A stretch of DNA of 64,000 nt, taken from NCBI RefSeq assembly GCF_036013645.1, contig NZ_CP107869.1:4154001-4218000 (forward strand), in the 5' to 3' direction. This DNA is from Streptomyces sp. NBC_00490. GTDB lineage: Bacteria > Actinomycetota > Actinomycetes > Streptomycetales > Streptomycetaceae. Under the pieces are notes generated by a model that searched no databases, was not told the DNA's origin, and worked only from the letters and a program-made list of their open reading frames with translations. The translations under genes were made by a program, and so were the position numbers. Positions within the stretch are counted from its first letter, which is position 1. The number at the start of each line of letters is the position of its first letter. This document shows positions 1-64,000 of the stretch, one piece after another.

Positions 1-470
1 GACCGGGCGGGGCGGGCGGGCTCGGTCGACGTCCTGACCGACGGTCTCGGACCCGCCGACCAGGACGGGGCGGGGCGGCCCTACCGCGTCGACGTTCTGA
101 CCGGCGGCCCCGGGCCCACCCACCAGGACGGGGCGCACCGGCCCCAACCATTCGACTTCCTGCCCGACCGCAGACCGGCCGACCCGGGCGGTACTCAACG
201 GCTCCACCCGGTCAACGTCTTGCTCAGCCACAGACCGGCCAACCAAGACGGGACCAGCCCGCCGCGCCCGGTCGACGCCCTCAGACCCACCGATCAGGAC
301 GGGTCGCAGCGACCTCACCCGGTCAACGTCCTGACCGACGGTCTCGGACCCGCCGACCAAGACAGGACCAGCCCGCCGCGCCCGGTCGACGCCCTCACCG
401 GCAGCCTCAGACGCACCGACCAGGACAGGGGGCAACGACCCCGCACGGTCAACTTCCTGCCCAGCAACCG
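1..470 (-). repeat. In-frame 63-bp tandem repeat encoding the transporter tail
   Basis: The + strand motif GTCGACGTCCTGACC and its variants recur at 25, 88, 151, 211, 271, 322, 385 and 448. Spacings are 63, 63, 60, 60, 51, 63 and 63 bp. All length changes are whole codons. On the minus strand each unit reads roughly GQDVDR, then a variable R/P-rich stretch, then PVLVGGSE. The array continues past the left edge, so the copy number is unknown. Confidence 0.85.
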
Positions 471-1266
471 CCGCCGGGGCGGTGGTCGGGCGGCTGAGCA
501 AGGTCACGCCGTGGATGGCGGACGCGGCGGCGGTGAGGGCGAGGAGGGTGCCTGTGGGGCCGTAGCGGAAGCCCTCGCCGAGGAGGGTGAGGCCGATGGC
601 GGCGGCGGTGACGGGGTTGACGAGGGTGAGGAGGGCGAGGGGGCCGCCGAGGCCGTGGCGGTAGGCCTTCTGGGAGAGCAGCAGGCCGCCCACCGCGAAG
701 GCGACCGTCAGGAGCGCCACCAGCGCCGTGCTCCAGGAGAGCGTCGGGCCGACCGCGAGCTTCTGTGCCAGCGTGGAGCCGGCCCCGGAGGCGATGCCGG
801 ACGCGGCGGCGACCGCGAGGCCCCCGCGGGCCGAGAGCAGCGTGACGGCCGCGGCGGCGACGAGTGCCACCAGCAGGACCCCGGTGGTGTTCAGGGTGTC
901 GCCGCGCCCCGAGGCCGTGACGGCCAGCAGGGTCGTCAGCCCGAGGAGGGTGAAGGCCATGCCGTTCCACTGGGTGCCCGAGGTCCGGCGGCCCGAGACC
1001 AGCGAGCCCAGCGGTACCGCGAGCACGAGGCTCAGCGCGCCGAGCGGCTGCACCAGGGTCAGCGGTCCGTAGCGCAGGGCGACCACGTGCAGCAGCGCAC
1101 CGGAGGCGTTGAGGAGCACGGACCCCCACCACCCGCCGCGGGCCAGCGCCCCGCGCACGCTCATGGTGTCGGCGGCGGTCCGCTCCTGGACGACCGCGGC
1201 CGCCGCGTAGCAGATCGCCGAGACCAGGGAGAGGGCCACGGCCAGGAACACCGGAGAACCTGTCAT
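1..1266 (-). CDS. DMT/EamA-type transporter with tandem-repeat C-terminal tail (3' end cut off by the window edge)
   Basis: An integral membrane protein of the drug/metabolite transporter superfamily; the substrate cannot be read from the sequence. ATG at 1264-1266 follows GGGGAGG. The first ~265 residues are alternating hydrophobic helices of the EamA type, including a second-repeat segment LVNPVTAAAIGLTLLGE and ending near HGVTLLSRP (about 480-500). The frame then stays open to base 1 with no stop. The extra >=150 residues are a tandem repeat of about 21 residues built on GQDVDR and PVLVGGSE, rich in G, V, D and R with no membrane segment. Repeat spacing is 63, 60 or 51 bp, always a multiple of three, which supports translation. 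Family members usually stop near 300 residues, so the tail is the oddity. The core call is firm; the tail being translated is a strong inference. Confidence 0.8.
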   Translation of the reverse strand, partial: MTGSPVFLAVALSLVSAICYAAAAVVQERTAADTMSVRGALARGGWWGSVLLNASGALLHVVALRYGPLTLVQPLGALSLVLAVPLGSLVSGRRTSGTQWNGMAFTLLGLTTLLAVTASGRGDTLNTTGVLLVALVAAAAVTLLSARGGLAVAAASGIASGAGSTLAQKLAVGPTLSWSTALVALLTVAFAVGGLLLSQKAYRHGLGGPLALLTLVNPVTAAAIGLTLLGEGFRYGPTGTLLALTAAASAIHGVTLLSRPTTAPAAVAGQEVDRAGSLPPVLVGASEAAGEGVDRARRAGPVLVGGSETVGQDVDRVRSLRPVLIGGSEGVDRARRAGPVLVGRSVAEQDVDRVEPLSTARVGRSAVGQEVEWLGPVRPVLVGGPGAAGQNVDAVGPPRPVLVGGSETVGQDVDRARPPRPV

Positions 1267-1297
1267 CGCGGTCCACCTCCCCATCTGTCGATGTCGA

Positions 1298-1355
1298 TAC
1301 GAAACGGTTTCGTACCGACACACTACGAGGAGGCTTAACGAAACGCAAGCGTTTC
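1298..1355 (-). promoter_or_regulatory. Promoter of the DMT transporter with two TetR-like dyads
   Basis: On the minus strand a -35-like TTGCGT (1343-1348) lies 17 bp from a -10-like TAGTGT (1320-1325). Two dyads flank it. TACGAAAC-G-GTTTCGTA at 1298-1314 lies between the -10 and the gene, and GAAACGC-AA-GCGTTTC at 1340-1355 covers the -35. Both share a GAAAC/GTTTC core, typical of TetR-family operators. No TetR gene adjoins it inside the window. Confidence 0.6.
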
Positions 1356-1385
1356 TCTAGCTGGGCCGGATTTCCGACACGAACC

Positions 1386-2054
1386 TCATCGCATCGCGAC
1401 GAATCCGAACAGCTCCGGCACCCCGCCCGGCCCGATCTCGACGGTCCGCTCCAGCCGCAGCCCCGCCGACACCACGGCGTTCAGAAGATCGGCCAGCGGG
1501 ATGTGCCAGGCCCCCACCCGGGCCCGTACACCGGCGGGGTTCCAGGAGTCGAGGGTGCGGGCGCGGTCGGCGTACCGCTCGTCCAGCACCACCCGCCCCG
1601 GCTCCCGCCAGTCGGCGAACGCGCCGACGAAGCAGGGGTGGACGCCCAGGTGCACGAACCGTCCGCCGGGCGCCAGCACCCGGGCGATCTCCCGCAGGAC
1701 GGCCGCGTAGTCGGGCACGTCCGTGCTCGCCAGCACACACATCGCGGCCGGCACCGAGGCGTCGGCCAGCGGCAGCGCCGTCGCGTCGGCGACCGCGACC
1801 GGCAGCCGGCCGGCCGCGTGGCGGAGCTGACCGCCGGAGAGGTCGAACCCGTACGGGGTCCGGCCGAGTTCCGCCGCCACGGACGCGTGGGCGCCGGTCC
1901 CGCAGCAGACGTCCAGACAGATCCCCTCGCCGGGGCCCAGCAGCTCCCTCAGCGTCGCGTGCACCCGGGCGAAGTACTCGCCGCCCGAGGTCGGTGACAT
2001 GAAGGCGTTGTACCAGTCCGCGTGGGCGTCGTACGCCGGTGTGGTCGTCGTCAT
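1386..2054 (-). CDS. Class I SAM-dependent methyltransferase
   Basis: 222 residues, a typical size for a single-domain class I methyltransferase. The SAM-binding motif I is LDVCCGTGAHA around residues 47-57, followed by an acidic strand end (YGFDLSGGQ) and the post-motif region VLREIARVLAPGGRFVHLG, which is characteristic of the Methyltransf_11/25 group. The substrate is not predictable. The ATG at 2052-2054 is divergent from the MarR-GNAT gene, sharing a 168-bp intergenic region. The gene lies 119 bp downstream of the DMT transporter start on the same strand and is transcribed towards it, with the dyad promoter of that transporter in between, so co-transcription is possible but unlikely. No truncation seen. 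Confidence 0.85.
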   Translation of the reverse strand: MTTTTPAYDAHADWYNAFMSPTSGGEYFARVHATLRELLGPGEGICLDVCCGTGAHASVAAELGRTPYGFDLSGGQLRHAAGRLPVAVADATALPLADASVPAAMCVLASTDVPDYAAVLREIARVLAPGGRFVHLGVHPCFVGAFADWREPGRVVLDERYADRARTLDSWNPAGVRARVGAWHIPLADLLNAVVSAGLRLERTVEIGPGGVPELFGFVAMR

Positions 2055-2167
2055 GTCCTAGAGACTGGGAACAACTCCCCCGTCACAAACGCCCGTTCGC
2101 TCACGGCGTCGGCTTCCGGGTCCCGCCGGGCAGTGGACGGGGGTACGGGACCGTCGTACGGTATCTC

Positions 2168-2178
2168 TGACTGAGTCA
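2168..2178. promoter_or_regulatory. Short palindrome in the methyltransferase/MarR divergent region
   Basis: TGACT-G-AGTCA is a perfect 11-bp dyad about 45 bp upstream of the MarR-GNAT start. MarR-family proteins often bind dyads in their own divergent promoter, so this is a candidate operator. It is short enough to occur by chance. Confidence 0.3.
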
Positions 2179-2222
2179 ACCATTCGAGGGTTGGCGAAGG
2201 GGTCGAGAAGGGGCCGACGATC

Positions 2223-3161
2223 ATGACCGTGCAGGACATCCGCGCCTTCAACCGCTTCTACACCAACGTCATCGGCGCCCTCGACTACAGCCGTCAGCTG
2301 TACGCCCCGTACACCCTCACCGAGTCCCGCGTCCTGTACGAGCTCGCGCATTCCCCGCGTACGGACGCGGCGGACCTGCGCGGTGAACTCTCCCTGGACG
2401 CCGGCTACTTGAGCCGCATCTTCAACAAGTTCGAGCAGGACGGGCTGATCGAACGCACCCCGTCGCGCCGCGACCCGCGGCGCAGGCGCGTGACGCTCAC
2501 GGCGCGGGGGCGGGAGACCGCCGCCCTGCTCGCCGAGCGCGCGGACGAATCCGTGGGCGCGCTGCTCGCCACGGTCCCGTCCGCCGACCGCCCCCGTCTC
2601 GCCGAGGCCATGCGGACCGTCCGCGAGCTCCTCTCCGACGGCCGCCCGCCCCGCCGCGAGGACGTCCTGCTGCGCGACCCGGGCCCGGGCGACCTGGGCT
2701 GGATCGTGCAGCGCAACGCCGCCCTCTACACCGTGGAGCACGGCTTCAACGCCGACTACGAGGGGCTGGTGGCCCGGATCGTCGCCGACTTCGCCGAGGA
2801 CCACGACCCGCACCTGGAGCGGGTGTGGATCGCGGAGCTCGACGGCCGGCCGGTGGGCTGTGTGATGTGCGTACGGGACGAGGCACCCGGCACGGCCCGG
2901 CTGCGGCTGCTGCTGGTCGAGCCGGACGCGCGCGGACTCGGCATCGGCGCCCGCCTCGTCTCGGCCGTCGTCGACTTCGCACGCGGCGTCGGCTACCGCG
3001 ACCTGGTCCTGTGGACCAACGACATCCTCGCCTCCGCCCGCCACATCTACCAGCGCCACGGCTTCGTCCTCGTCGCCGAGAAACCGCACCGCTCCTTCGG
3101 CAAGGACCTGGTCGGCCAGGACTGGCGCCTGGATCTGCACGCGCCCAGGAGTGACGCGTAG
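2223..3161 (+). CDS. MarR-GNAT fusion: HTH regulator with C-terminal N-acetyltransferase domain
   Basis: 312 residues in two parts. Residues 1 to ~140 are a MarR winged helix: the recognition region is SLDAGYLSRIFNKFEQDGLI and the wing is [16 protein letters not shown]. Residues ~150-305 are a GNAT fold with the acetyl-CoA-binding motif A (RLLLVEPDARGLGIGARLV) and the late motif YQRHGFVLV. This fusion is a recognised architecture in actinobacteria and proteobacteria; the acetylated target is unknown. The sugar isomerase-like gene starts 10 bp after its stop, so the two are probably co-transcribed. ATG start; the upstream purine run GAGAAGGGG is a weak ribosome binding site. Confidence 0.88.
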   Translation: MTVQDIRAFNRFYTNVIGALDYSRQLYAPYTLTESRVLYELAHSPRTDAADLRGELSLDAGYLSRIFNKFEQDGLIERTPSRRDPRRRRVTLTARGRETAALLAERADESVGALLATVPSADRPRLAEAMRTVRELLSDGRPPRREDVLLRDPGPGDLGWIVQRNAALYTVEHGFNADYEGLVARIVADFAEDHDPHLERVWIAELDGRPVGCVMCVRDEAPGTARLRLLLVEPDARGLGIGARLVSAVVDFARGVGYRDLVLWTNDILASARHIYQRHGFVLVAEKPHRSFGKDLVGQDWRLDLHAPRSDA

Positions 3162-3171
3162 AGTCCGGAGC

Positions 3172-3972
3172 ATGAAGCTGGCGTTCTCCACTCTCGGCGT
3201 CCCCGGTCTCCCCGTCCCCGAGGTGCTCCGCCTCGCGCACACGCACGGCTATCACGGCGTAGAGCTGCGCGCGCACCCGGAGGAGGCGGTACATCCCGGC
3301 ATCGACGCCGCCCAACGGGCCGACACGGTGGCCGAGTTCAAGGCGGCCGGGGTGGAGGTCCTCGGTCTCGCCGGGTACGCGCGCGTGGCCGCGCCGGGCG
3401 ACGACGAGCCGGTGCTGGCGGAGATCCGCGCCCTCCTGGACCTCGCCCGCGACCTGGGCGCCCCGTACATCCGCGTCTTCCCCGGCGCGAGCCCCGAGCA
3501 GTCGGCCGCCGAGGCCGACGCGACGGCGGCCCGGCGCCTGGGCACGGCGGCGCGGTACGCGGCGGACGCCGGAGTGCGCATCCTCCTGGAGACCCACGAC
3601 TCGCACCGCACCGGAGCCGACGCGATCCGCATCCTCGGCCCGGTCGGCCACCGCAACGTCGGCTCGCTGTGGGACGTCATGCACACCTGGCTGGGCGGCG
3701 AGCAGCCCTCGGAGACGTACGCGGCACTCTCCCCGTTCCTCGGATACGTCCAGGTCAAGGACATCGCCTCGCCCGACGACACCACCCCGCTCCCGCTCGG
3801 CGCGGGCGTGCTGCCCCTCGCCGAGTGCGTCGAGGTCCTCTCCCGCCACGGCTGGGACGGCTGGCTGTGCTGGGAGTACGAGAAGCGCTGGTACGAGGGG
3901 GCCGCGCCGCTTCCCGAGCTGCTGGGCGCGGGCCGCGAGCACCTGGCCCGGCTCCTGAACGAGAGCGCGTAG
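3172..3972 (+). CDS. Sugar phosphate isomerase/epimerase-like TIM-barrel protein
   Basis: 266 residues from the ATG at 3172, preceded by CCGGAG. An upstream GTG at 3151 would overlap the previous gene and adds a charged leader, so it was not chosen. The fold is the xylose-isomerase-like AP endonuclease 2 barrel. Metal-site acidic residues are visible in LETHDSH, SLWDVMHTW and CWEYEKRWY. Family members isomerise or epimerise sugars, inositols or sugar acids using a divalent metal; this member's substrate is not evident. It follows the MarR-GNAT gene closely, suggesting joint regulation. Confidence 0.82.
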   Translation: MKLAFSTLGVPGLPVPEVLRLAHTHGYHGVELRAHPEEAVHPGIDAAQRADTVAEFKAAGVEVLGLAGYARVAAPGDDEPVLAEIRALLDLARDLGAPYIRVFPGASPEQSAAEADATAARRLGTAARYAADAGVRILLETHDSHRTGADAIRILGPVGHRNVGSLWDVMHTWLGGEQPSETYAALSPFLGYVQVKDIASPDDTTPLPLGAGVLPLAECVEVLSRHGWDGWLCWEYEKRWYEGAAPLPELLGAGREHLARLLNESA

Positions 3973-4051
3973 GTAATTCGGTGGCTCAGGGACCGGGGGC
4001 CGGTTAGCGTCCCGGGGTGCCTCAGCCCACCCCGCTCCCGGTCCCCCTCTC

Positions 4052-5305
4052 ATGAGCCTGTCCGACGTGCTCCTCGACGTCCGGCCCCTGCGCACCTCCC
4101 CCGTCTTCCGGCGGCTGCTGTTCGGGCGCACGGTGTCCACGCTCGGCACCTTCATGACCATGGTCACCGTCATGTACCAGGTCTGGGACATGACGCACAG
4201 CGCGTTCTGGAGCGGCGCCGTCGGCATCGCACAGGCCGTGCCGATGGTCGCCGTCAGCCTGTTCGCGGGCGCCTGGGCCGACCGCGTCGACCGCCGCCGT
4301 ATGTATCTCACCGGCACGGTCGGCTCGGCGGTCTGCTCCCTGCTGCTGACCGTGCAGGCCTTCATCGGCCACCCGCCCGTGGCCGTGATCCTCGTGCTGG
4401 TGGCGGTCCAGACGTCCTTCGCCGCGCTCGGCGCCCCCGCGGCGGGGGTGTTCGTCCCCCGGCTGCTGCCCAAGGAGCAGGTGGCCGCCGGTCTCGCCCT
4501 CCAGCAGGTCACCGGCCAGGCGATGATGCTGGTCGGCCCCGCCGTCGCCGGTGTCGTCCTCGGCTGGTGGGGCATCGGCGTCTGCTACCTGCTGGACACC
4601 CTCAGCTTCGCCCTGTCCTTCTACGGCGCCTACGGCCTGCCCGCGCTGCCGCCCGAGGGCGACAGGTCCCGGCCCGGCGTCCACGGCGTCCTGGACGGTC
4701 TGCGCTTCCTGACCGGCCACCGCGCGGTGCGCGGCGCGCTGCTGACGGACCTCGCGGCCTGTCTCCTGGCGATGCCCACGTCGTTGTTCCCCCTGGTCAA
4801 CGAGGAACGCTTCGGCGGCGACCCGCGCACCCTCGGCCTGTTCCTGTCGGCGCTGGCGGTGGGCGGGGTCACGGCGACGGCCTTCTCCGGCCCGGTGACC
4901 CGGCTGGCCCGCCCCGGCCCGGTGATGCTGTGCGCGTCCGCGGGGTGGGGCGCGGCCCTCTTCCTCTTCGGCCTGACGACGAGCGCCTGGGCGGGCCTGG
5001 GGCTGCTGGCCCTGGCCGGCGCGGCGGACGCCCTCGCCGTGCTCTCCCGTACGACCATCGTCCAGACCCTCACCCCCGACGCCCTCCTCGGCCGTGTCAC
5101 CGCCGCCGAGACGATCGTCGGCCAGGCGGGCCCCCACCTGGGCAATCTGCGCGGCGGCCTGGTCGCGGGCTGGTCCTCGGGCGCGACGGCGCTGGTCTCC
5201 GGCGGGCTGATGTGTCTGGCGGCGGTGACTGCGGTGGGCGTCACGACGCCGGAACTGCGGCGGACGGGCGCGCCCGGTGCGGCTACCGCTCCGGCCGCAC
5301 CGTGA
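4052..5305 (+). CDS. MFS transporter (EntS/MFS_3-like)
   Basis: 417 residues with about 12 hydrophobic segments. The MFS motif A is visible after helix 2 as GAWADRVDRRRMYL (about residues 72-85). The layout resembles the enterobactin-exporter-like MFS_3 group: an N-terminal LRTSPVFRRLLFGRTVSTLGT and a C-terminal half with LGRVTAAETIVGQAGPHLG. Probable role is proton-driven efflux of a small molecule across the cytoplasmic membrane. Its stop codon overlaps the convergent hydrolase gene by 23 bp. The start is ATG at 4052 with a weak upstream purine signal. Confidence 0.85.
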   Translation: MSLSDVLLDVRPLRTSPVFRRLLFGRTVSTLGTFMTMVTVMYQVWDMTHSAFWSGAVGIAQAVPMVAVSLFAGAWADRVDRRRMYLTGTVGSAVCSLLLTVQAFIGHPPVAVILVLVAVQTSFAALGAPAAGVFVPRLLPKEQVAAGLALQQVTGQAMMLVGPAVAGVVLGWWGIGVCYLLDTLSFALSFYGAYGLPALPPEGDRSRPGVHGVLDGLRFLTGHRAVRGALLTDLAACLLAMPTSLFPLVNEERFGGDPRTLGLFLSALAVGGVTATAFSGPVTRLARPGPVMLCASAGWGAALFLFGLTTSAWAGLGLLALAGAADALAVLSRTTIVQTLTPDALLGRVTAAETIVGQAGPHLGNLRGGLVAGWSSGATALVSGGLMCLAAVTAVGVTTPELRRTGAPGAATAPAAP

Positions 5306-5858
5306 ACTCGGCGGCCGGGTCCAGGCACCACTCCAGTACGGACGGCCAGGAGCCGTAACCGGCGTCCAGGTCGAGGTGGCCCGCGCCGGGGAGGAGTGTG
5401 GTGGGGACGCCGAGAGGGTCGCCGTAGACGGCCTGCGCGCCCCCCTCGCAGTACGGGTCGTCATCGCCGGCGACGAGCAGGGTCGGCCCGGGGAGGGTGA
5501 GGTCCAGCGAGGGCGGCGCGAACCCGGCGACCTCGGGGTACCGCGCGAGAACGGACGGGGACGGCGGGCCGACGAGCAGAACGCGGCCCACGTCACCGGC
5601 CCCGACGATCCCGCGGGCAACGGCGTGCAACCACAGCAGGACGGAGGCACTGTGGGCGACGACGACATCCGGCACGTCCTCCGCGAGATGCCGCGCGAGT
5701 TCACCGAGCCACACCTCCAGGTCCGGGTCGTCCGGGTCGGGCAGCTGGGGATACGTCACCTGGTGACCGAGCTCGCCGAGACGGTCGGCGAGCCAGTGCT
5801 GCCAGTGGTCCTTGGGCCGGTGGTTCTGCCAGCCGTGGAGGATGAGGTAGGCGGTCAT
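5283..5858 (-). CDS. RBBP9/YdeN-family serine hydrolase
   Basis: 191 residues, the usual size for this small alpha/beta-hydrolase family. The N-terminal strand plus oxyanion region reads LILHGWQNHRP. The nucleophile elbow is AHSAS with Ser70; most hydrolases have G-x-S-x-G, and this family tolerates relaxed elbows. A candidate acid is Asp132-134 (GDDDPYC) and the histidine is His161 (GAGHLD). The physiological substrate is unknown. It is divergent from the LysR gene at 5909, only 50 bp away, so the LysR protein may control it. The 3' end overlaps the MFS gene tail by 23 bp. Confidence 0.85.
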   Translation of the reverse strand: MTAYLILHGWQNHRPKDHWQHWLADRLGELGHQVTYPQLPDPDDPDLEVWLGELARHLAEDVPDVVVAHSASVLLWLHAVARGIVGAGDVGRVLLVGPPSPSVLARYPEVAGFAPPSLDLTLPGPTLLVAGDDDPYCEGGAQAVYGDPLGVPTTLLPGAGHLDLDAGYGSWPSVLEWCLDPAAEFTVRPER

Positions 5859-5908
5859 GGCATCGATCGTTTCCGAACCCGCCCCCAGGGTCCAGTTAAC
5901 CTTTCTCG

Positions 5909-6862
5909 ATGGAACAGGTAAGCGAGACCTTCACAGTCGACCTGCGCCGACTGACCGTCCTGCGCGAACTCCAGCGCCGGGGCAGTCTGGCGAGAACGGC
6001 GGAGGCCCTGCACCTGACCCCGTCGGCGGTCTCCCAGCAGCTCTCGGCGCTGGCCCGCGAGATCGGCGCACCCCTGACGGAACGGGACGGCCGGGGCGTA
6101 CGGCTCACCGGACAGGCCCGCGTGCTGCTGGCCCACGCCGACGAGATCGCCGCCCAACTGGAGCGGGCCCGCGCCGACCTGGCGGCGTACGGGAGCGGCG
6201 GCCGCGGCTCGGTGACCATCGGCTGCTTCTCCAGCGGCATCCTGGGCCTGCTGCCGGGAGTGCTGCGAGGACTGGCCGAACACCTCCCCCACGTCCGCGT
6301 CGACGTCGTGGAGGCGGAACCGCCGGACCTGTTCACGGCCCTGGACGCGGGCCAGGTGGACGTGGCCGTGGCGGTGGACTTCGCGGCGACCCCGCCCCAC
6401 ACGGACCGCCGCTACAGCCGGTCCGACCTGCTGACGGACGTGATGGACATCGTGGTCCCGGCGGATCACCGGCTGGCGGGACGCGGGCGGCTCCCGCTGC
6501 GGGAGCTGGCCGGCGAGCCCTGGATCGCGGGGGACGCCCGCAGCTGTGTGGGCGCGATCGCCCGCGCCGTCTGCGCGACGTCCGGCTTCACCCCGGACAT
6601 CCGGCACGCCGTGAACGACTGGGGCGCGCTGGCGGCCCTGGTGGAGGCGGGAGCGGGCGTGGCCCTGATCCCCCGCCTGGTCCACCCCCTGTACGCCCAC
6701 CGCGCACTGGCGGTACTGACCCCCGAGGGCGCCCCTCCCTCACGGAACGTCTTCGCGGCGGTCCGCACGGGCGCGGACGCGGACCCGGTCCTGGAGACGG
6801 TCAGGCGGCACCTGACCCGGGAGGCGCGACGACTGGCGGACGTGTCACAAGTCCAGGCGTAG
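5909..6862 (+). CDS. LysR-family transcriptional regulator
   Basis: 317 residues. The winged HTH occupies roughly residues 8-65, with RRGSLARTAEALHLTPSAVS as the helix-turn-helix. It is followed by a linker helix (ADEIAAQLERARADL) and a periplasmic-binding-like effector domain (GSVTIGCFSSG onward). ATG at 5909; there is no clear Shine-Dalgarno sequence, so the start could be a few codons off. Divergent from the RBBP9-like hydrolase, the usual LysR arrangement with its target. The effector is not predictable. Confidence 0.88.
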   Translation: MEQVSETFTVDLRRLTVLRELQRRGSLARTAEALHLTPSAVSQQLSALAREIGAPLTERDGRGVRLTGQARVLLAHADEIAAQLERARADLAAYGSGGRGSVTIGCFSSGILGLLPGVLRGLAEHLPHVRVDVVEAEPPDLFTALDAGQVDVAVAVDFAATPPHTDRRYSRSDLLTDVMDIVVPADHRLAGRGRLPLRELAGEPWIAGDARSCVGAIARAVCATSGFTPDIRHAVNDWGALAALVEAGAGVALIPRLVHPLYAHRALAVLTPEGAPPSRNVFAAVRTGADADPVLETVRRHLTREARRLADVSQVQA

Positions 6863-6903
6863 ATCCACAGGTGGCCGGAGCCGCCGTAGAGCGGATCTGC
6901 CCC

Positions 6904-7536
6904 TCATCCGCCCCCCGGGCTGAACCTTGCCACCCGCTGCTCCAGACGTTTCCGCCGCTCCGGCCATTCGTCCGCCGTGATCGAGAAGATCGCCGAGTCC
7001 CGCAGCCGGTTGTCCTCGCCGGGGGCCCAGGAGCGGGACCAGTTGCGCAGGACGCCCTCGAAGTGGGCGCCGACGCTTTCGATCGCCGCTCGGGAGCGGG
7101 CGTTTCGGGCGTCCGTCTTCAGGTCCACCCTCGAGACGTTCCACACCTCGAAGGCGTGGCGGAGGAGGAGGAGCTTGGCCTCGGCGTTGACGCCGGTGCC
7201 CTGGGCGGAGCGGGCCAGCCAGGTGAAGCCGATCTCGATCGCGTCCAGGGTGTCGTCCGAGAGCCAGCTGCGGGGCTCCCAGTAGGACGTCGCGCCCACC
7301 ACTCGCCCCGTCGCCCTGGAGATCTGGGCGTACGGCGCCAGCCGGCCGGTCGCGGCCCGGGCGAGTTGCGCGTCGACGTAGTCCGCCACCTCGTCGGCCC
7401 TGGGCACCCAGGTGAACTCGTACGTTCCCCGGTCCTCCTCCGCCGCCACCGCCAACTCGGTCACATGCGCGTGCGAGAGCGGCTCCAGGCGCACCAACTC
7501 GCCCTCCAGCACCGGACCTTCAAGCTTGAACGCCAT
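6904..7536 (-). CDS. GNAT-family N-acetyltransferase (RimJ/RimL-like)
   Basis: 210 residues. The acetyl-CoA-binding segment is visible as [19 protein letters not shown], and the later signature [22 protein letters not shown] is typical of the RimJ/RimL/Acetyltransf_3 group. The protein target is unknown; relatives acetylate ribosomal proteins or small molecules. Its ATG (7534-7536) lies inside the last codons of the upstream EPSP synthase gene (17-bp overlap), so the two are very probably translationally coupled in one operon. Confidence 0.87.
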
Positions 7537-8794
7537 TCCCCGGCCGACCCCTCAACTCCGCGAACGCCTCGTGGAAACCGGGGAAAGTCTTGCGTACGCA
7601 CCCAGGGTCGTCGAACGAAATACCCGGCACGCGCAGCCCGGTGACCGCGAAGGACATGACGATGCGGTGGTCGCCGTACGAGGCGATCTCCGTGCCCGCG
7701 CCGCGCACACCGGGCTGGATCTCGATCCAGTCCGGACCCGTCGTCACCTCCACCCCGAGCCGCCGCAGGTTCTCCGCACACGCTTCCAGGCGGTCGCACT
7801 CCTTGACCCGGGTGTTCGCCACGTCCTCGATACGGACCGGTCCGTCCGCGAAGGGCGCGATCGCCGCCAGCGTCGGCATCGTGTCCGAGATGTCCCGCAT
7901 ATTGACGGTCAGGCCGCGCAGTACGCCCGTCCCCCGGACCGTCGTGCCCGACGCGCCGACCGACACCTGCGCGCCCATCCGCCGCAGTACGTCGACGAAG
8001 CCCAGGTCGCCCTGGAGCGCGCCGGTGCCCAGGCCCGGGACCGTCACCTCGGCACCCGGGGTCACCGCCGCCGCGGCGAAGAAGTAGCCGGCCGTGGAGG
8101 CGTCCGGTTCGATCGCGTACGTCGTCGCGCGGTAGCCGCCGGGCGGGACCACGAAGACGTCCCCCTCCCGTTCCACCCGCACCCCGAAGGCCCGCATCAT
8201 CGCGATCGTGATCTCCACGTACGGCACCGAGACCAGGTCCGTCACCCGGATCCGCAGCCCCTTGCGGGTCAGCGGACCGAGGAGCAGCAGCGCCGTCAGG
8301 TACTGCGAGGACTGCCCCGCGTCCAGCACCACCTCACCGCCCTCGACCCCGGCCGCCCGTACGGTCAGCGGGTGATGCCCCTCGGCCCGCTCGTGCCGCA
8401 GGTCCACGCCCAGGTCGCGCAGGGCACGGGTCAGGGGCAGCAACGGCCTGCGCCGCATCTGCTCCGAGGCGTCGAAGCGGTACGTCCCGTGCCCCGCCGC
8501 CGCCAATGTCGGCAGGAAGCGGGCCGTCGTAGCACCGTCCCGGCAGTACACGTCCGCCTCCGCCACCGCGGGACCCTGCGGCCGCCCGTCGACCTGCCAC
8601 GCATCCGGCGTCCGCCCCACCCGATACCCGAGCCGCGCCAGCCCCTCCGCAAACCCCTCCGTGTCATCCGACCTCAAAGGCCGCACGAGCGTGGTGACTC
8701 CGTCGGCCGCCGCCGCCAGAAAAAGCGCACGGGCGGTAATGGACTTGGACCCGGGAACGTCAACAACGGACATACCCCCATGATCGACCGCCAC
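7520..8794 (-). CDS. aroA: 3-phosphoshikimate 1-carboxyvinyltransferase (EPSP synthase)
   Basis: Transfers the enolpyruvyl group of PEP to shikimate 3-phosphate in the chorismate pathway. The N-terminal substrate loop is [14 protein letters not shown] with the conserved lysine. [28 protein letters not shown] and [14 protein letters not shown] follow, and the C-terminal PEP-site block is [12 protein letters not shown], then [15 protein letters not shown] at 8794 gives 424 residues, close to the ~427 of well-known members; it follows GGAGGGGG with short spacing. An ATG at 8773 would place the loop very near the N terminus. Streptomyces often hold more than one aroA, so this may not be the only copy. 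Its 5' flank is the GC-rich repeat array. Confidence 0.9.
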
Positions 8795-8839
8795 CCCCCT
8801 CCAACGCCGCCCCGTCCACGGAATGGACCCCACGAGCCC

Positions 8840-8940
8840 CCAGGCAGACCGCACCCACACCACCGCACCGCCCCGGACGGGACACCACCCACGCTTGGGC
8901 ACCGCCCTCAAGCGGAACGCACCCACACCGCGATGGCGTC
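8840..8940. repeat. Left remnant of a GC-rich ~34-bp repeat array
   Basis: Units beginning AGGCAGACCGCACCC (about 8841), CGGACGGGACACCACCC (8875) and AGCGGAACGCACCC (about 8910) match the units right of the insertion sequence. The array therefore reached close to the aroA start before the IS entered. No gene is seen here; reading frames through it are shadows of the repeat. Confidence 0.7.
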
Positions 8941-8947
8941 CCTTGAA

Positions 8948-8958
8948 GTGGTGTAGTC
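8948..8958 (+). repeat. Left terminal inverted repeat of the IS
   Basis: GTGGTGTAGTC, the exact reverse complement of the right end at 10333-10343. Matching does not extend further inward. Confidence 0.7.
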
Positions 8959-9089
8959 GGAGCGAGTCCCGGAACGCGCTGGTGTCTGCCCGGGGCGTGC
9001 ATCCGCTGACCGTGCATGCTCCCTGAACAAGGGCAGGCCATCGCGTAAGTCTCCCTGGTGAACGGGCAGTTCAACCGGAGGAGCACGCG

Positions 9090-10334
9090 ATGGCCTTGTC
9101 CCAGTCTGAGCTGATGCGGCTGCTGGAGTCACTACGTCGGGCCGAGGGAGTTGAAGCAATCAGGGTGGTGTGCGAGCGCATCCTGCAGGAGCTCATCGAG
9201 GCCGAGGCCACCGAGGTGATCGGTGCCGGGCCGCGTGAGCACTCCGAGTCGCGCACGACCTGGCGCAACGGACACCGCGACCGTCTGCTGACCACCCAGG
9301 CCGGCGACCTGGATCTGAAGATCCCGAAGGTGCGGACCGGGTCGTTCTTCCCCTCGTTGCTGGAACGTCGGCGGCGCATCGACCGGGCACTGTTCGCCGT
9401 GGTGATGGAGGCATACGTGCACGGCGTCTCCACCCGCAGCGTGGATGACCTGGTCAAAGCACTCGGTGCGGACTCCGGGATCTCCAAGTCCGAGGTCTCG
9501 CGGATCTGCGGAGAACTCGACGAGGAACTGACCGCGTTCAAGGAACGGCCGCTGGATCACACCGTCTTCCCCTACGTCTTCCTGGACGCCACCTACTGCA
9601 AGGCCCGGGTGAACCACCGGATCGCCTCGCAGGCCGTGGTCATCGCCACCGGCATCTCGGCCACCGGGCACCGCGAGATCCTCGGTGTGATGGTCGGCGA
9701 CAGCGAATCGAAGCCGTTCTGGACGAAGTTCCTGCGCAGTCTGCGGGCTCGCGGCCTGGAGAACGTCCAGCTGGTGATCTCCGACAGCCACAGCGGGCTG
9801 GTGGCCGCGATCCGCACCGTCTTCCTCGGTGCGGCCTGGCAACGCTGCCGGGTCCACTTCGTCCGGGACGTCTTCAGCGTGATCGAAAAGGGCTCGGGCG
9901 AGATGGTGGCAGCGACCATACGCACCATCTTCGCGCAGACCACCGCCGAGCAGGTGCGCACCCAGCTGGACGTGGTCGCCGACATGCTCGGACGACAGTT
10001 CCCGCAGGTCAAGAAGATGCTGCTGGACGCCGCACCGGACATCACGGCGTTCGCGGACTTCCCTCCGACGCACTGGAAGAAGATCTGGTCGACCAACCCG
10101 CTGGAACGGCTGAACCGGGAGATCAAACGACGGGCCGACGTCGTCCAGGTCTTCCCCAACCCCGCCGCCCTGGACCGGCTCGCCGCCGCGGTCCTGGCCG
10201 AACTCCACGACGAATGGCAGGTCTTCGACCGCCGCTACCTCTCCGAAGCCTCCATGGCCGAACTCTTCACCACCCAGCCCACCTCACCGGAGCCGCAGAT
10301 CAACTCCAAACCGGAATCGAAACAGCTGCCGTGA
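9090..10334 (+). CDS. IS256-family (mutator-type) transposase
   Basis: 414 residues, full length for the family. DDE catalytic residues are recognisable: the first Asp in FLDATYCKAR, the second in VISDSHSGL, and the Glu in NPLERLNREIKRR. The N-terminal block RNGHRDRLLTTQAGDLDLKI is typical of the family. ATG at 9090 follows GGAGGAGC with good spacing. The stop codon (10332-10334) overlaps the right inverted repeat. No frameshift or internal stop, so it is probably functional. Confidence 0.95.
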   Translation: MALSQSELMRLLESLRRAEGVEAIRVVCERILQELIEAEATEVIGAGPREHSESRTTWRNGHRDRLLTTQAGDLDLKIPKVRTGSFFPSLLERRRRIDRALFAVVMEAYVHGVSTRSVDDLVKALGADSGISKSEVSRICGELDEELTAFKERPLDHTVFPYVFLDATYCKARVNHRIASQAVVIATGISATGHREILGVMVGDSESKPFWTKFLRSLRARGLENVQLVISDSHSGLVAAIRTVFLGAAWQRCRVHFVRDVFSVIEKGSGEMVAATIRTIFAQTTAEQVRTQLDVVADMLGRQFPQVKKMLLDAAPDITAFADFPPTHWKKIWSTNPLERLNREIKRRADVVQVFPNPAALDRLAAAVLAELHDEWQVFDRRYLSEASMAELFTTQPTSPEPQINSKPESKQLP

Positions 10335-10343
10335 CTACACCAC
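10333..10343 (-). repeat. Right terminal inverted repeat of the IS
   Basis: GACTACACCAC, exact complement of the left end; it overlaps the last bases of the transposase stop codon. Confidence 0.7.
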
Positions 10344-10353
10344 CCCGCGGGAC

Positions 10354-10740
10354 ATGACCCACACCGCCGCACCACCCCCGGGCGGGGCACCCACTCATGC
10401 GCGCCGCCCCAGGCGGAACGCACCCCCACCACACCGTCCCCAGGCGGGACGGGCCCGCGCGTGCACCGCCCACCCTCACCACCGCACCGCCTCACGGCGG
10501 GGCACCACCCACGCTCGCGCGCCCCCCCAAGCGGAACGCGCCCCCACCACCGCACCGTCCCCAGGCGGGACACCACCCACGCATGCGCGCCACCCCCAGG
10601 CGGAACGCACCCTCACCACCGCACCGTCCCCGGCGGAACGCACCCCCGGCGCCGCACCGTCCCCAGGCGGAGCGCAGCCGCACCGCCGCACCACTCCACG
10701 GCGGAACGCACCCGCCCCCAGGCGAGACGGGCCCGCGCTC
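10354..10740. repeat. GC-rich degenerate tandem repeat array, right part
   Basis: Units of about 31-36 bp (sometimes seen as a 69-bp double unit) carry GCGGAACGCACCCCC or GGCGGGACACCACCC, then CACCGCACCGTCCCC. GCGGAACGC-type anchors occur at 10413, 10531, 10600, 10633 and 10701, with variant anchors between. The array ends before the EamA gene. The stretch 10741-10959 that follows is GC-rich, non-repetitive and holds no gene I can support. Frames through the array look like low-complexity shadows. Confidence 0.75.
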
Positions 10741-10959
10741 GCGCAACGGCCAGAAGGGGACGTACCGGGGGGTGTCCGCCCGCAGCGTCGGGCGACCAAC
10801 CAACCCCACATCCCCAACCCACAGCACCGCCCGACCGAGGACGGACACCCCCCGGTGCGGCACCGACCCACAACCGGACCGGCATGCGCGACGCACGCCC
10901 CCACCGAAGCCGCAACAGGCCGCCGCAGGCACCCCGCACCCCCACTCACCGTCAGACGC

Positions 10960-11874
10960 TCACGACCCCCCACCCACCCGCACCACCTCGGCCGCCTGCG
11001 GCCCCCCGACCACCCGCGCCCCCCGAACCGTCACCGACGCCAACGCCACCCCGCCCACCAACAGCGCCGCCGCACACCAGCGGAGCCCACTCACCCCCTC
11101 CCCGAGGAACAACGCCGCCGACGACATGCCGAACACCGGAACCAGCAGCGAGAAGGGGGCCACCGTGGACGCCGGGTGGCGGCGGAGCAGCCACCCCCAC
11201 GCCCCGAAGCCGAAGACCGTCGTGATCCACGCGACGTAGACGACCGTCCCGGCGCCCTGCCAGTCCAGCGCGCGCAGCGCGTCGTAGTCCGCCCGAGGAC
11301 CCTCCAGCAGCAGAGACAGGAGCAGCAGCGGCAGCACCGGCACGGTGCTCACCCACACCATGAAGTTCAGCGCGTCCGGCGGCGCCGCCTTACGGGTCAG
11401 CACGTTCGAGACACCCCAGCACGCCGCCGCCGCGACGCACAGCGCGAACGCGCCGAGCGGACCGGACGTGCCCTCGTCCACGGCCGCCACACCGATACCG
11501 GCGAGCGCCACCAGCATGCCCGTCAGCCGCAGCCGAGTGGGCCGTTCGCCCAGCACCGCGAAGGCGATGGCCGCCGTGAACACCGCCTGGATCTGGAGGA
11601 CCAGCGACGACAGCCCCGCCGGCATCCCCGCATCCATCCCGACGAACAGCAGCCCGAACTTCGCCACCCCCAGCACCAGCCCCACCGCCACGATCCACTT
11701 CCACGCCACCTTCGGCGGCCCCACGAGGAACACCGCGGGCAGCGCCGCCACCAGGAAGCGCAGAGCCGAGAACAGCAGCGGCGGAAAGTGGTCGAGGCCG
11801 ATCTCGATGACGGTGAAGTTGACGCCCCATACGGCGGCGACGAGGACGGCGAGGGCGATGTGTGCGGGACGCAT
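10960..11874 (-). CDS. EamA/DMT-family transporter
   Basis: 304 residues with ten predicted helices in two EamA repeats. The first repeat begins AVLVAAVWGVNFTVIEIGLDHFPPLLFSALRFL; the second contains CWGVSNVLTRKAAPP and PVFGMSSAALFLGE. The nearest characterised relatives export metabolites such as O-acetylserine or cysteine, but the substrate here is not known. The ATG at 11872-11874 is preferred to the ATG at 11901, since it starts directly at the first helix. Divergent from a LysR gene across a repeat-rich control region, so it is the likely target of that regulator. Confidence 0.87.
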   Translation of the reverse strand: MRPAHIALAVLVAAVWGVNFTVIEIGLDHFPPLLFSALRFLVAALPAVFLVGPPKVAWKWIVAVGLVLGVAKFGLLFVGMDAGMPAGLSSLVLQIQAVFTAAIAFAVLGERPTRLRLTGMLVALAGIGVAAVDEGTSGPLGAFALCVAAAACWGVSNVLTRKAAPPDALNFMVWVSTVPVLPLLLLSLLLEGPRADYDALRALDWQGAGTVVYVAWITTVFGFGAWGWLLRRHPASTVAPFSLLVPVFGMSSAALFLGEGVSGLRWCAAALLVGGVALASVTVRGARVVGGPQAAEVVRVGGGS

Positions 11875-11917
11875 GCGTCGAGCATCACGCCCCGGAACCA
11901 TGAAGCACCAGCGATGA

Positions 11918-11941
11918 TTGCTGCATGGTCGGATGTAGCAA
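11918..11941. promoter_or_regulatory. 24-bp inverted repeat in the eamA/lysR control region
   Basis: TTGCTGCAT (11918-11926) and ATGTAGCAA (11933-11941) are inverted with one mismatch across a 6-bp spacer. The size and position, between divergent eamA and lysR genes, suit a LysR recognition site. The right arm runs into the 16-bp repeat array. Confidence 0.55.
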
Positions 11942-11999
11942 CCCTAATCAATAGCAACGCTGACCGACCGCAACCCTGGTCAATGGCAGCCCTGCTCAT
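11936..11999 (+). repeat. Four contiguous 16-bp direct repeats upstream of lysR
   Basis: Units are TAGCAACCCTAATCAA (11936-11951), TAGCAACGCTGACCGA (11952-11967), CCGCAACCCTGGTCAA (11968-11983) and TGGCAGCCCTGCTCAT (11984-11999). The period is exactly 16 bp with conserved GCA-CC--CTG-TCAA positions. The array ends immediately before the ribosome binding site GGAGGA at 12001. It may be a cooperative operator or a transcribed leader element. Confidence 0.75.
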
Positions 12000-12010
12000 T
12001 GGAGGACCCC

Positions 12011-12928
12011 GTGCTCGATCTCCAGCGCCTCCGCGCCCTGCACGCCGTCTCCGTCCACGGCACGGTCGGCGCGGCCGCCGCCGCGCTCGGCTACACACCC
12101 TCCGCCGTGTCCCAGCAGATCGCGAAGCTGGAGCGGGAGACAAGAACCGTACTGCTGGAACGGGAGGGACGGGGAGTCCGGCTCACCGCCGAGGCACTGC
12201 AACTGGTCGACACCGCACAGGAGTTGCTCGCGATCGTGGAGCGCGCCGAGACGGGTATCGAACAGCGCCGGAGCATCCCCGCGGGCCGGCTGACCGTGGC
12301 GGCCTTCGCCTCCGCGGCGCGTGGTCTGATGCCCGGCGTGCTCGCCGACCTCGCCGCCCGGCACCCCGCCCTGGACCTGCGGCTCTCCGAGATCGACCCG
12401 CACCTGTCCGTCGGACTGGTCGCAAGGGGCGCGCTGGACATGGCCGTCGTGCACGACTGGGACATCTCGCCGCTGCCCGTGCCGCCGGGGGTCGAGCAGG
12501 CGGCCATCGGGGAGGACCGGTGCACCCTGCTGGTCCCCGAGGGGCACCCCTTCGCCGCCCGGAAGGCGGTCCGGCGGGAGGATCTCGGCGGGGAGCGGTG
12601 GGTGTGCCAGCCGCCGGGGCGGGTCTGTCACGAGTGGCTCGTACGGACCCTGCGCGCCGCCGGGTACGAGCCGGAGATCATCCACCAGGCCGACGAGAAC
12701 CCGACGCTGGTCGCCCTCGTCGCCGCCGGGCTCGGTATCTGCCTGATCCCCCGGCTCGGGCGGGGGCCGCTGCCGGGCGGGGTGGTGGAGGTGGAGCTCG
12801 ATCCGACGCCGGTGCGGCGGCTGTACGCGCTGTGGCGGACCGGTGCCGCGGGACGGCCGTCGATCACCGAGACCGTACGCACTCTGCAGGACCACTGGCC
12901 CGAAGTGGCGGCTCATCCGTCCCGTTGA
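12011..12928 (+). CDS. LysR-family transcriptional regulator, paired with EamA transporter
   Basis: 305 residues. GTG at 12011 lies five bases after GGAGG (12001-12005), which decides the start over the upstream TTG at 11999. The HTH is HGTVGAAAAALGYTPSAVSQ (roughly residues 15-34), followed by the long linker helix and an effector-binding domain starting GRLTVAAFASAARGLMPG. The divergent EamA gene is the expected target. The leader between them contains a 24-bp dyad and four 16-bp repeats, so autoregulation is likely. The effector is unknown. Confidence 0.9.
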   Translation: MLDLQRLRALHAVSVHGTVGAAAAALGYTPSAVSQQIAKLERETRTVLLEREGRGVRLTAEALQLVDTAQELLAIVERAETGIEQRRSIPAGRLTVAAFASAARGLMPGVLADLAARHPALDLRLSEIDPHLSVGLVARGALDMAVVHDWDISPLPVPPGVEQAAIGEDRCTLLVPEGHPFAARKAVRREDLGGERWVCQPPGRVCHEWLVRTLRAAGYEPEIIHQADENPTLVALVAAGLGICLIPRLGRGPLPGGVVEVELDPTPVRRLYALWRTGAAGRPSITETVRTLQDHWPEVAAHPSR

Positions 12929-13183
12929 CCCCGGGCCCACCAACTTCCGGGATTCGGGGCCGAGCCGGGAACCCCGCTCCACCCCCGCTCGTCCAACCCG
13001 CGAGCTGTCGGAGAGTCACCGCGGTGCGGTGTCGGCCTCGCTGCTGGCTGCGAACGCTGACTTACCCTCTCCGCCGTACCGCGGCCGGCAGCACGCCGTC
13101 ATCGGCGCGCCCCCCTCCAACAGCGCCGATGGCGGCCCCTCATTGCCGGGCCCCGGGTCCACCCCGGGTTAGTGTGCACTCCC
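12929..13183. other. Intergenic region without a recognisable gene
   Basis: GC-rich, non-coding by appearance. Reading frames lack plausible starts and resemble no family. I see no RNA gene and no terminator with a U-tract. Confidence 0.5.
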
Positions 13184-13230
13184 TTGACTGGCAGAAACTT
13201 CCCGGATATTGGTGACTCCTCGGAAGTTTC
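13184..13230 (+). promoter_or_regulatory. Promoter with operator-like inverted repeat ahead of the GH3 gene
   Basis: TTGACT (13184-13189) is followed after 17 bp by TATTGG (13207-13212). A perfect 9-bp inverted repeat, GAAACTTCC (13194-13202) and GGAAGTTTC (13222-13230), places one arm in the spacer and one just past the -10, a classic repressor layout. It does not resemble the DasR consensus. Confidence 0.55.
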
Positions 13231-13261
13231 CTTCAGCGGATCACCTCCGGAAGGAGCGCAC

Positions 13262-15046
13262 GTGCCCTCCAGACGTACCGTCCTCGCCGCCACCGCGGGA
13301 GTCGCCGCCACCCTCGCTGTCGGCGGGACCGCATACGCGGACGACAAGAAGCTCCGCTCCCTCGTCTCCCGTATGACCCTGGAAGAGAAGGTCGGCCAGC
13401 TCTTCGTGATGCGGGTCTACGGCCACTCCGCCACCACCCCCGACCAGGCCGACATCGACGCCAACCTCAAGGAGATCGGCGTCCGCACGGCCGCCGAACT
13501 GATCGCCAAGTACCGCGTCGGCGGCATCATCTACTTCACCTGGGCGCACAACACCCGCGATCCGCACCAGATCGCCGACCTGTCCAACGGCATCCAGAAG
13601 GCGTCCCTCAGCCTCCCCCGGGGCCTGCCCGTCCTCGTCTCCACCGACCAGGAGCACGGCATCGTCTGCCGGGTGGGCGAGCCCGCCACCCTCTTCCCGG
13701 GCGCGATGGCCATCGGTGCCGGCCGCTCCCGCAAGGACGCCCGTACCCTCGGCCGTATCGCGGGGCAGGAGCTCAGAGCCCTCGGCATCCGGCAGAACTA
13801 CTCCCCCGTCGCCGACGTCAACGTCAATCCGGCCAACCCCGTCATCGGCGTGCGCTCCTTCGGCGCGGACCCGGGCGCGGTGGCCGGGATGGTGGCCGCC
13901 GAGGTCGGCGGGTACCAGCACGCGCGGCAGGTCGCCGCCACCGCCAAGCACTTCCCCGGGCACGGGGACACCGCCGTCGACAGCCACTACGGCTTCCCGG
14001 TCATCACCCACACCCGCGCCCAGTGGGACAAGCTCGACGCTCCCCCGTTCCGCGCCGCGATCGCGGCCGGCATCGACTCGATCATGACCGCGCACATCAT
14101 GGTCCCGGCCCTCGACGACTCCGGCGATCCGGCCACCCTCTCCCACCCCATCCTGAACGGCATCCTGCGCGGGGAGCTCGGCTACGACGGCGTGATCGTC
14201 ACCGACTCCCTCGGCATGGAGGGCGTCCGCACGAAGTACGGCGACGACCGGGTGCCCGTGCTCGCGCTGAAGGCGGGCGTGGACCAGCTCCTCAACCCGC
14301 CGAACCTGGACGTCGCCTGGAACGCCGTCCTGAAGGCCGTACGGGACGGGGAGCTGACCGAGGCGCGGCTCGACGAGTCGATCCTGCGGGTGCTGCGACT
14401 GAAGGCGAAGCTGCGGCTGTTCGAGGCGCCGTACGTCAGCCAGGCCGGGGTGACCCGCACGGTCGGGATCCCCTCCCACCTCGCGGCGGCCGACCGGATC
14501 GCCGAGCGGACGACGACCCTGCTGGTCAACGAGAACCGCACGCTCCCTCTGTCGCCGCGCAAGCTCCTCGTCGTCGGCGCCGACCCGGCCTCCCCGTCCG
14601 GGACGACGGGCCCGCCGACCGGGGTGCTCGCGGCCGCGTTCACCGAGCTCGGCTTCACGGCCACGGCCCTGTCGACCGGCACGGCACCCTCCGCCGCCAC
14701 CATCGCCAAGGCGGTCGCGGCGGCTCGGGACGTGGACGCGGTGATCGTGGGGACGTACAACGTCTCGGCGACCAGCAGCCAGAAGACGCTCGTCGAACAA
14801 CTCGTCGCGACGGGCAGACCGGTGATCGCGATCGCGGTCCGCAACCCCTACGACGTGGCTCACCTGCCCTCCGTACCGGCCGTCGTGGCCTCGTACTCCT
14901 GGACCGACGTCGAACTGCGGGCCGCGGCGCGGGTGATCGCGGGGCGGGCGGCACCGCGCGGGAGGCTGCCGGTGCCGGTGCAGAGGGCCGACGATCCGGC
15001 CGCGGTGCTGTATCCGATCGGGTACGGCTTGTCGTATCAGACGTAG
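13262..15046 (+). CDS. Secreted glycoside hydrolase family 3 protein (beta-N-acetylhexosaminidase-type)
   Basis: 594 residues. GTG at 13262 follows GGAAGGAG and starts directly at a Tat-like signal (SRRTVLAATAGVAATLAV, then a TAYADD cleavage area). An upstream GTG at 13172 would bury the signal. The GH3 N-terminal barrel carries KHFPGHGDT and the nucleophile Asp315 in VIVTDSLGMEG, as in NagZ-like enzymes. The KHFPGHGDT loop is the NagZ acid/base loop, supporting N-acetylglucosaminidase activity. The C-terminal ~200 residues form a second alpha/beta domain. Probable role is extracellular release of N-acetylglucosamine from chitin or peptidoglycan fragments. Promoter and operator-like repeat lie upstream. 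Confidence 0.88.
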   Translation: MPSRRTVLAATAGVAATLAVGGTAYADDKKLRSLVSRMTLEEKVGQLFVMRVYGHSATTPDQADIDANLKEIGVRTAAELIAKYRVGGIIYFTWAHNTRDPHQIADLSNGIQKASLSLPRGLPVLVSTDQEHGIVCRVGEPATLFPGAMAIGAGRSRKDARTLGRIAGQELRALGIRQNYSPVADVNVNPANPVIGVRSFGADPGAVAGMVAAEVGGYQHARQVAATAKHFPGHGDTAVDSHYGFPVITHTRAQWDKLDAPPFRAAIAAGIDSIMTAHIMVPALDDSGDPATLSHPILNGILRGELGYDGVIVTDSLGMEGVRTKYGDDRVPVLALKAGVDQLLNPPNLDVAWNAVLKAVRDGELTEARLDESILRVLRLKAKLRLFEAPYVSQAGVTRTVGIPSHLAAADRIAERTTTLLVNENRTLPLSPRKLLVVGADPASPSGTTGPPTGVLAAAFTELGFTATALSTGTAPSAATIAKAVAAARDVDAVIVGTYNVSATSSQKTLVEQLVATGRPVIAIAVRNPYDVAHLPSVPAVVASYSWTDVELRAAARVIAGRAAPRGRLPVPVQRADDPAAVLYPIGYGLSYQT

Positions 15047-15160
15047 TACGCGTACGCCACGCACCCGGCGTACGCCCCCCAAAGGGCGCAAAGCACCCCG
15101 CACGTCTGGCGTGTGCCCGCTGCGGCGGGTCACGCTGGACGCGGTATCCGGGGGGCTGCG

Positions 15161-15793
15161 ATGCGTGAGAGATGTTCCGTGGGGGTGGTGTGCGCACTGC
15201 CGGCACTGCTCGCCGCCCTGCTGGCGGGGTGCCAGAGTTCGTCGGACGGCGCCACCGACGGTGAGAGCCGGCTCAGCAGCCAGGTCGCGCCCACCCGGCC
15301 CTCGGGGTACGGGGCGGTCTTCCTCTCGGTCGACGAGTGCAGTTCCTTCGGCAAGACCAGCTTCACCGAGGTCCCGTGCACCAGCGAGCGGGCGGCGGCA
15401 CGCGTCGTGGCGCGCTTCGACGGCACGGTGGGCGACGGCCCGCTGTGCCCGGGGACCACGGACTTCGTGCTGCACATCAGCGAACAGAGCCCGTCCTCCG
15501 ACGAGGACGGCGACGGCGCGGTCCCGCGGGGCTACGCCTGTATGCGCAACCTCACCCCGCCGCATCCCGGCGACCCGGGCGGCGGAGGCGGTCCGCGCAC
15601 CATCGTCGGCGACTGCGTCTACAGCTCCGGCGACGGCCAGGTCCGCGAGACGACGTGCGACGGCGAGGGCGGGAAGAAGCCGGAGTACGAGGTGACGAAG
15701 GCGGTCACGAGCCGCGCGAAGTGCCCGGTGTCGACGGCGTTGTACGTACAGCTGCGGGGCGAGAAGCCGGTGGGCTGCGCCCGGCCGGTGTGA
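15161..15793 (+). CDS. Putative secreted lipoprotein
   Basis: 210 residues from ATG 15161, chosen because it starts the signal peptide directly (MRERC followed by a hydrophobic run). The lipobox LLAGC lies near residue 24, so the mature protein is probably lipid-anchored outside the membrane. The mature part is polar with several cysteines (SVDECSS, VPCTSE, DGPLCPG, YACMRN, GDCVYSS, ETTCDG, SRAKCPV, VGCARP), suggesting disulfides. I do not recognise a family. It converges on the S37 peptidase gene, with 25 bp between stops. Confidence 0.75.
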   Translation: MRERCSVGVVCALPALLAALLAGCQSSSDGATDGESRLSSQVAPTRPSGYGAVFLSVDECSSFGKTSFTEVPCTSERAAARVVARFDGTVGDGPLCPGTTDFVLHISEQSPSSDEDGDGAVPRGYACMRNLTPPHPGDPGGGGGPRTIVGDCVYSSGDGQVRETTCDGEGGKKPEYEVTKAVTSRAKCPVSTALYVQLRGEKPVGCARPV

Positions 15794-15818
15794 CCGGGGG
15801 CCGGGCGCAGCACCCGCG

Positions 15819-17246
15819 TTACGGCCGCAGCGTGGGCTCGCGCTCCACGTCGCGGACGTCCAGCTTCTTGTCGAACTTCGCCAGTGGTTTCGCCTGCGCG
15901 ACGGCCGAGGCGGAGACGCCCGCCCAGTCGAGGATGCGGGCGGTGGCGAGGGTCTTCTGGTCGGCGACCAGACCTGCCACGTTGGCGCCGTGGTTCATGC
16001 CGGGGGCGGTGAAGACGTACGCGTCCTTCGCGCCCTTGTCGACCCGGAAGCGCTCCGAGCCCCACGGGTCGTTCTGGCCGTAGACGTAGAGCATGTGGCG
16101 GGCGTTGTGGCGCACCCAGTTGTCCACGTCACGCATCGCGTACGGCTGGAACTTCGTCGGGATCTCGCGCGGGACGAAGTTGCGCGGCGGCTGGTAGCCG
16201 TAGCGGATGTACTTCTTCTCGATGTGCGGGAAGTGGATGTTCGGCGCACCGAGCTGCGTGGCCGCCTGGTAGTAGTACGGCGTGTACGGCTCCAGGCCCT
16301 GGTCCGTGTAGAACGAGAACCCGGAGATCGTGTCGATCGAGTTCCAGATCTGGTCGTCGGTCGCGGTCTTCGCGTCCGGCGGGATCAGCTCGTCCTCGTC
16401 GCAGTCGGCTGCCTGGGCGGCCTGCCAGAAGCCCCACACGTAGTCCAGGACGACCGCCTCGTACGCCTTGTCGAGGCTGCCGATGGTGGTGAAGGTGTAG
16501 CCCTCGGCGGCGGCGTACTCCGCGTACTTCTTCTCCAGCGGTTCGCGGCGCACGAGCGCCTCGCGCTGCACCGCGTTCAGACGGTCGCGGCACTGCTTGG
16601 TGTCGACGTGTGCGAAGAAGCGGTCGTAGGCCGAGTCCTCGTTGTTCACCACGTCGTTGGGGGCGACGTAGGCGACGACGCCGTCCATGTCCTTGGGGTA
16701 GAAGCGCTCGTAGTACGTGGCGGTCATGCCGCCCTTCGAGCCGCCCGTGGAGATCCACTTCTTGTCGTAGATCTTCTTGAACGCCTTGAAGACGCGGTGC
16801 TGGTCGCTGGCGGCCTGCCAGATGTCCAGCTTGGTCCAGTCGGCCGGGTTCGGCCGGGACGGGGTGAAGAAGCGGTACTCGAGCGAGACCTGGTTGCCGT
16901 CCACGATCTGGGTCGGCTCGCGGCGGCTGGGCGTCGTGGAGACGTTGTAGCCGCCGGTGTAGAAGACCGTCGGGCGGGAGACGTCCTTGTGCAGCACGGT
17001 GATGCGCTGCTGGAACGTGCCCTTGGACGGGTGCCGGTGGTCGACCGGCTGCGTGAAGTTGAGGACGAAGAAGCGGTACCCGGTGTACGGCTTCTCCTCG
17101 ATCAGGCTCACGCCCGGTATGGAGAGCAGTCTCTCCTTGATGTCGGTGGTGCCGGTGGCCGGCTCGGCGGCGGTGGCCGCCCCTGCCGTGCTCACTGTGC
17201 CTATGAGCACGGTGAGCGCCAGCAGCCATCTGAGCGCCTTGCGCAT
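15819..17246 (-). CDS. Secreted S37-family prolyl tri/tetrapeptidyl aminopeptidase
   Basis: 475 residues with a Sec signal peptide (RKALRWLLALTVLIGTVSTA, cleavage near ATAAEP). The serine elbow is TGGSKGGMT with Ser170. Likely triad partners are Asp393 (GQNDPWG) and His419 (GMNHGAN). This fits the Streptomyces PS-10/S37 peptidases, which remove proline-containing tri- or tetrapeptides from protein N termini outside the cell. ATG at 17244-17246 follows GGGGAGGGT. Full length. Convergent with the lipoprotein gene. Confidence 0.92.
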   Translation of the reverse strand: MRKALRWLLALTVLIGTVSTAGAATAAEPATGTTDIKERLLSIPGVSLIEEKPYTGYRFFVLNFTQPVDHRHPSKGTFQQRITVLHKDVSRPTVFYTGGYNVSTTPSRREPTQIVDGNQVSLEYRFFTPSRPNPADWTKLDIWQAASDQHRVFKAFKKIYDKKWISTGGSKGGMTATYYERFYPKDMDGVVAYVAPNDVVNNEDSAYDRFFAHVDTKQCRDRLNAVQREALVRREPLEKKYAEYAAAEGYTFTTIGSLDKAYEAVVLDYVWGFWQAAQAADCDEDELIPPDAKTATDDQIWNSIDTISGFSFYTDQGLEPYTPYYYQAATQLGAPNIHFPHIEKKYIRYGYQPPRNFVPREIPTKFQPYAMRDVDNWVRHNARHMLYVYGQNDPWGSERFRVDKGAKDAYVFTAPGMNHGANVAGLVADQKTLATARILDWAGVSASAVAQAKPLAKFDKKLDVRDVEREPTLRP

Positions 17247-17367
17247 GCACCCTCCCCTGTGAGACAGATGTGCGAGCGGAAGCTATCGGAGCAACTCGCT
17301 TGCGCACCAGGGGAGATAGGGAAAACCCTCGGATGCCGGCGGGTCCGGAAGGGGATTTGTCGGACGT

Positions 17368-17757
17368 CTACAGCCGGATCCAGCCACCGGTCGAGTACGA
17401 CCCGCTGCCGACCCGCCCCTTGATCCACACCTTGCGGCCCCCGACGTACGACTTCACCGGCCCGGCGCGCTTGGTGTAGACCCCCTCGTCGACGACGGCC
17501 TCGAAGCCGCGCGTCTGCAGGCTGACCATCATCGTGCGCGGCGAGCCGACCCGCTTGGGGACGGTGACGGCGCAGAGCGAGGTGCCTTTCTTGTAGACCT
17601 TCACATGGCCCGTGGAGAAGGTGTACGTCCGGATCTTGCGGCCCTCGCAGTGTGTGGCCGCGACGGCCTCCGCCGGGACCGCGACAGCGAGCAGTCCCGA
17701 AGCGGTCAGTACGGCCAGACCGACGGCGACCCGCCGCCGTATCGCACCCATGGCCAC
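17368..17757 (-). CDS. Small secreted hypothetical protein
   Basis: 129 residues. The N terminus is a Sec signal (IRRRVAVGLAVLTASGLLAVAV, cleavage near AEAVAA). The mature ~95 residues are basic (KVYKKG, VPKRVG, GRKVWIKG) with two cysteines (HCEG, SLCAV), probably one disulfide. I recognise no catalytic motif or family. GTG at 17757 is favoured by GGGAGG seven bases upstream; ATG at 17751 is possible. It lies downstream of the ABC exporter on the same strand, separated by the duplicated gene-end fragment. Confidence 0.7.
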   Translation of the reverse strand: MAMGAIRRRVAVGLAVLTASGLLAVAVPAEAVAATHCEGRKIRTYTFSTGHVKVYKKGTSLCAVTVPKRVGSPRTMMVSLQTRGFEAVVDEGVYTKRAGPVKSYVGGRKVWIKGRVGSGSYSTGGWIRL

Positions 17758-17866
17758 TCTCGTCCCTCCCGTACCCGGCGATGAGCGTACTGGTGTACGG
17801 ACGCAGGACGTATGTCGGATGGTTGCACGGCCGTCACAAGTTCAGGCCACGCCCCACCGCCGCGGG

Positions 17867-17917
17867 CTCACGCCACCACGGGCGCGTCCTCCCCCACGAA
17901 CGTCCGCCACAGCTCCG
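17867..17917 (-). pseudogene. Duplicated 3' end of the ABC exporter gene
   Basis: These 51 bp are identical to 18063-18113, the last ~16 codons plus stop of the adjacent ABC gene ([15 protein letters not shown] and stop). The copy lies 196 bp downstream. The 145 bp between copies are not part of the ABC gene. It looks like the scar of a tandem duplication or of replacement of the gene end, not a functional gene. Confidence 0.75.
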
Positions 17918-18062
17918 GACCCGGCCGTGGGCTGAACCTCCCGATGTCGCCCTCGCACCGCTCGGCCCCAGCGGGCCTCCCGGGCTTCGAGACGACTGGC
18001 CGGACTCCGTCGGCACCCGGTGCGGCCGCCGCCCCACAGACCGGACGACGCGCCACCAGCCC

Positions 18063-18113
18063 CTCACGCCACCACGGGCGCGTCCTCCCCCACGAACGTC
18101 CGCCACAGCTCCG
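18063..18113 (-). repeat. 51-bp direct repeat, original copy (end of ABC exporter gene)
   Basis: Identical to 17867-17917. It covers the final codons and stop of the ABC gene. Confidence 0.85.
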
Positions 18114-21100
18114 CGTACCGCCCGCCCAGGGCCAGCAGTTCCTCGTGCGTGCCGTCCTCGGCGACCCGGCCGTGGTCCATCAGCACGACCCGGTCCGCGC
18201 GGGCCGCCGTGGTCAGACGGTGGGCCACCACGAGGGTGGTGCGGCGTCCGGCGATGCGGTCCGTGGCCTGGTTGACCTGGGCCTCCGTGGCCAGGTCCAG
18301 GGCGGCCGTGGCCTCGTCGAGGAGGAGGATGTCCGGGTCGACCAGTTCGGCGCGGGCCAGGGCGATCAGCTGGCGCTGCCCGGCGGAGAGGTTGCGGCCG
18401 CGTTCGGCGACCTCGTGGAGGTAGCCGCCGTCGAGGGTGGCGATCATCTCGTGGGCGCCGACCGCACGGGCCGCCGCCTCCACCTCGGCGTCGGTGGCGT
18501 CCGGGCGGCCGTAGGCGATGGCGTCCCGCACGGTGCCCTGGAAGAGGTACGCCTCCTGCGGGACGACGCCGAGGCGGTGGCGGTACGACGTGAGGTCCAG
18601 CGTCCGCAGATCCGAGCCGTCGACCGTCACCCGGCCGCCCGTCGGGTCGTAGAACCGCGCCACCAGCTTGACCAGGGTCGACTTGCCCGCGCCGGTCTCG
18701 CCGACGAAGGCGACGGTCTGTCCGGCGGGGATGGTCAGATCGATGCCGGTGAGGGCCTCTTCGGGCGCGTCGGAGGACCCGTAGGCGAACCGCACGTCCT
18801 CGAAGGCGATCTCGCCCCGCAGGGACAGCACTTCGAGGGGTTCGTCGGCCGCCTTCGTGGACGTCGGCTCCTGGAGCAGCTCCTGGATACGGCCCAGCGA
18901 GACGGTCGCCTGCTGGTAGCCGTCGAAGACCTGCGAGAGCTGCTGCACCGGCGCGAAGAACAGGTCGATGTAGAGCAGATACGCCACCAGCGCACCGGTC
19001 GTCAGCGTCGCGTCGTCGATCCGCCCGGCGCCCGCGACGAGCACGGCCGCCGCGGCCACCGACGCCAGCAGCTGCACGAAGGGGAAGTACACCGAGATCA
19101 GCCACTGACCCCGGATGCGCGCCTGCCTGTAGCTGTCGCTGCGCTCCGCGAACCGCGCCCCGCCGTCCCGCTCGCGCCGGAAGGCCTGCACGATCCGCAG
19201 CCCGGACACCGACTCCTGGAGGTCGGCGTTGACCACCGACACCCGCTCCCGGGCCAGTTCGTACGCCTTCACGCTCGCCCGCCGGAAGAAGTACGTCGCG
19301 ACAATGAGCGGCGGCAGCGTCGCGAACACGACCAGCGCGAGCTCCACGTCGAGGACCAGCAGGGTGCCCATGATGCCGAAGAACGTGACGACCGAGACGA
19401 ACGCCGTGACCAGGCCGGTCTGCAGGAAGGTCGAGAGCGCGTCGACGTCGGTGGTCATGCGGGTCATGATCCGGCCGGTCAGCTCCCGCTCGTAGTAGTC
19501 GAGTCCGAGCCGCTGGAGCTGCGCGAAGATCTTCAGACGCAGCGAGTACAGGACCCGCTCACCGGTACGTCCCGTCATCCGCGTCTCACCGACCTGCGCG
19601 ATCCACTGCACGCCCACGGTGAGCAGACCGAGCAGCGCCGCCACCCACACCGCGCCGAGGGCGAGCTCGCCGACGCCCGAGTCGATGCCGTGCCGGATCA
19701 GGATCGGGAGCGTGAGCCCCATCCCGGCGTCCACGGCGACCAGCGCGAGGCTGACGAGCAGCGGCAGCCCGAAGCCGCCCAGCAGTCTGCGCAGCCCGTA
19801 GGACTCCTCCGGCGTGACCGCGCGGGCCTCGTCGATGCCGGGGGTGTCCTCGGCCGGAGGCAGCGCCTCGACCTGGGCGAGGAGTTCCGGAGTGGCCGGC
19901 ATGCCTTCGAGGGCGGTGTCCCGGGGGCCGCGCTCGCCCGCCCACAGCCGGGGCGTGATGCCGCGTTCGGCGTCGAACTCGGCGTCCAGCTCCTCCCGCA
20001 GCGAGGTGTCCTCGCTGGGCTCGGCGGGCTGGGCGTGACCGGGCGAGACCCCGCCGAGCTCGTCGGGGTCGGTGAGGAGGCGCCGGTAGAGCGCGGACCG
20101 CTTCTGGAGTTCCTCGTGGGTGCCGATGTCGGCGAGGCGTCCGTCGTCGAGGACGGCGATGCGGTCGGCGAGGTTCAGGGTGGAGCGGCGGTGCGCGATG
20201 AGGAGGGTGGTGCGTCCCTCCATGACCTGCTTCAGCGCCTCGTGGATCTCGTGCTCGACGCGGGCGTCCACGGCCGAGGTGGCGTCGTCCAGGACGAGGA
20301 GCCTCGGGTCGGTGAGGATCGCCCGGGCGAGCGCGACGCGCTGGCGCTGGCCGCCGGAGAGGGTGAGGCCGTGCTCGCCGACCGTGGTGTCGTAGCCCTC
20401 GGGCAGCTCGGCGATGAAACGGTCCGCCTGGGCGGCGCGCGCGGCCTGCTCGATCTGCTCCTGGGTCGCCTCGGGACGGCCGTACGCGATGTTGTTGCGG
20501 ACCGTGTCCGAGAAGAGGAACGAGTCCTCGGGGACCAGTCCGATCGCGGCCCGCAGGGATTCCAGGCTCAGCTCGCGGACGTCGTGGCCGCCGACGAGGA
20601 CGGCGCCGTGGGTGACGTCGTAGAAGCGCGGCAGGAGGAGGGAGACGGTCGACTTGCCGGAGCCGGAGGAGCCGACGACGGCGAGGGTCTCGCCGGGGCG
20701 GATCTCGAAGGAGAGTCCTTGGAGCACCGGCCGCTCGTCGTCGTACCCGAAGGAGACGTCGTCGAACTCGACGGTCGCGGGCGCGTCGGCGGGCAGCTCC
20801 TTCTTGCCGTCCCGCATCGACGGCTCGGTGTCGATCAGCTCCAGGACCCGCTCGGTGCCCGCGCGTGCCTGCTGGGCGACCGTGAGGACCATGGCGAGCA
20901 TGCGGACCGGGCCGACCAACTGGGCGAGGTAGGTGGAGAAGGCGACGAAGGTGCCCAGCGTGATGTGTCCGCGCACCGCCAGCCAGCCGCCGAGGGCGAG
21001 CATCGCGACCTGGCCGAGGGCGGGCACGGCCTGGAGGGCCGGGGTGTAGCGGGAGTTGAGGCGGATGGTGCGTAGCCGTCCCGCGAAGAGCCGGCGGCTG

Positions 21101-21777
21101 ACCTCCCGGAGCTTCCCGGTCTCCTGCTCCTCCTGCCCGAAGCCCTTGACCACGCGCACCCCGCCCACGGCCCCGTCGACCACGCCCGCGACGGCGGCGG
21201 CCTGGGCCTGGGCGTACCAGGTGGCGGGGTGCAGCTTGCTGCGGGAACGCCTCGCGATCCAGGCGAGCGCGGGGGCCACGGCGAGGGCGACCAGTGTGAG
21301 CGGCAGGGACAGCCAGGCCATGACGACCAGGGAGACCAGGAAGAGGGCGAAGTTCCCGATGGTCATCGGGAGCATGAAGAGCAGGCCCTGGATCAGCTGG
21401 AGGTCGCTGGTGGCCCGGCCGACGACCTGCCCGGTGGACAGCTCGTCCTGGCGGCGGCCGTCGAGGCGGGTGATCGTGCCGTACATCTCGGTCCGCAGGT
21501 CGTGCTGGACGTCGAGGGCGAGGCGGCCGCCGTAGTAGCGGCGGACGAAGGTGAGGACGTAGACGATGACGGCGGAGCCGATGAGCAGGCCCGCCCAGGG
21601 GGCCATGTCCCGGCTGTGGTCGCCGATGACGTCGTCGATGATCACCTTGGTGATCAGCGGGACCAGCGCCATGACGGCCATGCCGACGAGCGAGGAGCCG
21701 AGGGCGAGGACGACGTCCTTCGGATACCGCCAGGCGTATCCGGCCAGTCGTCGTGCCCATCCCCGTTGCGCGCTCAC
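18064..21777 (-). CDS. Fused two-half ABC exporter (multidrug/lipid type)
   Basis: About 1237 residues in order TMD1-NBD1-TMD2-NBD2, so both half-transporters of an exporter are joined. NBD1 (near residue 370): Walker [11 protein letters not shown], signature [13 protein letters not shown], Walker [14 protein letters not shown]-loop LLIAHR. NBD2 (near 1020): Walker [11 protein letters not shown], signature [13 protein letters not shown], Walker [14 protein letters not shown]-loop LVVAHR. NBD1 has Asp where the catalytic Glu is expected, and NBD2 has Ala in the signature. Those two elements face each other, giving one degenerate ATP site as in heterodimeric exporters. GTG at 21777 after GGAGGG is preferred to ATG 21792. 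Substrate unknown. Confidence 0.93.
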
Positions 21778-21952
21778 GCGGGTGCCCTCCATCGGTCAGC
21801 GGTCCTGATCTTCCGGAAGGCACCAACGCGAAAGGAACCGGATTTCATCCCTCCGCAACAAACCGGGGGCGGCCGTCTGGGTGCCTGTGCTCAGGCCGGC
21901 TGAGTAGCGGAGCGCTGCCGTACGCCCCGCCGGAGCCGCTTTGATCGACGGC

Positions 21953-22522
21953 ATGAAGTCGAAGATCGTGGTCCCCGCCCTCTCCGTCGCCCTCGTGGCG
22001 CTGTTCGGGCTGGTCGCCAAGGGGTGCGAGACGATGCAGGGCGGGCCCGTCCACAGCACCGACGAGTTCCGCGACCACGTCCGGGCCACGACCCGGGCCG
22101 GCGAGGACGTCTTCCACACCCTGTCCCCGGCCCCGTCCGGCCGTCCGTGGGCCTCCCAGGAGGGCAGCTCGTCCTGTGTGGACGACTTCGGCTTCGACGG
22201 GACGGGCGTCGCCCGCGACGAGCCGATCTACACCTGGGACCTGGACTTCGCGAGCGACGCCGACTACTGGAAGGCGGTGGCGTCCCTCGGATCCGCCTGG
22301 CGCGAGGAGGGCCGCACGGTCGAGGAGATCGAGAACGGCATCGCGACGACCGTCGACGACGGCATCCGCGTCTCGCTCCACCTGGGGTACTACGACGGTG
22401 AGCCGGTGCTGCGCACGGAGGGCTCGTGCATGCGCTACCGGGACGAGTACGGCGACGAGTACGACTACATGTTCGACGACAACGGGGACGGAACCGTCGA
22501 CCCGAACGAGCGGCCGAGCTGA
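21953..22522 (+). CDS. Putative exported protein with a C-terminal EF-hand-like loop
   Basis: 189 residues from ATG 21953; an upstream TTG at 21941 is weaker. The N terminus is a hydrophobic export signal (VVPALSVALVALFGLVAKGC); the cysteine lacks a proper lipobox, so lipidation is doubtful. The final segment DDNGDGTVDPNE fits a 12-residue EF-hand calcium loop, with D1, N3, D5, G6, D9 and E12 in place. The middle is acidic and unassigned to a family. Divergent from the ABC exporter; its stop is 5 bp from the convergent phytase-like gene. Confidence 0.72.
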   Translation: MKSKIVVPALSVALVALFGLVAKGCETMQGGPVHSTDEFRDHVRATTRAGEDVFHTLSPAPSGRPWASQEGSSSCVDDFGFDGTGVARDEPIYTWDLDFASDADYWKAVASLGSAWREEGRTVEEIENGIATTVDDGIRVSLHLGYYDGEPVLRTEGSCMRYRDEYGDEYDYMFDDNGDGTVDPNERPS

Positions 22523-22527
22523 GCTCG

Positions 22528-23556
22528 TCACCTGGAGGGAGTCGTCCGCACCCGCAAGGAGAGGAACCGGGTCGTCTGCACCGCGTTCTGGTTGTCGTCG
22601 CTCACCAGCAGCACCTTCCAGGCCCCGTGGCTCCGGCCCGTCACCACCATGCCCTCGATGTTGTCGAGGAGCGGGTTGGGCTGGGGCTGCTTGGCGGTGG
22701 CGCCCAGGGTCGGGCAGTTCACGATGTCGGCGAGCAGGGTCTTTCCGATCAGGCGTACGCCGGGCTGACCCGTGAGGTTCTCGACAGCGCTCGTGTCGGT
22801 GGCGTGCCGGGGGTCGGCCAGGTAGAGGCGGACCGTGTTGCCGACGCCGGAGGTGAAGCCGCGCTCCAGGACGAGGAGCCGGCCGTCGGGGAGGGCCTGG
22901 ACCTCGGGGACGCCGAGGCCGGTGTCGGGCCGGTAGGCGTACTGTTCCGCGGGCTTCCAGCTCTTCGCGTGCCGCTCCCACGTCTGGAAGCGCACCGCGC
23001 CCGAGGTGTCACCGGAGAGCGCGTACTCCATCGACGCGAGCAGCGTGCGGCCACCCGGCAGCAGGGTCAGCCCCTCGAAGGTGCCGTTGGAGACGGCCCG
23101 CCCGGCGGGGGCCACCTGAAGTGGGGCCGGCACCGGGAGGCGGTCGAGTATCGCGCCGTCGCGGGAGTAGCGGCGTATGGACGGCTCGGTCTCCGAGGTG
23201 ATCAGGCGGGTGCCGTCACGGTCGACGACCAGGCCCTCGGAGTCGAGCGCCGTGCCGTTCTCGTCGGTGAGCGGGACCACCGACTTCGGCGCGAGGGTCC
23301 CCGCGTCCAGGCCGAACAGCGCCGACCGGTCGGAGAGCGCGGCGAGGGAGCCGTCGCGGTCCAGCGCGAGCGCGGAGAGGTTGCCGACGTAGGTGCCCTC
23401 GTACGTCGTCCTGTCGAGCGCGTCGGAGAAGCGGTCGAGGGAGACGGACGGCGAACAGGCGTGGCCCGGCTGGGCGTTGGCGGGACCGGCGGCGGACAGA
23501 CAGGTGGCCGCCGCCAGTCCGGCGGTGACGGTCGTCAGGAGGGTTCTGATGCGCAT
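22528..23556 (-). CDS. Secreted esterase-like phytase-family protein
   Basis: 342 residues from the ATG at 23556 (a GTG three codons upstream is also possible). The N-terminal Sec signal is RIRTLLTTVTAGLAAATCLS, cleaved near PANAQP. The rest is a beta-propeller-like esterase-like-phytase domain: EGTYVGNLSALALDRDG, DSEGLVVDRDG, FEGLTLLPGGRTLLASMEYAL and the late DNIEGMVVTGR. Family members are calcium-dependent or uncharacterised; activity on phytate is not established for this group. It lies 48 bp downstream of the beta-lactamase-like gene on the same strand and may be co-transcribed. Confidence 0.83.
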   Translation of the reverse strand: MRIRTLLTTVTAGLAAATCLSAAGPANAQPGHACSPSVSLDRFSDALDRTTYEGTYVGNLSALALDRDGSLAALSDRSALFGLDAGTLAPKSVVPLTDENGTALDSEGLVVDRDGTRLITSETEPSIRRYSRDGAILDRLPVPAPLQVAPAGRAVSNGTFEGLTLLPGGRTLLASMEYALSGDTSGAVRFQTWERHAKSWKPAEQYAYRPDTGLGVPEVQALPDGRLLVLERGFTSGVGNTVRLYLADPRHATDTSAVENLTGQPGVRLIGKTLLADIVNCPTLGATAKQPQPNPLLDNIEGMVVTGRSHGAWKVLLVSDDNQNAVQTTRFLSLRVRTTPSR

Positions 23557-23604
23557 GGGCGTCACCGTAGGGCCGCCCGGTGAAGGGCGGGAGTCCAGCA
23601 GGCG

Positions 23605-24459
23605 TCAGGAGGCGGCGAGGTCCCTGTGGATGACCTTCGCGACACCCTGGATGGTCGTGATGCCGTAGTTCATGGTGCTGTTGCCGTGCGTGAGCACCGT
23701 CATCACGTAGTCGTGGCCGCCACCCTTGAAGGTGCCGACGCTGTGCACCCGCCAGCCGTACGTGGCGCGCTGCAGCCAGCCGTTCTTGACGTGCACGAGG
23801 ACGTCGGAGGGAGCGCCGTACGGGGTGCCCCAGCGCTGGGAGGAGATCACCTCGCCCATCAGCTTGCGGACGTACCGGCGCGAGTCGTCGGTGAGGACCG
23901 CGTTCGCCGCCGTGAGCAGCTTCATCAGCTTCTGCTCGTCGGTGACGGTGATCTGGGTCAGACCCCAGTAGCCGTCGGCGCCGGGCTTGGTCTGGGTCAT
24001 GCCCGCCTTGGCGAGGAAACCCTTCACCTTGGTCACGCCGAGCTGCTTCCACAGGGTCGACGTGGCCGTGTTGTCCGACTTGGTGATCATGGCCGTGGCG
24101 AGGGTCTTCTCCCGGCTGGTGAGGGACCGGCCGGTCTTCTGCGCGTCCCACAGCAGGGTGGCGAGGACGGTGACCTTCACGACGCTCGCGGAGTCGTAGG
24201 CCGTCGAGGAGCGGAGCGTGCAGGTGGTGTTCGTGGTGCGGTCGTAGAGGCCCACCGCGATCGTGCCCTTGCGGTTGGCGAGCGCCGAAGTGATGTCCTT
24301 CTTCAGCTTGGCGGCGAGGCCGGCCTTGGCGGACGTACAGCTGACGGTCGGCGTGGCCGCCGCGGCCGGTGTGGCGGCGGCGACGCAGGCGAGGAGTGCG
24401 CCCCCCGCCACCCATCTCGCACGTCTGGATATCCCCTGAGTCATGCCCTGTTGACTCAT
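23605..24459 (-). CDS. Secreted class A beta-lactamase-like serine hydrolase
   Basis: 284 residues with an exported N terminus (SRRARWVAGGALLACVAAATPAAA). Active-site motifs of the penicillin-recognising fold are present: S-x-x-K as SVVK (Ser92, Lys95), SDN at 128-130, and KNG in VHVKNGWL in place of KTG. The overall length suits class A enzymes. The KNG change and lack of a clear E166 loop make an antibiotic-hydrolysing role uncertain; a peptidase or esterase role is possible. It is divergent from the GT39 gene and leads the phytase-like gene. Confidence 0.85.
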   Translation of the reverse strand: MSQQGMTQGISRRARWVAGGALLACVAAATPAAAATPTVSCTSAKAGLAAKLKKDITSALANRKGTIAVGLYDRTTNTTCTLRSSTAYDSASVVKVTVLATLLWDAQKTGRSLTSREKTLATAMITKSDNTATSTLWKQLGVTKVKGFLAKAGMTQTKPGADGYWGLTQITVTDEQKLMKLLTAANAVLTDDSRRYVRKLMGEVISSQRWGTPYGAPSDVLVHVKNGWLQRATYGWRVHSVGTFKGGGHDYVMTVLTHGNSTMNYGITTIQGVAKVIHRDLAAS

Positions 24460-24588
24460 GAGTTCGAGGGAAAGGTTGTACGACTTGAGGAACGGATGTG
24501 CCAGTCGTTACTTCCTCCTTCGCGAATTCACAGGAAAGCGCCAGCTACGGCACAGCGCGCACCCACCCGGGGTTCGCACCATGCCCGG

Positions 24589-26829
24589 GTGACATCTGCC
24601 ACCGACCCACACCCCCACACCGACGCCGCCGCATCCGCCGACCGGCCACCGCCGGCCCCCTCCGCGGCGACCCCGGACAGGGCGCCCCGCTGGTCGCTCC
24701 CCGCGCTGCTCGCGATCCTGGCCCTGGCGGCGGTCCTGTACTCCTGGAACCTGTCCGGATCCAGCCTCAACAGCTTCTACAGCGCGGCCGTGCTGAGCGG
24801 TACGCAGAGCTGGAAGGCGTGGTTCTTCGGATCGCTGGACGCGGGCAACTTCCTCACCGTCGACAAGCCGCCGTTCGCCCTCATGGTCATGGGGCTGTCG
24901 TGCCGCCTCTTCGGCTTCGGCACCTGGCAGATGATGCTGCCGATGATCCTGACCGCCCTCGGCACGATCTGGATCGTGCACGCGTCCGTGCGGCGCGTGT
25001 GGGGCCATGTCGCGGCGACCGTCGCCGCGCTGGTGCTCGCCCTCACCCCGATCACGGTCGCCATCAACCGGGACAACAACCCCGACACGCTGCTGGTGTT
25101 CCTGATGGCGGCGGGCGCGGCCCTCGCGCTGCGTGCCACGCGTGACGGCAGGCTGCTGCCGCTGCTCGGCTCGGCGGCCTGCTTCGGCCTCGCCTTCAAC
25201 ACCAAGATGCTCCAGGGCTACATCCCGCTGCCGGTCGTCTTCGCGGTCTATCTCTACGCGGCCAAGCCGAAGCTGGTGAAGCGGATCACCAACCTGCTGC
25301 TCGCGGGCGTGGTCCTCGCCGTCTCCAGCCTCTGGTGGGCGGCCGCGGTCTCCCTGGTCCCGGCCGACGACCGCCCCTACATCGGCGGTTCCACGGACGG
25401 CAGCGCCTGGAACCTGATCATGGGCTACAACGGCCTGGGCCGGATCTTCGGCGGCGAGGGCAACGGCGGAGGTGGTGGTGGAGGCGGCGGATTCTCCGGT
25501 ACGGCGGGACTCGGCCGGCTCTTCAACGACATCCTCGGCGGCCAGATCTCCTGGCTGATCCCCTTCGCGGCGATCGCCCTGACCGGCGGCCTGGTCCTGT
25601 GCGGCCGCGCCCCGCGCACCGACATGACCCGTGCCGCACTGGTGATGTGGGGCGGCTGGACCGGCCTGCACTACCTGACCTTCGCCATGGCCGAGGGCAC
25701 CATGCACCCGTACTACACGACCGCGCTCACCCCGGGCATCGCGGCCCTGTGCGCAGGCGGCGGTGTGATGCTGCTGCGCGCCTTCCGCGCCGACCGGCGG
25801 TGGGCGTGGGTGCTGCCGCTCGGCCTCGCGGTCACGGCGGTCTGGGCGGCGGTGCTGCTGCGCCGTGCCTCCGGCTGGAACACCTGGCTGTGGCCGGCGA
25901 TCCTCGTCGTCATGGCGCTGGCGATCACGGGCCTGCTGGTCTTCCGGTCCGGCGGCAACGGCCGAAGGGCACGTCTGCTGGCGGCTTCCCTCGCCGCGGC
26001 GGTCGTCGCCTCGGTGGCCGGTCCGGCCGCGTACGCCTGGTCGGTGCCGTCCGGTTCGGGCGGCGGCATGGGCGGTACGAACCCGACGGCCGGGCCCTCC
26101 ACGGGTGGCGGCGGCTTCGGCGGGGGCGGTGGCGGCCGGGGCGGGATGCCCGGCGGCACCGGTGGCGGTCCTGGCGGCACCCGGCAGGGCGGCCGGAACG
26201 CCGAGGCGCCCGGCGGCGGTCAGATGATGCCCGGCGGCGGCAACGGCGAGCTTCCGGGCGGCGGCGGGGCGGGCGGGGGTACGCCCCCTGACGGCACCGG
26301 TGAGAACGGCACTTCCGGCGACACCCAGAACGGCCAGAACGGCCAGGGCGGCCCCGGCGGCATGGGCGGGGGCATGGGCGGCGGCGCGAGCAGCGAGCTC
26401 ATCTCGTACCTGAAGAAGCACCAGGACGGCGCGACCTGGCTGCTGGCGGTGTCCGGTTCGCAGAGTGCCGCGCAGCTCATCATGAGCAGCGGTGAGCCGG
26501 TCATCTCGATGTGGGGCTGGTCCGGTTCCGACCAGGCGATGACCCTGGCCAAGCTGAAGGAGCTGGTCAAGGCGGGCAAGCTGCACTACATCCAGCTCGG
26601 CGGCGGTGGCATGGGCGGCGGCCCCGGCGGAGGGTCCGGCCTCAGCACCGAGGTCACCGAGTGGGTGCAGAAGAACGGCACGGTCGTGAAGGAGAGCGAA
26701 TACAGCTCGAATTCGACGTCGAGCACGTCCGGTTCATCCGGTTCCTCGGATTCGTCCGGCTCGTCGAACTCGTCGAACTCGTCGAACACCTCGACCGTCT
26801 ACCGCCTGGACGCGTCTGACGTCGCCTGA
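24589..26829 (+). CDS. GT39-family membrane glycosyltransferase with glycine-rich insert and serine-rich tail
   Basis: 746 residues. About 11-13 membrane helices carry the ArnT/PMT-type first loop (DAGNFLTVDKPPFALMVMG) with its catalytic-type acidic residue, and an INRDNNPDTLL segment. Such enzymes transfer a sugar from a polyprenyl-phosphate donor at the outer face of the membrane. A poly-Gly loop (near residue 290) and a long G/P/N-rich stretch (about residues 490-600) interrupt it. A ~100-residue extracytoplasmic alpha/beta module follows (SYLKKHQDGATWLLAVSGSQ). The end is Ser/Asn-rich with tandem SSNSSNSS. GTG at 24589 is chosen as the only in-frame start ahead of the first helix; no good ribosome binding site, possibly leaderless. 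Terminator follows. Confidence 0.85.
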   Translation: MTSATDPHPHTDAAASADRPPPAPSAATPDRAPRWSLPALLAILALAAVLYSWNLSGSSLNSFYSAAVLSGTQSWKAWFFGSLDAGNFLTVDKPPFALMVMGLSCRLFGFGTWQMMLPMILTALGTIWIVHASVRRVWGHVAATVAALVLALTPITVAINRDNNPDTLLVFLMAAGAALALRATRDGRLLPLLGSAACFGLAFNTKMLQGYIPLPVVFAVYLYAAKPKLVKRITNLLLAGVVLAVSSLWWAAAVSLVPADDRPYIGGSTDGSAWNLIMGYNGLGRIFGGEGNGGGGGGGGGFSGTAGLGRLFNDILGGQISWLIPFAAIALTGGLVLCGRAPRTDMTRAALVMWGGWTGLHYLTFAMAEGTMHPYYTTALTPGIAALCAGGGVMLLRAFRADRRWAWVLPLGLAVTAVWAAVLLRRASGWNTWLWPAILVVMALAITGLLVFRSGGNGRRARLLAASLAAAVVASVAGPAAYAWSVPSGSGGGMGGTNPTAGPSTGGGGFGGGGGGRGGMPGGTGGGPGGTRQGGRNAEAPGGGQMMPGGGNGELPGGGGAGGGTPPDGTGENGTSGDTQNGQNGQGGPGGMGGGMGGGASSELISYLKKHQDGATWLLAVSGSQSAAQLIMSSGEPVISMWGWSGSDQAMTLAKLKELVKAGKLHYIQLGGGGMGGGPGGGSGLSTEVTEWVQKNGTVVKESEYSSNSTSSTSGSSGSSDSSGSSNSSNSSNTSTVYRLDASDVA

Positions 26830-26844
26830 CGCCCCGACCACCCG

Positions 26845-26878
26845 ACGACCCCCGACCGAAAGGCCGGGGGTCGTTTTG
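26845..26878 (+). terminator. Rho-independent terminator after the GT39 gene
   Basis: ACGACCCCCG (26845-26854) pairs with CGGGGGTCGT (26865-26874) across a GAAA-containing loop, followed by TTTT overlapping the stem end. It lies 16 bp past the stop codon. Confidence 0.85.
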
Positions 26879-27021
26879 GTATGTCAACTCGCGTAGATGC
26901 GGGGCGATATGCCGCTTCCAGTCACCTGATCGACATCTACAAGCCATTTACAGGGTCGCATGTCCATGTCACGCTCCCGATTGCCCGCTCCATTCAACAC
27001 GCGTAGAACGGACAGCCCCCG

Positions 27022-27831
27022 ATGCCCGTGAACCCCATACGCACGCGCCGCTGGAAGTCCCTGGCGCTCACCGTCTCAGCCGTGCTCGTCGGCTTCACCG
27101 CCCCCGTGGTGGCCTCGTCCCCGGCGGCGGCCACCACGACGGCGTACGACGCGACGTACTACAAGAACGCGATCGGCAAGACCGGGACGAGCCTGAAGTC
27201 CTCGCTGCACACGATCATCAGCAGCCAGTCGAAGATCTCGTACTCCGCGGTCTGGGACGCGCTCAAGGTCGCCGACCAGGACCCGAACAACACCAGCAAC
27301 GTCCTCCTGCTGTACAGCGGTGCCTCGCGCAGCAAGTCCCTCAACGGCGGTGACGTCGGCGACTGGAACCGCGAGCACACCTGGGCCAAGTCCCACGGCG
27401 ACTTCGGCGAGGTCACCGGTCCCGGCACGGACCTGCACCACCTGCGCGCCTGCGACGTGACGATCAACAGCACCCGCGGCAACCTGGACTTCGACAACGG
27501 CGGCAGCACCGTCACCAACGGCGGCGGCAGCACGGTCGACTCGGACTCCTTCGCGCCGCGCGCCGCGGACCGGGGCGACGTGGCCCGCATGATCCTCTAC
27601 ATGGCCGTGCGCTACGAGGGTGACGACGGCTTCGCCGACCTGGAGCCCAACGAGAAGGTCGGCAACGGCTCCAACCCCTACATGGGCAAGCTGGCCGTCC
27701 TCAAGGCGTGGAACGAGGCGGACCCGCCGAGCGCCTTCGAAGAGCGGCGCAACCAGGTCATCTACGACACGTACCAGCACAACCGCAACCCGTTCATCGA
27801 CCACCCGGAGTGGGTCGAGGCGATCTGGTAG
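27022..27831 (+). CDS. Secreted endonuclease I-family nuclease
   Basis: 269 residues. Sec signal: KSLALTVSAVLVGFTAPVVA, cleaved near PAAATT. The beta-beta-alpha-metal nuclease core is visible as DWNREHTWAKSHG and TDLHHLRACDVTINSTRGN, and the closing motif is NRNPFIDHPEWVEAIW, all typical of the EndA/NucM endonuclease I group. It should degrade extracellular DNA (and perhaps RNA) non-specifically, releasing nucleotides and phosphate. ATG at 27022. The gene stands alone downstream of a terminator and is convergent with the TPP-enzyme operon. Confidence 0.92.
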   Translation: MPVNPIRTRRWKSLALTVSAVLVGFTAPVVASSPAAATTTAYDATYYKNAIGKTGTSLKSSLHTIISSQSKISYSAVWDALKVADQDPNNTSNVLLLYSGASRSKSLNGGDVGDWNREHTWAKSHGDFGEVTGPGTDLHHLRACDVTINSTRGNLDFDNGGSTVTNGGGSTVDSDSFAPRAADRGDVARMILYMAVRYEGDDGFADLEPNEKVGNGSNPYMGKLAVLKAWNEADPPSAFEERRNQVIYDTYQHNRNPFIDHPEWVEAIW

Positions 27832-27970
27832 CAGCGCGGTCGCCGACCGTACGCCCGTACCGCCGGGGCCCCACACCCGCGGTACGGGTCGCCGCCTCCG
27901 TGACCCACCTGGTCTGCCAGGCGGTCGCGGGGGCGGCTGTGGTACGTCAACTCCCCCGGCGCACCGGCTC

Positions 27971-29659
27971 TCAGCTCTCCAGGTGCGTCGGCGCGAACAT
28001 CCGCAGCACCGCCGGAAGCACGACCACCGAAGGCCCCGGCTCCCCCAGCGCCTTCGCCAGGTCCGCCTCCAGCGTCTGAGGCGAGGTCCGCACCCCCGGC
28101 ACCCCGAACGACTCGGCCAGCGCCACATAGTCCGGCCGCGTCAGCTCGGTCGCCGTCGCCTCGCCGAACGCGTCGGTCATGTACTCGCGCAGGATGCCGT
28201 AGCCGCCGTCGTCGACGATCAGCCACGTCACGTTCAGGTCGTACTGCCGTGCCGTCGCCAGTTCGGCGATCGAGTACAGCGCCCCTCCGTCGCCGGACAC
28301 CGCGAGGACCGGCCGTGTCGGGTCCGCGACCGCCCCGCCGAGCGCCGCCGGGAAGCCGTAGCCGAGGCCGCCGGCGCCCTGGGCGGAGTGCATGTGGTTG
28401 GGGCCCTTGGCGTCGAAGGCCGACCAGGCCCAGTACGCGAGGATGGTCATGTCCCAGAAGGACGGGGAGTCGGCGGGCAGCGCCCTGCGGACGGCGGCCA
28501 ACACGTCCTGTTCCAGGGTGAGTTCCTGGGACCCGAGCCGCTCGGCGACCTTCGCGAGCACCTCGCGCACCCGCTCCGGGGCCTTCGCGTCCTCCCGCAC
28601 GGACACCGTCTCCAGCAGCGCCTGCAGGGCGAGCCGTGCGTCCGCGTGGATGCCCAGCGCCGGATGGTTCGACTCCAGCTTGCCGAGGTCCGCCTCGATC
28701 TGGACGACCCGGCCGCGCGGCTTGAACGTGTGGTAGTTCGAGGAGAGTTCACCGAGTCCGGAACCGACGACCAGGAGGACGTCCGCGTCCTCGAGGAAGT
28801 CGGTCGTGTGCCGGTCCTCGATCCAGGACTGGAGCGACAGCGGATGCTTCCACGGGAACGCGCCCTTGCCGCCGGGAGTGGTGACCACGGGCGCCTGCAC
28901 CATCTCAGCGAGCTGCTTCAGCTTGCCGGACGCGTCCGCCCGTACGACTCCCCCGCCCGCGATGATCGCCGGGCGCTCGGCGCGGGACAGCAGGTCGGCC
29001 GCCACAGCGGTCAGTTCGGGGCGCGGCGGCAGTTCCTCGGGGAAGGCGTCGCCGCCCGTCACCACCGGGATCGACGTCTCGGCGAGCAGCACGTCCTGCG
29101 GGATCTCCACCCACACCGGGCCGTGCGGGGCGGTCAGCGCCGACTTCCAGGCCGCCTCGATCGCGGAGGGGATCTGGGACTGGGTGCGCACGGTGTGGAC
29201 CGACTTCACCACTCCGCGGAACGAGGCGGACTGGTCGGGGAGTTCGTGGAGGTAGCCGTGGCGGCCGCCGCCCAGCCCCGCGGAGGGGATCTGGCTGCTG
29301 ATCGCCAGCACGGGCGCGGAGGCGGCCGCCGCCTCCTGGAGCGCGGCCAGGGACGTCAGCGCCCCCGGCCCCGTCGACAGCAGCAGCGGTGCCGCCTCGC
29401 CGGTGATCCGGCCGTACGCGTCCGCCGCGAACCCGGCGTTGTTCTCCACCCGCAGTCCGATGTACCGCAGGTCGGAGCGGCGCAGGGCGTCGAACATGCC
29501 CAGCGCGTGCTGGCCGGGCAGTCCGAACACGGTCGTCGTGCCGAGCGCGGCGAGCGTCTCCACGACCAGGTCTCCGCCGTTGCGGCCGGGAGGAGGGTTG
29601 AGAGCAGCGGAAGTCTGCGCCTCCGTCGGGCGGAGCACCAGGTCGTGGTCGTGGGTCAC
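27971..29659 (-). CDS. TPP-dependent enzyme, acetolactate-synthase-like; candidate 2-ketoarginine decarboxylase
   Basis: 562 residues. The N-terminal TPP-pyrimidine domain carries the activating Glu ([19 protein letters not shown]). A central domain follows, then the C-terminal pyrophosphate domain with [20 protein letters not shown] leading to VDDGGYG, where most relatives have NN. GTG start at 29657-29659 overlaps the ureohydrolase stop (GTGA), so the two are translationally coupled. True acetolactate synthases sit with ilvN/ilvC, absent here. In Pseudomonas a similar TPP enzyme (AruI) decarboxylates 2-ketoarginine ahead of guanidinobutyrase. The neighbouring ureohydrolase makes that role attractive, but it is inference. 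The clavam enzyme CeaS is another TPP relative found near a ureohydrolase. Confidence 0.8.
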
Positions 29660-30636
29660 TTCGCTTCCGAGTCCTTCCGGGCCGCCGCGATCTGCCGGGA
29701 CATGATCGTGGTCAGTTCGTACGCCGTGTGGGACGCGGCCACCGACGTGATCTCCGCGTGATCGTACGCGGGGGCCACCTCGACGACGTCCGCCGAGACC
29801 AGGTTGCAGGACGCGAGTCCGCGCAGGATCTCCAGGAGCTCGCGGGAGGTCATGCCGCCGGCCTCGGGCGTGCCGGTGCCGGGCGCGTGGGCCGGGTCCA
29901 GGCAGTCGATGTCGATGGAGATGTAGAGGGGACGGTCGCCGATGCGCTGACGCAGCTGGTCGGCGATCTCGTCCACTCCGCGCCGCATGACGTCCGCGGA
30001 CGTCACGATGCCGAAGCCGAGCTTCTCGTCGTCGGTGAGGTCCTGCTTGCCGTACAGCGGACCGCGGGTACCGACGTGGGAGAGGGCCTCGGTGTCGAGG
30101 ATCCCCTCCTCCACGGCCCGGCGGAACGGCGTCCCGTGCGTGTACTCGGCGCCGAAGTAGGTGTCCCAGGTGTCGAGGTGCGCGTCGAAGTGCAGCAGCG
30201 CCACCGGACCGTGCTTCCTGGCGACCGAGCGCAGCAGGGGCAGCGCGATGGTGTGGTCGCCGCCCAGGGTCAGGAGCCGCGCGCCGGTGCCGAGGAGATC
30301 GTCCGCGGCGGCCTCGATCGTCTCAACGGCCTCGTGGATGTTGAACGGGTTCACCGCGATGTCGCCGCCGTCCGCCACCTGCGCCAGCGCGAAGGGGGAG
30401 GCGTCCTGCGCCGGGTTGTAGGGGCGCAGCAGCCGGGACGCCTCGCGGATCGCGTTGCCGCCGAAGCGGGCGCCCGGCCGGTAGGAGACGCCCGAGTCGA
30501 ACGGCACGCCCACCACGGCGACATCGGCGCGGCCGACCTCGTCGAGGCGGGGCAGCCGGGCGAAGGTCGCGGGTCCGGCGTACCGCGGGACGCGGGAGGA
30601 GTCGACGGGGCCGCGGGGCGTCTCGTTGCTGCTCAT
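29656..30636 (-). CDS. speB: Agmatinase/guanidinobutyrase-type ureohydrolase
   Basis: 326 residues of the arginase/agmatinase family. Manganese ligands are visible in [21 protein letters not shown] and [19 protein letters not shown]. These enzymes hydrolyse a guanidino group to urea and an amine in the cytoplasm. The SRxxxGARFGG-type substrate loop ([10 protein letters not shown]) suits agmatinase or guanidinobutyrase rather than arginase; the exact substrate is open. ATG at 30634-30636 with GAAGG upstream. It lies between the symporter gene (66 bp gap) and the TPP gene (4-bp overlap), so substrate uptake, urea release and 2-oxoacid handling appear to be one operon. Confidence 0.88.
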
Positions 30637-30702
30637 GGGGTACTGCCTTCTTTCCTACGCTTCATCGCGTATGACGGCGTTTGTCTGCGCTTGTCTACGA
30701 CT

Positions 30703-32160
30703 CTACTGGGGAGCCGGGACCGGTTCGGACACGAGTTCGGGGGCGCCGCGACCGGCGAGACGCTCGCGCCAGGCTTCGAGTACGGCGGCGTCGGTCGCCG
30801 GCGTCGCCAGGGACACGACGACGTAGGCGGCCAGCGACAACAGCAGGCCGTAGTAGACGGGCTCGTTGGCGAGGATGCCGTAGCCCGCCATCAGAGCGAT
30901 GACCGCGAGCCCGCCGACGACGACCGAGGCGAGGGCGCCGTGCACCGTGCCGCGCTTCCACAGCAGCCCGCCGAGGATCGGGACGAGGAGACCGCCGACG
31001 AGCAGGTTGTACGCCACCGTCAGCGCCTCGACGACGTTGTCGATGGCGATGGCCGTACCGATGACGGCGAGGCCCATGATCAGGATGAAGGCGCGGTTGC
31101 CGCGCACTTCGTCACGCTCGCCGGAGGCGGCCTTCCCCCGCAGCCGGGACCAGATGTCGTTGTTGGCCACGGTCGCGCAGGCGATCAGCGCGCCGGAGGA
31201 GGTCGACATGACGGCGGCGAGCGCGGCGGCGAGCACCAGTCCCCGCACACCGACCGGGAGTTCGTCCTTGACGATGGTCGCGAAGGCGTCGTCCGCATTC
31301 GCCAGGTTCGGGTAGAGCACCTTGGCCGCGGTGCCGATGACGGCGCCGGCGAGGGCGTAGACGAGACAGTAGGTGCCCGCGACCGTGCCGCCCCACTTGG
31401 CCGTCCGGTCGCCGCGGGCGGTGAAGACGCGCTGCCAGATGTCCTGCCCGATGAGCATGCCGAAGGTGTAGATCAGCACGTAGGTGAAGATCGTCTCGCC
31501 GCCGATGCCCAGCGGGTCGAAGTACCCGGTGGGGAGCTTCGCCTTCATCTCACTGAAGCCGCCCGCCTTGACGACCGCGATGGGCAGCAGGAGCAGGAGC
31601 ACGCCGATGGTCTTCACCACGAACTGCACCATGTCCGTGAGGGTGATCGACCACATGCCGCCGAGCGTCGAGTAGGCCACGACGATCGAGCCGCCGAGGA
31701 CGATCGCGACGGTCCGGTTCACGTCGAAGAGGACGTCGAAGATCGTGGCGTACGCGATGGTCGAGGTGACCGCGAGCATGAGGGTGTACGCCCACATCAC
31801 CACGCCGGAGATGACGCCGGCCCGGCCGCCGTAGCGCAGGTCGAGCATCTCGGAGACGGTGTAGACCTTGAGGCGGGCGATGCGCGCGGAGAAGAAGACG
31901 GAGAGGGCGAGGAGCCCGAGGCCGATGGTGAAGACCATCCAGGCGCCGGACAGTCCGTACCGGTAGCCCAGCCCCACGCCACCGATGGTGGAGGCGCCGC
32001 CGAGGACGATGGCGGCCATGGTCCCGGAGTACATCGCGGGCCCGAGCCGCCGCCCGGCGACGAGGAACTCGCTCTTGGACTTGGCGCGGCGCATGCCCCA
32101 CCAGCCCATGGCCAGCATGCCGGCCAGGTAGATGACGATCACTGTGTAGTCGACGGCCAC
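30703..32160 (-). CDS. Sodium:solute symporter (SSS family)
   Basis: 485 residues from GTG 32160, which follows GGAGGGCCCT; an upstream frame extension is shadow. About 13 helices with SSS landmarks: the unwound first core helix region GPAMYSGTMAAIVLGGASTIGG, TVSEMLDLRYG, and DMVQFVVKTIGVLLLLLP. It imports an organic solute with sodium. The immediate downstream ureohydrolase and TPP enzyme suggest a guanidino compound or related amine or acid, but specificity cannot be read. It is divergent from the PucR regulator gene, 122 bp away, which is the likely controller. Confidence 0.9.
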   Translation of the reverse strand: MAVDYTVIVIYLAGMLAMGWWGMRRAKSKSEFLVAGRRLGPAMYSGTMAAIVLGGASTIGGVGLGYRYGLSGAWMVFTIGLGLLALSVFFSARIARLKVYTVSEMLDLRYGGRAGVISGVVMWAYTLMLAVTSTIAYATIFDVLFDVNRTVAIVLGGSIVVAYSTLGGMWSITLTDMVQFVVKTIGVLLLLLPIAVVKAGGFSEMKAKLPTGYFDPLGIGGETIFTYVLIYTFGMLIGQDIWQRVFTARGDRTAKWGGTVAGTYCLVYALAGAVIGTAAKVLYPNLANADDAFATIVKDELPVGVRGLVLAAALAAVMSTSSGALIACATVANNDIWSRLRGKAASGERDEVRGNRAFILIMGLAVIGTAIAIDNVVEALTVAYNLLVGGLLVPILGGLLWKRGTVHGALASVVVGGLAVIALMAGYGILANEPVYYGLLLSLAAYVVVSLATPATDAAVLEAWRERLAGRGAPELVSEPVPAPQ

Positions 32161-32282
32161 AGGGCCCTCCTTCGCGCGTTCTCGCCGGCGGGTGTCGAGC
32201 ACTGACACTAGGTGGCCGGAAAGCGGCCGCGAAGTGTAGGTTTCATCCATTCCAGCCGCGCCGAATGGAGGAAATGCACACC

Positions 32283-34070
32283 ATGCCGGATCCCTCCGTT
32301 CCGCCCACTCCCCCCGTGCCCCTCGCGGCTCTCCTGGCCCGTGAGGACCTGGCCCTGCGGCAGATCGCGGGCCCCTCCGATCCCGCCACGGTGATCCACT
32401 GGGCGCACACCTCGGAGATGGCGGACCCGTATCCCTATCTGCTGGGCGGCGAGCTGCTGCTGACGGCCGGCGTCCACGTCCCGGAGGCGGCGGGCTCGGG
32501 GGCCTACTTCGACGACTACGTCTCCCGGATCGTGGCGGCGGGCGGCGCGGCCCTCGGTTTCGGTGTCGCCCCGGTCCACGACACGGTGCCGCGGGCGCTG
32601 GTGGAGGCCTGCAACGCGTACGAGCTGCCGCTCATCGAGGTCCCGCCCCGGACCACGTTCTCCGGTGTGGCCCGCGCGGTCTGGCAGCTCATGGCCCAGG
32701 CCCGCCTCGCCGAACTGCGCCGCGTGACGGAGGCCCAGCAGAGCCTGGCGGCGGCCGCCTCCCGACCGGACCCGGTGCCCGCGGTGCTGCGGCAACTGGC
32801 CCAGCGGGTGAGCGGCCGGGCGGTGCTGTACGGACCGGAGGGGACCGAACTGGCGGCGGCGGGACGGGAGCCGGGGGGTGCGGTGCCCGGGGCTCTGGCA
32901 GAGCTGGCGGGGGTCGTACGGCCGGTGGCGGCGCGCGGGACAGGCTTCTCGCCCTCGCGGACGGACGGCCCGGCAACATCGGCGAGCCCGGCCACCGGAC
33001 GGCCAGGGACGGCGGGCCGGGCAGGTACCTCGCCGTCTCGGACAGACGGCCCGGCGGCACGGGCGGGTGGCCCGGCAGCATCGGTGGGCCCGGCAACGGA
33101 ACGGCCGGGGGAGCTCGCCGACGCGCCGAGCTCCCGGCCGGCCGGCGGGCCCGCTCGCGGCGCCGACCGGACCGGCTCCGGCTCGCCCGCGACCACCGGC
33201 CGCCTCACCCGCAGACCCGCCCCGCCCACCGTCGACGCCCCGCCCTCGCCCACCAGCCGCCCCGCCCCCACCTCCGCCACCGACACCGTCGCCGGGACCC
33301 ACCTCGCCGCCTACGCCCTCGGTGCCGGGCAGGGGTTCGTGCTCGGGGTCGCCTCGCCCGAGGGCGTTCCCGGGGACCACACCATCGCCTCCGTCGCCGC
33401 CGTCCTGCTGTCCCTGCTCACCGGCGAGCACCAGAGCGGTTCGGGGGCGGCGCGGTCGTCCGCGCTGGTACGGCTGCTGCTGGGCGCCCCGCCACAGGAG
33501 GTGGCCGTGCTGCTGGGGGCCGAGCGGTGGGTCGTCGTGCACGCCCGTCCCGACGCGCACGCGCCCGACGCCGTCGCCGCCTCCGCGCTGGGCGCCGCGC
33601 TCGGCTCGCCGCTCGTCGACCTCGCGCGGGACGTCGTACGCGTCCTCGTCCCGGCCGACCGCGAGGCACAGCCGCAGCCCGGCTGGACCCTGGGCGTCAG
33701 CGCGCCGGTGAGCCCGCCCGAGTGGCCGGTCGCGGACACCCAGGCCGCCCGTGCCCTCGCCCGCGCCCGGGCGACCCGCAGCGCACTGGTCCGCCACGAC
33801 CCCCGCCCCGGCCTGAGCGCCCTCGTCCCGGCCGACGAGGCCGAGGCACACGCGCGTGCCCTCCTCGCACCCATCGCGGACACCCCGGCCCTCACCGACA
33901 CCCTGCGCACCTGGCTGTCCCTGCACGGCAGTTGGGACCGCACCGCCGTGGCGCTGGCCGTGCACCGCAACACCGTCCGCCAACGCGTCGCCCGCTGCGC
34001 GTCCCTGCTGGACACGGACCTGGACGACCCCGACGTACGCATGGAGTTGTGGTTCGCGCTGCGGCAGTGA
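32283..34070 (+). CDS. PucR-family transcriptional regulator with low-complexity insert
   Basis: 595 residues from ATG 32283, 11 bases after GGAGG; ATGs at 32265 and 32274 overlap that site and are less likely. The N-terminal PucR domain (PLAALLAREDLALRQIAG to about residue 150) is a ligand-sensing module. The C-terminal HTH_30 is LRTWLSLHGSWDRTAVALAVHRNTVRQRV. Between them residues ~215-330 are S/P/G/A/R-rich, including a near-perfect 27-residue duplication beginning SPSRTDGPA. PucR proteins respond to purine or amino-acid breakdown products; this one probably controls the divergent symporter-ureohydrolase-TPP operon. Confidence 0.88.
   Translation: MPDPSVPPTPPVPLAALLAREDLALRQIAGPSDPATVIHWAHTSEMADPYPYLLGGELLLTAGVHVPEAAGSGAYFDDYVSRIVAAGGAALGFGVAPVHDTVPRALVEACNAYELPLIEVPPRTTFSGVARAVWQLMAQARLAELRRVTEAQQSLAAAASRPDPVPAVLRQLAQRVSGRAVLYGPEGTELAAAGREPGGAVPGALAELAGVVRPVAARGTGFSPSRTDGPATSASPATGRPGTAGRAGTSPSRTDGPAARAGGPAASVGPATERPGELADAPSSRPAGGPARGADRTGSGSPATTGRLTRRPAPPTVDAPPSPTSRPAPTSATDTVAGTHLAAYALGAGQGFVLGVASPEGVPGDHTIASVAAVLLSLLTGEHQSGSGAARSSALVRLLLGAPPQEVAVLLGAERWVVVHARPDAHAPDAVAASALGAALGSPLVDLARDVVRVLVPADREAQPQPGWTLGVSAPVSPPEWPVADTQAARALARARATRSALVRHDPRPGLSALVPADEAEAHARALLAPIADTPALTDTLRTWLSLHGSWDRTAVALAVHRNTVRQRVARCASLLDTDLDDPDVRMELWFALRQ
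32949..33110 (+). repeat. 81-bp in-frame tandem duplication inside the PucR gene
   Basis: The unit starting TCGCCCTCGCGG at 32949 recurs as TCGCCGTCTCGG at 33030. Each encodes 27 residues beginning SPSRTDGPA and ending with PG/T-rich sequence. The copies have diverged but keep frame and length. Confidence 0.65.
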
Positions 34071-34132
34071 CCCGCGTCCCAGCGTCCGGTACACCGGGCA
34101 CGCCGACAGCCGCCTGCCTCACAATGGACACC

Positions 34133-34921
34133 ATGCCGATACCCGGGACCCCCAGCCGCGCCGAGCTCGTCGACCACCTCGTACGGACCCGCATCGCGGG
34201 CGATGTCGCGACGCCCCGCGAGAACAACCTCTCCCACTACCGCCAGCTGGCGAACGGCGTCCGCAACTTCTGGCTCGGCCTGGAGCTCGGCGACCGCTGG
34301 ACCGACGAGCAGGACGTGCTCGCGGTGATGGCGGAGCGGGTGGGTGTCAACGACGACCCGGAGTACCGGTACGGCCAGGACACCATCGACCCCGAGCTGA
34401 CCGTGGACGGCCTCGACCGCATGGCGGCCCGGCTGCGCAAGGCCGCCGACGGGCAGCAGCGCGTCCTGTTCGCCACCGGCCACCCGGGCGGCCTCCTTGA
34501 GGTGCACCACTCCACCGCCGCCGCGCTGCGGGCCGCCGGCTGCGAGATCGTCGTCATCCCGGAGGGGCTCCAGACGGACGAGGGCTACGTCGTGCAGTTC
34601 GCGGACGTGGCGGTCCTGGAGCACGGCGCGACGCTCTGGCACACCCACTCCGGCGAGCCGATGAAGGCGATCCTCACCGGACTGGTGCGCGAGGGCCGTC
34701 CGCTGCCGGACCTGGTCGTCGCGGACCACGGGTGGGCGGGCTACGCCGGCCAGCACGGCGTCGACTCCGTCGGTTACGCCGACTGCAACGACCCGGCGCT
34801 CTTCCTCGCCGAGGCCGAGGGCACCGTCCAGGTGACGGTCCCCCTCGACGACCACGTCATCAGCCCCCGCTACTACGACCCGCTCACGGCGTACCTTCTG
34901 GCGGAGGCGGGCCTGGCGTAG
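34133..34921 (+). CDS. Conserved phosphatase-annotated protein of uncertain function
   Basis: 262 residues from ATG 34133 (ATG 34124 is an alternative three codons upstream; neither has a strong ribosome binding site). Conserved-looking blocks are RENNLSHYRQLANGVRNFW, LFATGHPGGLLEVHH, VVADHGWAGYAGQHG and GYADCNDPALFLAEAEG. Actinobacterial relatives are, from memory, annotated simply as phosphatase; I see no HAD, PTP or metallophosphatase motif that would prove it. The DHGWAG block may be catalytic. It is not clearly in an operon with pucR (62 bp gap) and its end overlaps the convergent cation-efflux gene by 38 bp. Confidence 0.65.
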   Translation: MPIPGTPSRAELVDHLVRTRIAGDVATPRENNLSHYRQLANGVRNFWLGLELGDRWTDEQDVLAVMAERVGVNDDPEYRYGQDTIDPELTVDGLDRMAARLRKAADGQQRVLFATGHPGGLLEVHHSTAAALRAAGCEIVVIPEGLQTDEGYVVQFADVAVLEHGATLWHTHSGEPMKAILTGLVREGRPLPDLVVADHGWAGYAGQHGVDSVGYADCNDPALFLAEAEGTVQVTVPLDDHVISPRYYDPLTAYLLAEAGLA

Positions 34922-35864
34922 GCGTCGGGTCCAGATACACCCGGCTCACCCCGGGGAACACCGCCCGCAGCCGCTGCTCGGCCCGCTCGCAGGCCCACTC
35001 GATCTCGGCCGCCGTGGAGACGTCCCGGAAGTCCACCTTGGCGGCGACGAGGGCCTCGCGCGGACCCTGCACCAGGGTCGTCAGTTCGAGTACGGCCTCG
35101 ATCTCCGCCACGGCCAGCAGCTCGGCCCGGATCCGCTCCCGCATCGGCCCGGGCAGCGGCCGGCCGATCAGGAGCTCGGCGTTGGAGCGGCCGAGGACCC
35201 ACGCCACCCAGAGCAGCAGCAGACCGATGAGCAGCGAGGCGATGCCGTCCCAGACGCCGGAGCCGGTGAGCTGGCCGCCGAGCAGTCCGCCGGCGGCGAG
35301 GACGAGTCCGATGAGCGCGGCGGAGTCCTCGAGGACCACGGCCTTCACCGCGGTGTCGGGGGTGTGCCGCAGATAGGTCTTCATGGGCGCCCGGAAGCGG
35401 GCCGCCTCGCCGCGCGCCTGCTTCAGCCCGGTGCGCAGCGAGTAGCCCTCCAGCAGGAAGGCGACGCCCAGGACGATGTACGACACGAGCGGGTCGCCGA
35501 GTTCCTCGCCCGCGACGAGGGTGTGGATCCCGTCGTAGAGCGAGAAGACCGCGCCGCCGACGAAGGTGGCGACGGCGGCGAGCATCGCCCAGATGTACCG
35601 CTCGGGCCCGTAGCCCAGCGGATGGTCCTCGTCGGCGGGTTTCTCGCTCCGTTTGAGGGCGGTGAGGAGCAGTACCTCGGTGACGGTGTCGGCGACCGAG
35701 TGGGCCGCTTCCGACAGCATCGCGCTCGATCCGCTGATGACACCGGCCACGGCCTTGGCGACCGCGATCCCGAGGTTGGCGACGGCGGCGACGACGACCG
35801 TGAAGGTCGACTCGCCGCCGCCGTGCTGATCCGCTGAGTCCACTGGGTCCGCTGCTTGCGCCAT
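34884..35864 (-). CDS. Cation diffusion facilitator (CDF) metal efflux protein
   Basis: 326 residues from ATG 35864, preceded by GAGGGG. Six hydrophobic helices carry the two-histidine/aspartate transport-site logic: LSEAAHSVADTVTEVLLL in helix 2 and VVLEDSAALIGLVL in helix 5. A cytoplasmic dimerisation domain ends the protein (PMRERIRAELLAVAEIEAV). Family members export Zn, Fe, Mn or Co/Ni in exchange for protons; the HP-LG-Y-GPERYIW loop is typical, and metal choice is unknown. The tail overlaps the phosphatase-like gene (convergent). Confidence 0.9.
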   Translation of the reverse strand: MAQAADPVDSADQHGGGESTFTVVVAAVANLGIAVAKAVAGVISGSSAMLSEAAHSVADTVTEVLLLTALKRSEKPADEDHPLGYGPERYIWAMLAAVATFVGGAVFSLYDGIHTLVAGEELGDPLVSYIVLGVAFLLEGYSLRTGLKQARGEAARFRAPMKTYLRHTPDTAVKAVVLEDSAALIGLVLAAGGLLGGQLTGSGVWDGIASLLIGLLLLWVAWVLGRSNAELLIGRPLPGPMRERIRAELLAVAEIEAVLELTTLVQGPREALVAAKVDFRDVSTAAEIEWACERAEQRLRAVFPGVSRVYLDPTPTPGPPPPEGTP

Positions 35865-35895
35865 GCCCCTCAGTGTCACCGATCGATGTGGCCGA

Positions 35896-36768
35896 TCAGT
35901 GCCGGCGGGGTGCGCGGACGACGCCTTCCTGGATCACCGAGATGGCGAGCCGTCCGTCCTGTGTGTAGATGCGGGCCTGGCCGAGACCGCGGCCGCCGTA
36001 CGCGGACGGCGACTCCTGGTCGTACAGGAGCCACTCGTCGGCGCGGAAGGGCCGGTGGAACCACATCGCGTGGTCGAGGGAGGCGCCCACGACGTCGTTG
36101 ACCGCCCAGCCGCCGCGGCCGTGCGCGAGCAGGACCGAGTCGAGGAGGGTCATGTCGGAGACGTAGGTGGCGAGGACGACGTGCAGCAGCGGGTCGTCGG
36201 CGAGCTTGCCGTTGGTGCGGAACCAGACCTGGGAGTGCGGCTCGCGGGGCTCGCCGAAGCGGCCGTAGGGCGGCTCGTCGACGTAGCGCAGGTCGATCGC
36301 CTCGCGGGCCTCGAGGAACCTCTCGATGACGTCCGGGGCGATGTGGTCGTAGCCGCGCAGCCGCTCCTGCGAGGTGGGCAGGGTGGCCGGGTCGGGGGCG
36401 GCCGGGGTCGGGGTCTGGTGGTCGAAGCCTTCCTCGTACTTCTGGAAGGACGCCGACAGGGCGAATATGGGCTGCCCGTGCTGCACCGCGACCACGCGGC
36501 GGGTGGTGAAGGAGCGGCCGTCGTTCATGCGGTCGACCGTGTACACGATGGGCGCGCCCGGGTCCCCCATGCGCAGGAAGTACGCGTGGAGGGAGTGGGC
36601 GAGGCGGTCCTCGGGGACCGTCCGCCCCGCGGCGACGAGCGCCTGCGCCGCGACCTGCCCGCCGAAGACACGGGGGACGATGGCGGGCCGGGACCGGCCG
36701 CGGAAGATGTTCTCCTCGATCTGCTCCAGGTCGAGCAGATCGAGGAGATCCTGTAGTGCCTGACTCAT
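35896..36768 (-). CDS. tesB: Acyl-CoA thioesterase II
   Basis: 290 residues forming the double hot-dog fold of TesB. Landmarks: N-terminal LLDLLDLEQIEENIFRGRS, GGQVAAQALVAAGRTVPEDR, HSLHAYFLRMGDPGAPIVYTV, and the C-terminal catalytic region ASLDHAMWFHRPFRADEWLLYDQESPSA. It hydrolyses medium or long acyl-CoAs to free acid and CoA. ATG at 36766-36768. A 14-bp dyad lies just upstream, and an acyl-CoA dehydrogenase gene precedes it on the same strand by 35 bp, so both probably belong to one fatty-acid-degradation unit. Confidence 0.93.
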   Translation of the reverse strand: MSQALQDLLDLLDLEQIEENIFRGRSRPAIVPRVFGGQVAAQALVAAGRTVPEDRLAHSLHAYFLRMGDPGAPIVYTVDRMNDGRSFTTRRVVAVQHGQPIFALSASFQKYEEGFDHQTPTPAAPDPATLPTSQERLRGYDHIAPDVIERFLEAREAIDLRYVDEPPYGRFGEPREPHSQVWFRTNGKLADDPLLHVVLATYVSDMTLLDSVLLAHGRGGWAVNDVVGASLDHAMWFHRPFRADEWLLYDQESPSAYGGRGLGQARIYTQDGRLAISVIQEGVVRAPRRH

Positions 36769-36778
36769 GCAGTCATTT

Positions 36779-36792
36779 CTACTGGTCAGTAG
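36779..36792. promoter_or_regulatory. TetR-like dyad between acyl-CoA dehydrogenase and tesB
   Basis: CTACTG-GT-CAGTAG is a perfect 6-bp inverted repeat with a 2-bp centre, 10 bp upstream of the tesB start. Position and symmetry fit a repressor site for an internal tesB promoter. Confidence 0.45.
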
Positions 36793-36803
36793 TTGCGGGA
36801 GTC

Positions 36804-37970
36804 TTACAGGCCCATGTCCTTGGCGATGATCGTCTTCATGATCTCGCTGGTGCCGCCGTAGATGCGGTTGACGCGGTTGTCCGCGTACAGACGCGCGATC
36901 GGGTACTCGTTCATGAAGCCGTAGCCGCCGTGCAGCTGGAGGCAGCGGTCGATCACGCGGTGCGCGACCTCGGTGGCGAACAGTTTGGCGCTGGCGGCCT
37001 CGGCGGGGGTCAGCTCGCCCGCGTCCAGGGCCTCCAGGGCGCGGTCCACGACGGCCTCGGCGGCGTCCACCTCGGACTGGCAGGCGGCCAGCTCGAACTT
37101 GGTGTTCTGGAACGAGGCGACCGGCTTGCCGAAGACGGTGCGCTCCTGGACGTACTCCTTGGCGAACCGGACGGCGGCCTTGGCCTGCGCGTAGGCGCCG
37201 AAGGCGATGCCCCAGCGCTCGGAGGCCAGGTTGTGACCGAGGTAGTAGAAGCCCTTGTTCTCCTCGCCGAGGAGGTCCTCGACGGGGACCTTCACGTCGA
37301 CGAACGCCAGCTCGGCGGTGTCTGAGGTCTTCAGGCCGAGCTTGTCGAGCTTGCGGCCGATGGAGTAGCCCTCGGACTTGGTGTCCACGGCGAACAGGGA
37401 GATGCCGTGGCGGCGGTCCTCGGCGGTCGGCGCGGAGGTGCGGGCGCAGACGATCACGCGGTCGGCGTGGACGCCACCGGTGATGAAGGTCTTCGAGCCG
37501 TTGAGGACGTAGTGCGTGCCGTCCTCGCTCAGCTTGGCGGTGGTCTTCATGCCCGCGAGGTCGGAGCCGGTGCCCGGCTCGGTCATCGCGAGGGCCCACA
37601 TCTCCTCGGCGGAGACGAACTTCGGCAGGAAGCGCTTCTTCTGCTCGTCGGTGGCGAGCATCTTGATGTACGGCAGTCCGAGCAGGACGTGCACACCGGA
37701 GCCGCCGAACTGCACACCCGCGCGCGCGGTCTCCTCGTACATCACCGCCTCGAACTTGTACGAGTCGATGCCGGCGCCACCGAACTCCTCGTCGACGCGG
37801 ATACCGAAGACGCCGAGCTCGGCGAGCTTGTAGTAGAAGTCGCGCGGCGCCTGGCCGGCTGCGAACCACTCGTCGTAGACCGGGACGACCTCGGCCTCGA
37901 TGAAGGCCCGCAGGGTCTCCCGGAACGCCTCGTGATCCTCGTTGAACACCGTACGGCGCACCGCCGCCAC
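36804..37970 (-). CDS. Acyl-CoA dehydrogenase
   Basis: 388 residues, the standard flavoenzyme length. N-terminal helical domain (EDHEAFRETLRAFIEAEVVP), FAD/substrate block MWALAMTEPGTGSDLAGMKTTA, and the C-terminal family signature LQLHGGYGFMNEYPIARLYAD, then GGTSEIMKTIIA. The dehydrogenase introduces the 2,3-double bond into acyl-CoAs and passes electrons to ETF. GTG at 37970 with GAGGGTGG; a GTG four codons later is possible. Chain length is unknown. It leads tesB and has dyads in its upstream region. Confidence 0.9.
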   Translation of the reverse strand: MAAVRRTVFNEDHEAFRETLRAFIEAEVVPVYDEWFAAGQAPRDFYYKLAELGVFGIRVDEEFGGAGIDSYKFEAVMYEETARAGVQFGGSGVHVLLGLPYIKMLATDEQKKRFLPKFVSAEEMWALAMTEPGTGSDLAGMKTTAKLSEDGTHYVLNGSKTFITGGVHADRVIVCARTSAPTAEDRRHGISLFAVDTKSEGYSIGRKLDKLGLKTSDTAELAFVDVKVPVEDLLGEENKGFYYLGHNLASERWGIAFGAYAQAKAAVRFAKEYVQERTVFGKPVASFQNTKFELAACQSEVDAAEAVVDRALEALDAGELTPAEAASAKLFATEVAHRVIDRCLQLHGGYGFMNEYPIARLYADNRVNRIYGGTSEIMKTIIAKDMGL

Positions 37971-38060
37971 CCTCTCTGCGCCTAAACCGGCGCCGCTCTC
38001 GCGTACGTGGTTGCTCGCCGTGGGGGTTGCTCAATTGATGGTTGCGGTCCACCCTTGGCT

Positions 38061-38095
38061 AAGCGCTTGCTCATGTCCAACCGTACCGGCCGGTA
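38061..38095. promoter_or_regulatory. Two palindromes upstream of the acyl-CoA dehydrogenase
   Basis: AAGCGCTT (38061-38068), within GCTAAGCGCTTGCTC, and TACCGGCCGGTA (38084-38095) lie about 90-125 bp upstream of the acyl-CoA dehydrogenase start. Both are perfect palindromes of the size TetR-family fatty-acid regulators use. Confidence 0.4.
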
Positions 38096-38147
38096 GCGAG
38101 AGGCGCCAGAGGCCCACCCCCGTAACGCTCGTCACGCCGACTCAGCA

Positions 38148-38675
38148 CTACCGGCCGAGCAGCGGCTCTTCGGTGAGCCGTACGGCGTCCTCGGGGGCGG
38201 TCTCGCGGGTGGCGCCGTCGAGGTGTTCGACGCGGTACGCGCCCGCGCCCGCAGGAACGGTCGCCGTGCCGGACAGGGTCCAGCGGATGCGGACGAGTCC
38301 CGGGGTCAGCGCCTCGCGCTGCCGGACGTTCTCGGGCAGCCCGATCTCCGGGCCGCGGCCGCAGGAGCGGATCTCGGCGTGGGCGAGCCACCGCTGGAGC
38401 CGCTCGACATGGCGGCCGACCTTGGTGGGGGCCTGGCCCTCGGCCTGGACGACCAGGGGGATCTCGCGGTTTTCACAGGCGTAGAAGTACATCCGCTCCG
38501 CGATCCGGGAGGACAGCCCCGTCAGACAGAAGCGGACCGCGTGGTTGGCCGCCGTCTCCGGTTCAGCGGGTCGTTCAGTTGGATCATCTGTGCGACCCCG
38601 TGCTCCACAGCGGCAGGTGGTACCCCGCGAGCTGGAAGGTCGGCACTGAAAGAGGGGCGCCCGGCCCTGCTTCAC
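38148..38675 (-). CDS. Hypothetical protein
   Basis: 175 residues from GTG 38675, the only upstream start candidate; the true start may be internal because the first ~45 residues are low-complexity and Cys/Arg-rich. The rest looks like a folded domain: HAVRFCLTGLSSRIAERMYFY, ENREIPLVVQAEG, HVERLQRWLAHAEIRSCGRG and RIRWTLSG. I do not recognise the family. It lies downstream of the TetR gene on the same strand (79 bp gap), so it may be under the same promoter. Confidence 0.55.
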   Translation of the reverse strand: MKQGRAPLFQCRPSSSRGTTCRCGARGRTDDPTERPAEPETAANHAVRFCLTGLSSRIAERMYFYACENREIPLVVQAEGQAPTKVGRHVERLQRWLAHAEIRSCGRGPEIGLPENVRQREALTPGLVRIRWTLSGTATVPAGAGAYRVEHLDGATRETAPEDAVRLTEEPLLGR

Positions 38676-38754
38676 CGGCCGGTTCGTGGCCGTTCCCGCG
38701 ACGACCTGAGCCGCCGGCCGGGGGCGAGCCGCCCGCCGTCGTCCGCCGTCGCGG

Positions 38755-39351
38755 TCACTCCGTCCCCGCCGCCGCGAACGCCCCCCGGGCCATGCGGTGC
38801 AGCAGCTCGGCCGTGACGCCGCGGCCCGGCAGGGACCCCGGGCGGCCGAGGTGCGGAGTCGAGTTCAGCAGGCCGAACACCGAGTGCACCGCCGAGCGGG
38901 CCGTGGGTTCCGTCAGGACCGGGTACACCTCGCGCACCACCTCCACCCACAGCTCGACGTACTGCCGCTGGAGCTGGCGCACGAGCTTGCGGTCGCTGTC
39001 CCTCAGCCGGTCCAGCTCCCGGTCGTGCAGCGTGATCAGGGGCCGGTCGTCCAGGGCGAAGTCGATGTGGCCCTCCACCAGCGAGTCGAGGACGTCCTCC
39101 GCCGAGCCCCCGTCGACCTCCGCCAGCCGGCGCCTCGCGCCCCTGAGCAACTGCTCGCTGATCCCCACCAGCAGCTCGGCGAGCATCGCGTCCTTGCCCG
39201 CGAAGTGGCGGTACAACCCGGGTCCGCTGATGCCGACCGCGGCACCTATCTCGTCCACGCCGACACCGTGGAAGCCACGCTCGGCGAAGAGTCGAGCGGC
39301 TTCCTTGAGGATCTGCTCGCGGCGGGTGGGGGCGTCGGTTCTGGTGGCCAT
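38755..39351 (-). CDS. TetR-family repressor, likely controller of the leucine/isovalerate operon
   Basis: 198 residues. The N-terminal HTH is typical: REQILKEAARLFAERGFHGVGVDEIGAAVGISGPGLYRHFAGKDAM. The C-terminal half is a helical ligand-binding domain of the fatty-acid/acyl-CoA responsive type in general appearance. ATG at 39349-39351, divergent from the carboxylase operon with 86 bp between starts. That region holds two copies of an 18-bp dyad, the obvious operator pair for autoregulation and control of the operon. An acyl-CoA intermediate such as a branched-chain CoA is the plausible ligand. Confidence 0.9.
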   Translation of the reverse strand: MATRTDAPTRREQILKEAARLFAERGFHGVGVDEIGAAVGISGPGLYRHFAGKDAMLAELLVGISEQLLRGARRRLAEVDGGSAEDVLDSLVEGHIDFALDDRPLITLHDRELDRLRDSDRKLVRQLQRQYVELWVEVVREVYPVLTEPTARSAVHSVFGLLNSTPHLGRPGSLPGRGVTAELLHRMARGAFAAAGTE

Positions 39352-39372
39352 GGTGGCAATTCTAGACAGGGA

Positions 39373-39419
39373 GGTTAGCGCTCGTTAACCTGGACGACAT
39401 ACGTTAACGCTCATTAACA
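39373..39419. promoter_or_regulatory. Paired TetR-type operators in the tetR/carboxylase control region
   Basis: GGTTAGCGCTCGTTAACC (39373-39390) and CGTTAACGCTCATTAACA (39402-39419) share GTTARCGCTCRTTAAC, an imperfect dyad, with 29 bp centre to centre. They cover both divergent promoters. Confidence 0.75.
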
Positions 39420-39437
39420 ACGTGAGGGGATCGCGGG

Positions 39438-41054
39438 ATGCATCAGGCACCGGAGCTTCACAGCGCGGCGGACCCCGCGTCGGAGGCCTGGCGGGCCAAT
39501 GAGCGGGGCCACCTGAAGCTCGTCGAGGAGCTGCGCGACAAGCTCGCCGCCGCCCGGCTCGGCGGCGGCGAGAAGGCACGGGCCCGGCACACCGCGCGCG
39601 GCAAGCTGCTGCCCCGGGACCGGGTCGACCACCTCCTCGACCCCGGTTCCCCCTTCCTGGAGCTCGCCCCCCTCGCCGCCGACGGGATGTACGAGGGCCA
39701 GGCCCCGGCCGCCGGTGTCATCGCCGGGATCGGGCGGGTCAGCGGGCGCGAGTGCGTGATCGTCGCCAACGACGCGACCGTCAAGGGCGGCACGTACTAC
39801 CCGATGACCGTGAAGAAGCATCTGCGGGCCCAGGAGGTGGCCCTGGAGAACCGGCTCCCCTGTCTCTACCTCGTGGACTCCGGGGGCGCCTTCCTGCCGA
39901 TGCAGGACGAGGTCTTCCCCGACCGTGAGCACTTCGGGCGGATCTTCTTCAACCAGGCCCGGATGTCCGGCGCGGGCATCCCGCAGATCGCCGCCGTCCT
40001 CGGGTCCTGCACCGCCGGCGGGGCGTACGTGCCCGCCATGAGCGACGAGGCGGTCATCGTCCGGAACCAGGGGACGATCTTCCTCGGCGGGCCCCCGCTG
40101 GTGAAGGCCGCCACCGGTGAGGTCGTCACCGCCGAGGAGCTGGGCGGCGGCGAGGTCCACTCCCGGATCTCCGGTGTCACCGACCACCTCGCCGAGGACG
40201 ACGCCCACGCCCTGCGCATCGTGCGCAACATCGCCGCGACGCTGCCCCCGCGCGGGCCGATGCCCTGGTCCGTGGAGCCGGCGGAGGAACCCAAGGTCGA
40301 CCCCTACGGGCTGTACGGCGCCGTCCCCGTCGACTCCCGCACCCCGTACGACGTACGCGAGATCATCGCCCGGATCACCGACGGCTCGCGCTTCGCGGAG
40401 TTCAAGGCCGAGTTCGGGCAGACCCTGATCACCGGCTTCGCCCGGATCCACGGCCACCCGGTCGGCATCGTCGCCAACAACGGCATCCTCTTCTCCGAGT
40501 CCGCCCAGAAGGGCGCCCACTTCATCGAGCTGTGCGACCAGCGCGGCATCCCGCTGCTCTTCCTCCAGAACATCTCCGGCTTCATGGTCGGCAGGGACTA
40601 CGAGGCGGGCGGCATCGCCAAGCACGGCGCCAAGATGGTCACGGCCGTCGCCTGCACGCGCGTGCCCAAGCTGACCGTCGTCGTCGGCGGGTCGTACGGC
40701 GCCGGCAACTACTCCATGTGCGGCCGGGCCTACTCCCCCCGCTTCCTGTGGATGTGGCCCAACGCCAAGATCTCGGTCATGGGCGGCGAGCAGGCCGCCT
40801 CGGTCCTCGCGACCGTCAAGCGGGACCAGCTGGAGGCACGCGGCGAGGAGTGGGCCGCCGCGGAGGAGGAGACCTTCAAGGACCCGATCCGTGCGCAGTA
40901 CGAGCGTCAGGGGAACGCCTACTACGCGACGGCCCGCCTGTGGGACGACGGGGTCATCGATCCCCTGGAGACCCGTCAGGTGCTGGGACTGGCCCTGACC
41001 GCCTGCGCCAACGCGCCGCTGGGTGACCCCCAGTTCGGCGTCTTCCGGATGTGA
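39438..41054 (+). CDS. mccB: Acyl-CoA carboxylase carboxyltransferase (methylcrotonyl-CoA carboxylase beta) subunit
   Basis: 538 residues, the full length of the beta subunit. The crotonase-fold acyl-CoA and carboxybiotin sites are seen in GLGS-like blocks: [49 protein letters not shown], and in the C half [42 protein letters not shown]. The [10 protein letters not shown] version with [12 protein letters not shown] matches methylcrotonyl-CoA-type rather than propionyl-CoA-type subunits. It transfers CO2 from biotin to 3-methylcrotonyl-CoA in leucine breakdown. ATG at 39438 after GAGGGG. First gene of the operon. Confidence 0.92.
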
Positions 41055-41068
41055 GGGACTTCCAGACG

Positions 41069-42985
41069 ATGTTCGACACCGTGCTTGTCGCCAACCGGGG
41101 CGAGATCGCCGTCCGCGTCATCCGCACCCTGCGCTCGATGGGGGTGCGGAGCGTCGCCGTCTTCTCCGACGCGGACGCCGACGCCCGGCATGTGAGGGAG
41201 GCCGACACCGCCGTACGGATCGGTCCGGCCCCGGCGTCCGAGAGCTATCTCTGCGCCGAGCGGCTGCTGGAGGCGGCCGCCCGGACCGGCGCCCAGGCCG
41301 TGCACCCCGGGTACGGCTTCCTCGCGGAGAACGCCGCCTTCGCGCGCGCCTGCGCCGACGCGGGGCTGGTCTTCATCGGGCCGCCCGCCGACGCGATCGC
41401 CCTCATGGGCGACAAGATCCGCGCCAAGGAGACCGTCGAGGCGGCGGGCGTCCCCGTGGTCCCCGGCGGCCGTGACCCCGAACTGGCCGAAGCCGCCCGC
41501 GCCCTGGGCGCCCCGGTCCTGCTGAAGCCCTCCGCGGGCGGTGGCGGCAAGGGCATGCGCCTGGTCCGGGACCTCGACCTCCTGGACGACGAGATCGCCG
41601 CCGCCCGCCGCGAGGCCCGCACCTCCTTCGGCGACGACACCCTGCTGGTCGAGCGGTGGGTCGACCGGCCCCGGCACATCGAGATCCAGGTCCTGGCGGA
41701 CGGCCACGGCAACGTCGTCCACCTCGGCGAACGCGAGTGCTCCCTCCAGCGCCGCCACCAGAAGGTCATCGAGGAGGCGCCCTCCGTCCTCCTGGACGAG
41801 GAGACCCGCGCCGCGATGGGCGAGGCGGCGGTCCAGGCGGCCCGCTCCTGCGGCTACCGGGGCGCGGGCACGGTGGAGTTCATCGTGCCGGGCGGCGATC
41901 CCTCGTCGTACTACTTCATGGAGATGAACACCCGACTCCAGGTGGAACACCCGGTGACGGAGCTCATCACCGGCCTCGACCTGGTGGAGTGGCAGCTGCG
42001 GGTCGCGGCGGGCGAACCGCTCCCCTACGGACAGAGCGACATCACGTTCACCGGGCACGCCATCGAGGCGCGCATCTGCGCGGAGGACCCCTCCCGCGGG
42101 TTCCTCCCCTCCGGCGGCACGGTCCTCAGGCTGTCCGAGCCCCAGGGCGACGGCGTCCGCACCGACTCCGGGCTCAGCGAGGGCACCGAGGTCGGCAGCC
42201 TGTACGACCCGATGCTGAGCAAGGTGATCGCGTACGGCCCCGACCGCGCGACCGCGATCCGCAAACTCCGGGCCGCCCTCGCCGGGACGGTCACGCTGGG
42301 CGTGCAGACCAACGCCGGGTTCCTGCGCCGGCTGCTGGCCCATCCGGCGGTGGTGGCGGGCGAGCTGGACACCGGGCTGGTGGAGCGGGAGGTGGCGGGG
42401 CTCGTCGCGGTCGACGTGCCGGAGGAGGTGTACGAGGCGGCGGCGGCCGTACGGCTGGACGCGCTGCGCCCGCACGGCGACGGCTGGACGGACCCGTTCT
42501 CGGTGCCGAGCGGCTGGCGCCTGGGCGGGATCCCGAAGCCCGTCGGTTTCCACCTGCGGGTGCAGGACCCGGTGGAGTACGCCCCACGCGGCACCGCCTC
42601 CGTCACGGAGGACCGGGTCCACGTCACCCTCGACGGCGTACGCCACACCTTCCACCGGGCCGCCGACTGGCTGGGCCGCGACGGCGACGCCTGGCAGGTG
42701 CGCGACCACGACCCGGTGGCCGCCTCCCTCACCGGGGCCGCGCACGCGGGCGCCGACTCGCTCACCGCGCCCATGCCCGGGACGGTGACGGTGGTGAAGG
42801 TCGCCGTGGGCGACGAAGTGAGCGCGGGACAGAGCCTGTTGGTGGTGGAGGCGATGAAGATGGAGCACGTCGTCTCCGCCCCGCACGCCGGCACGGTCGC
42901 CGAACTGGACGTGGCACCGGGCTCGACGGTCGCCATGGACCAGGTGCTCGCGGTGATCGCACCTCACGAGGAGGCGACGGAATGA
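41069..42985 (+). CDS. mccA: Acyl-CoA carboxylase biotin-carboxylase/biotin-carrier (alpha) subunit
   Basis: 638 residues from ATG 41069. An upstream GTG at 41051 would overlap the previous stop; the chosen start gives the canonical [19 protein letters not shown]. Biotin carboxylase: ATP-grasp loop [33 protein letters not shown] and [14 protein letters not shown]. The C-terminal biotinyl domain has [11 protein letters not shown] with the modified lysine. It charges biotin with CO2 for the beta subunit encoded 14 bp upstream. The next gene overlaps its stop by ATGA. Confidence 0.94.
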
Positions 42986-43926
42986 CACACCCCCTGGCCC
43001 TGCCCATGGCCGTACCGGAGAAGGGTCTGCCCGCCCGGGTCCGCATCCACGAGGTCGGCGCGCGCGACGGCCTGCAGAACGAGAAGGGCACCGTCCCGAC
43101 GCAGGTCAAGGCGGAGTTCATCCGCCGCCTCGCCGACGCGGGCCTGACGACGATCGAGGCCACCAGCTTCGTCCACCCGAAGTGGGTGCCCCAACTCGCC
43201 GACGCGGAAGAGCTGTTCCCGCAGATCGCCGACCTTCCCGTGGACCTCCCGGTCCTGGTGCCGAACGAACGCGGCCTGGACCGCGCCCTGGCACTGAAGG
43301 CGACCCGGGTCGCCGTCTTCGCGAGCGCCAGCGAGTCCTTCGCCAAGGCCAACCTCAACCGCACGATCGACGCGGCGCTGGCGATGTTCGCACCGGTGGT
43401 GACGCGGGCGAAGGAGGCCGGCGTCCATGTCCGCGGCTATCTGTCGATGTGCTTCGGCGACCCGTGGGAGGGCCCGGTCCCCGTCCCGCAGGTGGTGGAC
43501 GTCTGCCGGACGCTGCTCGACATGGGCTGCGACGAGCTGAGCCTGGGCGACACGATCGGTGTGGCGACACCGGGCCACGTCCGGGCCCTGCTGACCGAAC
43601 TGACCGGCCACGGCGTCCCCGTGGAGGTCCTGGGCGTGCACTTCCACGACACCTACGGGCAGGCCCTCGCCAACACCTACGCCGCCCTCCAGCACGGCGT
43701 CACCACCGTCGACGCGTCCGCGGGCGGCCTCGGCGGCTGCCCGTACGCCAAGTCCGCCACCGGCAATCTCGCCACCGAAGACCTCGTGTGGATGCTGCGG
43801 GGGCTCGGCATCGACACCGGAGTCGACCTCGACCGTCTCGTCGCCACCAGCGTCTGGATGGCCGGACAACTGGGCCGACCCAGCCCGTCCCGCACCGTAC
43901 GAGCCCTGTCCCACAAGGAGCAGTGA
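42982..43926 (+). CDS. hmgL: Hydroxymethylglutaryl-CoA lyase
   Basis: 314 residues. Splits HMG-CoA to acetoacetate and acetyl-CoA, the last step of leucine breakdown. Family motifs: [14 protein letters not shown] with metal/substrate residues, [36 protein letters not shown], and the lyase signature [17 protein letters not shown] containing the catalytic cysteine. ATG at 42982 overlaps the previous stop (ATGA), so it is translationally coupled. The enoyl-CoA hydratase step between carboxylase and lyase is not encoded in the window. Confidence 0.94.
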
Positions 43927-43931
43927 CCGCG

Positions 43932-45092
43932 ATGGACCACCGACTCTCCCCCGAACTCGACGAACTCCGCCGTACGGTCGAGGCGTTCGCGCACGACGTC
44001 GTGGCGCCGAAGATCGGCGAGTACTACGAGCACCACGAGTTCCCGTACGAGATCGTCCGCGAGATGGGCCGCATGGGCCTGTTCGGCCTGCCCTTCCCGG
44101 AGGAGTACGGCGGCATGGGCGGCGACTACCTGGCGCTGGGCGTGGCCCTGGAGGAGTTGGCCCGGGTCGACTCCTCGGTCGCCATCACCCTGGAGGCGGG
44201 GGTGTCGCTGGGCGCCATGCCGCTCCACCTGTACGGAACCGAGGCACAGAAGCGGGAGTGGCTCCCCCGGCTCTGCTCGGGCGAGATCCTGGGCGCGTTC
44301 GGCCTGACGGAGCCGGACGGCGGCAGTGACGCGGGGGCGACGCGTACGACGGCCCGGCTGGACCCGGACACGGACGAGTGGGTGATCAACGGCACGAAGT
44401 GCTTCATCACCAACTCGGGCACGGACATCACGGGTCTGGTGACCGTGACGGCGGTGACCGGCCGCAAGCCGGACGGCAAGCCGCTGATCTCCTCGATCAT
44501 CGTCCCGTCGGGCACCCCCGGCTTCACGGTGGCGGCCCCCTACTCCAAGGTCGGCTGGAACGCCTCGGACACCCGCGAGCTGTCCTTCGCGGACGTCCGG
44601 GTCCCCGCGGCGAACCTCCTGGGCGAACAGGGCCGCGGGTACGCCCAGTTCCTGCGCATCCTCGACGAGGGCCGCATCGCGATCGCGGCGCTGGCGACGG
44701 GGCTGGCGCAGGGCTGTGTGGACGAGTCGGTGAAGTACGCGAAGGAGCGGCACGCCTTCGGCCGGCCGATCGGCGCCAACCAGGCCATCCAGTTCAAGAT
44801 CGCCGACATGGAGATGAAGGCTCACACGGCCCGCCTCGCCTGGCGCGACGCGGCCTCCCGCCTGGTCTCGGGCGAGCCCTTCAAGAAGGAGGCGGCCCTC
44901 GCGAAGCTCTACTCGTCGACGATCGCGGTGGACAACGCCCGGGACGCCACCCAGGTCCACGGCGGCTACGGCTTCATGAACGAATACCCGGTGGCCCGCA
45001 TGTGGCGCGACTCCAAGATCCTGGAGATCGGAGAGGGCACGAGCGAGGTACAGCGCATGCTGATCGCACGGGAGCTGGGCCTGGTCGGCTGA
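43932..45092 (+). CDS. acdH: Isovaleryl-CoA-type acyl-CoA dehydrogenase
   Basis: 386 residues from ATG 43932; a GTG at 43923 overlapping the previous stop (GTGA) is an equally coupled alternative. Acyl-CoA dehydrogenase blocks: ILGAFGLTEPDGGSDAGATRTTA, FITNSGTDITGLVTV, YAKERHAFGRPIGANQAIQFKIADM and QVHGGYGFMNEYPVARMWRD. The operon context with methylcrotonyl-CoA carboxylase and HMG-CoA lyase points to isovaleryl-CoA as substrate. The residue that decides branched-chain specificity cannot be assigned without alignment. Last gene of the operon; a weak hairpin follows. Confidence 0.9.
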   Translation: MDHRLSPELDELRRTVEAFAHDVVAPKIGEYYEHHEFPYEIVREMGRMGLFGLPFPEEYGGMGGDYLALGVALEELARVDSSVAITLEAGVSLGAMPLHLYGTEAQKREWLPRLCSGEILGAFGLTEPDGGSDAGATRTTARLDPDTDEWVINGTKCFITNSGTDITGLVTVTAVTGRKPDGKPLISSIIVPSGTPGFTVAAPYSKVGWNASDTRELSFADVRVPAANLLGEQGRGYAQFLRILDEGRIAIAALATGLAQGCVDESVKYAKERHAFGRPIGANQAIQFKIADMEMKAHTARLAWRDAASRLVSGEPFKKEAALAKLYSSTIAVDNARDATQVHGGYGFMNEYPVARMWRDSKILEIGEGTSEVQRMLIARELGLVG

Positions 45093-45113
45093 GCCGGCGC
45101 GGCGCCTCCGGCT
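45092..45113 (+). terminator. Weak hairpin after acdH
   Basis: AGCCGG (45092-45097) pairs with CCGGCT (45108-45113) with GC-rich interior; no long T-run follows. Possible intrinsic terminator before desE. Confidence 0.4.
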
Positions 45114-45246
45114 TCGTCCTGACCAGGAGTCAGGGGCGCCCAACAGGTAGCGGTTTCAAGGGGGTTGGGTCTCGCGAACCTTGACAACCCGCACCACAGG
45201 GCTTTCACAGCTTCCGATCAAAGGGGTCCGGCCCCTGGACAAGATC

Positions 45247-45265
45247 TGAGGTTAGGCTAACCTAC
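45247..45265. promoter_or_regulatory. Iron box (DmdR1/IdeR-type operator) ahead of desE
   Basis: TGAGGTTAGGCTAACCTAC matches the actinobacterial iron-box TTAGGTTAGGCTAACCTAA at 15 of 19 positions. It lies 52 bp upstream of the desE start. Iron-loaded DmdR/IdeR repressors bind this motif and shut off siderophore genes. Confidence 0.88.
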
Positions 45266-45316
45266 ATTCGAACTTGTCCGGCGGGCGCTCCGCCCCGTTC
45301 GAAAGCAGCCACACAC

Positions 45317-46366
45317 ATGTCCAACGCCCGAGCCACCCACCTCACCCGCCGCGGCATCCTCGCCGCGGGCGGCGCCCTCGGCCTCGGTGCCGTGCTCGCA
45401 GCCTGCGGCGACGACGACGCGAAAAGCGGTGGCTCTGACACGGAGACGACCGCCGCGAAGAAGTCCGGTCCCTGGACGTTCAAGGACGACCGCGGCACCG
45501 AGGTGAAGCTCGACAAGATCCCGGCGAACATCGTCGCGTTCACCGGTGTCGCCGCCGCGCTGTACGACTACGGCATCTCGGTCAAGGGCGTCTTCGGCCC
45601 GACCAAGACCACCGACGGCAAGGCCGACGTGCAGGCCGGCGACATGGACATCTCCAAGGTCGAGATCCTCGGCAACGTGTGGGACCAGTTCAACGTCGAG
45701 AAGTACGCCGCGCTCGCCCCCGACGTCCTCATCACCACGATGTTCGACGACGCCGGCACCCTCTGGTACGTCCCCGCGGCCTCCGCGGACAAGATCGCCA
45801 AGCTCGCCCCGAGCGTCGGCATCTCCGTCTACGACCGCCAGATCACCGAGCCGCTGCAGCGCGTGTGGGAGCTCGCGGAGTCGCTGGGCGCCGACATGAC
45901 GGCCGCCTCCGTCACCGACGCCAAGAAGAAGTTCGAGGCCGCGGCCACCCGCCTGCGCGCCGCCGCGAAGGCGAAGCCCGAGATCAAGGTGCTGGCCGGT
46001 TCCGCGAGCCAGGACATCTTCTACGTCTCCGGCACCAACCTCTCCATCGACCTGGAGTACTTCAAGGCCCTCGGCGTGAACTTCGTCGAGCCCTCGGAGA
46101 AGGCCAAGGCGAAGGGCGGCGGCTGGTACGAGAGCCTGAGCTGGGAGAACGTCGACAAGTACAAGGCCGACATCATCATGATGGACGACCGGTCCGCGAC
46201 CATCCAGCCGGCCGACATCACCGAGGCCACGTGGAAGAAGCTGCCTGCCGTGAAGGCGGGGCAGGTCGTCTCCCGTTCGCCCGAGCCGATCCTGTCGTAC
46301 GACAAGGTCACCCCGCTGCTCGAGACCCTCGCCGAGGCGCTCGAGAACGCGAAGAAGGTCAGCTGA
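45317..46366 (+). CDS. desE: Ferrioxamine-binding lipoprotein (siderophore ABC substrate-binding protein)
   Basis: 349 residues. N terminus with a twin-arginine-like RATHLTRRGILAAGGALG and lipobox VLAAC near residue 29, so the protein is exported and lipid-anchored. The body is a type III periplasmic-binding fold: IVAFTGVAAALYDYGISVKG, ALAPDVLITTMFDD and ADIIMMDDRSATIQP. Located beside desABCD with its own iron box, it should capture ferrioxamine E/B for import; the permease and ATPase are not in this window. ATG at 45317. Confidence 0.9.
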   Translation: MSNARATHLTRRGILAAGGALGLGAVLAACGDDDAKSGGSDTETTAAKKSGPWTFKDDRGTEVKLDKIPANIVAFTGVAAALYDYGISVKGVFGPTKTTDGKADVQAGDMDISKVEILGNVWDQFNVEKYAALAPDVLITTMFDDAGTLWYVPAASADKIAKLAPSVGISVYDRQITEPLQRVWELAESLGADMTAASVTDAKKKFEAAATRLRAAAKAKPEIKVLAGSASQDIFYVSGTNLSIDLEYFKALGVNFVEPSEKAKAKGGGWYESLSWENVDKYKADIIMMDDRSATIQPADITEATWKKLPAVKAGQVVSRSPEPILSYDKVTPLLETLAEALENAKKVS

Positions 46367-46409
46367 AAAACGGGGCTTGATGTTGTGGGGTGACTGCGGG
46401 CCCGGCTGT

Positions 46410-46441
46410 GGCTGGTCGCGCAGTTCCCCGCGCCCCTAAAA
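46410..46441 (-). repeat. Dispersed GC-rich repeat, copy A
   Basis: Reading on the minus strand, TTTTAGGGGCGCGGGG then AACTGCGCG. The same 25 bases occur at 59147 in the other orientation. It lies between desE and desF. The motif is, from memory, common in Streptomyces intergenic regions. Confidence 0.75.
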
Positions 46442-46482
46442 GACAAAAACATCCCTCGCCCCCTGATCAGGAGCGCACCCCA

Positions 46483-47355
46483 ATGACCACCGCCGTAGCC
46501 GCCCCGTTCCGTTTCTTCTCCCTGCAGGTCGTACGGACGCGGCGGCTCGGGCCGTCCCTGGTCCGGGTCACCTTCGCCGGGGACGAGTTGCGGGAGTTCT
46601 GCTCCAACGGGTGCGACCAGTCACTGTCGTTGTTCCTGCCGCACCCGGGGCAGACCGAGCCCGCGGTGCCGATCGAGCTCGGCGACGGCTGGTGGCAGGC
46701 GTGGCGCGAACTCCCCGACGACGTACGGGCCGTGATGCGGTCGTACACGCTCCGCGCGCTGCGTCGTGACCCCCTGGGGAACACCACCGAGATCGACATC
46801 GACTTCGTCCTGCACGGCGTCGAGCCCGACGCCGCCACTCCGGCGGGGCCCGCCTCCCGCTGGGCCTCCCGCGCCGCCGCCGGTGACCGCGTCCTGCTGC
46901 TCGGCCCCGCGATCGCCGACAACCGGGCGATCCGGTTCCGGCCCGCCGACGACACCGACCTGGTCGTCATCTGGGGTGACGAGACCGCCGTACCCGCCGC
47001 CTCCGCGATCATCGAGTCGCTGCCCGCCGGCACCCGGGCCCGGGTCTGGCTGGAGGTGCAGCACGCCGAGGACGTCCAGGATCTGGTGACCGAGGCCGAC
47101 GCCGAGGTCACCTGGCTCGTGCGGGACCACCATGAGCTTGGCGTCGAGGGCGCCCCCATGGCCCTCGGCGCCATTCGCGAGGCCCAACTCCCGCCCGCCG
47201 CGCGCCCCTACGTGTGGATCGCCGGCGAGTCCGGTCACATCAAGGCGCTGCGCCGGCACTTCGTGGGTGAGCGGGGCATCGACCGCCGCAGCGTCACCTT
47301 CGTCGGCTACTGGCGTCAGGGGCTGACCGAGGAGCAGCTCCGCGCCGCGGAGTAA
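46483..47355 (+). CDS. desF: Siderophore-interacting FAD protein (ferric-siderophore reductase)
   Basis: 290 residues from ATG 46483, after CAGGAGC with good spacing. The N-terminal FAD-binding barrel shows MRSYTLRALRRD (R-x-Y-T flavin motif) and the C-terminal NAD(P)H-like domain shows YVWIAGESGHIKALRRHFV and VTFVGYWRQG, all landmarks of the ViuB/SIP family. It should reduce Fe(III)-ferrioxamine in the cytoplasm to release iron. It sits between desE and desA and has no clear iron box of its own, so it may be read from the desE promoter. Confidence 0.9.
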   Translation: MTTAVAAPFRFFSLQVVRTRRLGPSLVRVTFAGDELREFCSNGCDQSLSLFLPHPGQTEPAVPIELGDGWWQAWRELPDDVRAVMRSYTLRALRRDPLGNTTEIDIDFVLHGVEPDAATPAGPASRWASRAAAGDRVLLLGPAIADNRAIRFRPADDTDLVVIWGDETAVPAASAIIESLPAGTRARVWLEVQHAEDVQDLVTEADAEVTWLVRDHHELGVEGAPMALGAIREAQLPPAARPYVWIAGESGHIKALRRHFVGERGIDRRSVTFVGYWRQGLTEEQLRAAE

Positions 47356-47476
47356 CCCACCGAGCGGCACCCACCGCTGTACGCGACTCCCCGGCGTGCG
47401 GCGGTGACTGCTGTGCCCGCAGGGACGACTGCGGCCGGAGTGATCGTCGTCACGGCTGGTACCACGTTTGACCAGA

Positions 47477-47505
47477 GTTACTTAGGTTAGGCTAACCTAA
47501 GTAAC
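47477..47505. promoter_or_regulatory. Iron box (DmdR1/IdeR-type operator) ahead of desA
   Basis: Perfect dyad with 14-bp arms: GTTACTTAGGTTAG (47477-47490), centre G, CTAACCTAAGTAAC (47492-47505). It contains the full 19-bp consensus TTAGGTTAGGCTAACCTAA at 47482-47500. A TTGACC at 47468 could serve as -35, so the box would cover the -10 region. Confidence 0.92.
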
Positions 47506-47580
47506 GCGAAGCGAGATCGAAGATCGCGTCCCCACCCCCGTCCGACCCGCACGGACTGCTCCCCCCGGAGGACCCCCACC

Positions 47581-49023
47581 ATGCGCTCGCACCTGCTCAA
47601 TGACACGACCGCGGAGCAGTACCGCCGCTCCGTGACCGAAGGAGTAGAGCGGGTGGCAGCCAAACTCGCCGCCACCGACCGTCCGTTCACGGGTGTCACC
47701 GTCGACGCCCTCGCCCCGACGATCGACGCGATCGACCTCGACAAGCCGCTGCTCGACACCGCCGCGGCCCTCGACGAGCTGGAGGACGTCTACCTCCGCG
47801 ACGCGGTCTACTTCCACCACCCGCGCTACCTCGCCCACCTCAACTGCCCGGTCGTCATACCGGCGGTGCTCGGCGAGGCGATCCTCTCCGCGGTCAACTC
47901 CTCCCTGGACACCTGGGACCAGTCGGCCGGCGGCACCCTCATCGAGCGCAAACTGATCGACTGGACGAACGCGCGGATCGGCCTCGGCCCGAACGCCGAC
48001 GGCGTCTTCACCTCCGGCGGCTCCCAGTCCAACCTCCAGGCCCTGCTCCTGGCCCGCGAGGAGGCCAAGACCGACTCCTTCGCGAAACTGCGCATCTTCG
48101 CCTCCGAGGTCAGCCACTTCAGCGTGAAGAAGTCCGCGAAACTGCTGGGCCTCGACCAGGACGCCGTGGTCACCATCCCGGTCGACCAGAACAAGCGCCT
48201 GCAGACCGTCGCGCTCGCCCACGAGCTGGAGCGCTGCAAGGCGGACGGCCTCGTCCCCATGGCCGTCGTCGCCACCGCCGGCACCACCGACTTCGGCTCC
48301 ATCGACCCGCTGCCCGAGATCGCCGAGCTGTGCGAGCAGTACAACACCTGGATGCACGTCGACGCCGCCTACGGCTGCGGACTGCTCGCGTCCGTGAAGT
48401 ACCGCGGCCGCATCGACGGCATCGAGCGCGCCGACTCGGTCACCGTCGACTACCACAAGTCCTTCTTCCAGCCGGTGAGTTCGTCCGCCGTGCTGGTCCG
48501 GGACGCGGCCACCCTGCGCCACGCGACCTACCACGCGGAGTATCTGAACCCCCGCCGTATGGTCACCGAGCGCATCCCCAACCAGGTCGACAAGTCCCTG
48601 CAGACCACCCGCCGCTTCGACGCCCTCAAGCTGTGGATGACCCTGCGGGTGATGGGCGCCGACGGCATCGGCCAGCTCTTCGACGAGGTGTGCGACCTGG
48701 CCGTCGACGGCTGGCGGCTCCTCGCCGCCGACCCGCGCTACGACGTGGTCGTCGAGCCCACCCTCTCCACCCTCGTCTTCCGCTACATCCCCGCCGCCGT
48801 GACCGACCCGGCCGAGATCGACCGCGCCAACCTGTACGCCCGCAAGGCCCTGTTCGCCTCCGGGGACGCGGTCGTCGCGGGCACCAAGGTCCAGGGCCGC
48901 CACTACCTGAAGTTCACCCTGCTCAACCCCGAGACGACGACCGACGACATCGCCGCCGTCCTCGACCTGATAGCCGGCCACGCCGAGCAGTACCTGGGAG
49001 AGTCCCTTGACCGCGCGTCCTGA
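47581..49023 (+). CDS. desA: Lysine decarboxylase of desferrioxamine biosynthesis
   Basis: 480 residues, a PLP-dependent group II decarboxylase. Cofactor residues: [28 protein letters not shown] (Asp binds the pyridine nitrogen) and the Schiff-base lysine in [11 protein letters not shown]. It converts lysine to cadaverine, the first committed step. ATG at 47581 after GGAGGA. First gene of desABCD behind the strongest iron box in the window; its last codons overlap the desB start by 17 bp. Confidence 0.95.
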
Positions 49024-50284
49024 AAACCCGACACAAACCCATGACTTCGTGGGCATCGGGCTCGGCCCGTTCAACCTCGGCCTCGCCTGTCTGACCGAGC
49101 CCATCGACGAACTCGACGGTGTCTTCCTGGAGTCGAAGCCCGACTTCGAGTGGCACGCCGGCATGTTCCTCGAAGGCGCCCACCTCCAGACGCCGTTCAT
49201 GTCGGACCTGGTGACGCTGGCGGACCCGACCTCGCCGTACTCCTTCCTGAACTACCTGAAGGAGAAGGGTCGGCTGTACTCGTTCTACATCCGCGAGAAC
49301 TTCTACCCGCTGCGCGTCGAGTACGACGACTACTGCCGCTGGGCCGCGAACAAGCTGACCAGCGTCCGCTTCAGCACGACGGTCGCGAACGTCACGTACG
49401 AGAACGACCTGTATGTCGTGAGGACCACGGCCGGCGACACCTACCGCGCCCGCCGGCTCGTCCTCGGCACCGGCACCTCGCCGCACTACCCGGACGCCGT
49501 CCAGAGCCTCGGCGGCGACTTCTTCCACAACTCCCGCTATATGCAGAACAAGGCGGAGCTCCAGAAGAAGGACTCGATCACGATCGTCGGCTCCGGCCAG
49601 TCCGCCGCCGAGATCTACTACGACCTCCTCTCCGAGATCGACGTCCACGGTTACCGGCTGAACTGGGTGACGCGCTCCCCCCGCTTCTTCCCCCTCGAAT
49701 ACACCAAGCTCACGCTGGAGATGACCTCCCCGGAGTACATCGACTACTACCGCGAGCTGCCGGAAGCCACCCGCTACCGGCTCACGGCCCAGCAGAAGGG
49801 CCTGTTCAAGGGCATCGACGGCGATCTCATCAACGAGATCTTCGACCTGCTCTACCAGAAGAACCTCGGCGGGCCCGTCCCCACCCGGCTGCTCACCAAC
49901 TCCTCGCTGAACAGCGCAACTTACGAAAACGGCACGTACACCCTCTCCTTCCGCCAGGAGGAGCAGGAGAAGGACTACGACCTGCAGACGCAGGGCCTGG
50001 TCCTGGCGACCGGCTACAAGTACGCCGAGCCGGAGTTCCTGGCCCCCGTCAAGGACCGGCTGCGCTACGACACCCAGGGCAACTTCGACGTCGCCCGCAA
50101 CTACTCGATCGACACCACGGGCCGCGGCGTGTTCCTGCAGAACGCCGGTGTGCACACCCACAGCATCACCTCGCCCGACCTGGGCATGGGCGCGTACCGC
50201 AACGCCTACATCATCCGTGAGCTGCTCGGCACCGAGTACTACCCGGTCGAGAAGACCATCGCGTTCCAGGAGTTCTCCGTATGA
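49007..50284 (+). CDS. desB: Cadaverine N-hydroxylating monooxygenase
   Basis: 425 residues. FAD site [16 protein letters not shown] begins at residue 14, NADPH site [16 protein letters not shown], and the ATGY motif is [10 protein letters not shown], the trio of lysine/ornithine N-monooxygenases. It N-hydroxylates cadaverine. The start is TTG at 49007, with GGGAGAG upstream and inside the end of desA; the next in-frame GTG lies in the FAD site and would destroy it, so the rare TTG is required. The end overlaps desC by ATGA. Confidence 0.95.
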
Positions 50285-50826
50285 CCACCCCCCACACCTT
50301 CGCCTTCCGCCCGCTCGACCCGCTCAAGGACGCCGAGCTGCTGCACGGCTGGGTCACCCACCCCAAGGCCGCGTTCTGGATGATGCAGGACGCGAAACTG
50401 GAGGACGTCGAGCGCGCGTACATGGAGATCGCCGCCGACGAGCACCACCACGCGCTGCTGGGCCTCGACGCGTACGGCGCCCCCGCCTTCCTCATGGAGA
50501 AGTACGACCCCGCCCACCGCGAACTGGTCGGCCTGTACGACCCGCGGCCCGGCGACGTCGGCATGCACTTCCTCACCCCCGCGACCGACACCCCGGTCCA
50601 CGGCTTCACCCGGTCCGTCATCACCGCCGTGATGGCCCACCTCTTCGAGGACCCCGCCGTGGAACGCGTCGTCGTCGAGCCGGACGTCTCCAACAAGGCC
50701 GTCCACGCCCTCAACGAGGCCGTCGGGTTCGTCCCCGAGCGGGAGATCCAGAAGCCGGAGAAAACGGCCCTGCTGAGCTTCTGCACCCGGGAGCAGTTCT
50801 TGGCGGCGACGGCGGTGACGGCATGA
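50281..50826 (+). CDS. desC: N-hydroxycadaverine acyltransferase
   Basis: 181 residues, GNAT/IucB-like. N-terminal [26 protein letters not shown] is typical of siderophore acyltransferases, and [25 protein letters not shown] is the acyl-CoA-binding region. It succinylates or acetylates N-hydroxycadaverine, giving the hydroxamate units of ferrioxamines E and B. Start overlaps the desB stop and its own stop overlaps the desD start, both as ATGA. Confidence 0.95.
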
Positions 50827-52595
50827 CCCTCGCCGACTCGGTCGCCCACCTCTCCCCCGAGCGCTGGGAGCAGGCCAACCGCCTCCTCATCCGCAAGGCC
50901 CTCGCCGAGTTCGCCCACGAGCGGCTCATCACGCCGGAGGCCACCGCCGACGGCCGCTTCGAGGTCCGCAGCGACGACGGTCTGACCCGCTACGGGTTCA
51001 CCGCCACGCGCCGCGCCCTCGACCACTGGCAGGTCGACGCCGACTCGATCTCCCGTCACCGAGACGGCGTCGACCGCCCCCTCGCCGCGCTGGACTTCTT
51101 CATCGAGCTGAAGAAGTCGCTGGGCCTGAGCGACGAGATCCTGCCGGTCTATCTGGAGGAGATCTCCTCCACCCTCTCCGGCACCTGCTACAAGCTCACC
51201 AAGCCGCAGATCCCGGTCGCCGAACTCGTCCGCGCGGACTTCCAGGCCATCGAGACCGGCATGACCGAGGGCCACCCCTGCTTCGTCGCCAACAACGGAC
51301 GGCTCGGCTTCGGCATCCACGAGTACCTGTCGTACGCCCCGGAGACGGCGAACCCGGTCCGCCTGGTGTGGCTGGCCGCACACCGCTCGCGCGCCGCGTT
51401 CACGGCGGGTGTCGGGATCGAGTACGAGTCCTTCGTACGGGACGAGTTGGGCGCTCAGACGGTCGAGCGCTTCCACGAGAAGCTCACCGCCGAGGGCCTC
51501 GACCCGGCCGACTACCTCTTCATCCCCGTCCACCCCTGGCAGTGGTGGAACAAGCTCTCCGTCACCTTCGCCGCCGAGGTCGCCCGCCGGCACCTGGTCT
51601 GCCTCGGTGAGGGCGACGACGAGTACCTGGCCCAGCAGTCCATCCGGACCTTCTTCAACACCTCGCACCCCGAGAAGCACTACGTGAAGACGGCCCTGTC
51701 CGTCATCAACATGGGCTTCATGCGCGGACTGTCGGCCGCGTACATGGAGGCGACCCCGGCGATCAACGACTGGCTGGCCCAACTCATCGACAACGACCCC
51801 GTGTTGAAGTCGACGGGCCTGTCGGTCATCCGTGAGCGCGCGGCCGTCGGCTACCGGCACCTGGAGTACGAGGCGGCGACCGACCGCTACTCGCCGTACC
51901 GCAAGATGCTGGCGGCCCTGTGGCGGGAGGGCCCGGTGGGCACCCTCCAGGGCGGCGAGTCGCTGGCGACGATGGCCTCCCTGGTCCACGTCGACCACGA
52001 GGGGAAGTCCTTCGCGGGCGCCCTGATCGAGCAGTCGGGCCTGGCGCCCACCCAGTGGCTGCGCCGCTATCTGACGGCGTACTTCACCCCGCTGCTGCAC
52101 AGCTTCTACGCCTACGACCTGGTCTACATGCCGCACGGCGAGAACGTGATCCTGGTCCTGAAGGACGGCGTCGTGGAGCGCGCGATCTACAAGGACATCG
52201 CCGAGGAGATCGCGGTCATGGACGTCGACGCGGTCCTGCCGCCGGCGGTCGAGCGGCTGCGGGTGGACGTGCCGGAGGACAAGAAACTCCTCTCGATCTT
52301 CACGGACGTCTTCGACTGCTTCTTCCGCTTCCTCGCCGCGAACCTCGCCGCCGAGGGAATCGTGGCGGAGGACGACTTCTGGCGGACGGTCGCGGACATC
52401 ACCCGCGAGTACCAGGCCTCGCTGCCCGAACTGGCCGACAAGTTCCGGCAGTACGACATGTTCGCCCCGGAGTTCGCGCTGTCCTGCCTCAACCGGCTCC
52501 AGCTGCGCAACAACAAGCAGATGGTGGACCTGGCCGACCCGGCGGGCGCACTGCAGCTCGTCGGCAACCTGAAGAACCCGATCGCCGGGTTCTGA
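50823..52595 (+). CDS. desD: NRPS-independent siderophore synthetase (desferrioxamine)
   Basis: 590 residues of the IucA/IucC superfamily. ATP-binding landmarks: EGHPCFVANNGRLGFG, FIPVHPWQWWNK, SIRTFFNTSHPEKHYVKTALSV and VYMPHGENVILVLKDG; the C-terminal ferric-reductase-like extension follows. It oligomerises and cyclises N-succinyl-N-hydroxycadaverine into desferrioxamine with ATP. Start overlaps desC by ATGA; a strong terminator follows the stop. Confidence 0.96.
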   Translation: MTLADSVAHLSPERWEQANRLLIRKALAEFAHERLITPEATADGRFEVRSDDGLTRYGFTATRRALDHWQVDADSISRHRDGVDRPLAALDFFIELKKSLGLSDEILPVYLEEISSTLSGTCYKLTKPQIPVAELVRADFQAIETGMTEGHPCFVANNGRLGFGIHEYLSYAPETANPVRLVWLAAHRSRAAFTAGVGIEYESFVRDELGAQTVERFHEKLTAEGLDPADYLFIPVHPWQWWNKLSVTFAAEVARRHLVCLGEGDDEYLAQQSIRTFFNTSHPEKHYVKTALSVINMGFMRGLSAAYMEATPAINDWLAQLIDNDPVLKSTGLSVIRERAAVGYRHLEYEAATDRYSPYRKMLAALWREGPVGTLQGGESLATMASLVHVDHEGKSFAGALIEQSGLAPTQWLRRYLTAYFTPLLHSFYAYDLVYMPHGENVILVLKDGVVERAIYKDIAEEIAVMDVDAVLPPAVERLRVDVPEDKKLLSIFTDVFDCFFRFLAANLAAEGIVAEDDFWRTVADITREYQASLPELADKFRQYDMFAPEFALSCLNRLQLRNNKQMVDLADPAGALQLVGNLKNPIAGF

Positions 52596-52607
52596 CCCGC
52601 AGACAGG

Positions 52608-52640
52608 CGGGCGCCCGGGGTACGGTCCCCCGGGCGCCCG
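52608..52640. terminator. Hairpin terminator between desD and the GH20 gene
   Basis: CGGGCGCCCGGGG (52608-52620) pairs perfectly with CCCCGGGCGCCCG (52628-52640) over a 7-nt loop. It lies between convergent stops and probably serves both. No T-run, typical for streptomycetes. Confidence 0.8.
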
Positions 52641-52647
52641 TCCGCGT

Positions 52648-54249
52648 CTACCGTGCGGGCCAGGGAACTTGGGGCGACCTGTAGTAGTCGATCCCCAGCG
52701 CCTCCCACCGCGGCCCCTGCGCCGCGAGCCGCACCTTGTACCGGTCCCAGTCGTGCGTGGCCGCCGGCGACCACCCCAGCTCCGCCGCCCCCGCCAGCCT
52801 CGGGAAGGCCATGTACTCGATGTCCGCGGAGTTCGTGAGCGTCTCCGTCCACATCGGTGCCTCGACCCCGCGGACGGCCGAAGCGGGCACGCCCGGAAGG
52901 TAGCTGCCGGGGTCCCAGTCGTACGACCGCTGCACCTCGACCAGACCGGCCCAGTCCAGCCCCAGCGGGGTGTCCGCCGTGTACTTCATGTCGAGGTAGA
53001 TCCGGTCGGCGGGCGACAGCACGATCCCGGTCCCGTTGCGCGCGGCCGCCGCGACCCGCTCCTTCTCCTCGGCGCTCGTGTCGTCGAGCCCCCAGTACTG
53101 AGCCACCGCCCCCTTCGCGGGCGTCGCCCCGGTCAGCTGGTGCCAGCCCACCACGGTCTTGCCGTACTCGGCGACGACCGGCTGCACCCGGTCCATGAAC
53201 TTCACGTAGTCCTCGTGGCTCGTGGAGTGCGCCTCGTCCCCGCCGATGTGCAGATACCGGCCCGGTGTGAGCGCGGCGAGCTCCCGAATCACGTCGTCCA
53301 CGAAGTCGTACGTGATCTCCTTCGCCACACACAGCGAGCTGAAGCCGACCTCGGTGCCGGTGTACAGCGGCGGCGCGACGCCGTCGCAGTTGAGCTCGGC
53401 GTAGGAGGCGAGGGCCGCGTTGGTGTGGCCCGGCATGTCGATCTCGGGGACGACCTCCAGATAGCGGGAGGCGGCGTACCGGACGATCTCCCGGTAGTCG
53501 GCCTTCGTGTAGAAGCCGCCGGGCCCGCCGCCGACCTGGGTGGAGCCACCGTGGGTCGCAAGGCGCGGCCAGGAGTCGACGGCGATCCGCCAGCCCTGGT
53601 CGTCGCTGAGGTGCAGGTGCAGCTTGTTGACCTTGTACAGGGCGAGTTGGTCGACGTACCGCTTGACCTGGTCGACGGTGAAGAAGTGCCGGGACACGTC
53701 CAGCATCGCGCCGCGCCAGCCGTAGCGCGGGGTGTCCTTGATCGTGCCGCCGGCCACCAGCCACGGGCCCGGCTGCACCGAGTCCTTCTCGACGGCGGCC
53801 GGGAGGAGCTGACGCAGGGTCTGGACGCCGTGGAAGAGCCCCGCGGGCTGGGCGGCGGTGATGGTGACGCCCTTGGCGCCGCTGTCGAGGCGGTAGCCCT
53901 CGGCGCCGAACGACCCCTTGGCCAGCCGCAGTTGGATGCCGCCCTTGCCGCGGGAGGTGACCGGCAGCGGATAGCCGGTCGAGGGGCGCAGCACGTCCGC
54001 CACGTACTCGCCGATCCGGCGGACCGCACCGGAGTCGTCGACGCGGATGCGGGTGGCGCGGGTGATGCGGTACGGCGATCCGCCCGGCTCGACCGAGGCG
54101 GGCGCCGGGACGACCTCGCCGAGCGGCCCGGCCGTCTCCGCCTCGGGGGCGGGCGCCGCTCCCGCGACGAAGGTGCCCGCGGTCGCCATCAGCAGCAACG
54201 AGCCGAGCAGTCGGGCCATACGGGGAGTTGGTCTGTGGTGCGGTCTCAC
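52648..54249 (-). CDS. Secreted GH20 beta-N-acetylhexosaminidase
   Basis: 533 residues. GTG at 54249 after GGGAGCC; the signal peptide is ARLLGSLLLMATAGTFVAGA. GH20b domain precedes the catalytic barrel starting RYGWRGAMLDVSRHFF. The catalytic pair is Asp338-Glu339 in HIGGDEAHS, and WP/Trp pocket residues are visible near VGWHQL and GVEAPMWTE. It cleaves terminal GlcNAc/GalNAc from chitooligosaccharides by substrate-assisted catalysis. A DasR-like site lies 22 bp upstream of its start. Closely resembles the S. plicatus enzyme in layout. Confidence 0.94.
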   Translation of the reverse strand: MRPHHRPTPRMARLLGSLLLMATAGTFVAGAAPAPEAETAGPLGEVVPAPASVEPGGSPYRITRATRIRVDDSGAVRRIGEYVADVLRPSTGYPLPVTSRGKGGIQLRLAKGSFGAEGYRLDSGAKGVTITAAQPAGLFHGVQTLRQLLPAAVEKDSVQPGPWLVAGGTIKDTPRYGWRGAMLDVSRHFFTVDQVKRYVDQLALYKVNKLHLHLSDDQGWRIAVDSWPRLATHGGSTQVGGGPGGFYTKADYREIVRYAASRYLEVVPEIDMPGHTNAALASYAELNCDGVAPPLYTGTEVGFSSLCVAKEITYDFVDDVIRELAALTPGRYLHIGGDEAHSTSHEDYVKFMDRVQPVVAEYGKTVVGWHQLTGATPAKGAVAQYWGLDDTSAEEKERVAAAARNGTGIVLSPADRIYLDMKYTADTPLGLDWAGLVEVQRSYDWDPGSYLPGVPASAVRGVEAPMWTETLTNSADIEYMAFPRLAGAAELGWSPAATHDWDRYKVRLAAQGPRWEALGIDYYRSPQVPWPAR

Positions 54250-54270
54250 ATGTGGCTCCCTTCACCCTGA

Positions 54271-54286
54271 ATTGGTAGAGACCACC
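54271..54286. promoter_or_regulatory. DasR-responsive element (dre)-like site ahead of GH20 gene
   Basis: ATTGGTAGAGACCACC contains TGGT-N4-ACCA, the core of the DasR consensus ACTGGTCTAGACCAGT (11 of 16 positions match). DasR, inhibited by glucosamine-6-phosphate, controls chitin and GlcNAc genes, fitting this hexosaminidase. Confidence 0.65.
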
Positions 54287-54353
54287 TTGCCATGCGGCCC
54301 GTCGGCAGCCCAGACGCCCAGCCCCGTCACGGCGGGAATGCCAGACTTTGCCC

Positions 54354-55238
54354 ATGGCGGAAATCATCCAGAAGGACGGCACCTGGACCTTCGACGGCGA
54401 CGCCCTGCGGCTGACCCCGGGGCGCGACAAGAACGTCAGCCTGTTCCGCAAGACCCTGGGTGAACTGGTCGTCCCGCTGGGCGCGTTGGCGGGCGTCTCG
54501 TTCGAGCAGGGCCGCAAGGCCGGGCGGCTCAGGTTACGGCTGCGGGACGGCGCGGACCCGCTGCTGCACGCCACCGGCGGCCGGCTGACCGAGCCCAACG
54601 ACCCGTACCAGCTGATCGTCGAGTCCGACCGCTACGGCGTCGCCGAGTACTTCGTGGACGAGGTCAGGAACGCCCTGCTGCTCGACCAGGTCCCGGCCGC
54701 GCCGGTCGCCGGGTACCTGCTGCCGGGCCCGGCCGTCCCGCTGTCCGTGTCCGCCGGGGACGGCACCGCGAGCTTCGACGGCGAGCGTGTCCGGCTGGAG
54801 TGGAACTGGAAGACGGAGGACGCCAAGGCCGCCGCCGGCATCCGCACCCTCGCCGTCACCGACCTCGACGGCGTGGAGTGGCTCCCGGCGGTCGGCCTGG
54901 AGAACGGCTGTCTGCGCTTCAGCGTGAAGAACGCGCCGACCAAGGCGCCCCCGAAGTACGACCCCAACTCGGTGGAGCTGTGGGGCTTCAAGAAGGACCC
55001 GCTGATGGCCCTCATCGCGGCGGCCGTCCAGGCCCGGCTCCCGCACCCGGCCAGGGCGACCGCCACGGACGTACGCGAGGGACGACCGGAACTGCCCTCC
55101 GCTCCGGTCGGGTCCGCCGAGGACGACCACGACGCCCTCCTGCGCCGCCTGCGCGAGCTCGGCGAGCTGCGCCGCACGGGTGTGCTGACGGACGAGGAGT
55201 TCACGCTGGCCAAACAGGCGGTCCTCAAGCGGATGTGA
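54354..55238 (+). CDS. DUF4429/SHOCT-domain protein with a TTA codon
   Basis: 294 residues from ATG 54354. Two similar beta-rich halves: DGTWTFDGDALRLTPGR at the start and DGTASFDGERVRLEWNWKT near residue 145, matching the tandem DUF4429 layout. It ends in a short SHOCT helix pair (LRELGELRRTGVLTDEEFTLAKQAVL). No enzyme motif or signal peptide; cytoplasmic, function unknown. Leu61 is encoded by TTA (54534-54536), rare in streptomycetes and dependent on the bldA tRNA, so expression is probably tied to development. Divergent from the GH20 gene, convergent with the phosphoesterase gene. Confidence 0.82.
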   Translation: MAEIIQKDGTWTFDGDALRLTPGRDKNVSLFRKTLGELVVPLGALAGVSFEQGRKAGRLRLRLRDGADPLLHATGGRLTEPNDPYQLIVESDRYGVAEYFVDEVRNALLLDQVPAAPVAGYLLPGPAVPLSVSAGDGTASFDGERVRLEWNWKTEDAKAAAGIRTLAVTDLDGVEWLPAVGLENGCLRFSVKNAPTKAPPKYDPNSVELWGFKKDPLMALIAAAVQARLPHPARATATDVREGRPELPSAPVGSAEDDHDALLRRLRELGELRRTGVLTDEEFTLAKQAVLKRM

Positions 55239-55282
55239 TCCCCACGGGCCCCAGGGACTCCACGGGCCCCACGGCCCCCGAG

Positions 55283-56866
55283 CTACTTGGCCTTGCGGGC
55301 CACCGTGAAGCGGTCGACCTCCTCGCCCGTCTCGGCGATGCCGCGTACCGTCAGCGTGGCCGTCCGGCCCCTGGCCGCGGGCGTGACGTCGACGCGCAGG
55401 AACGAGTAGTCGAGGTAGCGCACCCGGGACCAGGTGACGGTCTCGTTCTGCTTGCCGTCCTTGGTGTTGATGAACGAGGCGACGGACTCGACCTCGTTCT
55501 CGTGCCCCTCGTAGGACTCCGCCGCGCTGAACGCGTACAGGCTGCGGCCCGCCGCGCCCGCCGTCACGTACACCACGCCCTCGCTCTCGGGGTACGCCGT
55601 GCCGCCGACCGGCAGCTTCTTGGCGACCTCGCCCCCCTTGATGACGTCGGTGCGCTCGTACTGGTGGTTGTGGCCGTTGATGACCAGGTCCACGGTGTAC
55701 TTCTCGAACAGCGGCACCCACTCCTGGCGCACACCCCCCTCCGAGGCGTGCGCGGTGGAGGTGCAGTAGGCGCAGTGGTGGAAGAAGACCACGACGAAGT
55801 CGATGTCGTGCGCCGCCCGGAACTTCCTGAGCTGCGCCTCCAGCCACGTGGTCTGGGTGCCACCGGAGAGGCCGAGGTTGGCCGGGATCTCGTACGAGAT
55901 GTCGTTGGCGTCGAGCGAGATGACCGCGGTGTTGCCGTAGACGAAGGAGTAGACGCCGGGGAGGTTCTTGGCGTCGGGTCCGTTGGCGGGAAGGTTCCAG
56001 CGGGCCTCCTCGCCGCCGTAGCCGTTGGGCGAGTACCAGGCCTCCATGTCGTGGTTGCCGTACGCCGGCATCCACGGCACGGACTTGGCGACGGACTCGG
56101 TCTGGGCCAGGAACTGGTCCCACACGCGCGAGTCGAAGCCGGTGTCGGCGGTCTTGCCCTGGCCCGCCGGGTCGGCGTACGCGATGTCGCCGGCGTGGAG
56201 GTGGAAGGCGGGGTTCTGGCCGAGGAGCAGGCTGTTGTTGGCAAGGCCGTGGTAGCCGACGCCCTCGTCACCGAAGGCGGTGAAGGTGAACGGCTTCTTG
56301 TGCGCGGGGGCGGTGGTGAAGGTGCCGAGGGTGCCCAGGAGGTGCGGCTCGGCGGGGTCGAAGCCCTGGTGGCCGACGCCGTAGTAGTACGTCCGGCCAG
56401 GCTTGAGCCGGCTCAGCTCGGCGTGCACGTAGTACTGCGTGTGATCGCCGCTCGCCCCGACGCCGGCCGGTGTGTAGAGGGTGCGGACCTCGGCCTCGAT
56501 CTTGCGGGAGAGGTCCCAGGGGTGGACGCCGATGCGGAGGAAGGGCTTCTTGACGGGGACCGGGACCTGCCAGGAGACGGTGAGCTCGGTGCGCGGGTCG
56601 GCGCCGAAGGCGAGGTGGCGGCCGAAGGGGGCGACGAGGGAACCGTCGACCGTCTCGGTGCGCGGCGTGGCCGACGGGGTGGCCAGGGGTGTGGCCTGTG
56701 CGGTGGCGCCCGGCACGAACACGCCGCCCGCGACGGCGCCCAGGGTGACGGCGCCGCCTCTGATCATCGTGCGCCGGGAGAATCTGGTGCGCAGGTACTC
56801 GTGCTGCTCGGCCATGCTCATGCGCTCGGCGAGCTGCTCGGGTACGCCCATACGAGGAATGTCCAT
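55283..56866 (-). CDS. Tat-exported purple-acid-phosphatase-like metallophosphoesterase
   Basis: 527 residues from ATG 56866. A long n-region leads to a Tat signal (RFSRRTMIRGGAVTLGAVAGG). Residues ~80-190 are an Fn3-like PAP N domain (ADPRTELTVSWQVPV). The metallophosphoesterase core follows with metal ligands in GDIAYAD, YGNHDMEAW, FFHHCAYC and INGHNHQYERTD. It should hydrolyse phosphomonoesters or diesters outside the membrane using a binuclear metal centre. Full length. I see no clear PHO box upstream. Confidence 0.9.
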   Translation of the reverse strand: MDIPRMGVPEQLAERMSMAEQHEYLRTRFSRRTMIRGGAVTLGAVAGGVFVPGATAQATPLATPSATPRTETVDGSLVAPFGRHLAFGADPRTELTVSWQVPVPVKKPFLRIGVHPWDLSRKIEAEVRTLYTPAGVGASGDHTQYYVHAELSRLKPGRTYYYGVGHQGFDPAEPHLLGTLGTFTTAPAHKKPFTFTAFGDEGVGYHGLANNSLLLGQNPAFHLHAGDIAYADPAGQGKTADTGFDSRVWDQFLAQTESVAKSVPWMPAYGNHDMEAWYSPNGYGGEEARWNLPANGPDAKNLPGVYSFVYGNTAVISLDANDISYEIPANLGLSGGTQTTWLEAQLRKFRAAHDIDFVVVFFHHCAYCTSTAHASEGGVRQEWVPLFEKYTVDLVINGHNHQYERTDVIKGGEVAKKLPVGGTAYPESEGVVYVTAGAAGRSLYAFSAAESYEGHENEVESVASFINTKDGKQNETVTWSRVRYLDYSFLRVDVTPAARGRTATLTVRGIAETGEEVDRFTVARKAK

Positions 56867-56967
56867 GGCTCCACAAGCTGCTGGTCGGACACATCGGCCC
56901 GGGGAACAGCCGGCCAACGGACTCCCATGGGCAGCCCATAAGTGTTCTAAGTGTCCGAACAGCCTCT

Positions 56968-56983
56968 TGCCCGAAATCGGGCA
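56968..56983. promoter_or_regulatory. 16-bp perfect palindrome upstream of the small gene before glmS
   Basis: TGCCCGAAATCGGGCA contains perfect 7-bp arms (TGCCCGA, TCGGGCA) around AA, about 45 bp upstream of the GTG at 57026. Likely an operator or a short hairpin in the leader. Confidence 0.5.
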
Positions 56984-57025
56984 GGATTCTTGCGAAACCC
57001 GTGCCTGTCCTTCAGGATCTACCGG

Positions 57026-57283
57026 GTGCACGACGAACTTGTTGATCATCTGACGCGCTCCACGCCCCTCCAGCGGGGCGAGGCGCTGCGGGTGATCCAG
57101 GACGTGCTCGCCTACTTCGACGAGACGACCGAGGACTACGTCCGTCGCCGCCACCGCGAACTCCAGGCCCAGGGTCTGGTGAACGCGCAGATCTTCGAAC
57201 GGGTCGAGGCGGACTTGAAATACCGGGCGGTAGCGCCGCCGGAGCTTACGCTCAGGCAGCTGCGCCGCATCGTCTACGGCTGA
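57026..57283 (+). CDS. Small helical hypothetical protein upstream of glmS
   Basis: 85 residues from GTG 57026 (upstream starts would extend into the palindrome region). Predicted all-helical and highly charged: HDELVDHLTRSTPLQRGEAL, RVIQDVLAYFDETTEDYVRRR, HRELQAQGLVNAQIFERVEADL and TLRQLRRIVYG. No signal peptide or metal-binding motif. I do not recognise the family. It lies 41 bp before glmS on the same strand, so the two may be co-transcribed. Confidence 0.7.
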   Translation: MHDELVDHLTRSTPLQRGEALRVIQDVLAYFDETTEDYVRRRHRELQAQGLVNAQIFERVEADLKYRAVAPPELTLRQLRRIVYG

Positions 57284-57324
57284 GACGGCTGAGTCGCAAC
57301 AGCCGAGGAACGGAATACATATAT

Positions 57325-59142
57325 ATGTGCGGAATCGTCGGATACATCGGAAAGCGCGATGTGGCCCCCCTCCTCCTGGAGGGCCTTCAGCGCCTGGAGT
57401 ACCGCGGCTACGACTCGGCGGGCATCGTCGTCACGTCCCCGAAGACGGCGGGCCTGAAGATGGTCAAGGCCAAGGGCCGGGTCCGTGACCTGGAGGCCAA
57501 GGTCCCGGCGCGCTTCAAGGGCACGACCGGTATCGCCCACACCCGCTGGGCCACCCACGGCGCCCCCTCCGATGTGAACGCCCACCCGCACATGTCGGCC
57601 GACCTCAAGGTCGCCGTGGTCCACAACGGGATCATCGACAACGCCTCCGACCTGCGCCGCAAGCTGGAGGCGGACGGCGTCGAGTTCCTCTCCGAGACCG
57701 ACACCGAGGTCCTCGTCCACCTCATCGCCCGCTCCCAGGCCGAGAAGCTCGAGGACAAGGTCCGCGAGACGCTGCGGGTCATCGAGGGCACGTACGGCAT
57801 CGCGGTGATGCACGCCGACTTCAACGACCGCATCGTCGTGGCGCGCAACGGCTCCCCGGTCGTCCTCGGCATCGGCGAGAAGGAGATGTTCGTCGCCTCG
57901 GACATCGCCGCCCTGGTCACCCACACGCGGCAGATAGTGACGCTGGACGACGGCGAGATGGCCACGCTCAAGGCCGACGACTTCCGCACCTACACGACGG
58001 AGGGCACCCGTACGACGTCGGAGCCCACCACCGTCGAGTGGGAGGCCGCCTCCTACGACATGGGCGGCCACGACACGTACATGCACAAGGAGATCCACGA
58101 GCAGGCCGACGCCGTGGACCGCGTGCTGCGCGGCCGCATCGACGACCGCTTCTCCACCGTGCACCTCGGCGGCCTCAACCTGGACGCCCGGGAGGCCCGC
58201 CAGATCCGCCGGGTGAAGATCCTCGGCTGCGGCACCTCGTACCACGCGGGCATGATCGGCGCCCAGATGATCGAGGAGCTGGCCCGCATCCCCGCGGACG
58301 CCGAGCCGGCGTCCGAGTTCCGCTACCGCAACGCGGTCGTGGACCCCGAGACGCTGTACGTGGCGGTCTCCCAGTCGGGTGAGACGTACGACGTCCTCGC
58401 CGCGGTCCAGGAGCTGAAGCGCAAGGGCGCGCGGGTCTTCGGTGTGGTGAACGTGGTCGGCTCGGCGATCGCCCGCGAGGCGGACGCCGGCATCTACGTC
58501 CACGCGGGCCCCGAGGTCTGCGTGGTCTCCACGAAGTGCTTCACCAACACCACGGTCGCCTTCGCCCTGCTGGCGCTCCACCTGGGCCGCACCCGTGACC
58601 TCTCGGTCCGCGACGGCAAGCGCATCATCGAGGGCCTGCGCAAGCTGCCGGAGCAGATCACCGAGATCCTCGACAACGAGGCGGAGATCAAGAAGCTGGC
58701 CGAGCAGTACGCGGACGCCCGCTCGATGCTCTTCATCGGCCGGGTCCGGGGCTACCCGGTGGCCCGTGAGGCCTCCCTGAAGCTCAAGGAGGTCTCGTAC
58801 ATCCACGCCGAGGCCTACCCCGCCTCCGAGCTCAAGCACGGCCCCCTGGCCCTGATCGAGCCCGCCCTCCCCACGGTCGCGATCGTCCCCGACGACGACC
58901 TCCTGGAGAAGAACCGCGCCGCCATGGAGGAGATCAAGGCCCGCAGCGGCAAGATCCTCGCGGTCGCCCACCAGGACCAGGAGAAGGCCGACCACACGAT
59001 CGTCGTCCCGAAGAACGAGGACGAACTGGACCCGATCCTCCTCGGCATCCCGCTCCAACTCCTCGCCTACCACACGGCTTTGGTACTGGGCAGGGACATC
59101 GACAAGCCGAGGAACCTCGCCAAGTCCGTGACGGTGGAGTAG
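57325..59142 (+). CDS. glmS: Glutamine:fructose-6-phosphate aminotransferase (isomerising)
   Basis: 605 residues. Makes glucosamine-6-phosphate, the entry to peptidoglycan amino-sugars and the signal read by DasR. N-terminal glutaminase starts MCGIVGYIG with Cys1 nucleophile after Met removal, then HTRWATHGAPSDVNAHPH. Two SIS sugar-isomerase domains: ILGCGTSYHAGMIG near residue 295 and SMLFIGRVRGYPVAREASLKLKEVSY near 465. The catalytic C-terminal tail is NLAKSVTVE. ATG at 57325 follows GAGGAACGG. Streptomycetes often carry more than one glmS; no glmS ribozyme is seen upstream. Confidence 0.96.
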   Translation: MCGIVGYIGKRDVAPLLLEGLQRLEYRGYDSAGIVVTSPKTAGLKMVKAKGRVRDLEAKVPARFKGTTGIAHTRWATHGAPSDVNAHPHMSADLKVAVVHNGIIDNASDLRRKLEADGVEFLSETDTEVLVHLIARSQAEKLEDKVRETLRVIEGTYGIAVMHADFNDRIVVARNGSPVVLGIGEKEMFVASDIAALVTHTRQIVTLDDGEMATLKADDFRTYTTEGTRTTSEPTTVEWEAASYDMGGHDTYMHKEIHEQADAVDRVLRGRIDDRFSTVHLGGLNLDAREARQIRRVKILGCGTSYHAGMIGAQMIEELARIPADAEPASEFRYRNAVVDPETLYVAVSQSGETYDVLAAVQELKRKGARVFGVVNVVGSAIAREADAGIYVHAGPEVCVVSTKCFTNTTVAFALLALHLGRTRDLSVRDGKRIIEGLRKLPEQITEILDNEAEIKKLAEQYADARSMLFIGRVRGYPVAREASLKLKEVSYIHAEAYPASELKHGPLALIEPALPTVAIVPDDDLLEKNRAAMEEIKARSGKILAVAHQDQEKADHTIVVPKNEDELDPILLGIPLQLLAYHTALVLGRDIDKPRNLAKSVTVE

Positions 59143-59146
59143 AGGT

Positions 59147-59180
59147 TTTTAGGGGCGCGGGGAACTGCGCGGGCAACCAC
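59147..59180 (+). repeat. Dispersed GC-rich repeat, copy B
   Basis: TTTTAGGGGCGCGGGG then AACTGCGCG, identical over 25 bases to copy A at 46410-46441 (opposite strand), then diverging. It starts 5 bp after the glmS stop, suggesting an association with gene ends. Confidence 0.75.
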
Positions 59181-59205
59181 AACGCTCCCGCACAGGCCAG
59201 ACAAC

Positions 59206-59251
59206 AAAACGGACCCCCCACGTGTGCCACCGCACGTGGGGGGTCCGTTTT
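59206..59251. terminator. Bidirectional intrinsic terminator after glmS
   Basis: AAAACGGACCCCCCACGTG (59206-59224) pairs without mismatch with its complement at 59233-59251 over an 8-nt loop. T-runs occur on either strand. It separates convergent glmS and the YaaH-like gene. Confidence 0.92.
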
Positions 59252-59291
59252 CATCGCCGGGGCCGCCCAATACCCCGGCGTCGGCTGCCAC

Positions 59292-59849
59292 TTAGCCGGT
59301 GGCCGTCACCCCCCGGCCGGCAGCACGTCGAGGAAGCACCGTCGGCCAGTGAGCCATCGCCGCGGTCGCCGCATACCAGGCCACCGCACCCGCGGCGACG
59401 GCGAACCATCCACCCACCTTGGTGAGCCCGTCGTTGCCGGCGAACTGGGCGATGGCCATGAGCACCAGCGCCACGAAGAACAACCCGTAGGCGCCCTGCC
59501 CGAGTTGGTCCCCGCCCGCGAGGGTGAGAGACAGCGCCACGAGGGCGAAGAGCGTGAGGAACAGCCCGGCCGCGTTGGCGGAACCGGCGTCCGAGACGGC
59601 CCAGGTGAACCACAGCGCACCCAGCGCCGCGAAGGCGGTGCCGTTGGCGGTGTCACGGTCGCGGAAGGCCATGAGGCCCGCGACGAAGAGGGCGATTCCG
59701 CCCACGTACTGGGCGATTGACACCGCGTCAGCGGCTGTCACGCCGTCGATCACGTCGGTGTGGCCGAGGCCGAACGCCAGGAGGGTGATCCCGAGGGCGA
59801 GTCGGCCGACGACGGTGGTGGTTGCTCCCGCGGAGACGTCATTGTCCAC
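59292..59849 (-). CDS. GPR1/FUN34/YaaH-like membrane protein
   Basis: 185 residues, six hydrophobic helices. The late block DGLTKVGGWFAVAAGAVAWYAA is typical of the acetate/succinate transporter (SatP/YaaH) family, and QYVGGIALFVAGLMAFRDRD matches its middle. The N-terminal N-P-x-P-L-G-L signature of that family is not present (VVGRLALGITLLAFGL in its place), so acetate transport should not be assumed. GTG at 59847-59849 follows GGGAGCC. The promoter region holds two dyads. Confidence 0.78.
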   Translation of the reverse strand: MDNDVSAGATTTVVGRLALGITLLAFGLGHTDVIDGVTAADAVSIAQYVGGIALFVAGLMAFRDRDTANGTAFAALGALWFTWAVSDAGSANAAGLFLTLFALVALSLTLAGGDQLGQGAYGLFFVALVLMAIAQFAGNDGLTKVGGWFAVAAGAVAWYAATAAMAHWPTVLPRRAAGRGVTATG

Positions 59850-59893
59850 GGCGGGCTCCCTTCATGCTGTGCGGTTGCGCGATGTGCGATATA

Positions 59894-59933
59894 TGCCCTT
59901 CACAAGGGCACAAACACCTCTACGCGCGAGTAG
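59894..59933. promoter_or_regulatory. Two dyads upstream of the YaaH-like gene
   Basis: GCCCTT-CAC-AAGGGC (59894-59908) and TCTACGCGCGAGTAGA (59918-59933, arms TCTAC/GTAGA). They lie 45-85 bp upstream of the start and could be operators for a separate regulator. Confidence 0.45.
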
Positions 59934-60009
59934 ATTTATGCGCTGCACAAGGGAGTTCGAAAGGGCGGGGACTGTTCCTCCGGCGCATCCCACCAGGGAC
60001 GACGACGAG

Positions 60010-60537
60010 TTACGGAATCACGACGACAGGACGCTTCGCACGCTTGGCGAGCCGCCCCGCGACGGACCCGAAGATCCGCCCGACGAGCCCGTGCGTGGAG
60101 CCGACGACGATCGCGTCCGCCTCGTACTCGCGCCCGACCTCTTCGAGTTCATGGCAGATGTCGCCGCCCCGCTCGACGAGGATCCACGGCACCTCGGCGA
60201 GATAGTCCGCACAGGCGAGCTCGAGTCCGAGCACCTCGGTGCGATGGTCCGGCACGTCGACGAAGACCGGCGGCTCGCAGCCGGCCCACACGGTGGTGGG
60301 CAGCCGGTTGGCGACGTGGACGATGATCAGGCCCGAGCCGGAGCGATGGGCCATGCCGATGGAGTACGCGAGCGCGCGCTCACTGGACGTGGAGCCGTCG
60401 AAACCGACCACTACGCCGTGCTTGAAGGCGGGGTCGCAGGAATGGCGTGGCTCTTCCGCCGCCAGGGGCTCGGCCGCCGTGGGGTCGGCGACGGGCCGCT
60501 TGCGGTCCGCGGGTTCAAAGAATTCGTGACCGGCCAT
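60010..60537 (-). CDS. Universal stress protein (UspA family)
   Basis: 175 residues: a ~35-residue acidic, disordered leader, then one Usp domain. GVVVGFDGSTSSERALAYSIG is the first strand and helix. The ATP-binding glycine motif is VVGSTHGLVGRIFGSVAGRLA (G-x2-G-x9-G-S pattern), and the end RAKRPVVVIP is characteristic. Such proteins bind ATP and support stress survival. ATG at 60535-60537. Stands alone; transcribed away from the adpA region. Confidence 0.9.
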   Translation of the reverse strand: MAGHEFFEPADRKRPVADPTAAEPLAAEEPRHSCDPAFKHGVVVGFDGSTSSERALAYSIGMAHRSGSGLIIVHVANRLPTTVWAGCEPPVFVDVPDHRTEVLGLELACADYLAEVPWILVERGGDICHELEEVGREYEADAIVVGSTHGLVGRIFGSVAGRLAKRAKRPVVVIP

Positions 60538-60846
60538 GGCTGTCTCGGCGTTGTGATCCTTTTTGAGAGGAACGACAGTGTGCGGCGGAGCTGTGTCCGG
60601 GAATCATCTTCCCAACCCCATACCCCCAAGGGTACGGCGGCACGCCTCCTTAGCCCAGATCCCGCGCACGGTCGGTGGGGGTTCCAGGGAGCATGCACGA
60701 GGGGGCGCCCGTAACGCAATGGTTGCTGCGCTGTACAGGCGGTTTGCACAGGATTCACGCCGCCGTGGGTCCTGACGGCCGTACGCGCAGTGACCGACCG
60801 CTCGAACACGCGTTGAACCCGGCAGTCACGCCCCAGGGAGCAACGC
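60538..60846. other. Intergenic region between usp and the adpA-linked gene
   Basis: 309 bp. No gene or RNA recognised. A weak dyad TACCC-CCAA-GGGTA lies near 60630; otherwise nothing supportable. Confidence 0.4.
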
Positions 60847-61152
60847 ATGTCCGGACACCGACCCCCCTCCGAGGACTCCGCCACGGACGTGGTCCGCTGG
60901 GCGGTGTTCAGCTGCGTCCTCGTCCCCGTGGTCCTTCTCTGGTACGGCACCTCGCTCGCCGGCGCGGCGGGCACGGCCCTCGGTCTGGCCGCCGTCACGG
61001 CCGCCTGCCGGGTGCTGCTGCGCCAGTCCGAGCGCGGTGCGGCCCGGCTGCTCGCCGAGGAACGCGCGCCCCATCGTGGCCGTCATCACAGGACCGGAAG
61101 CGGGACCCATCGAGGCGGTCGTCACACTGGGGGAAACTCACCGGGCGCTTGA
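60847..61152 (+). CDS. Small membrane protein upstream of adpA
   Basis: 101 residues from ATG 60847, after AGGGAGC. One or two hydrophobic segments (VVRWAVFSCVLVPVVLLWYG and AAGTALGLAAVTAACRVLL) are followed by a basic, His/Gly/Arg-rich tail (HRGRHHRTGSGTHRGGRH). No known domain. Position upstream of adpA on the same strand, with 377 bp between, suggests a separate transcript. Function unknown. Confidence 0.65.
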   Translation: MSGHRPPSEDSATDVVRWAVFSCVLVPVVLLWYGTSLAGAAGTALGLAAVTAACRVLLRQSERGAARLLAEERAPHRGRHHRTGSGTHRGGRHTGGNSPGA

Positions 61153-61529
61153 CCGGTTTCCGCGCACGGACCCGTATCTTTTCAGCCAACTTCCGGCCAC
61201 CGCGCATCCGTTGCCGCTCGTACCCCCCACCCCCCGTTCGACCTGCACGGAAAGGGTCTTCAGGGCCCCCCGCACCCTACGTGGATTGGCCACTACGACG
61301 AGGCGCACTTCCCTGCACGGCCCGTGAGTGCAACGCTTCGTGATCGAATGCTTCACGCCAAGTTGCCATGTCGACAATGTGCCGGTTGCCGAACTGGTCA
61401 CCCCGGCACCATTGGACACAGTAGATTCGATCTTGACGTCTTACGGCGGGGGACTCGTGCAGGACCGAGGGGAAACGTGCAGGAGCGACACAACCGAGGA
61501 GCCGCGACCACCGAGGGGGGCTTAGCAGT
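61153..61529 (+). promoter_or_regulatory. adpA upstream region
   Basis: 377 bp without a gene. Long leaders and multiple regulator sites are known for adpA in other streptomycetes. A TAGATT-like -10 lies near 61425. I cannot identify an ArpA/gamma-butyrolactone box, a BldD box or an AdpA box with confidence. The ribosome binding site GAGGGGGG ends about ten bases before the ATG. Confidence 0.45.
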
Positions 61530-62723
61530 ATGAGCCACGACTCCACTGCCGCGCCGGAAGCCGCGGCCCGGAAGCTTTCCGGGCGACGCCGCAAGGAGAT
61601 CGTCGCGGTGCTGCTGTTCAGCGGCGGCCCCATCTTCGAGAGTTCCATACCGCTGTCGGTGTTCGGGATTGACCGCCAGGACGCCGGCGTGCCGCGCTAC
61701 CGCCTATTGGTGTGCGGCGGCGAGGAAGGCCCGCTGCGGACCACAGGGGGCCTGGAACTCACCGCGCCACATGGCCTGGAGGCGATCTCACGGGCAGGCA
61801 CGGTCGTCGTGCCGGCCTGGCGTTCGATCACCTCACCACCGCCGGAGGACGCGCTCGACGCACTGCGCCGGGCGCACGAAGAGGGCGCCCGCATCGTCGG
61901 GCTGTGCACCGGCGCCTTCGTCCTCGCGGCGGCGGGCCTGCTGGACGGCCGCCCCGCGACAACACACTGGATGTACGCACCGACGCTGGCCAAGCGCTAT
62001 CCGTCGGTGCACGTGGATCCACGCGAACTGTTCGTCGACGACGGCGACGTACTGACATCAGCCGGTACGGCGGCCGGAATCGATCTCTGTCTCCACATCG
62101 TGCGGACGGACCACGGCAACGAGGCGGCGGGCGCGCTGGCCCGGCGTCTGGTGGTCCCGCCGCGCCGCTCCGGCGGTCAGGAGCGCTATCTCGACAGGTC
62201 TTTACCTGAGGAGATCGGCGCCGACCCGCTCGCCGAGGTCGTCGCCTGGGCGCTGGAGCACCTCCACGAGCAGTTCGACGTGGAGACGCTCGCCGCGCGC
62301 GCCTACATGAGCCGCCGGACGTTCGACCGCCGCTTCCGCTCACTCACCGGCAGTGCGCCGCTGCAGTGGCTGATCACCCAGCGGGTGCTCCAGGCGCAGC
62401 GGCTGCTGGAGACGTCGGACTACTCGGTCGACGAGGTCGCGGGGCGCTGCGGCTTCCGTTCGCCGGTGGCGCTGCGCGGGCACTTCCGCCGTCAGCTGGG
62501 CTCGTCGCCGGCGGCGTACCGCGCGGCGTACCGGGCGCGGCGTCCGCAGAGCGACAGGCCGGCCGAGAGCGACGCAGCGGCGGGTCCGGTGGGCCCGGCA
62601 CCCGTTCTCCACCCGGAGGGCGGCCCGGTCCCGCTCCAGACCCGGCGTACGGCGGCGGCGAGCTCGATGGGCCCGGCGACCCAGCTGTCGGCGAGCCTGC
62701 CGGGACAGCGCAGCGGATCGTAA
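61530..62723 (+). CDS. adpA: AdpA developmental regulator (PfpI-like + AraC DNA-binding domains)
   Basis: 397 residues. Residues ~25-200 form a DJ-1/PfpI-like dimerisation domain (VAVLLFSGGPIFESSIPLSVFGI, IVGLCTGAFVLAAAGLLDGR). Residues ~235-335 are two AraC HTHs (YMSRRTFDRRFRSLTGSAP and SVDEVAGRCGFRSPVALRGHFRR). The C-terminal ~60 residues are Pro/Ser-rich. Leu225, between the domains, is TTA (62202-62204), so translation needs the bldA tRNA, the hallmark of adpA/bldH. It controls aerial growth and antibiotic genes. Followed by a very strong hairpin and orn, the usual adpA-ornA arrangement. Confidence 0.95.
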   Translation: MSHDSTAAPEAAARKLSGRRRKEIVAVLLFSGGPIFESSIPLSVFGIDRQDAGVPRYRLLVCGGEEGPLRTTGGLELTAPHGLEAISRAGTVVVPAWRSITSPPPEDALDALRRAHEEGARIVGLCTGAFVLAAAGLLDGRPATTHWMYAPTLAKRYPSVHVDPRELFVDDGDVLTSAGTAAGIDLCLHIVRTDHGNEAAGALARRLVVPPRRSGGQERYLDRSLPEEIGADPLAEVVAWALEHLHEQFDVETLAARAYMSRRTFDRRFRSLTGSAPLQWLITQRVLQAQRLLETSDYSVDEVAGRCGFRSPVALRGHFRRQLGSSPAAYRAAYRARRPQSDRPAESDAAAGPVGPAPVLHPEGGPVPLQTRRTAAASSMGPATQLSASLPGQRSGS

Positions 62724-62733
62724 CGACGTACCG

Positions 62734-62774
62734 GAACGCCGGGCGGGACGAGCGACTCGTCCCGCCCGGCGTTC
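62734..62774 (+). terminator. Strong hairpin between adpA and orn
   Basis: A perfect 19-bp stem: GAACGCCGGGCGGGACGAG (62734-62752) with its complement at 62756-62774 and a 3-nt loop. No T-run. Ends adpA transcription or limits read-through to orn. Confidence 0.85.
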
Positions 62775-62841
62775 GGGCGTGTGCTCAGGTCCGCCGCACC
62801 GCCGGGCCCCTAAAAGGCGACGTCAGCTTTAGGGTGGTCGC

Positions 62842-63444
62842 ATGAACGATCGCATGGTGTGGATCGACTGCGAGATGACCGGCCTCTCGCTGTCCGACGA
62901 CGCGCTCATCGAGGTTGCCGCCCTCGTCACCGACTCCGAGCTGAACGTACTCGGCGAAGGAGTGGACATCGTCATCCGACCGCCGGACCGGGCGCTGGAG
63001 ACGATGCCGGAGGTGGTGCGTCAGATGCACACCGCGTCCGGGCTCCTCGACGAGCTCGCCGGCGGCACGACGCTGGCCGAGGCCGAGGAGCAGGTCCTCT
63101 CCTACATCCGGGAACACGTCAAGGAGGCCGGCAAGGCCCCCCTGTGCGGCAACTCCGTGGGCACCGACCGCGGCTTCCTGCTCCGGGACATGCCGACGCT
63201 GGAGGACTACCTCCACTACCGGATCGTCGACGTCTCCTCGGTGAAGGAGCTGGCCCGGCGCTGGTACCCCCGGGCCTACTTCAACAGCCCGGAGAAGAAC
63301 GGCAACCACCGCGCCCTCGCCGACATCCGCGAGTCCATCGCGGAGCTGCGCTACTACCGCGAGGCCGTGTTCGTGCCGCAGCCCGGCCCCGACTCGGACA
63401 CCGCCAGGACGATCGCCGCGAAGTACGTCCTGCCCGCTCAATAG
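62842..63444 (+). CDS. orn: Oligoribonuclease
   Basis: 200 residues of the DEDDh 3'-5' exonuclease family. Metal residues: Asp and Glu in WIDCEMTGL, Asp in [14 protein letters not shown], and the His-Asp pair in [13 protein letters not shown]. It finishes RNA decay by degrading 2-5-nt fragments and also clears pGpG. ATG at 62842 after GGGTGGTC. Lies directly downstream of adpA, as ornA does in other streptomycetes, where it is needed for normal growth and sporulation. Confidence 0.96.
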
Positions 63445-63560
63445 GTGCGTGAGGGTCCGCCGAAGGGGCGCCGTAAAAGGCGTGCACGAGCACCCCTTCG
63501 GACCCTGTACACTTTTTCTCGGCCGGTCAGGGAAACCTGAAAGCAGTAAAGCCGGTCGTG

Positions 63561-63633
63561 GTGGGTGTAGCTCAGCTGGTAGAGCACCTGGTTGTGGTCC
63601 AGGAAGTCGCGGGTTCAAGTCCCGTCACTCACC
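63561..63633 (+). tRNA. tRNA-His (GTG anticodon)
   Basis: Cloverleaf: acceptor GTGGGTG (63561-63567) pairs with CACTCAC (63626-63632). The D-stem GCTC/GAGC, anticodon stem CCTGG/CCAGG with loop TTGTGGT (anticodon at 63594-63596) and T-arm GGGTTCAAGTCCC are intact. The extra 5' G of tRNA-His is encoded at 63560 and pairs with C73 at 63633. CCA is not encoded. Confidence 0.96.
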
Positions 63634-63642
63634 CTGAGTAAT

Positions 63643-63685
63643 CAGCCGGTGACCTTGATACAGAGGTCACCGGCTGGTTCGTTTT
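63643..63685 (+). terminator. Terminator downstream of tRNA-His
   Basis: CAGCCGGTGACCT (63643-63655) pairs with AGGTCACCGGCTG (63664-63676) over an 8-nt loop, then GTTCGTTTT. A canonical intrinsic terminator. Confidence 0.9.
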
Positions 63686-63698
63686 CCCGGGAGCCCGC

Positions 63699-64000
63699 GT
63701 GCACACCGAACTCATCCGCACGGCCCGTCTGGACCTCCTCCCCCTGCGCGTGGACCACGCCGGGGAGATGTCGGCCGTACTCGCCGACCCGGCCCTGCAC
63801 ACCTTCATCGGCGGAACACCCCTGACCGTCGAGGAGCTGCGAGCGCGTTACGAACGTCTGGTCGCCGGTTCCCCCGACCCGGCCGTCTCCTGGCTCAACT
63901 GGGTCCTGCGCCGGCACGCGGACGACACCCTCATCGGCACCGTCCAGGCCACGGTCACGGGGAAGCACGAGGCGGAGATCGCCTGGATCGTCGGCACCCC
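63699..64000 (+). CDS. GNAT-family acetyltransferase (3' end cut off by the window edge)
   Basis: The first ~100 residues are visible from GTG 63699, after GGGAGCCC. TELIRTARLDLLPLRVDHAGEMSAVLADPAL is the Acetyltransf_3 (RimJ/RimL) N-terminus, and DDTLIGTVQATVTGKHEAEIAWIVGT is the beta4 region before the acetyl-CoA loop, which falls outside the window. The substrate is unknown. The transcript probably starts within or near the tRNA terminator. Confidence 0.82.
   Translation, partial: MHTELIRTARLDLLPLRVDHAGEMSAVLADPALHTFIGGTPLTVEELRARYERLVAGSPDPAVSWLNWVLRRHADDTLIGTVQATVTGKHEAEIAWIVGT

Follow-up and report, generated by a model that had tools for sequence, protein, structure and literature searches.

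The gene at the left end of the window codes for a DMT/NIPA-like membrane protein, and its reading frame passes from a conserved core, through a tandem array of eight repeat units, to a conserved end peptide. The number of units varies in near relatives, and a syntenic relative is array-free. The array is probably an in-frame 63-bp minisatellite that has grown by slippage or unequal recombination in the disordered cytoplasmic tail of this nine-helix protein. The window is the whole stretch of DNA analyzed, 64,000 nucleotides in length (G000:C1:4154001-4218000), and its left flank is L009.

The reading frame and the layout of the protein

The gene starts with an ATG at window position 1266 on the minus strand, with GGAGG nine bases 5′ of this codon. 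The initial annotation had described a DMT frame that runs past the last helix, through at least eight repeats and off the window, and had proposed a leftward extension to find its stop. This minus-strand frame is confirmed. It leaves the window at the left end, and the left-flank sequence has the stop codon 137 bp further on (L009:5863-5865; G000:C1:4153863), giving a protein of 467 residues. The protein consists of the core (residues 1-258), a linker, the eight units (residues 267-428), and a 39-residue end (LEQNSGQARPTLPAPPIRTEPLRRPLPVSVGLTGASRAM). The features of this region are as follows.

1..1266, then 137 bp beyond the left end of the window, minus strand: DMT/NIPA-like membrane protein gene, 467 residues (left flank, homologs)
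493..1266, minus strand: membrane core, residues 1-258, nine predicted long helices (AlphaFold2, loop charges)
1..468, continuing to -17, minus strand: tandem array, residues 267-428 (unit alignment, TRF in part, self-match against shuffles)
232..279, minus strand: short 16-codon unit (unit 4) inside the array (unit listing)
1298..1314, no strand: palindrome op2, TACGAAACSGTTTCGTA, upstream of the DMT gene, once in the genome
1340..1355, no strand: palindrome op1, GAAACGCWWGCGTTTC, 42 bp from op2 (start to start), once in the genome
L009:5244-5846, outside the window, minus strand: puromycin-acetyltransferase-like gene, starting 16 nt after the stop of the DMT gene

The repeat units and their coding potential

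The window contains seven complete units together with 45 bp of the eighth. Six units have 63 bp, one has 60 bp and one has 48 bp, corresponding to 21, 20 and 16 residues. Among the lengths first reported (63, 60 and 51 bp), 63 and 60 are recovered, and 48 bp is found in place of 51, the register being a matter of choice. The consensus of the six full-length units is AAGQDVDRAGPLRPVLVGGSE, and it contains both GQDVDR and PVLVGGSE, the two stretches that had been noticed as kept in the repeated peptide. The letters D-V-D-R and P-V-L-V-G recur across diverged units, which could reflect constraint or homogenization. TRF detects only part of the array. The self-match of the tail has its best score, 186, at a period of 21 residues, whereas the highest score among 200 shuffled versions is 51. 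The array belongs to the intragenic tandem repeats, with whole-codon units (63, 60 and 48 bp) within one frame and a copy number that differs between close relatives (0 in Streptomyces sp. WM6386 and 4-10 in the homologs P0001-P0008).

There are no stops across the array in the coding frame, compared to 4 and 7 in the other two frames of this strand. Two antisense frames are stop-free as well, and an open frame alone is therefore weak evidence for coding at this G+C content. The array is considered to be coding because its frame leads back into a C-terminal peptide that is also present in array-free relatives.

The codon-position and substitution checks proposed earlier were also carried out. 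G+C at the three codon positions is 0.864, 0.562 and 0.79 in the array and 0.721, 0.574 and 0.965 in the core, and the low third-position value of the array does not look like that of a well-adapted domain. Comparison of the eight units with one another gives a pN/pS ratio of 0.66 for the coding frame, compared to 0.98 and 1.49 for the shifted frames and to 0.81, 0.63 and 1.41 for the antisense frames. As one antisense frame gives 0.63, the in-frame value is weak evidence, and constraint on the repeat peptide is at most weak by this measure.

Family, predicted fold and topology

The cut-off was reached by none of the curated DMT-superfamily models tested (PF05653, PF10639, EamA and NCBIfam DMT_1), with scores in bits against cut-offs of 21.8/26.2 for Mg_trans_NIPA, 19.8/30.1 for TMEM234, 15.8/28.2 for EamA and 28.4/50 for DMT_1. 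The protein is therefore named DMT/NIPA-like here, and not a certified member. A profile of 63 homologs matches NIPA2 (9z7s) with an E value of 2.5e-4, over positions 43-130 only. NIPA2 is the closest solved relative by sequence profile, and this homology to a solved member supports a relationship to the DMT superfamily. Homologs such as P0010 and P0012 have PF05653 assigned in precomputed data, and several relatives have the name DMT family transporter in their source records. The likeness to the superfamily and its NIPA-like family thus lies in the core sequence and in the NIPA2 match. Classical DMT members have ten helices, however, and nine are predicted here.

The AlphaFold2 model (63 sequences) has a pTM of 0.44 and contains nine long helices, the last of which ends at residue 258. 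Its pLDDT, averaged in blocks, is 62-82 over residues 1-260 and 32-47 in the tail from residue 281, and neither helix nor strand is found between residues 268 and 460. A second-look structural search with this model finds 6wk5 (an SMR transporter by its title), as well as 7paf, 6i1z and 9i20, which we take to be DMT-superfamily members. A designed protein and many rhodopsins are also found, and all of these scores are too low to be trusted for helical bundles. NIPA2 is not among the 50 matches listed by this search, an absence that carries no weight.

The loops show an alternation of positive charge. On the side of the tail, the mean number of Arg and Lys residues is 3.14, 2.57, 1.60 and 1.60 for loops 1, 3, 5 and 7, and 4.60 for the first part of the tail. 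On the opposite side it is 0 for the N-terminus and 1.00, 0.35, 0.94 and 0.37 for loops 2, 4, 6 and 8. Positively charged loops are located on the cytoplasmic side of membrane proteins (the positive-inside rule), and the tail is therefore probably cytoplasmic. The surface location suggested earlier does not agree with this placement.

The end peptide and array-free relatives

A search for homologs finds 1044 proteins with E values of 1e-10 or below among 8000 scored candidates, and 120 listed ones were examined. A tail of 23-98 residues is present in 108 of the 120, and most of these tails have the same end peptide. Short relatives have a short tail rich in Pro and Arg, followed by the same last residues, V-x-L-T-G-[AT]-S-R. 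For example, P0012 (301 residues) ends in VELTGASRAA and P0013 (320 residues) in VELTGVGRAM. The motif LTG[AT]SR terminates nine of the eleven top homologs (P0001-P0011): the array carriers P0001-P0008 and P0010 all reach this end, and P0009 and P0011 do not. The pattern TG[ATPMVS][SG][RK] is found within the last 14 residues of 82 of the 120 homologs, compared to 0.1% of shuffled tails, and a looser form of it in 87, leaving 33 tails without; the patterns were composed after viewing the tails, and the proteins counted are related.

In Streptomyces sp. WM6386 (L071), the gene in the syntenic position codes for 301 residues from the same ATG. It has a 43-residue tail with the same end and is array-free, and the dS between its core and that of the present protein is 0.087. 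With the same ATG and the same end, both borders of the array are fixed, and it must have come or gone between them in whole codons. Array-free relatives with the same last residues further indicate an in-frame expansion in an old, length-variable tail. The earlier description of a charged repeat tail stands insofar as the tail is coding, soluble and about 200 residues long on a DMT-like membrane protein, but it is not an added domain: nearly all of the homologs have a tail, and the syntenic one is free of the array. Moreover, the model gives the tail no fold, and its sequence is much less conserved between relatives than the core.

The end peptide is not always kept, as P0009 (S. canus V4I20, L070:3240-3800) has lost it through a deletion that starts in the array and stops just short of the end of the acetyltransferase-like gene downstream. 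P0011 was considered as a frame-breaking relative and dropped, because its contig (L072) ends in an adapter-like stretch, presumably from a Nextera adapter. A close stop and relatives of about 300 residues, which the initial annotation had set against its own reading in combination with frameshifted repeats, are both present. Frameshifted arrays were not seen in these relatives, though one close strain, S. canus V4I20, has the deletion of the tail end.

A different tail end, GHLT near the C-terminus, is found in six of ten paralog loci examined and in L002 of the present genome. Another DMT paralog of this genome (L003, near G000:C1:8835378) has a tail of about 110 residues that is also repetitive-looking (VTAQKLLAGLAEPVTAEQLLAGLPE).

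Variation and distribution of the array

The search with the repeat peptide and the count of its copies, both proposed earlier, were carried out. With an HMM built from the units of the present protein, the numbers of positive-scoring stretches in P0001 to P0008 are 8, 10, 8, 6, 8, 7, 7 and 4, respectively, and WM6386 is array-free. P0010 is not reported by the HMM, and its self-match gives a diverged 20-residue period. P0005 is made up of pairs of two unit types, as its best self-match is at 42 residues. Eight relatives examined have diverged arrays, and one more, S. canus, has lost its end by the deletion. Over the aligned parts, P0002-P0008 and P0010 are 90-98% identical to P0001 in their cores and 51-83% in their tails. 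In a tree built from 47 cores (WM6386 and 46 of the 120 listed homologs), P0001-P0011 form a group with WM6386 (support 96/75, not starred). Tail lengths in this group range from 43 to 253 residues, with the broken P0009 and P0011 included.

Self-repetitive tails are found in 26 of the 120 homologs, at a threshold (at most 1 in 200 shuffles as good) where about one is expected by chance and several are borderline. Ten of these are P0001-P0010, and the other 16 have other units. Unrelated repeats are observed at the same place, for example RTEPL with a period of 5 in P0013 and a 24-residue unit in P0026. It seems to be the place rather than the sequence that is prone to repeat growth.

The repeat peptide itself is found on P0001-P0007 only (E values of 0.001 or below; the 8000 candidates scored had lengths of 0.55-1.75 times that of the query). 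The protein has matches with E values of 1e-40 or below in 161 of 199 genomes of the genus, and matches of at least 68% identity in 6 of the 199, its own included, among the matches listed. Array DNA is found in 2 of 392 genomes of the genus (E values of 1e-8 or below), its own and G113. The latter match, of 58 bp, is held to be unrelated, since its locus has a histidine-kinase-like ORF (assigned by eye) and a DMT gene was not seen there. Searches of the genome with DNA and peptide find no second array, and a mobile or dispersed DNA repeat was rejected, the next best DNA matches being short (72 bp at 75% identity, E value 3.7e-4, and 34 bp, E value 6.9e-4). The window contains another coding repeat, a tandem repeat of about 57 bp at 33184-33291 inside a regulator ORF (32265-34070, PucR-like by eye). 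A 34/68-bp tandem array at 10471-10713, apparently non-coding, follows a transposase-like gene (9090-10334, IS256-like by eye).

Growth of coding minisatellites (VNTRs) in free, low-complexity tails is already known in kind. They share with the present array the whole-codon units, the copy number that differs between relatives, and the frame kept to the natural end. The host here, in comparison, is a DMT/NIPA-like membrane protein, and the differences are seen between relatives and not within one strain lineage. A literature search (titles and beginnings of abstracts) found nothing on such a repeat tail. Palindromic amphipathic repeat coding elements (PARCELs) are also in-frame tandem repeats in membrane-associated ORFs (PMC2996958). 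Relative to these, the present unit has 21 residues instead of 25, was seen in one gene family only, and shows no dyad symmetry beyond chance. Its consensus has 34 self-complementary matches in 63 positions, compared to an average of 33.5 in shuffles, and identity with PARCELs was rejected on this basis.

The downstream gene and the double palindrome

A gene like the downstream one directly follows in six of six array-free orthologs examined (L071 and L041-L045), five of them aligned with the present gene (60-94% identity) and L045 judged by eye. A six-sequence profile (the present gene, L071 and L041-L044) matches puromycin N-acetyltransferase (7k09) with an E value of 1.8e-7 over positions 24-200, which supports the assignment to this family. 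No credible acetyltransferase model of Pfam or NCBIfam was found on the gene. The MarR-acetyltransferase gene of S. canus (L070:569-1543) has about 12 extra in-frame residues (PLSASLERGDPH) by eye, relative to its counterpart here.

Two palindromes, GAAACGCTTGCGTTTC and TACGAAACCGTTTCGTA, are located upstream of the DMT gene, and each is found once in this 10.8-Mb genome. Among the nine loci compared (the present one, L070-L072 and L041-L045), the first palindrome is exact in eight, with one mismatch in L041, and the second is invariant over its inner 15 bases in all nine. A promoter-like TTGCGT-17-TAGTGT was read by eye between them. When up to two mismatches are allowed, 15 of 392 genomes of the genus have a single copy of the joined 56-bp pattern, 14 of these copies being free of mismatches, and its reversed control has no match in the 392. 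A DMT gene is downstream of this module in 12 of the 15 genomes (the present one and those of the five loci L041-L045 included). In one (L109, by eye) the acetyltransferase-like gene follows directly, with no DMT gene between, and in two (L110 and L119) an MFS protein follows (PF07690 above cut-off). From these neighbors, the module reads like the site of one regulator for export and detoxification genes. The three operator strings had no match in the literature searched.

Possible origin and role of the array

In the minisatellite reading, the 63-bp unit would multiply by replication slippage or unequal recombination, possibly aided by pairing between repeat copies, in a tail that would be cytoplasmic, unfolded and largely free in length. 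Such growth would be tolerated, since nothing needs to be preserved except the frame, the end peptide and the start of the next gene. Selection would hold the frame through the end peptide and the next gene, which starts 16 nt past the stop and is probably translationally coupled. The repeats would be at most a spacer for the end peptide, and there may be selection on the repeat peptide itself.

The tail could instead be a functional, length-tuned tether or a multivalent tail, with units that bind a cytoplasmic partner or a length that sets the reach of the end peptide. The retention of 4-10 units in eight proteins (P0001-P0008), despite an array-free state in WM6386, would agree with this, as would the in-frame pN/pS below 1 and the unrelated repeats that other members of the family carry at this position. 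However, no fold or partner is known for it, identity falls to 51-83% in the tails, near relatives are array-free, and the repeat peptide is on no other protein among the 8000 candidates, nor elsewhere in the genome, so that we regard a tether as unlikely. A role of the tail in sensing or interaction, as suggested earlier, is possible. An extension of this idea is more doubtful still: an acetylate-and-export module in which the C-terminal peptide would dock the acetyltransferase-like enzyme, the repeat tail would be an adjustable tether, and both genes would be induced through an undescribed double operator (AAACGCTTGCGTTTC-N26-ACGAAACCGTTTCGT) that is found elsewhere in the genus before an MFS transporter.

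It is very improbable that the array acts as DNA or RNA (as hairpins, an attenuator or a recombination site) and is open by accident, even though its RNA folding is stronger than in ten partly overlapping control segments (z of -4.4, compared to -2.0 to 0.9) and than in shuffles (z of -4.1, in a separate run). The frame rejoins the conserved end, the dyad symmetry of the unit does not exceed that of shuffled or synonymous samples, no Rfam family was found at gathering level in the 8.1 kb of L009, and apart from the array itself the genome has no better DNA match than the 72-bp one. The regular period of about 21 residues might also suggest a folded repeat domain or a surface-exposed, adhesin-like tail, which we consider the least credible of these possibilities. 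A folded domain was rejected on the low pLDDT and the missing secondary structure, the loop charges put the tail inside, and the units are unequal (16, 20 and 21 residues).

The minisatellite reading makes this gene a clean case of repeat growth confined to the tail of a transporter, with the core, the end peptide and the next gene kept. With unrelated repeats at the same place in its cousins, the relation between tail length and function becomes testable. A more useful lead than the repeats themselves is the pairing with an acetyltransferase-like gene, downstream of a double palindrome that is rare and nearly invariant. This pairing predicts that the genes form an inducible unit for detoxification or export, with a regulator to be found.
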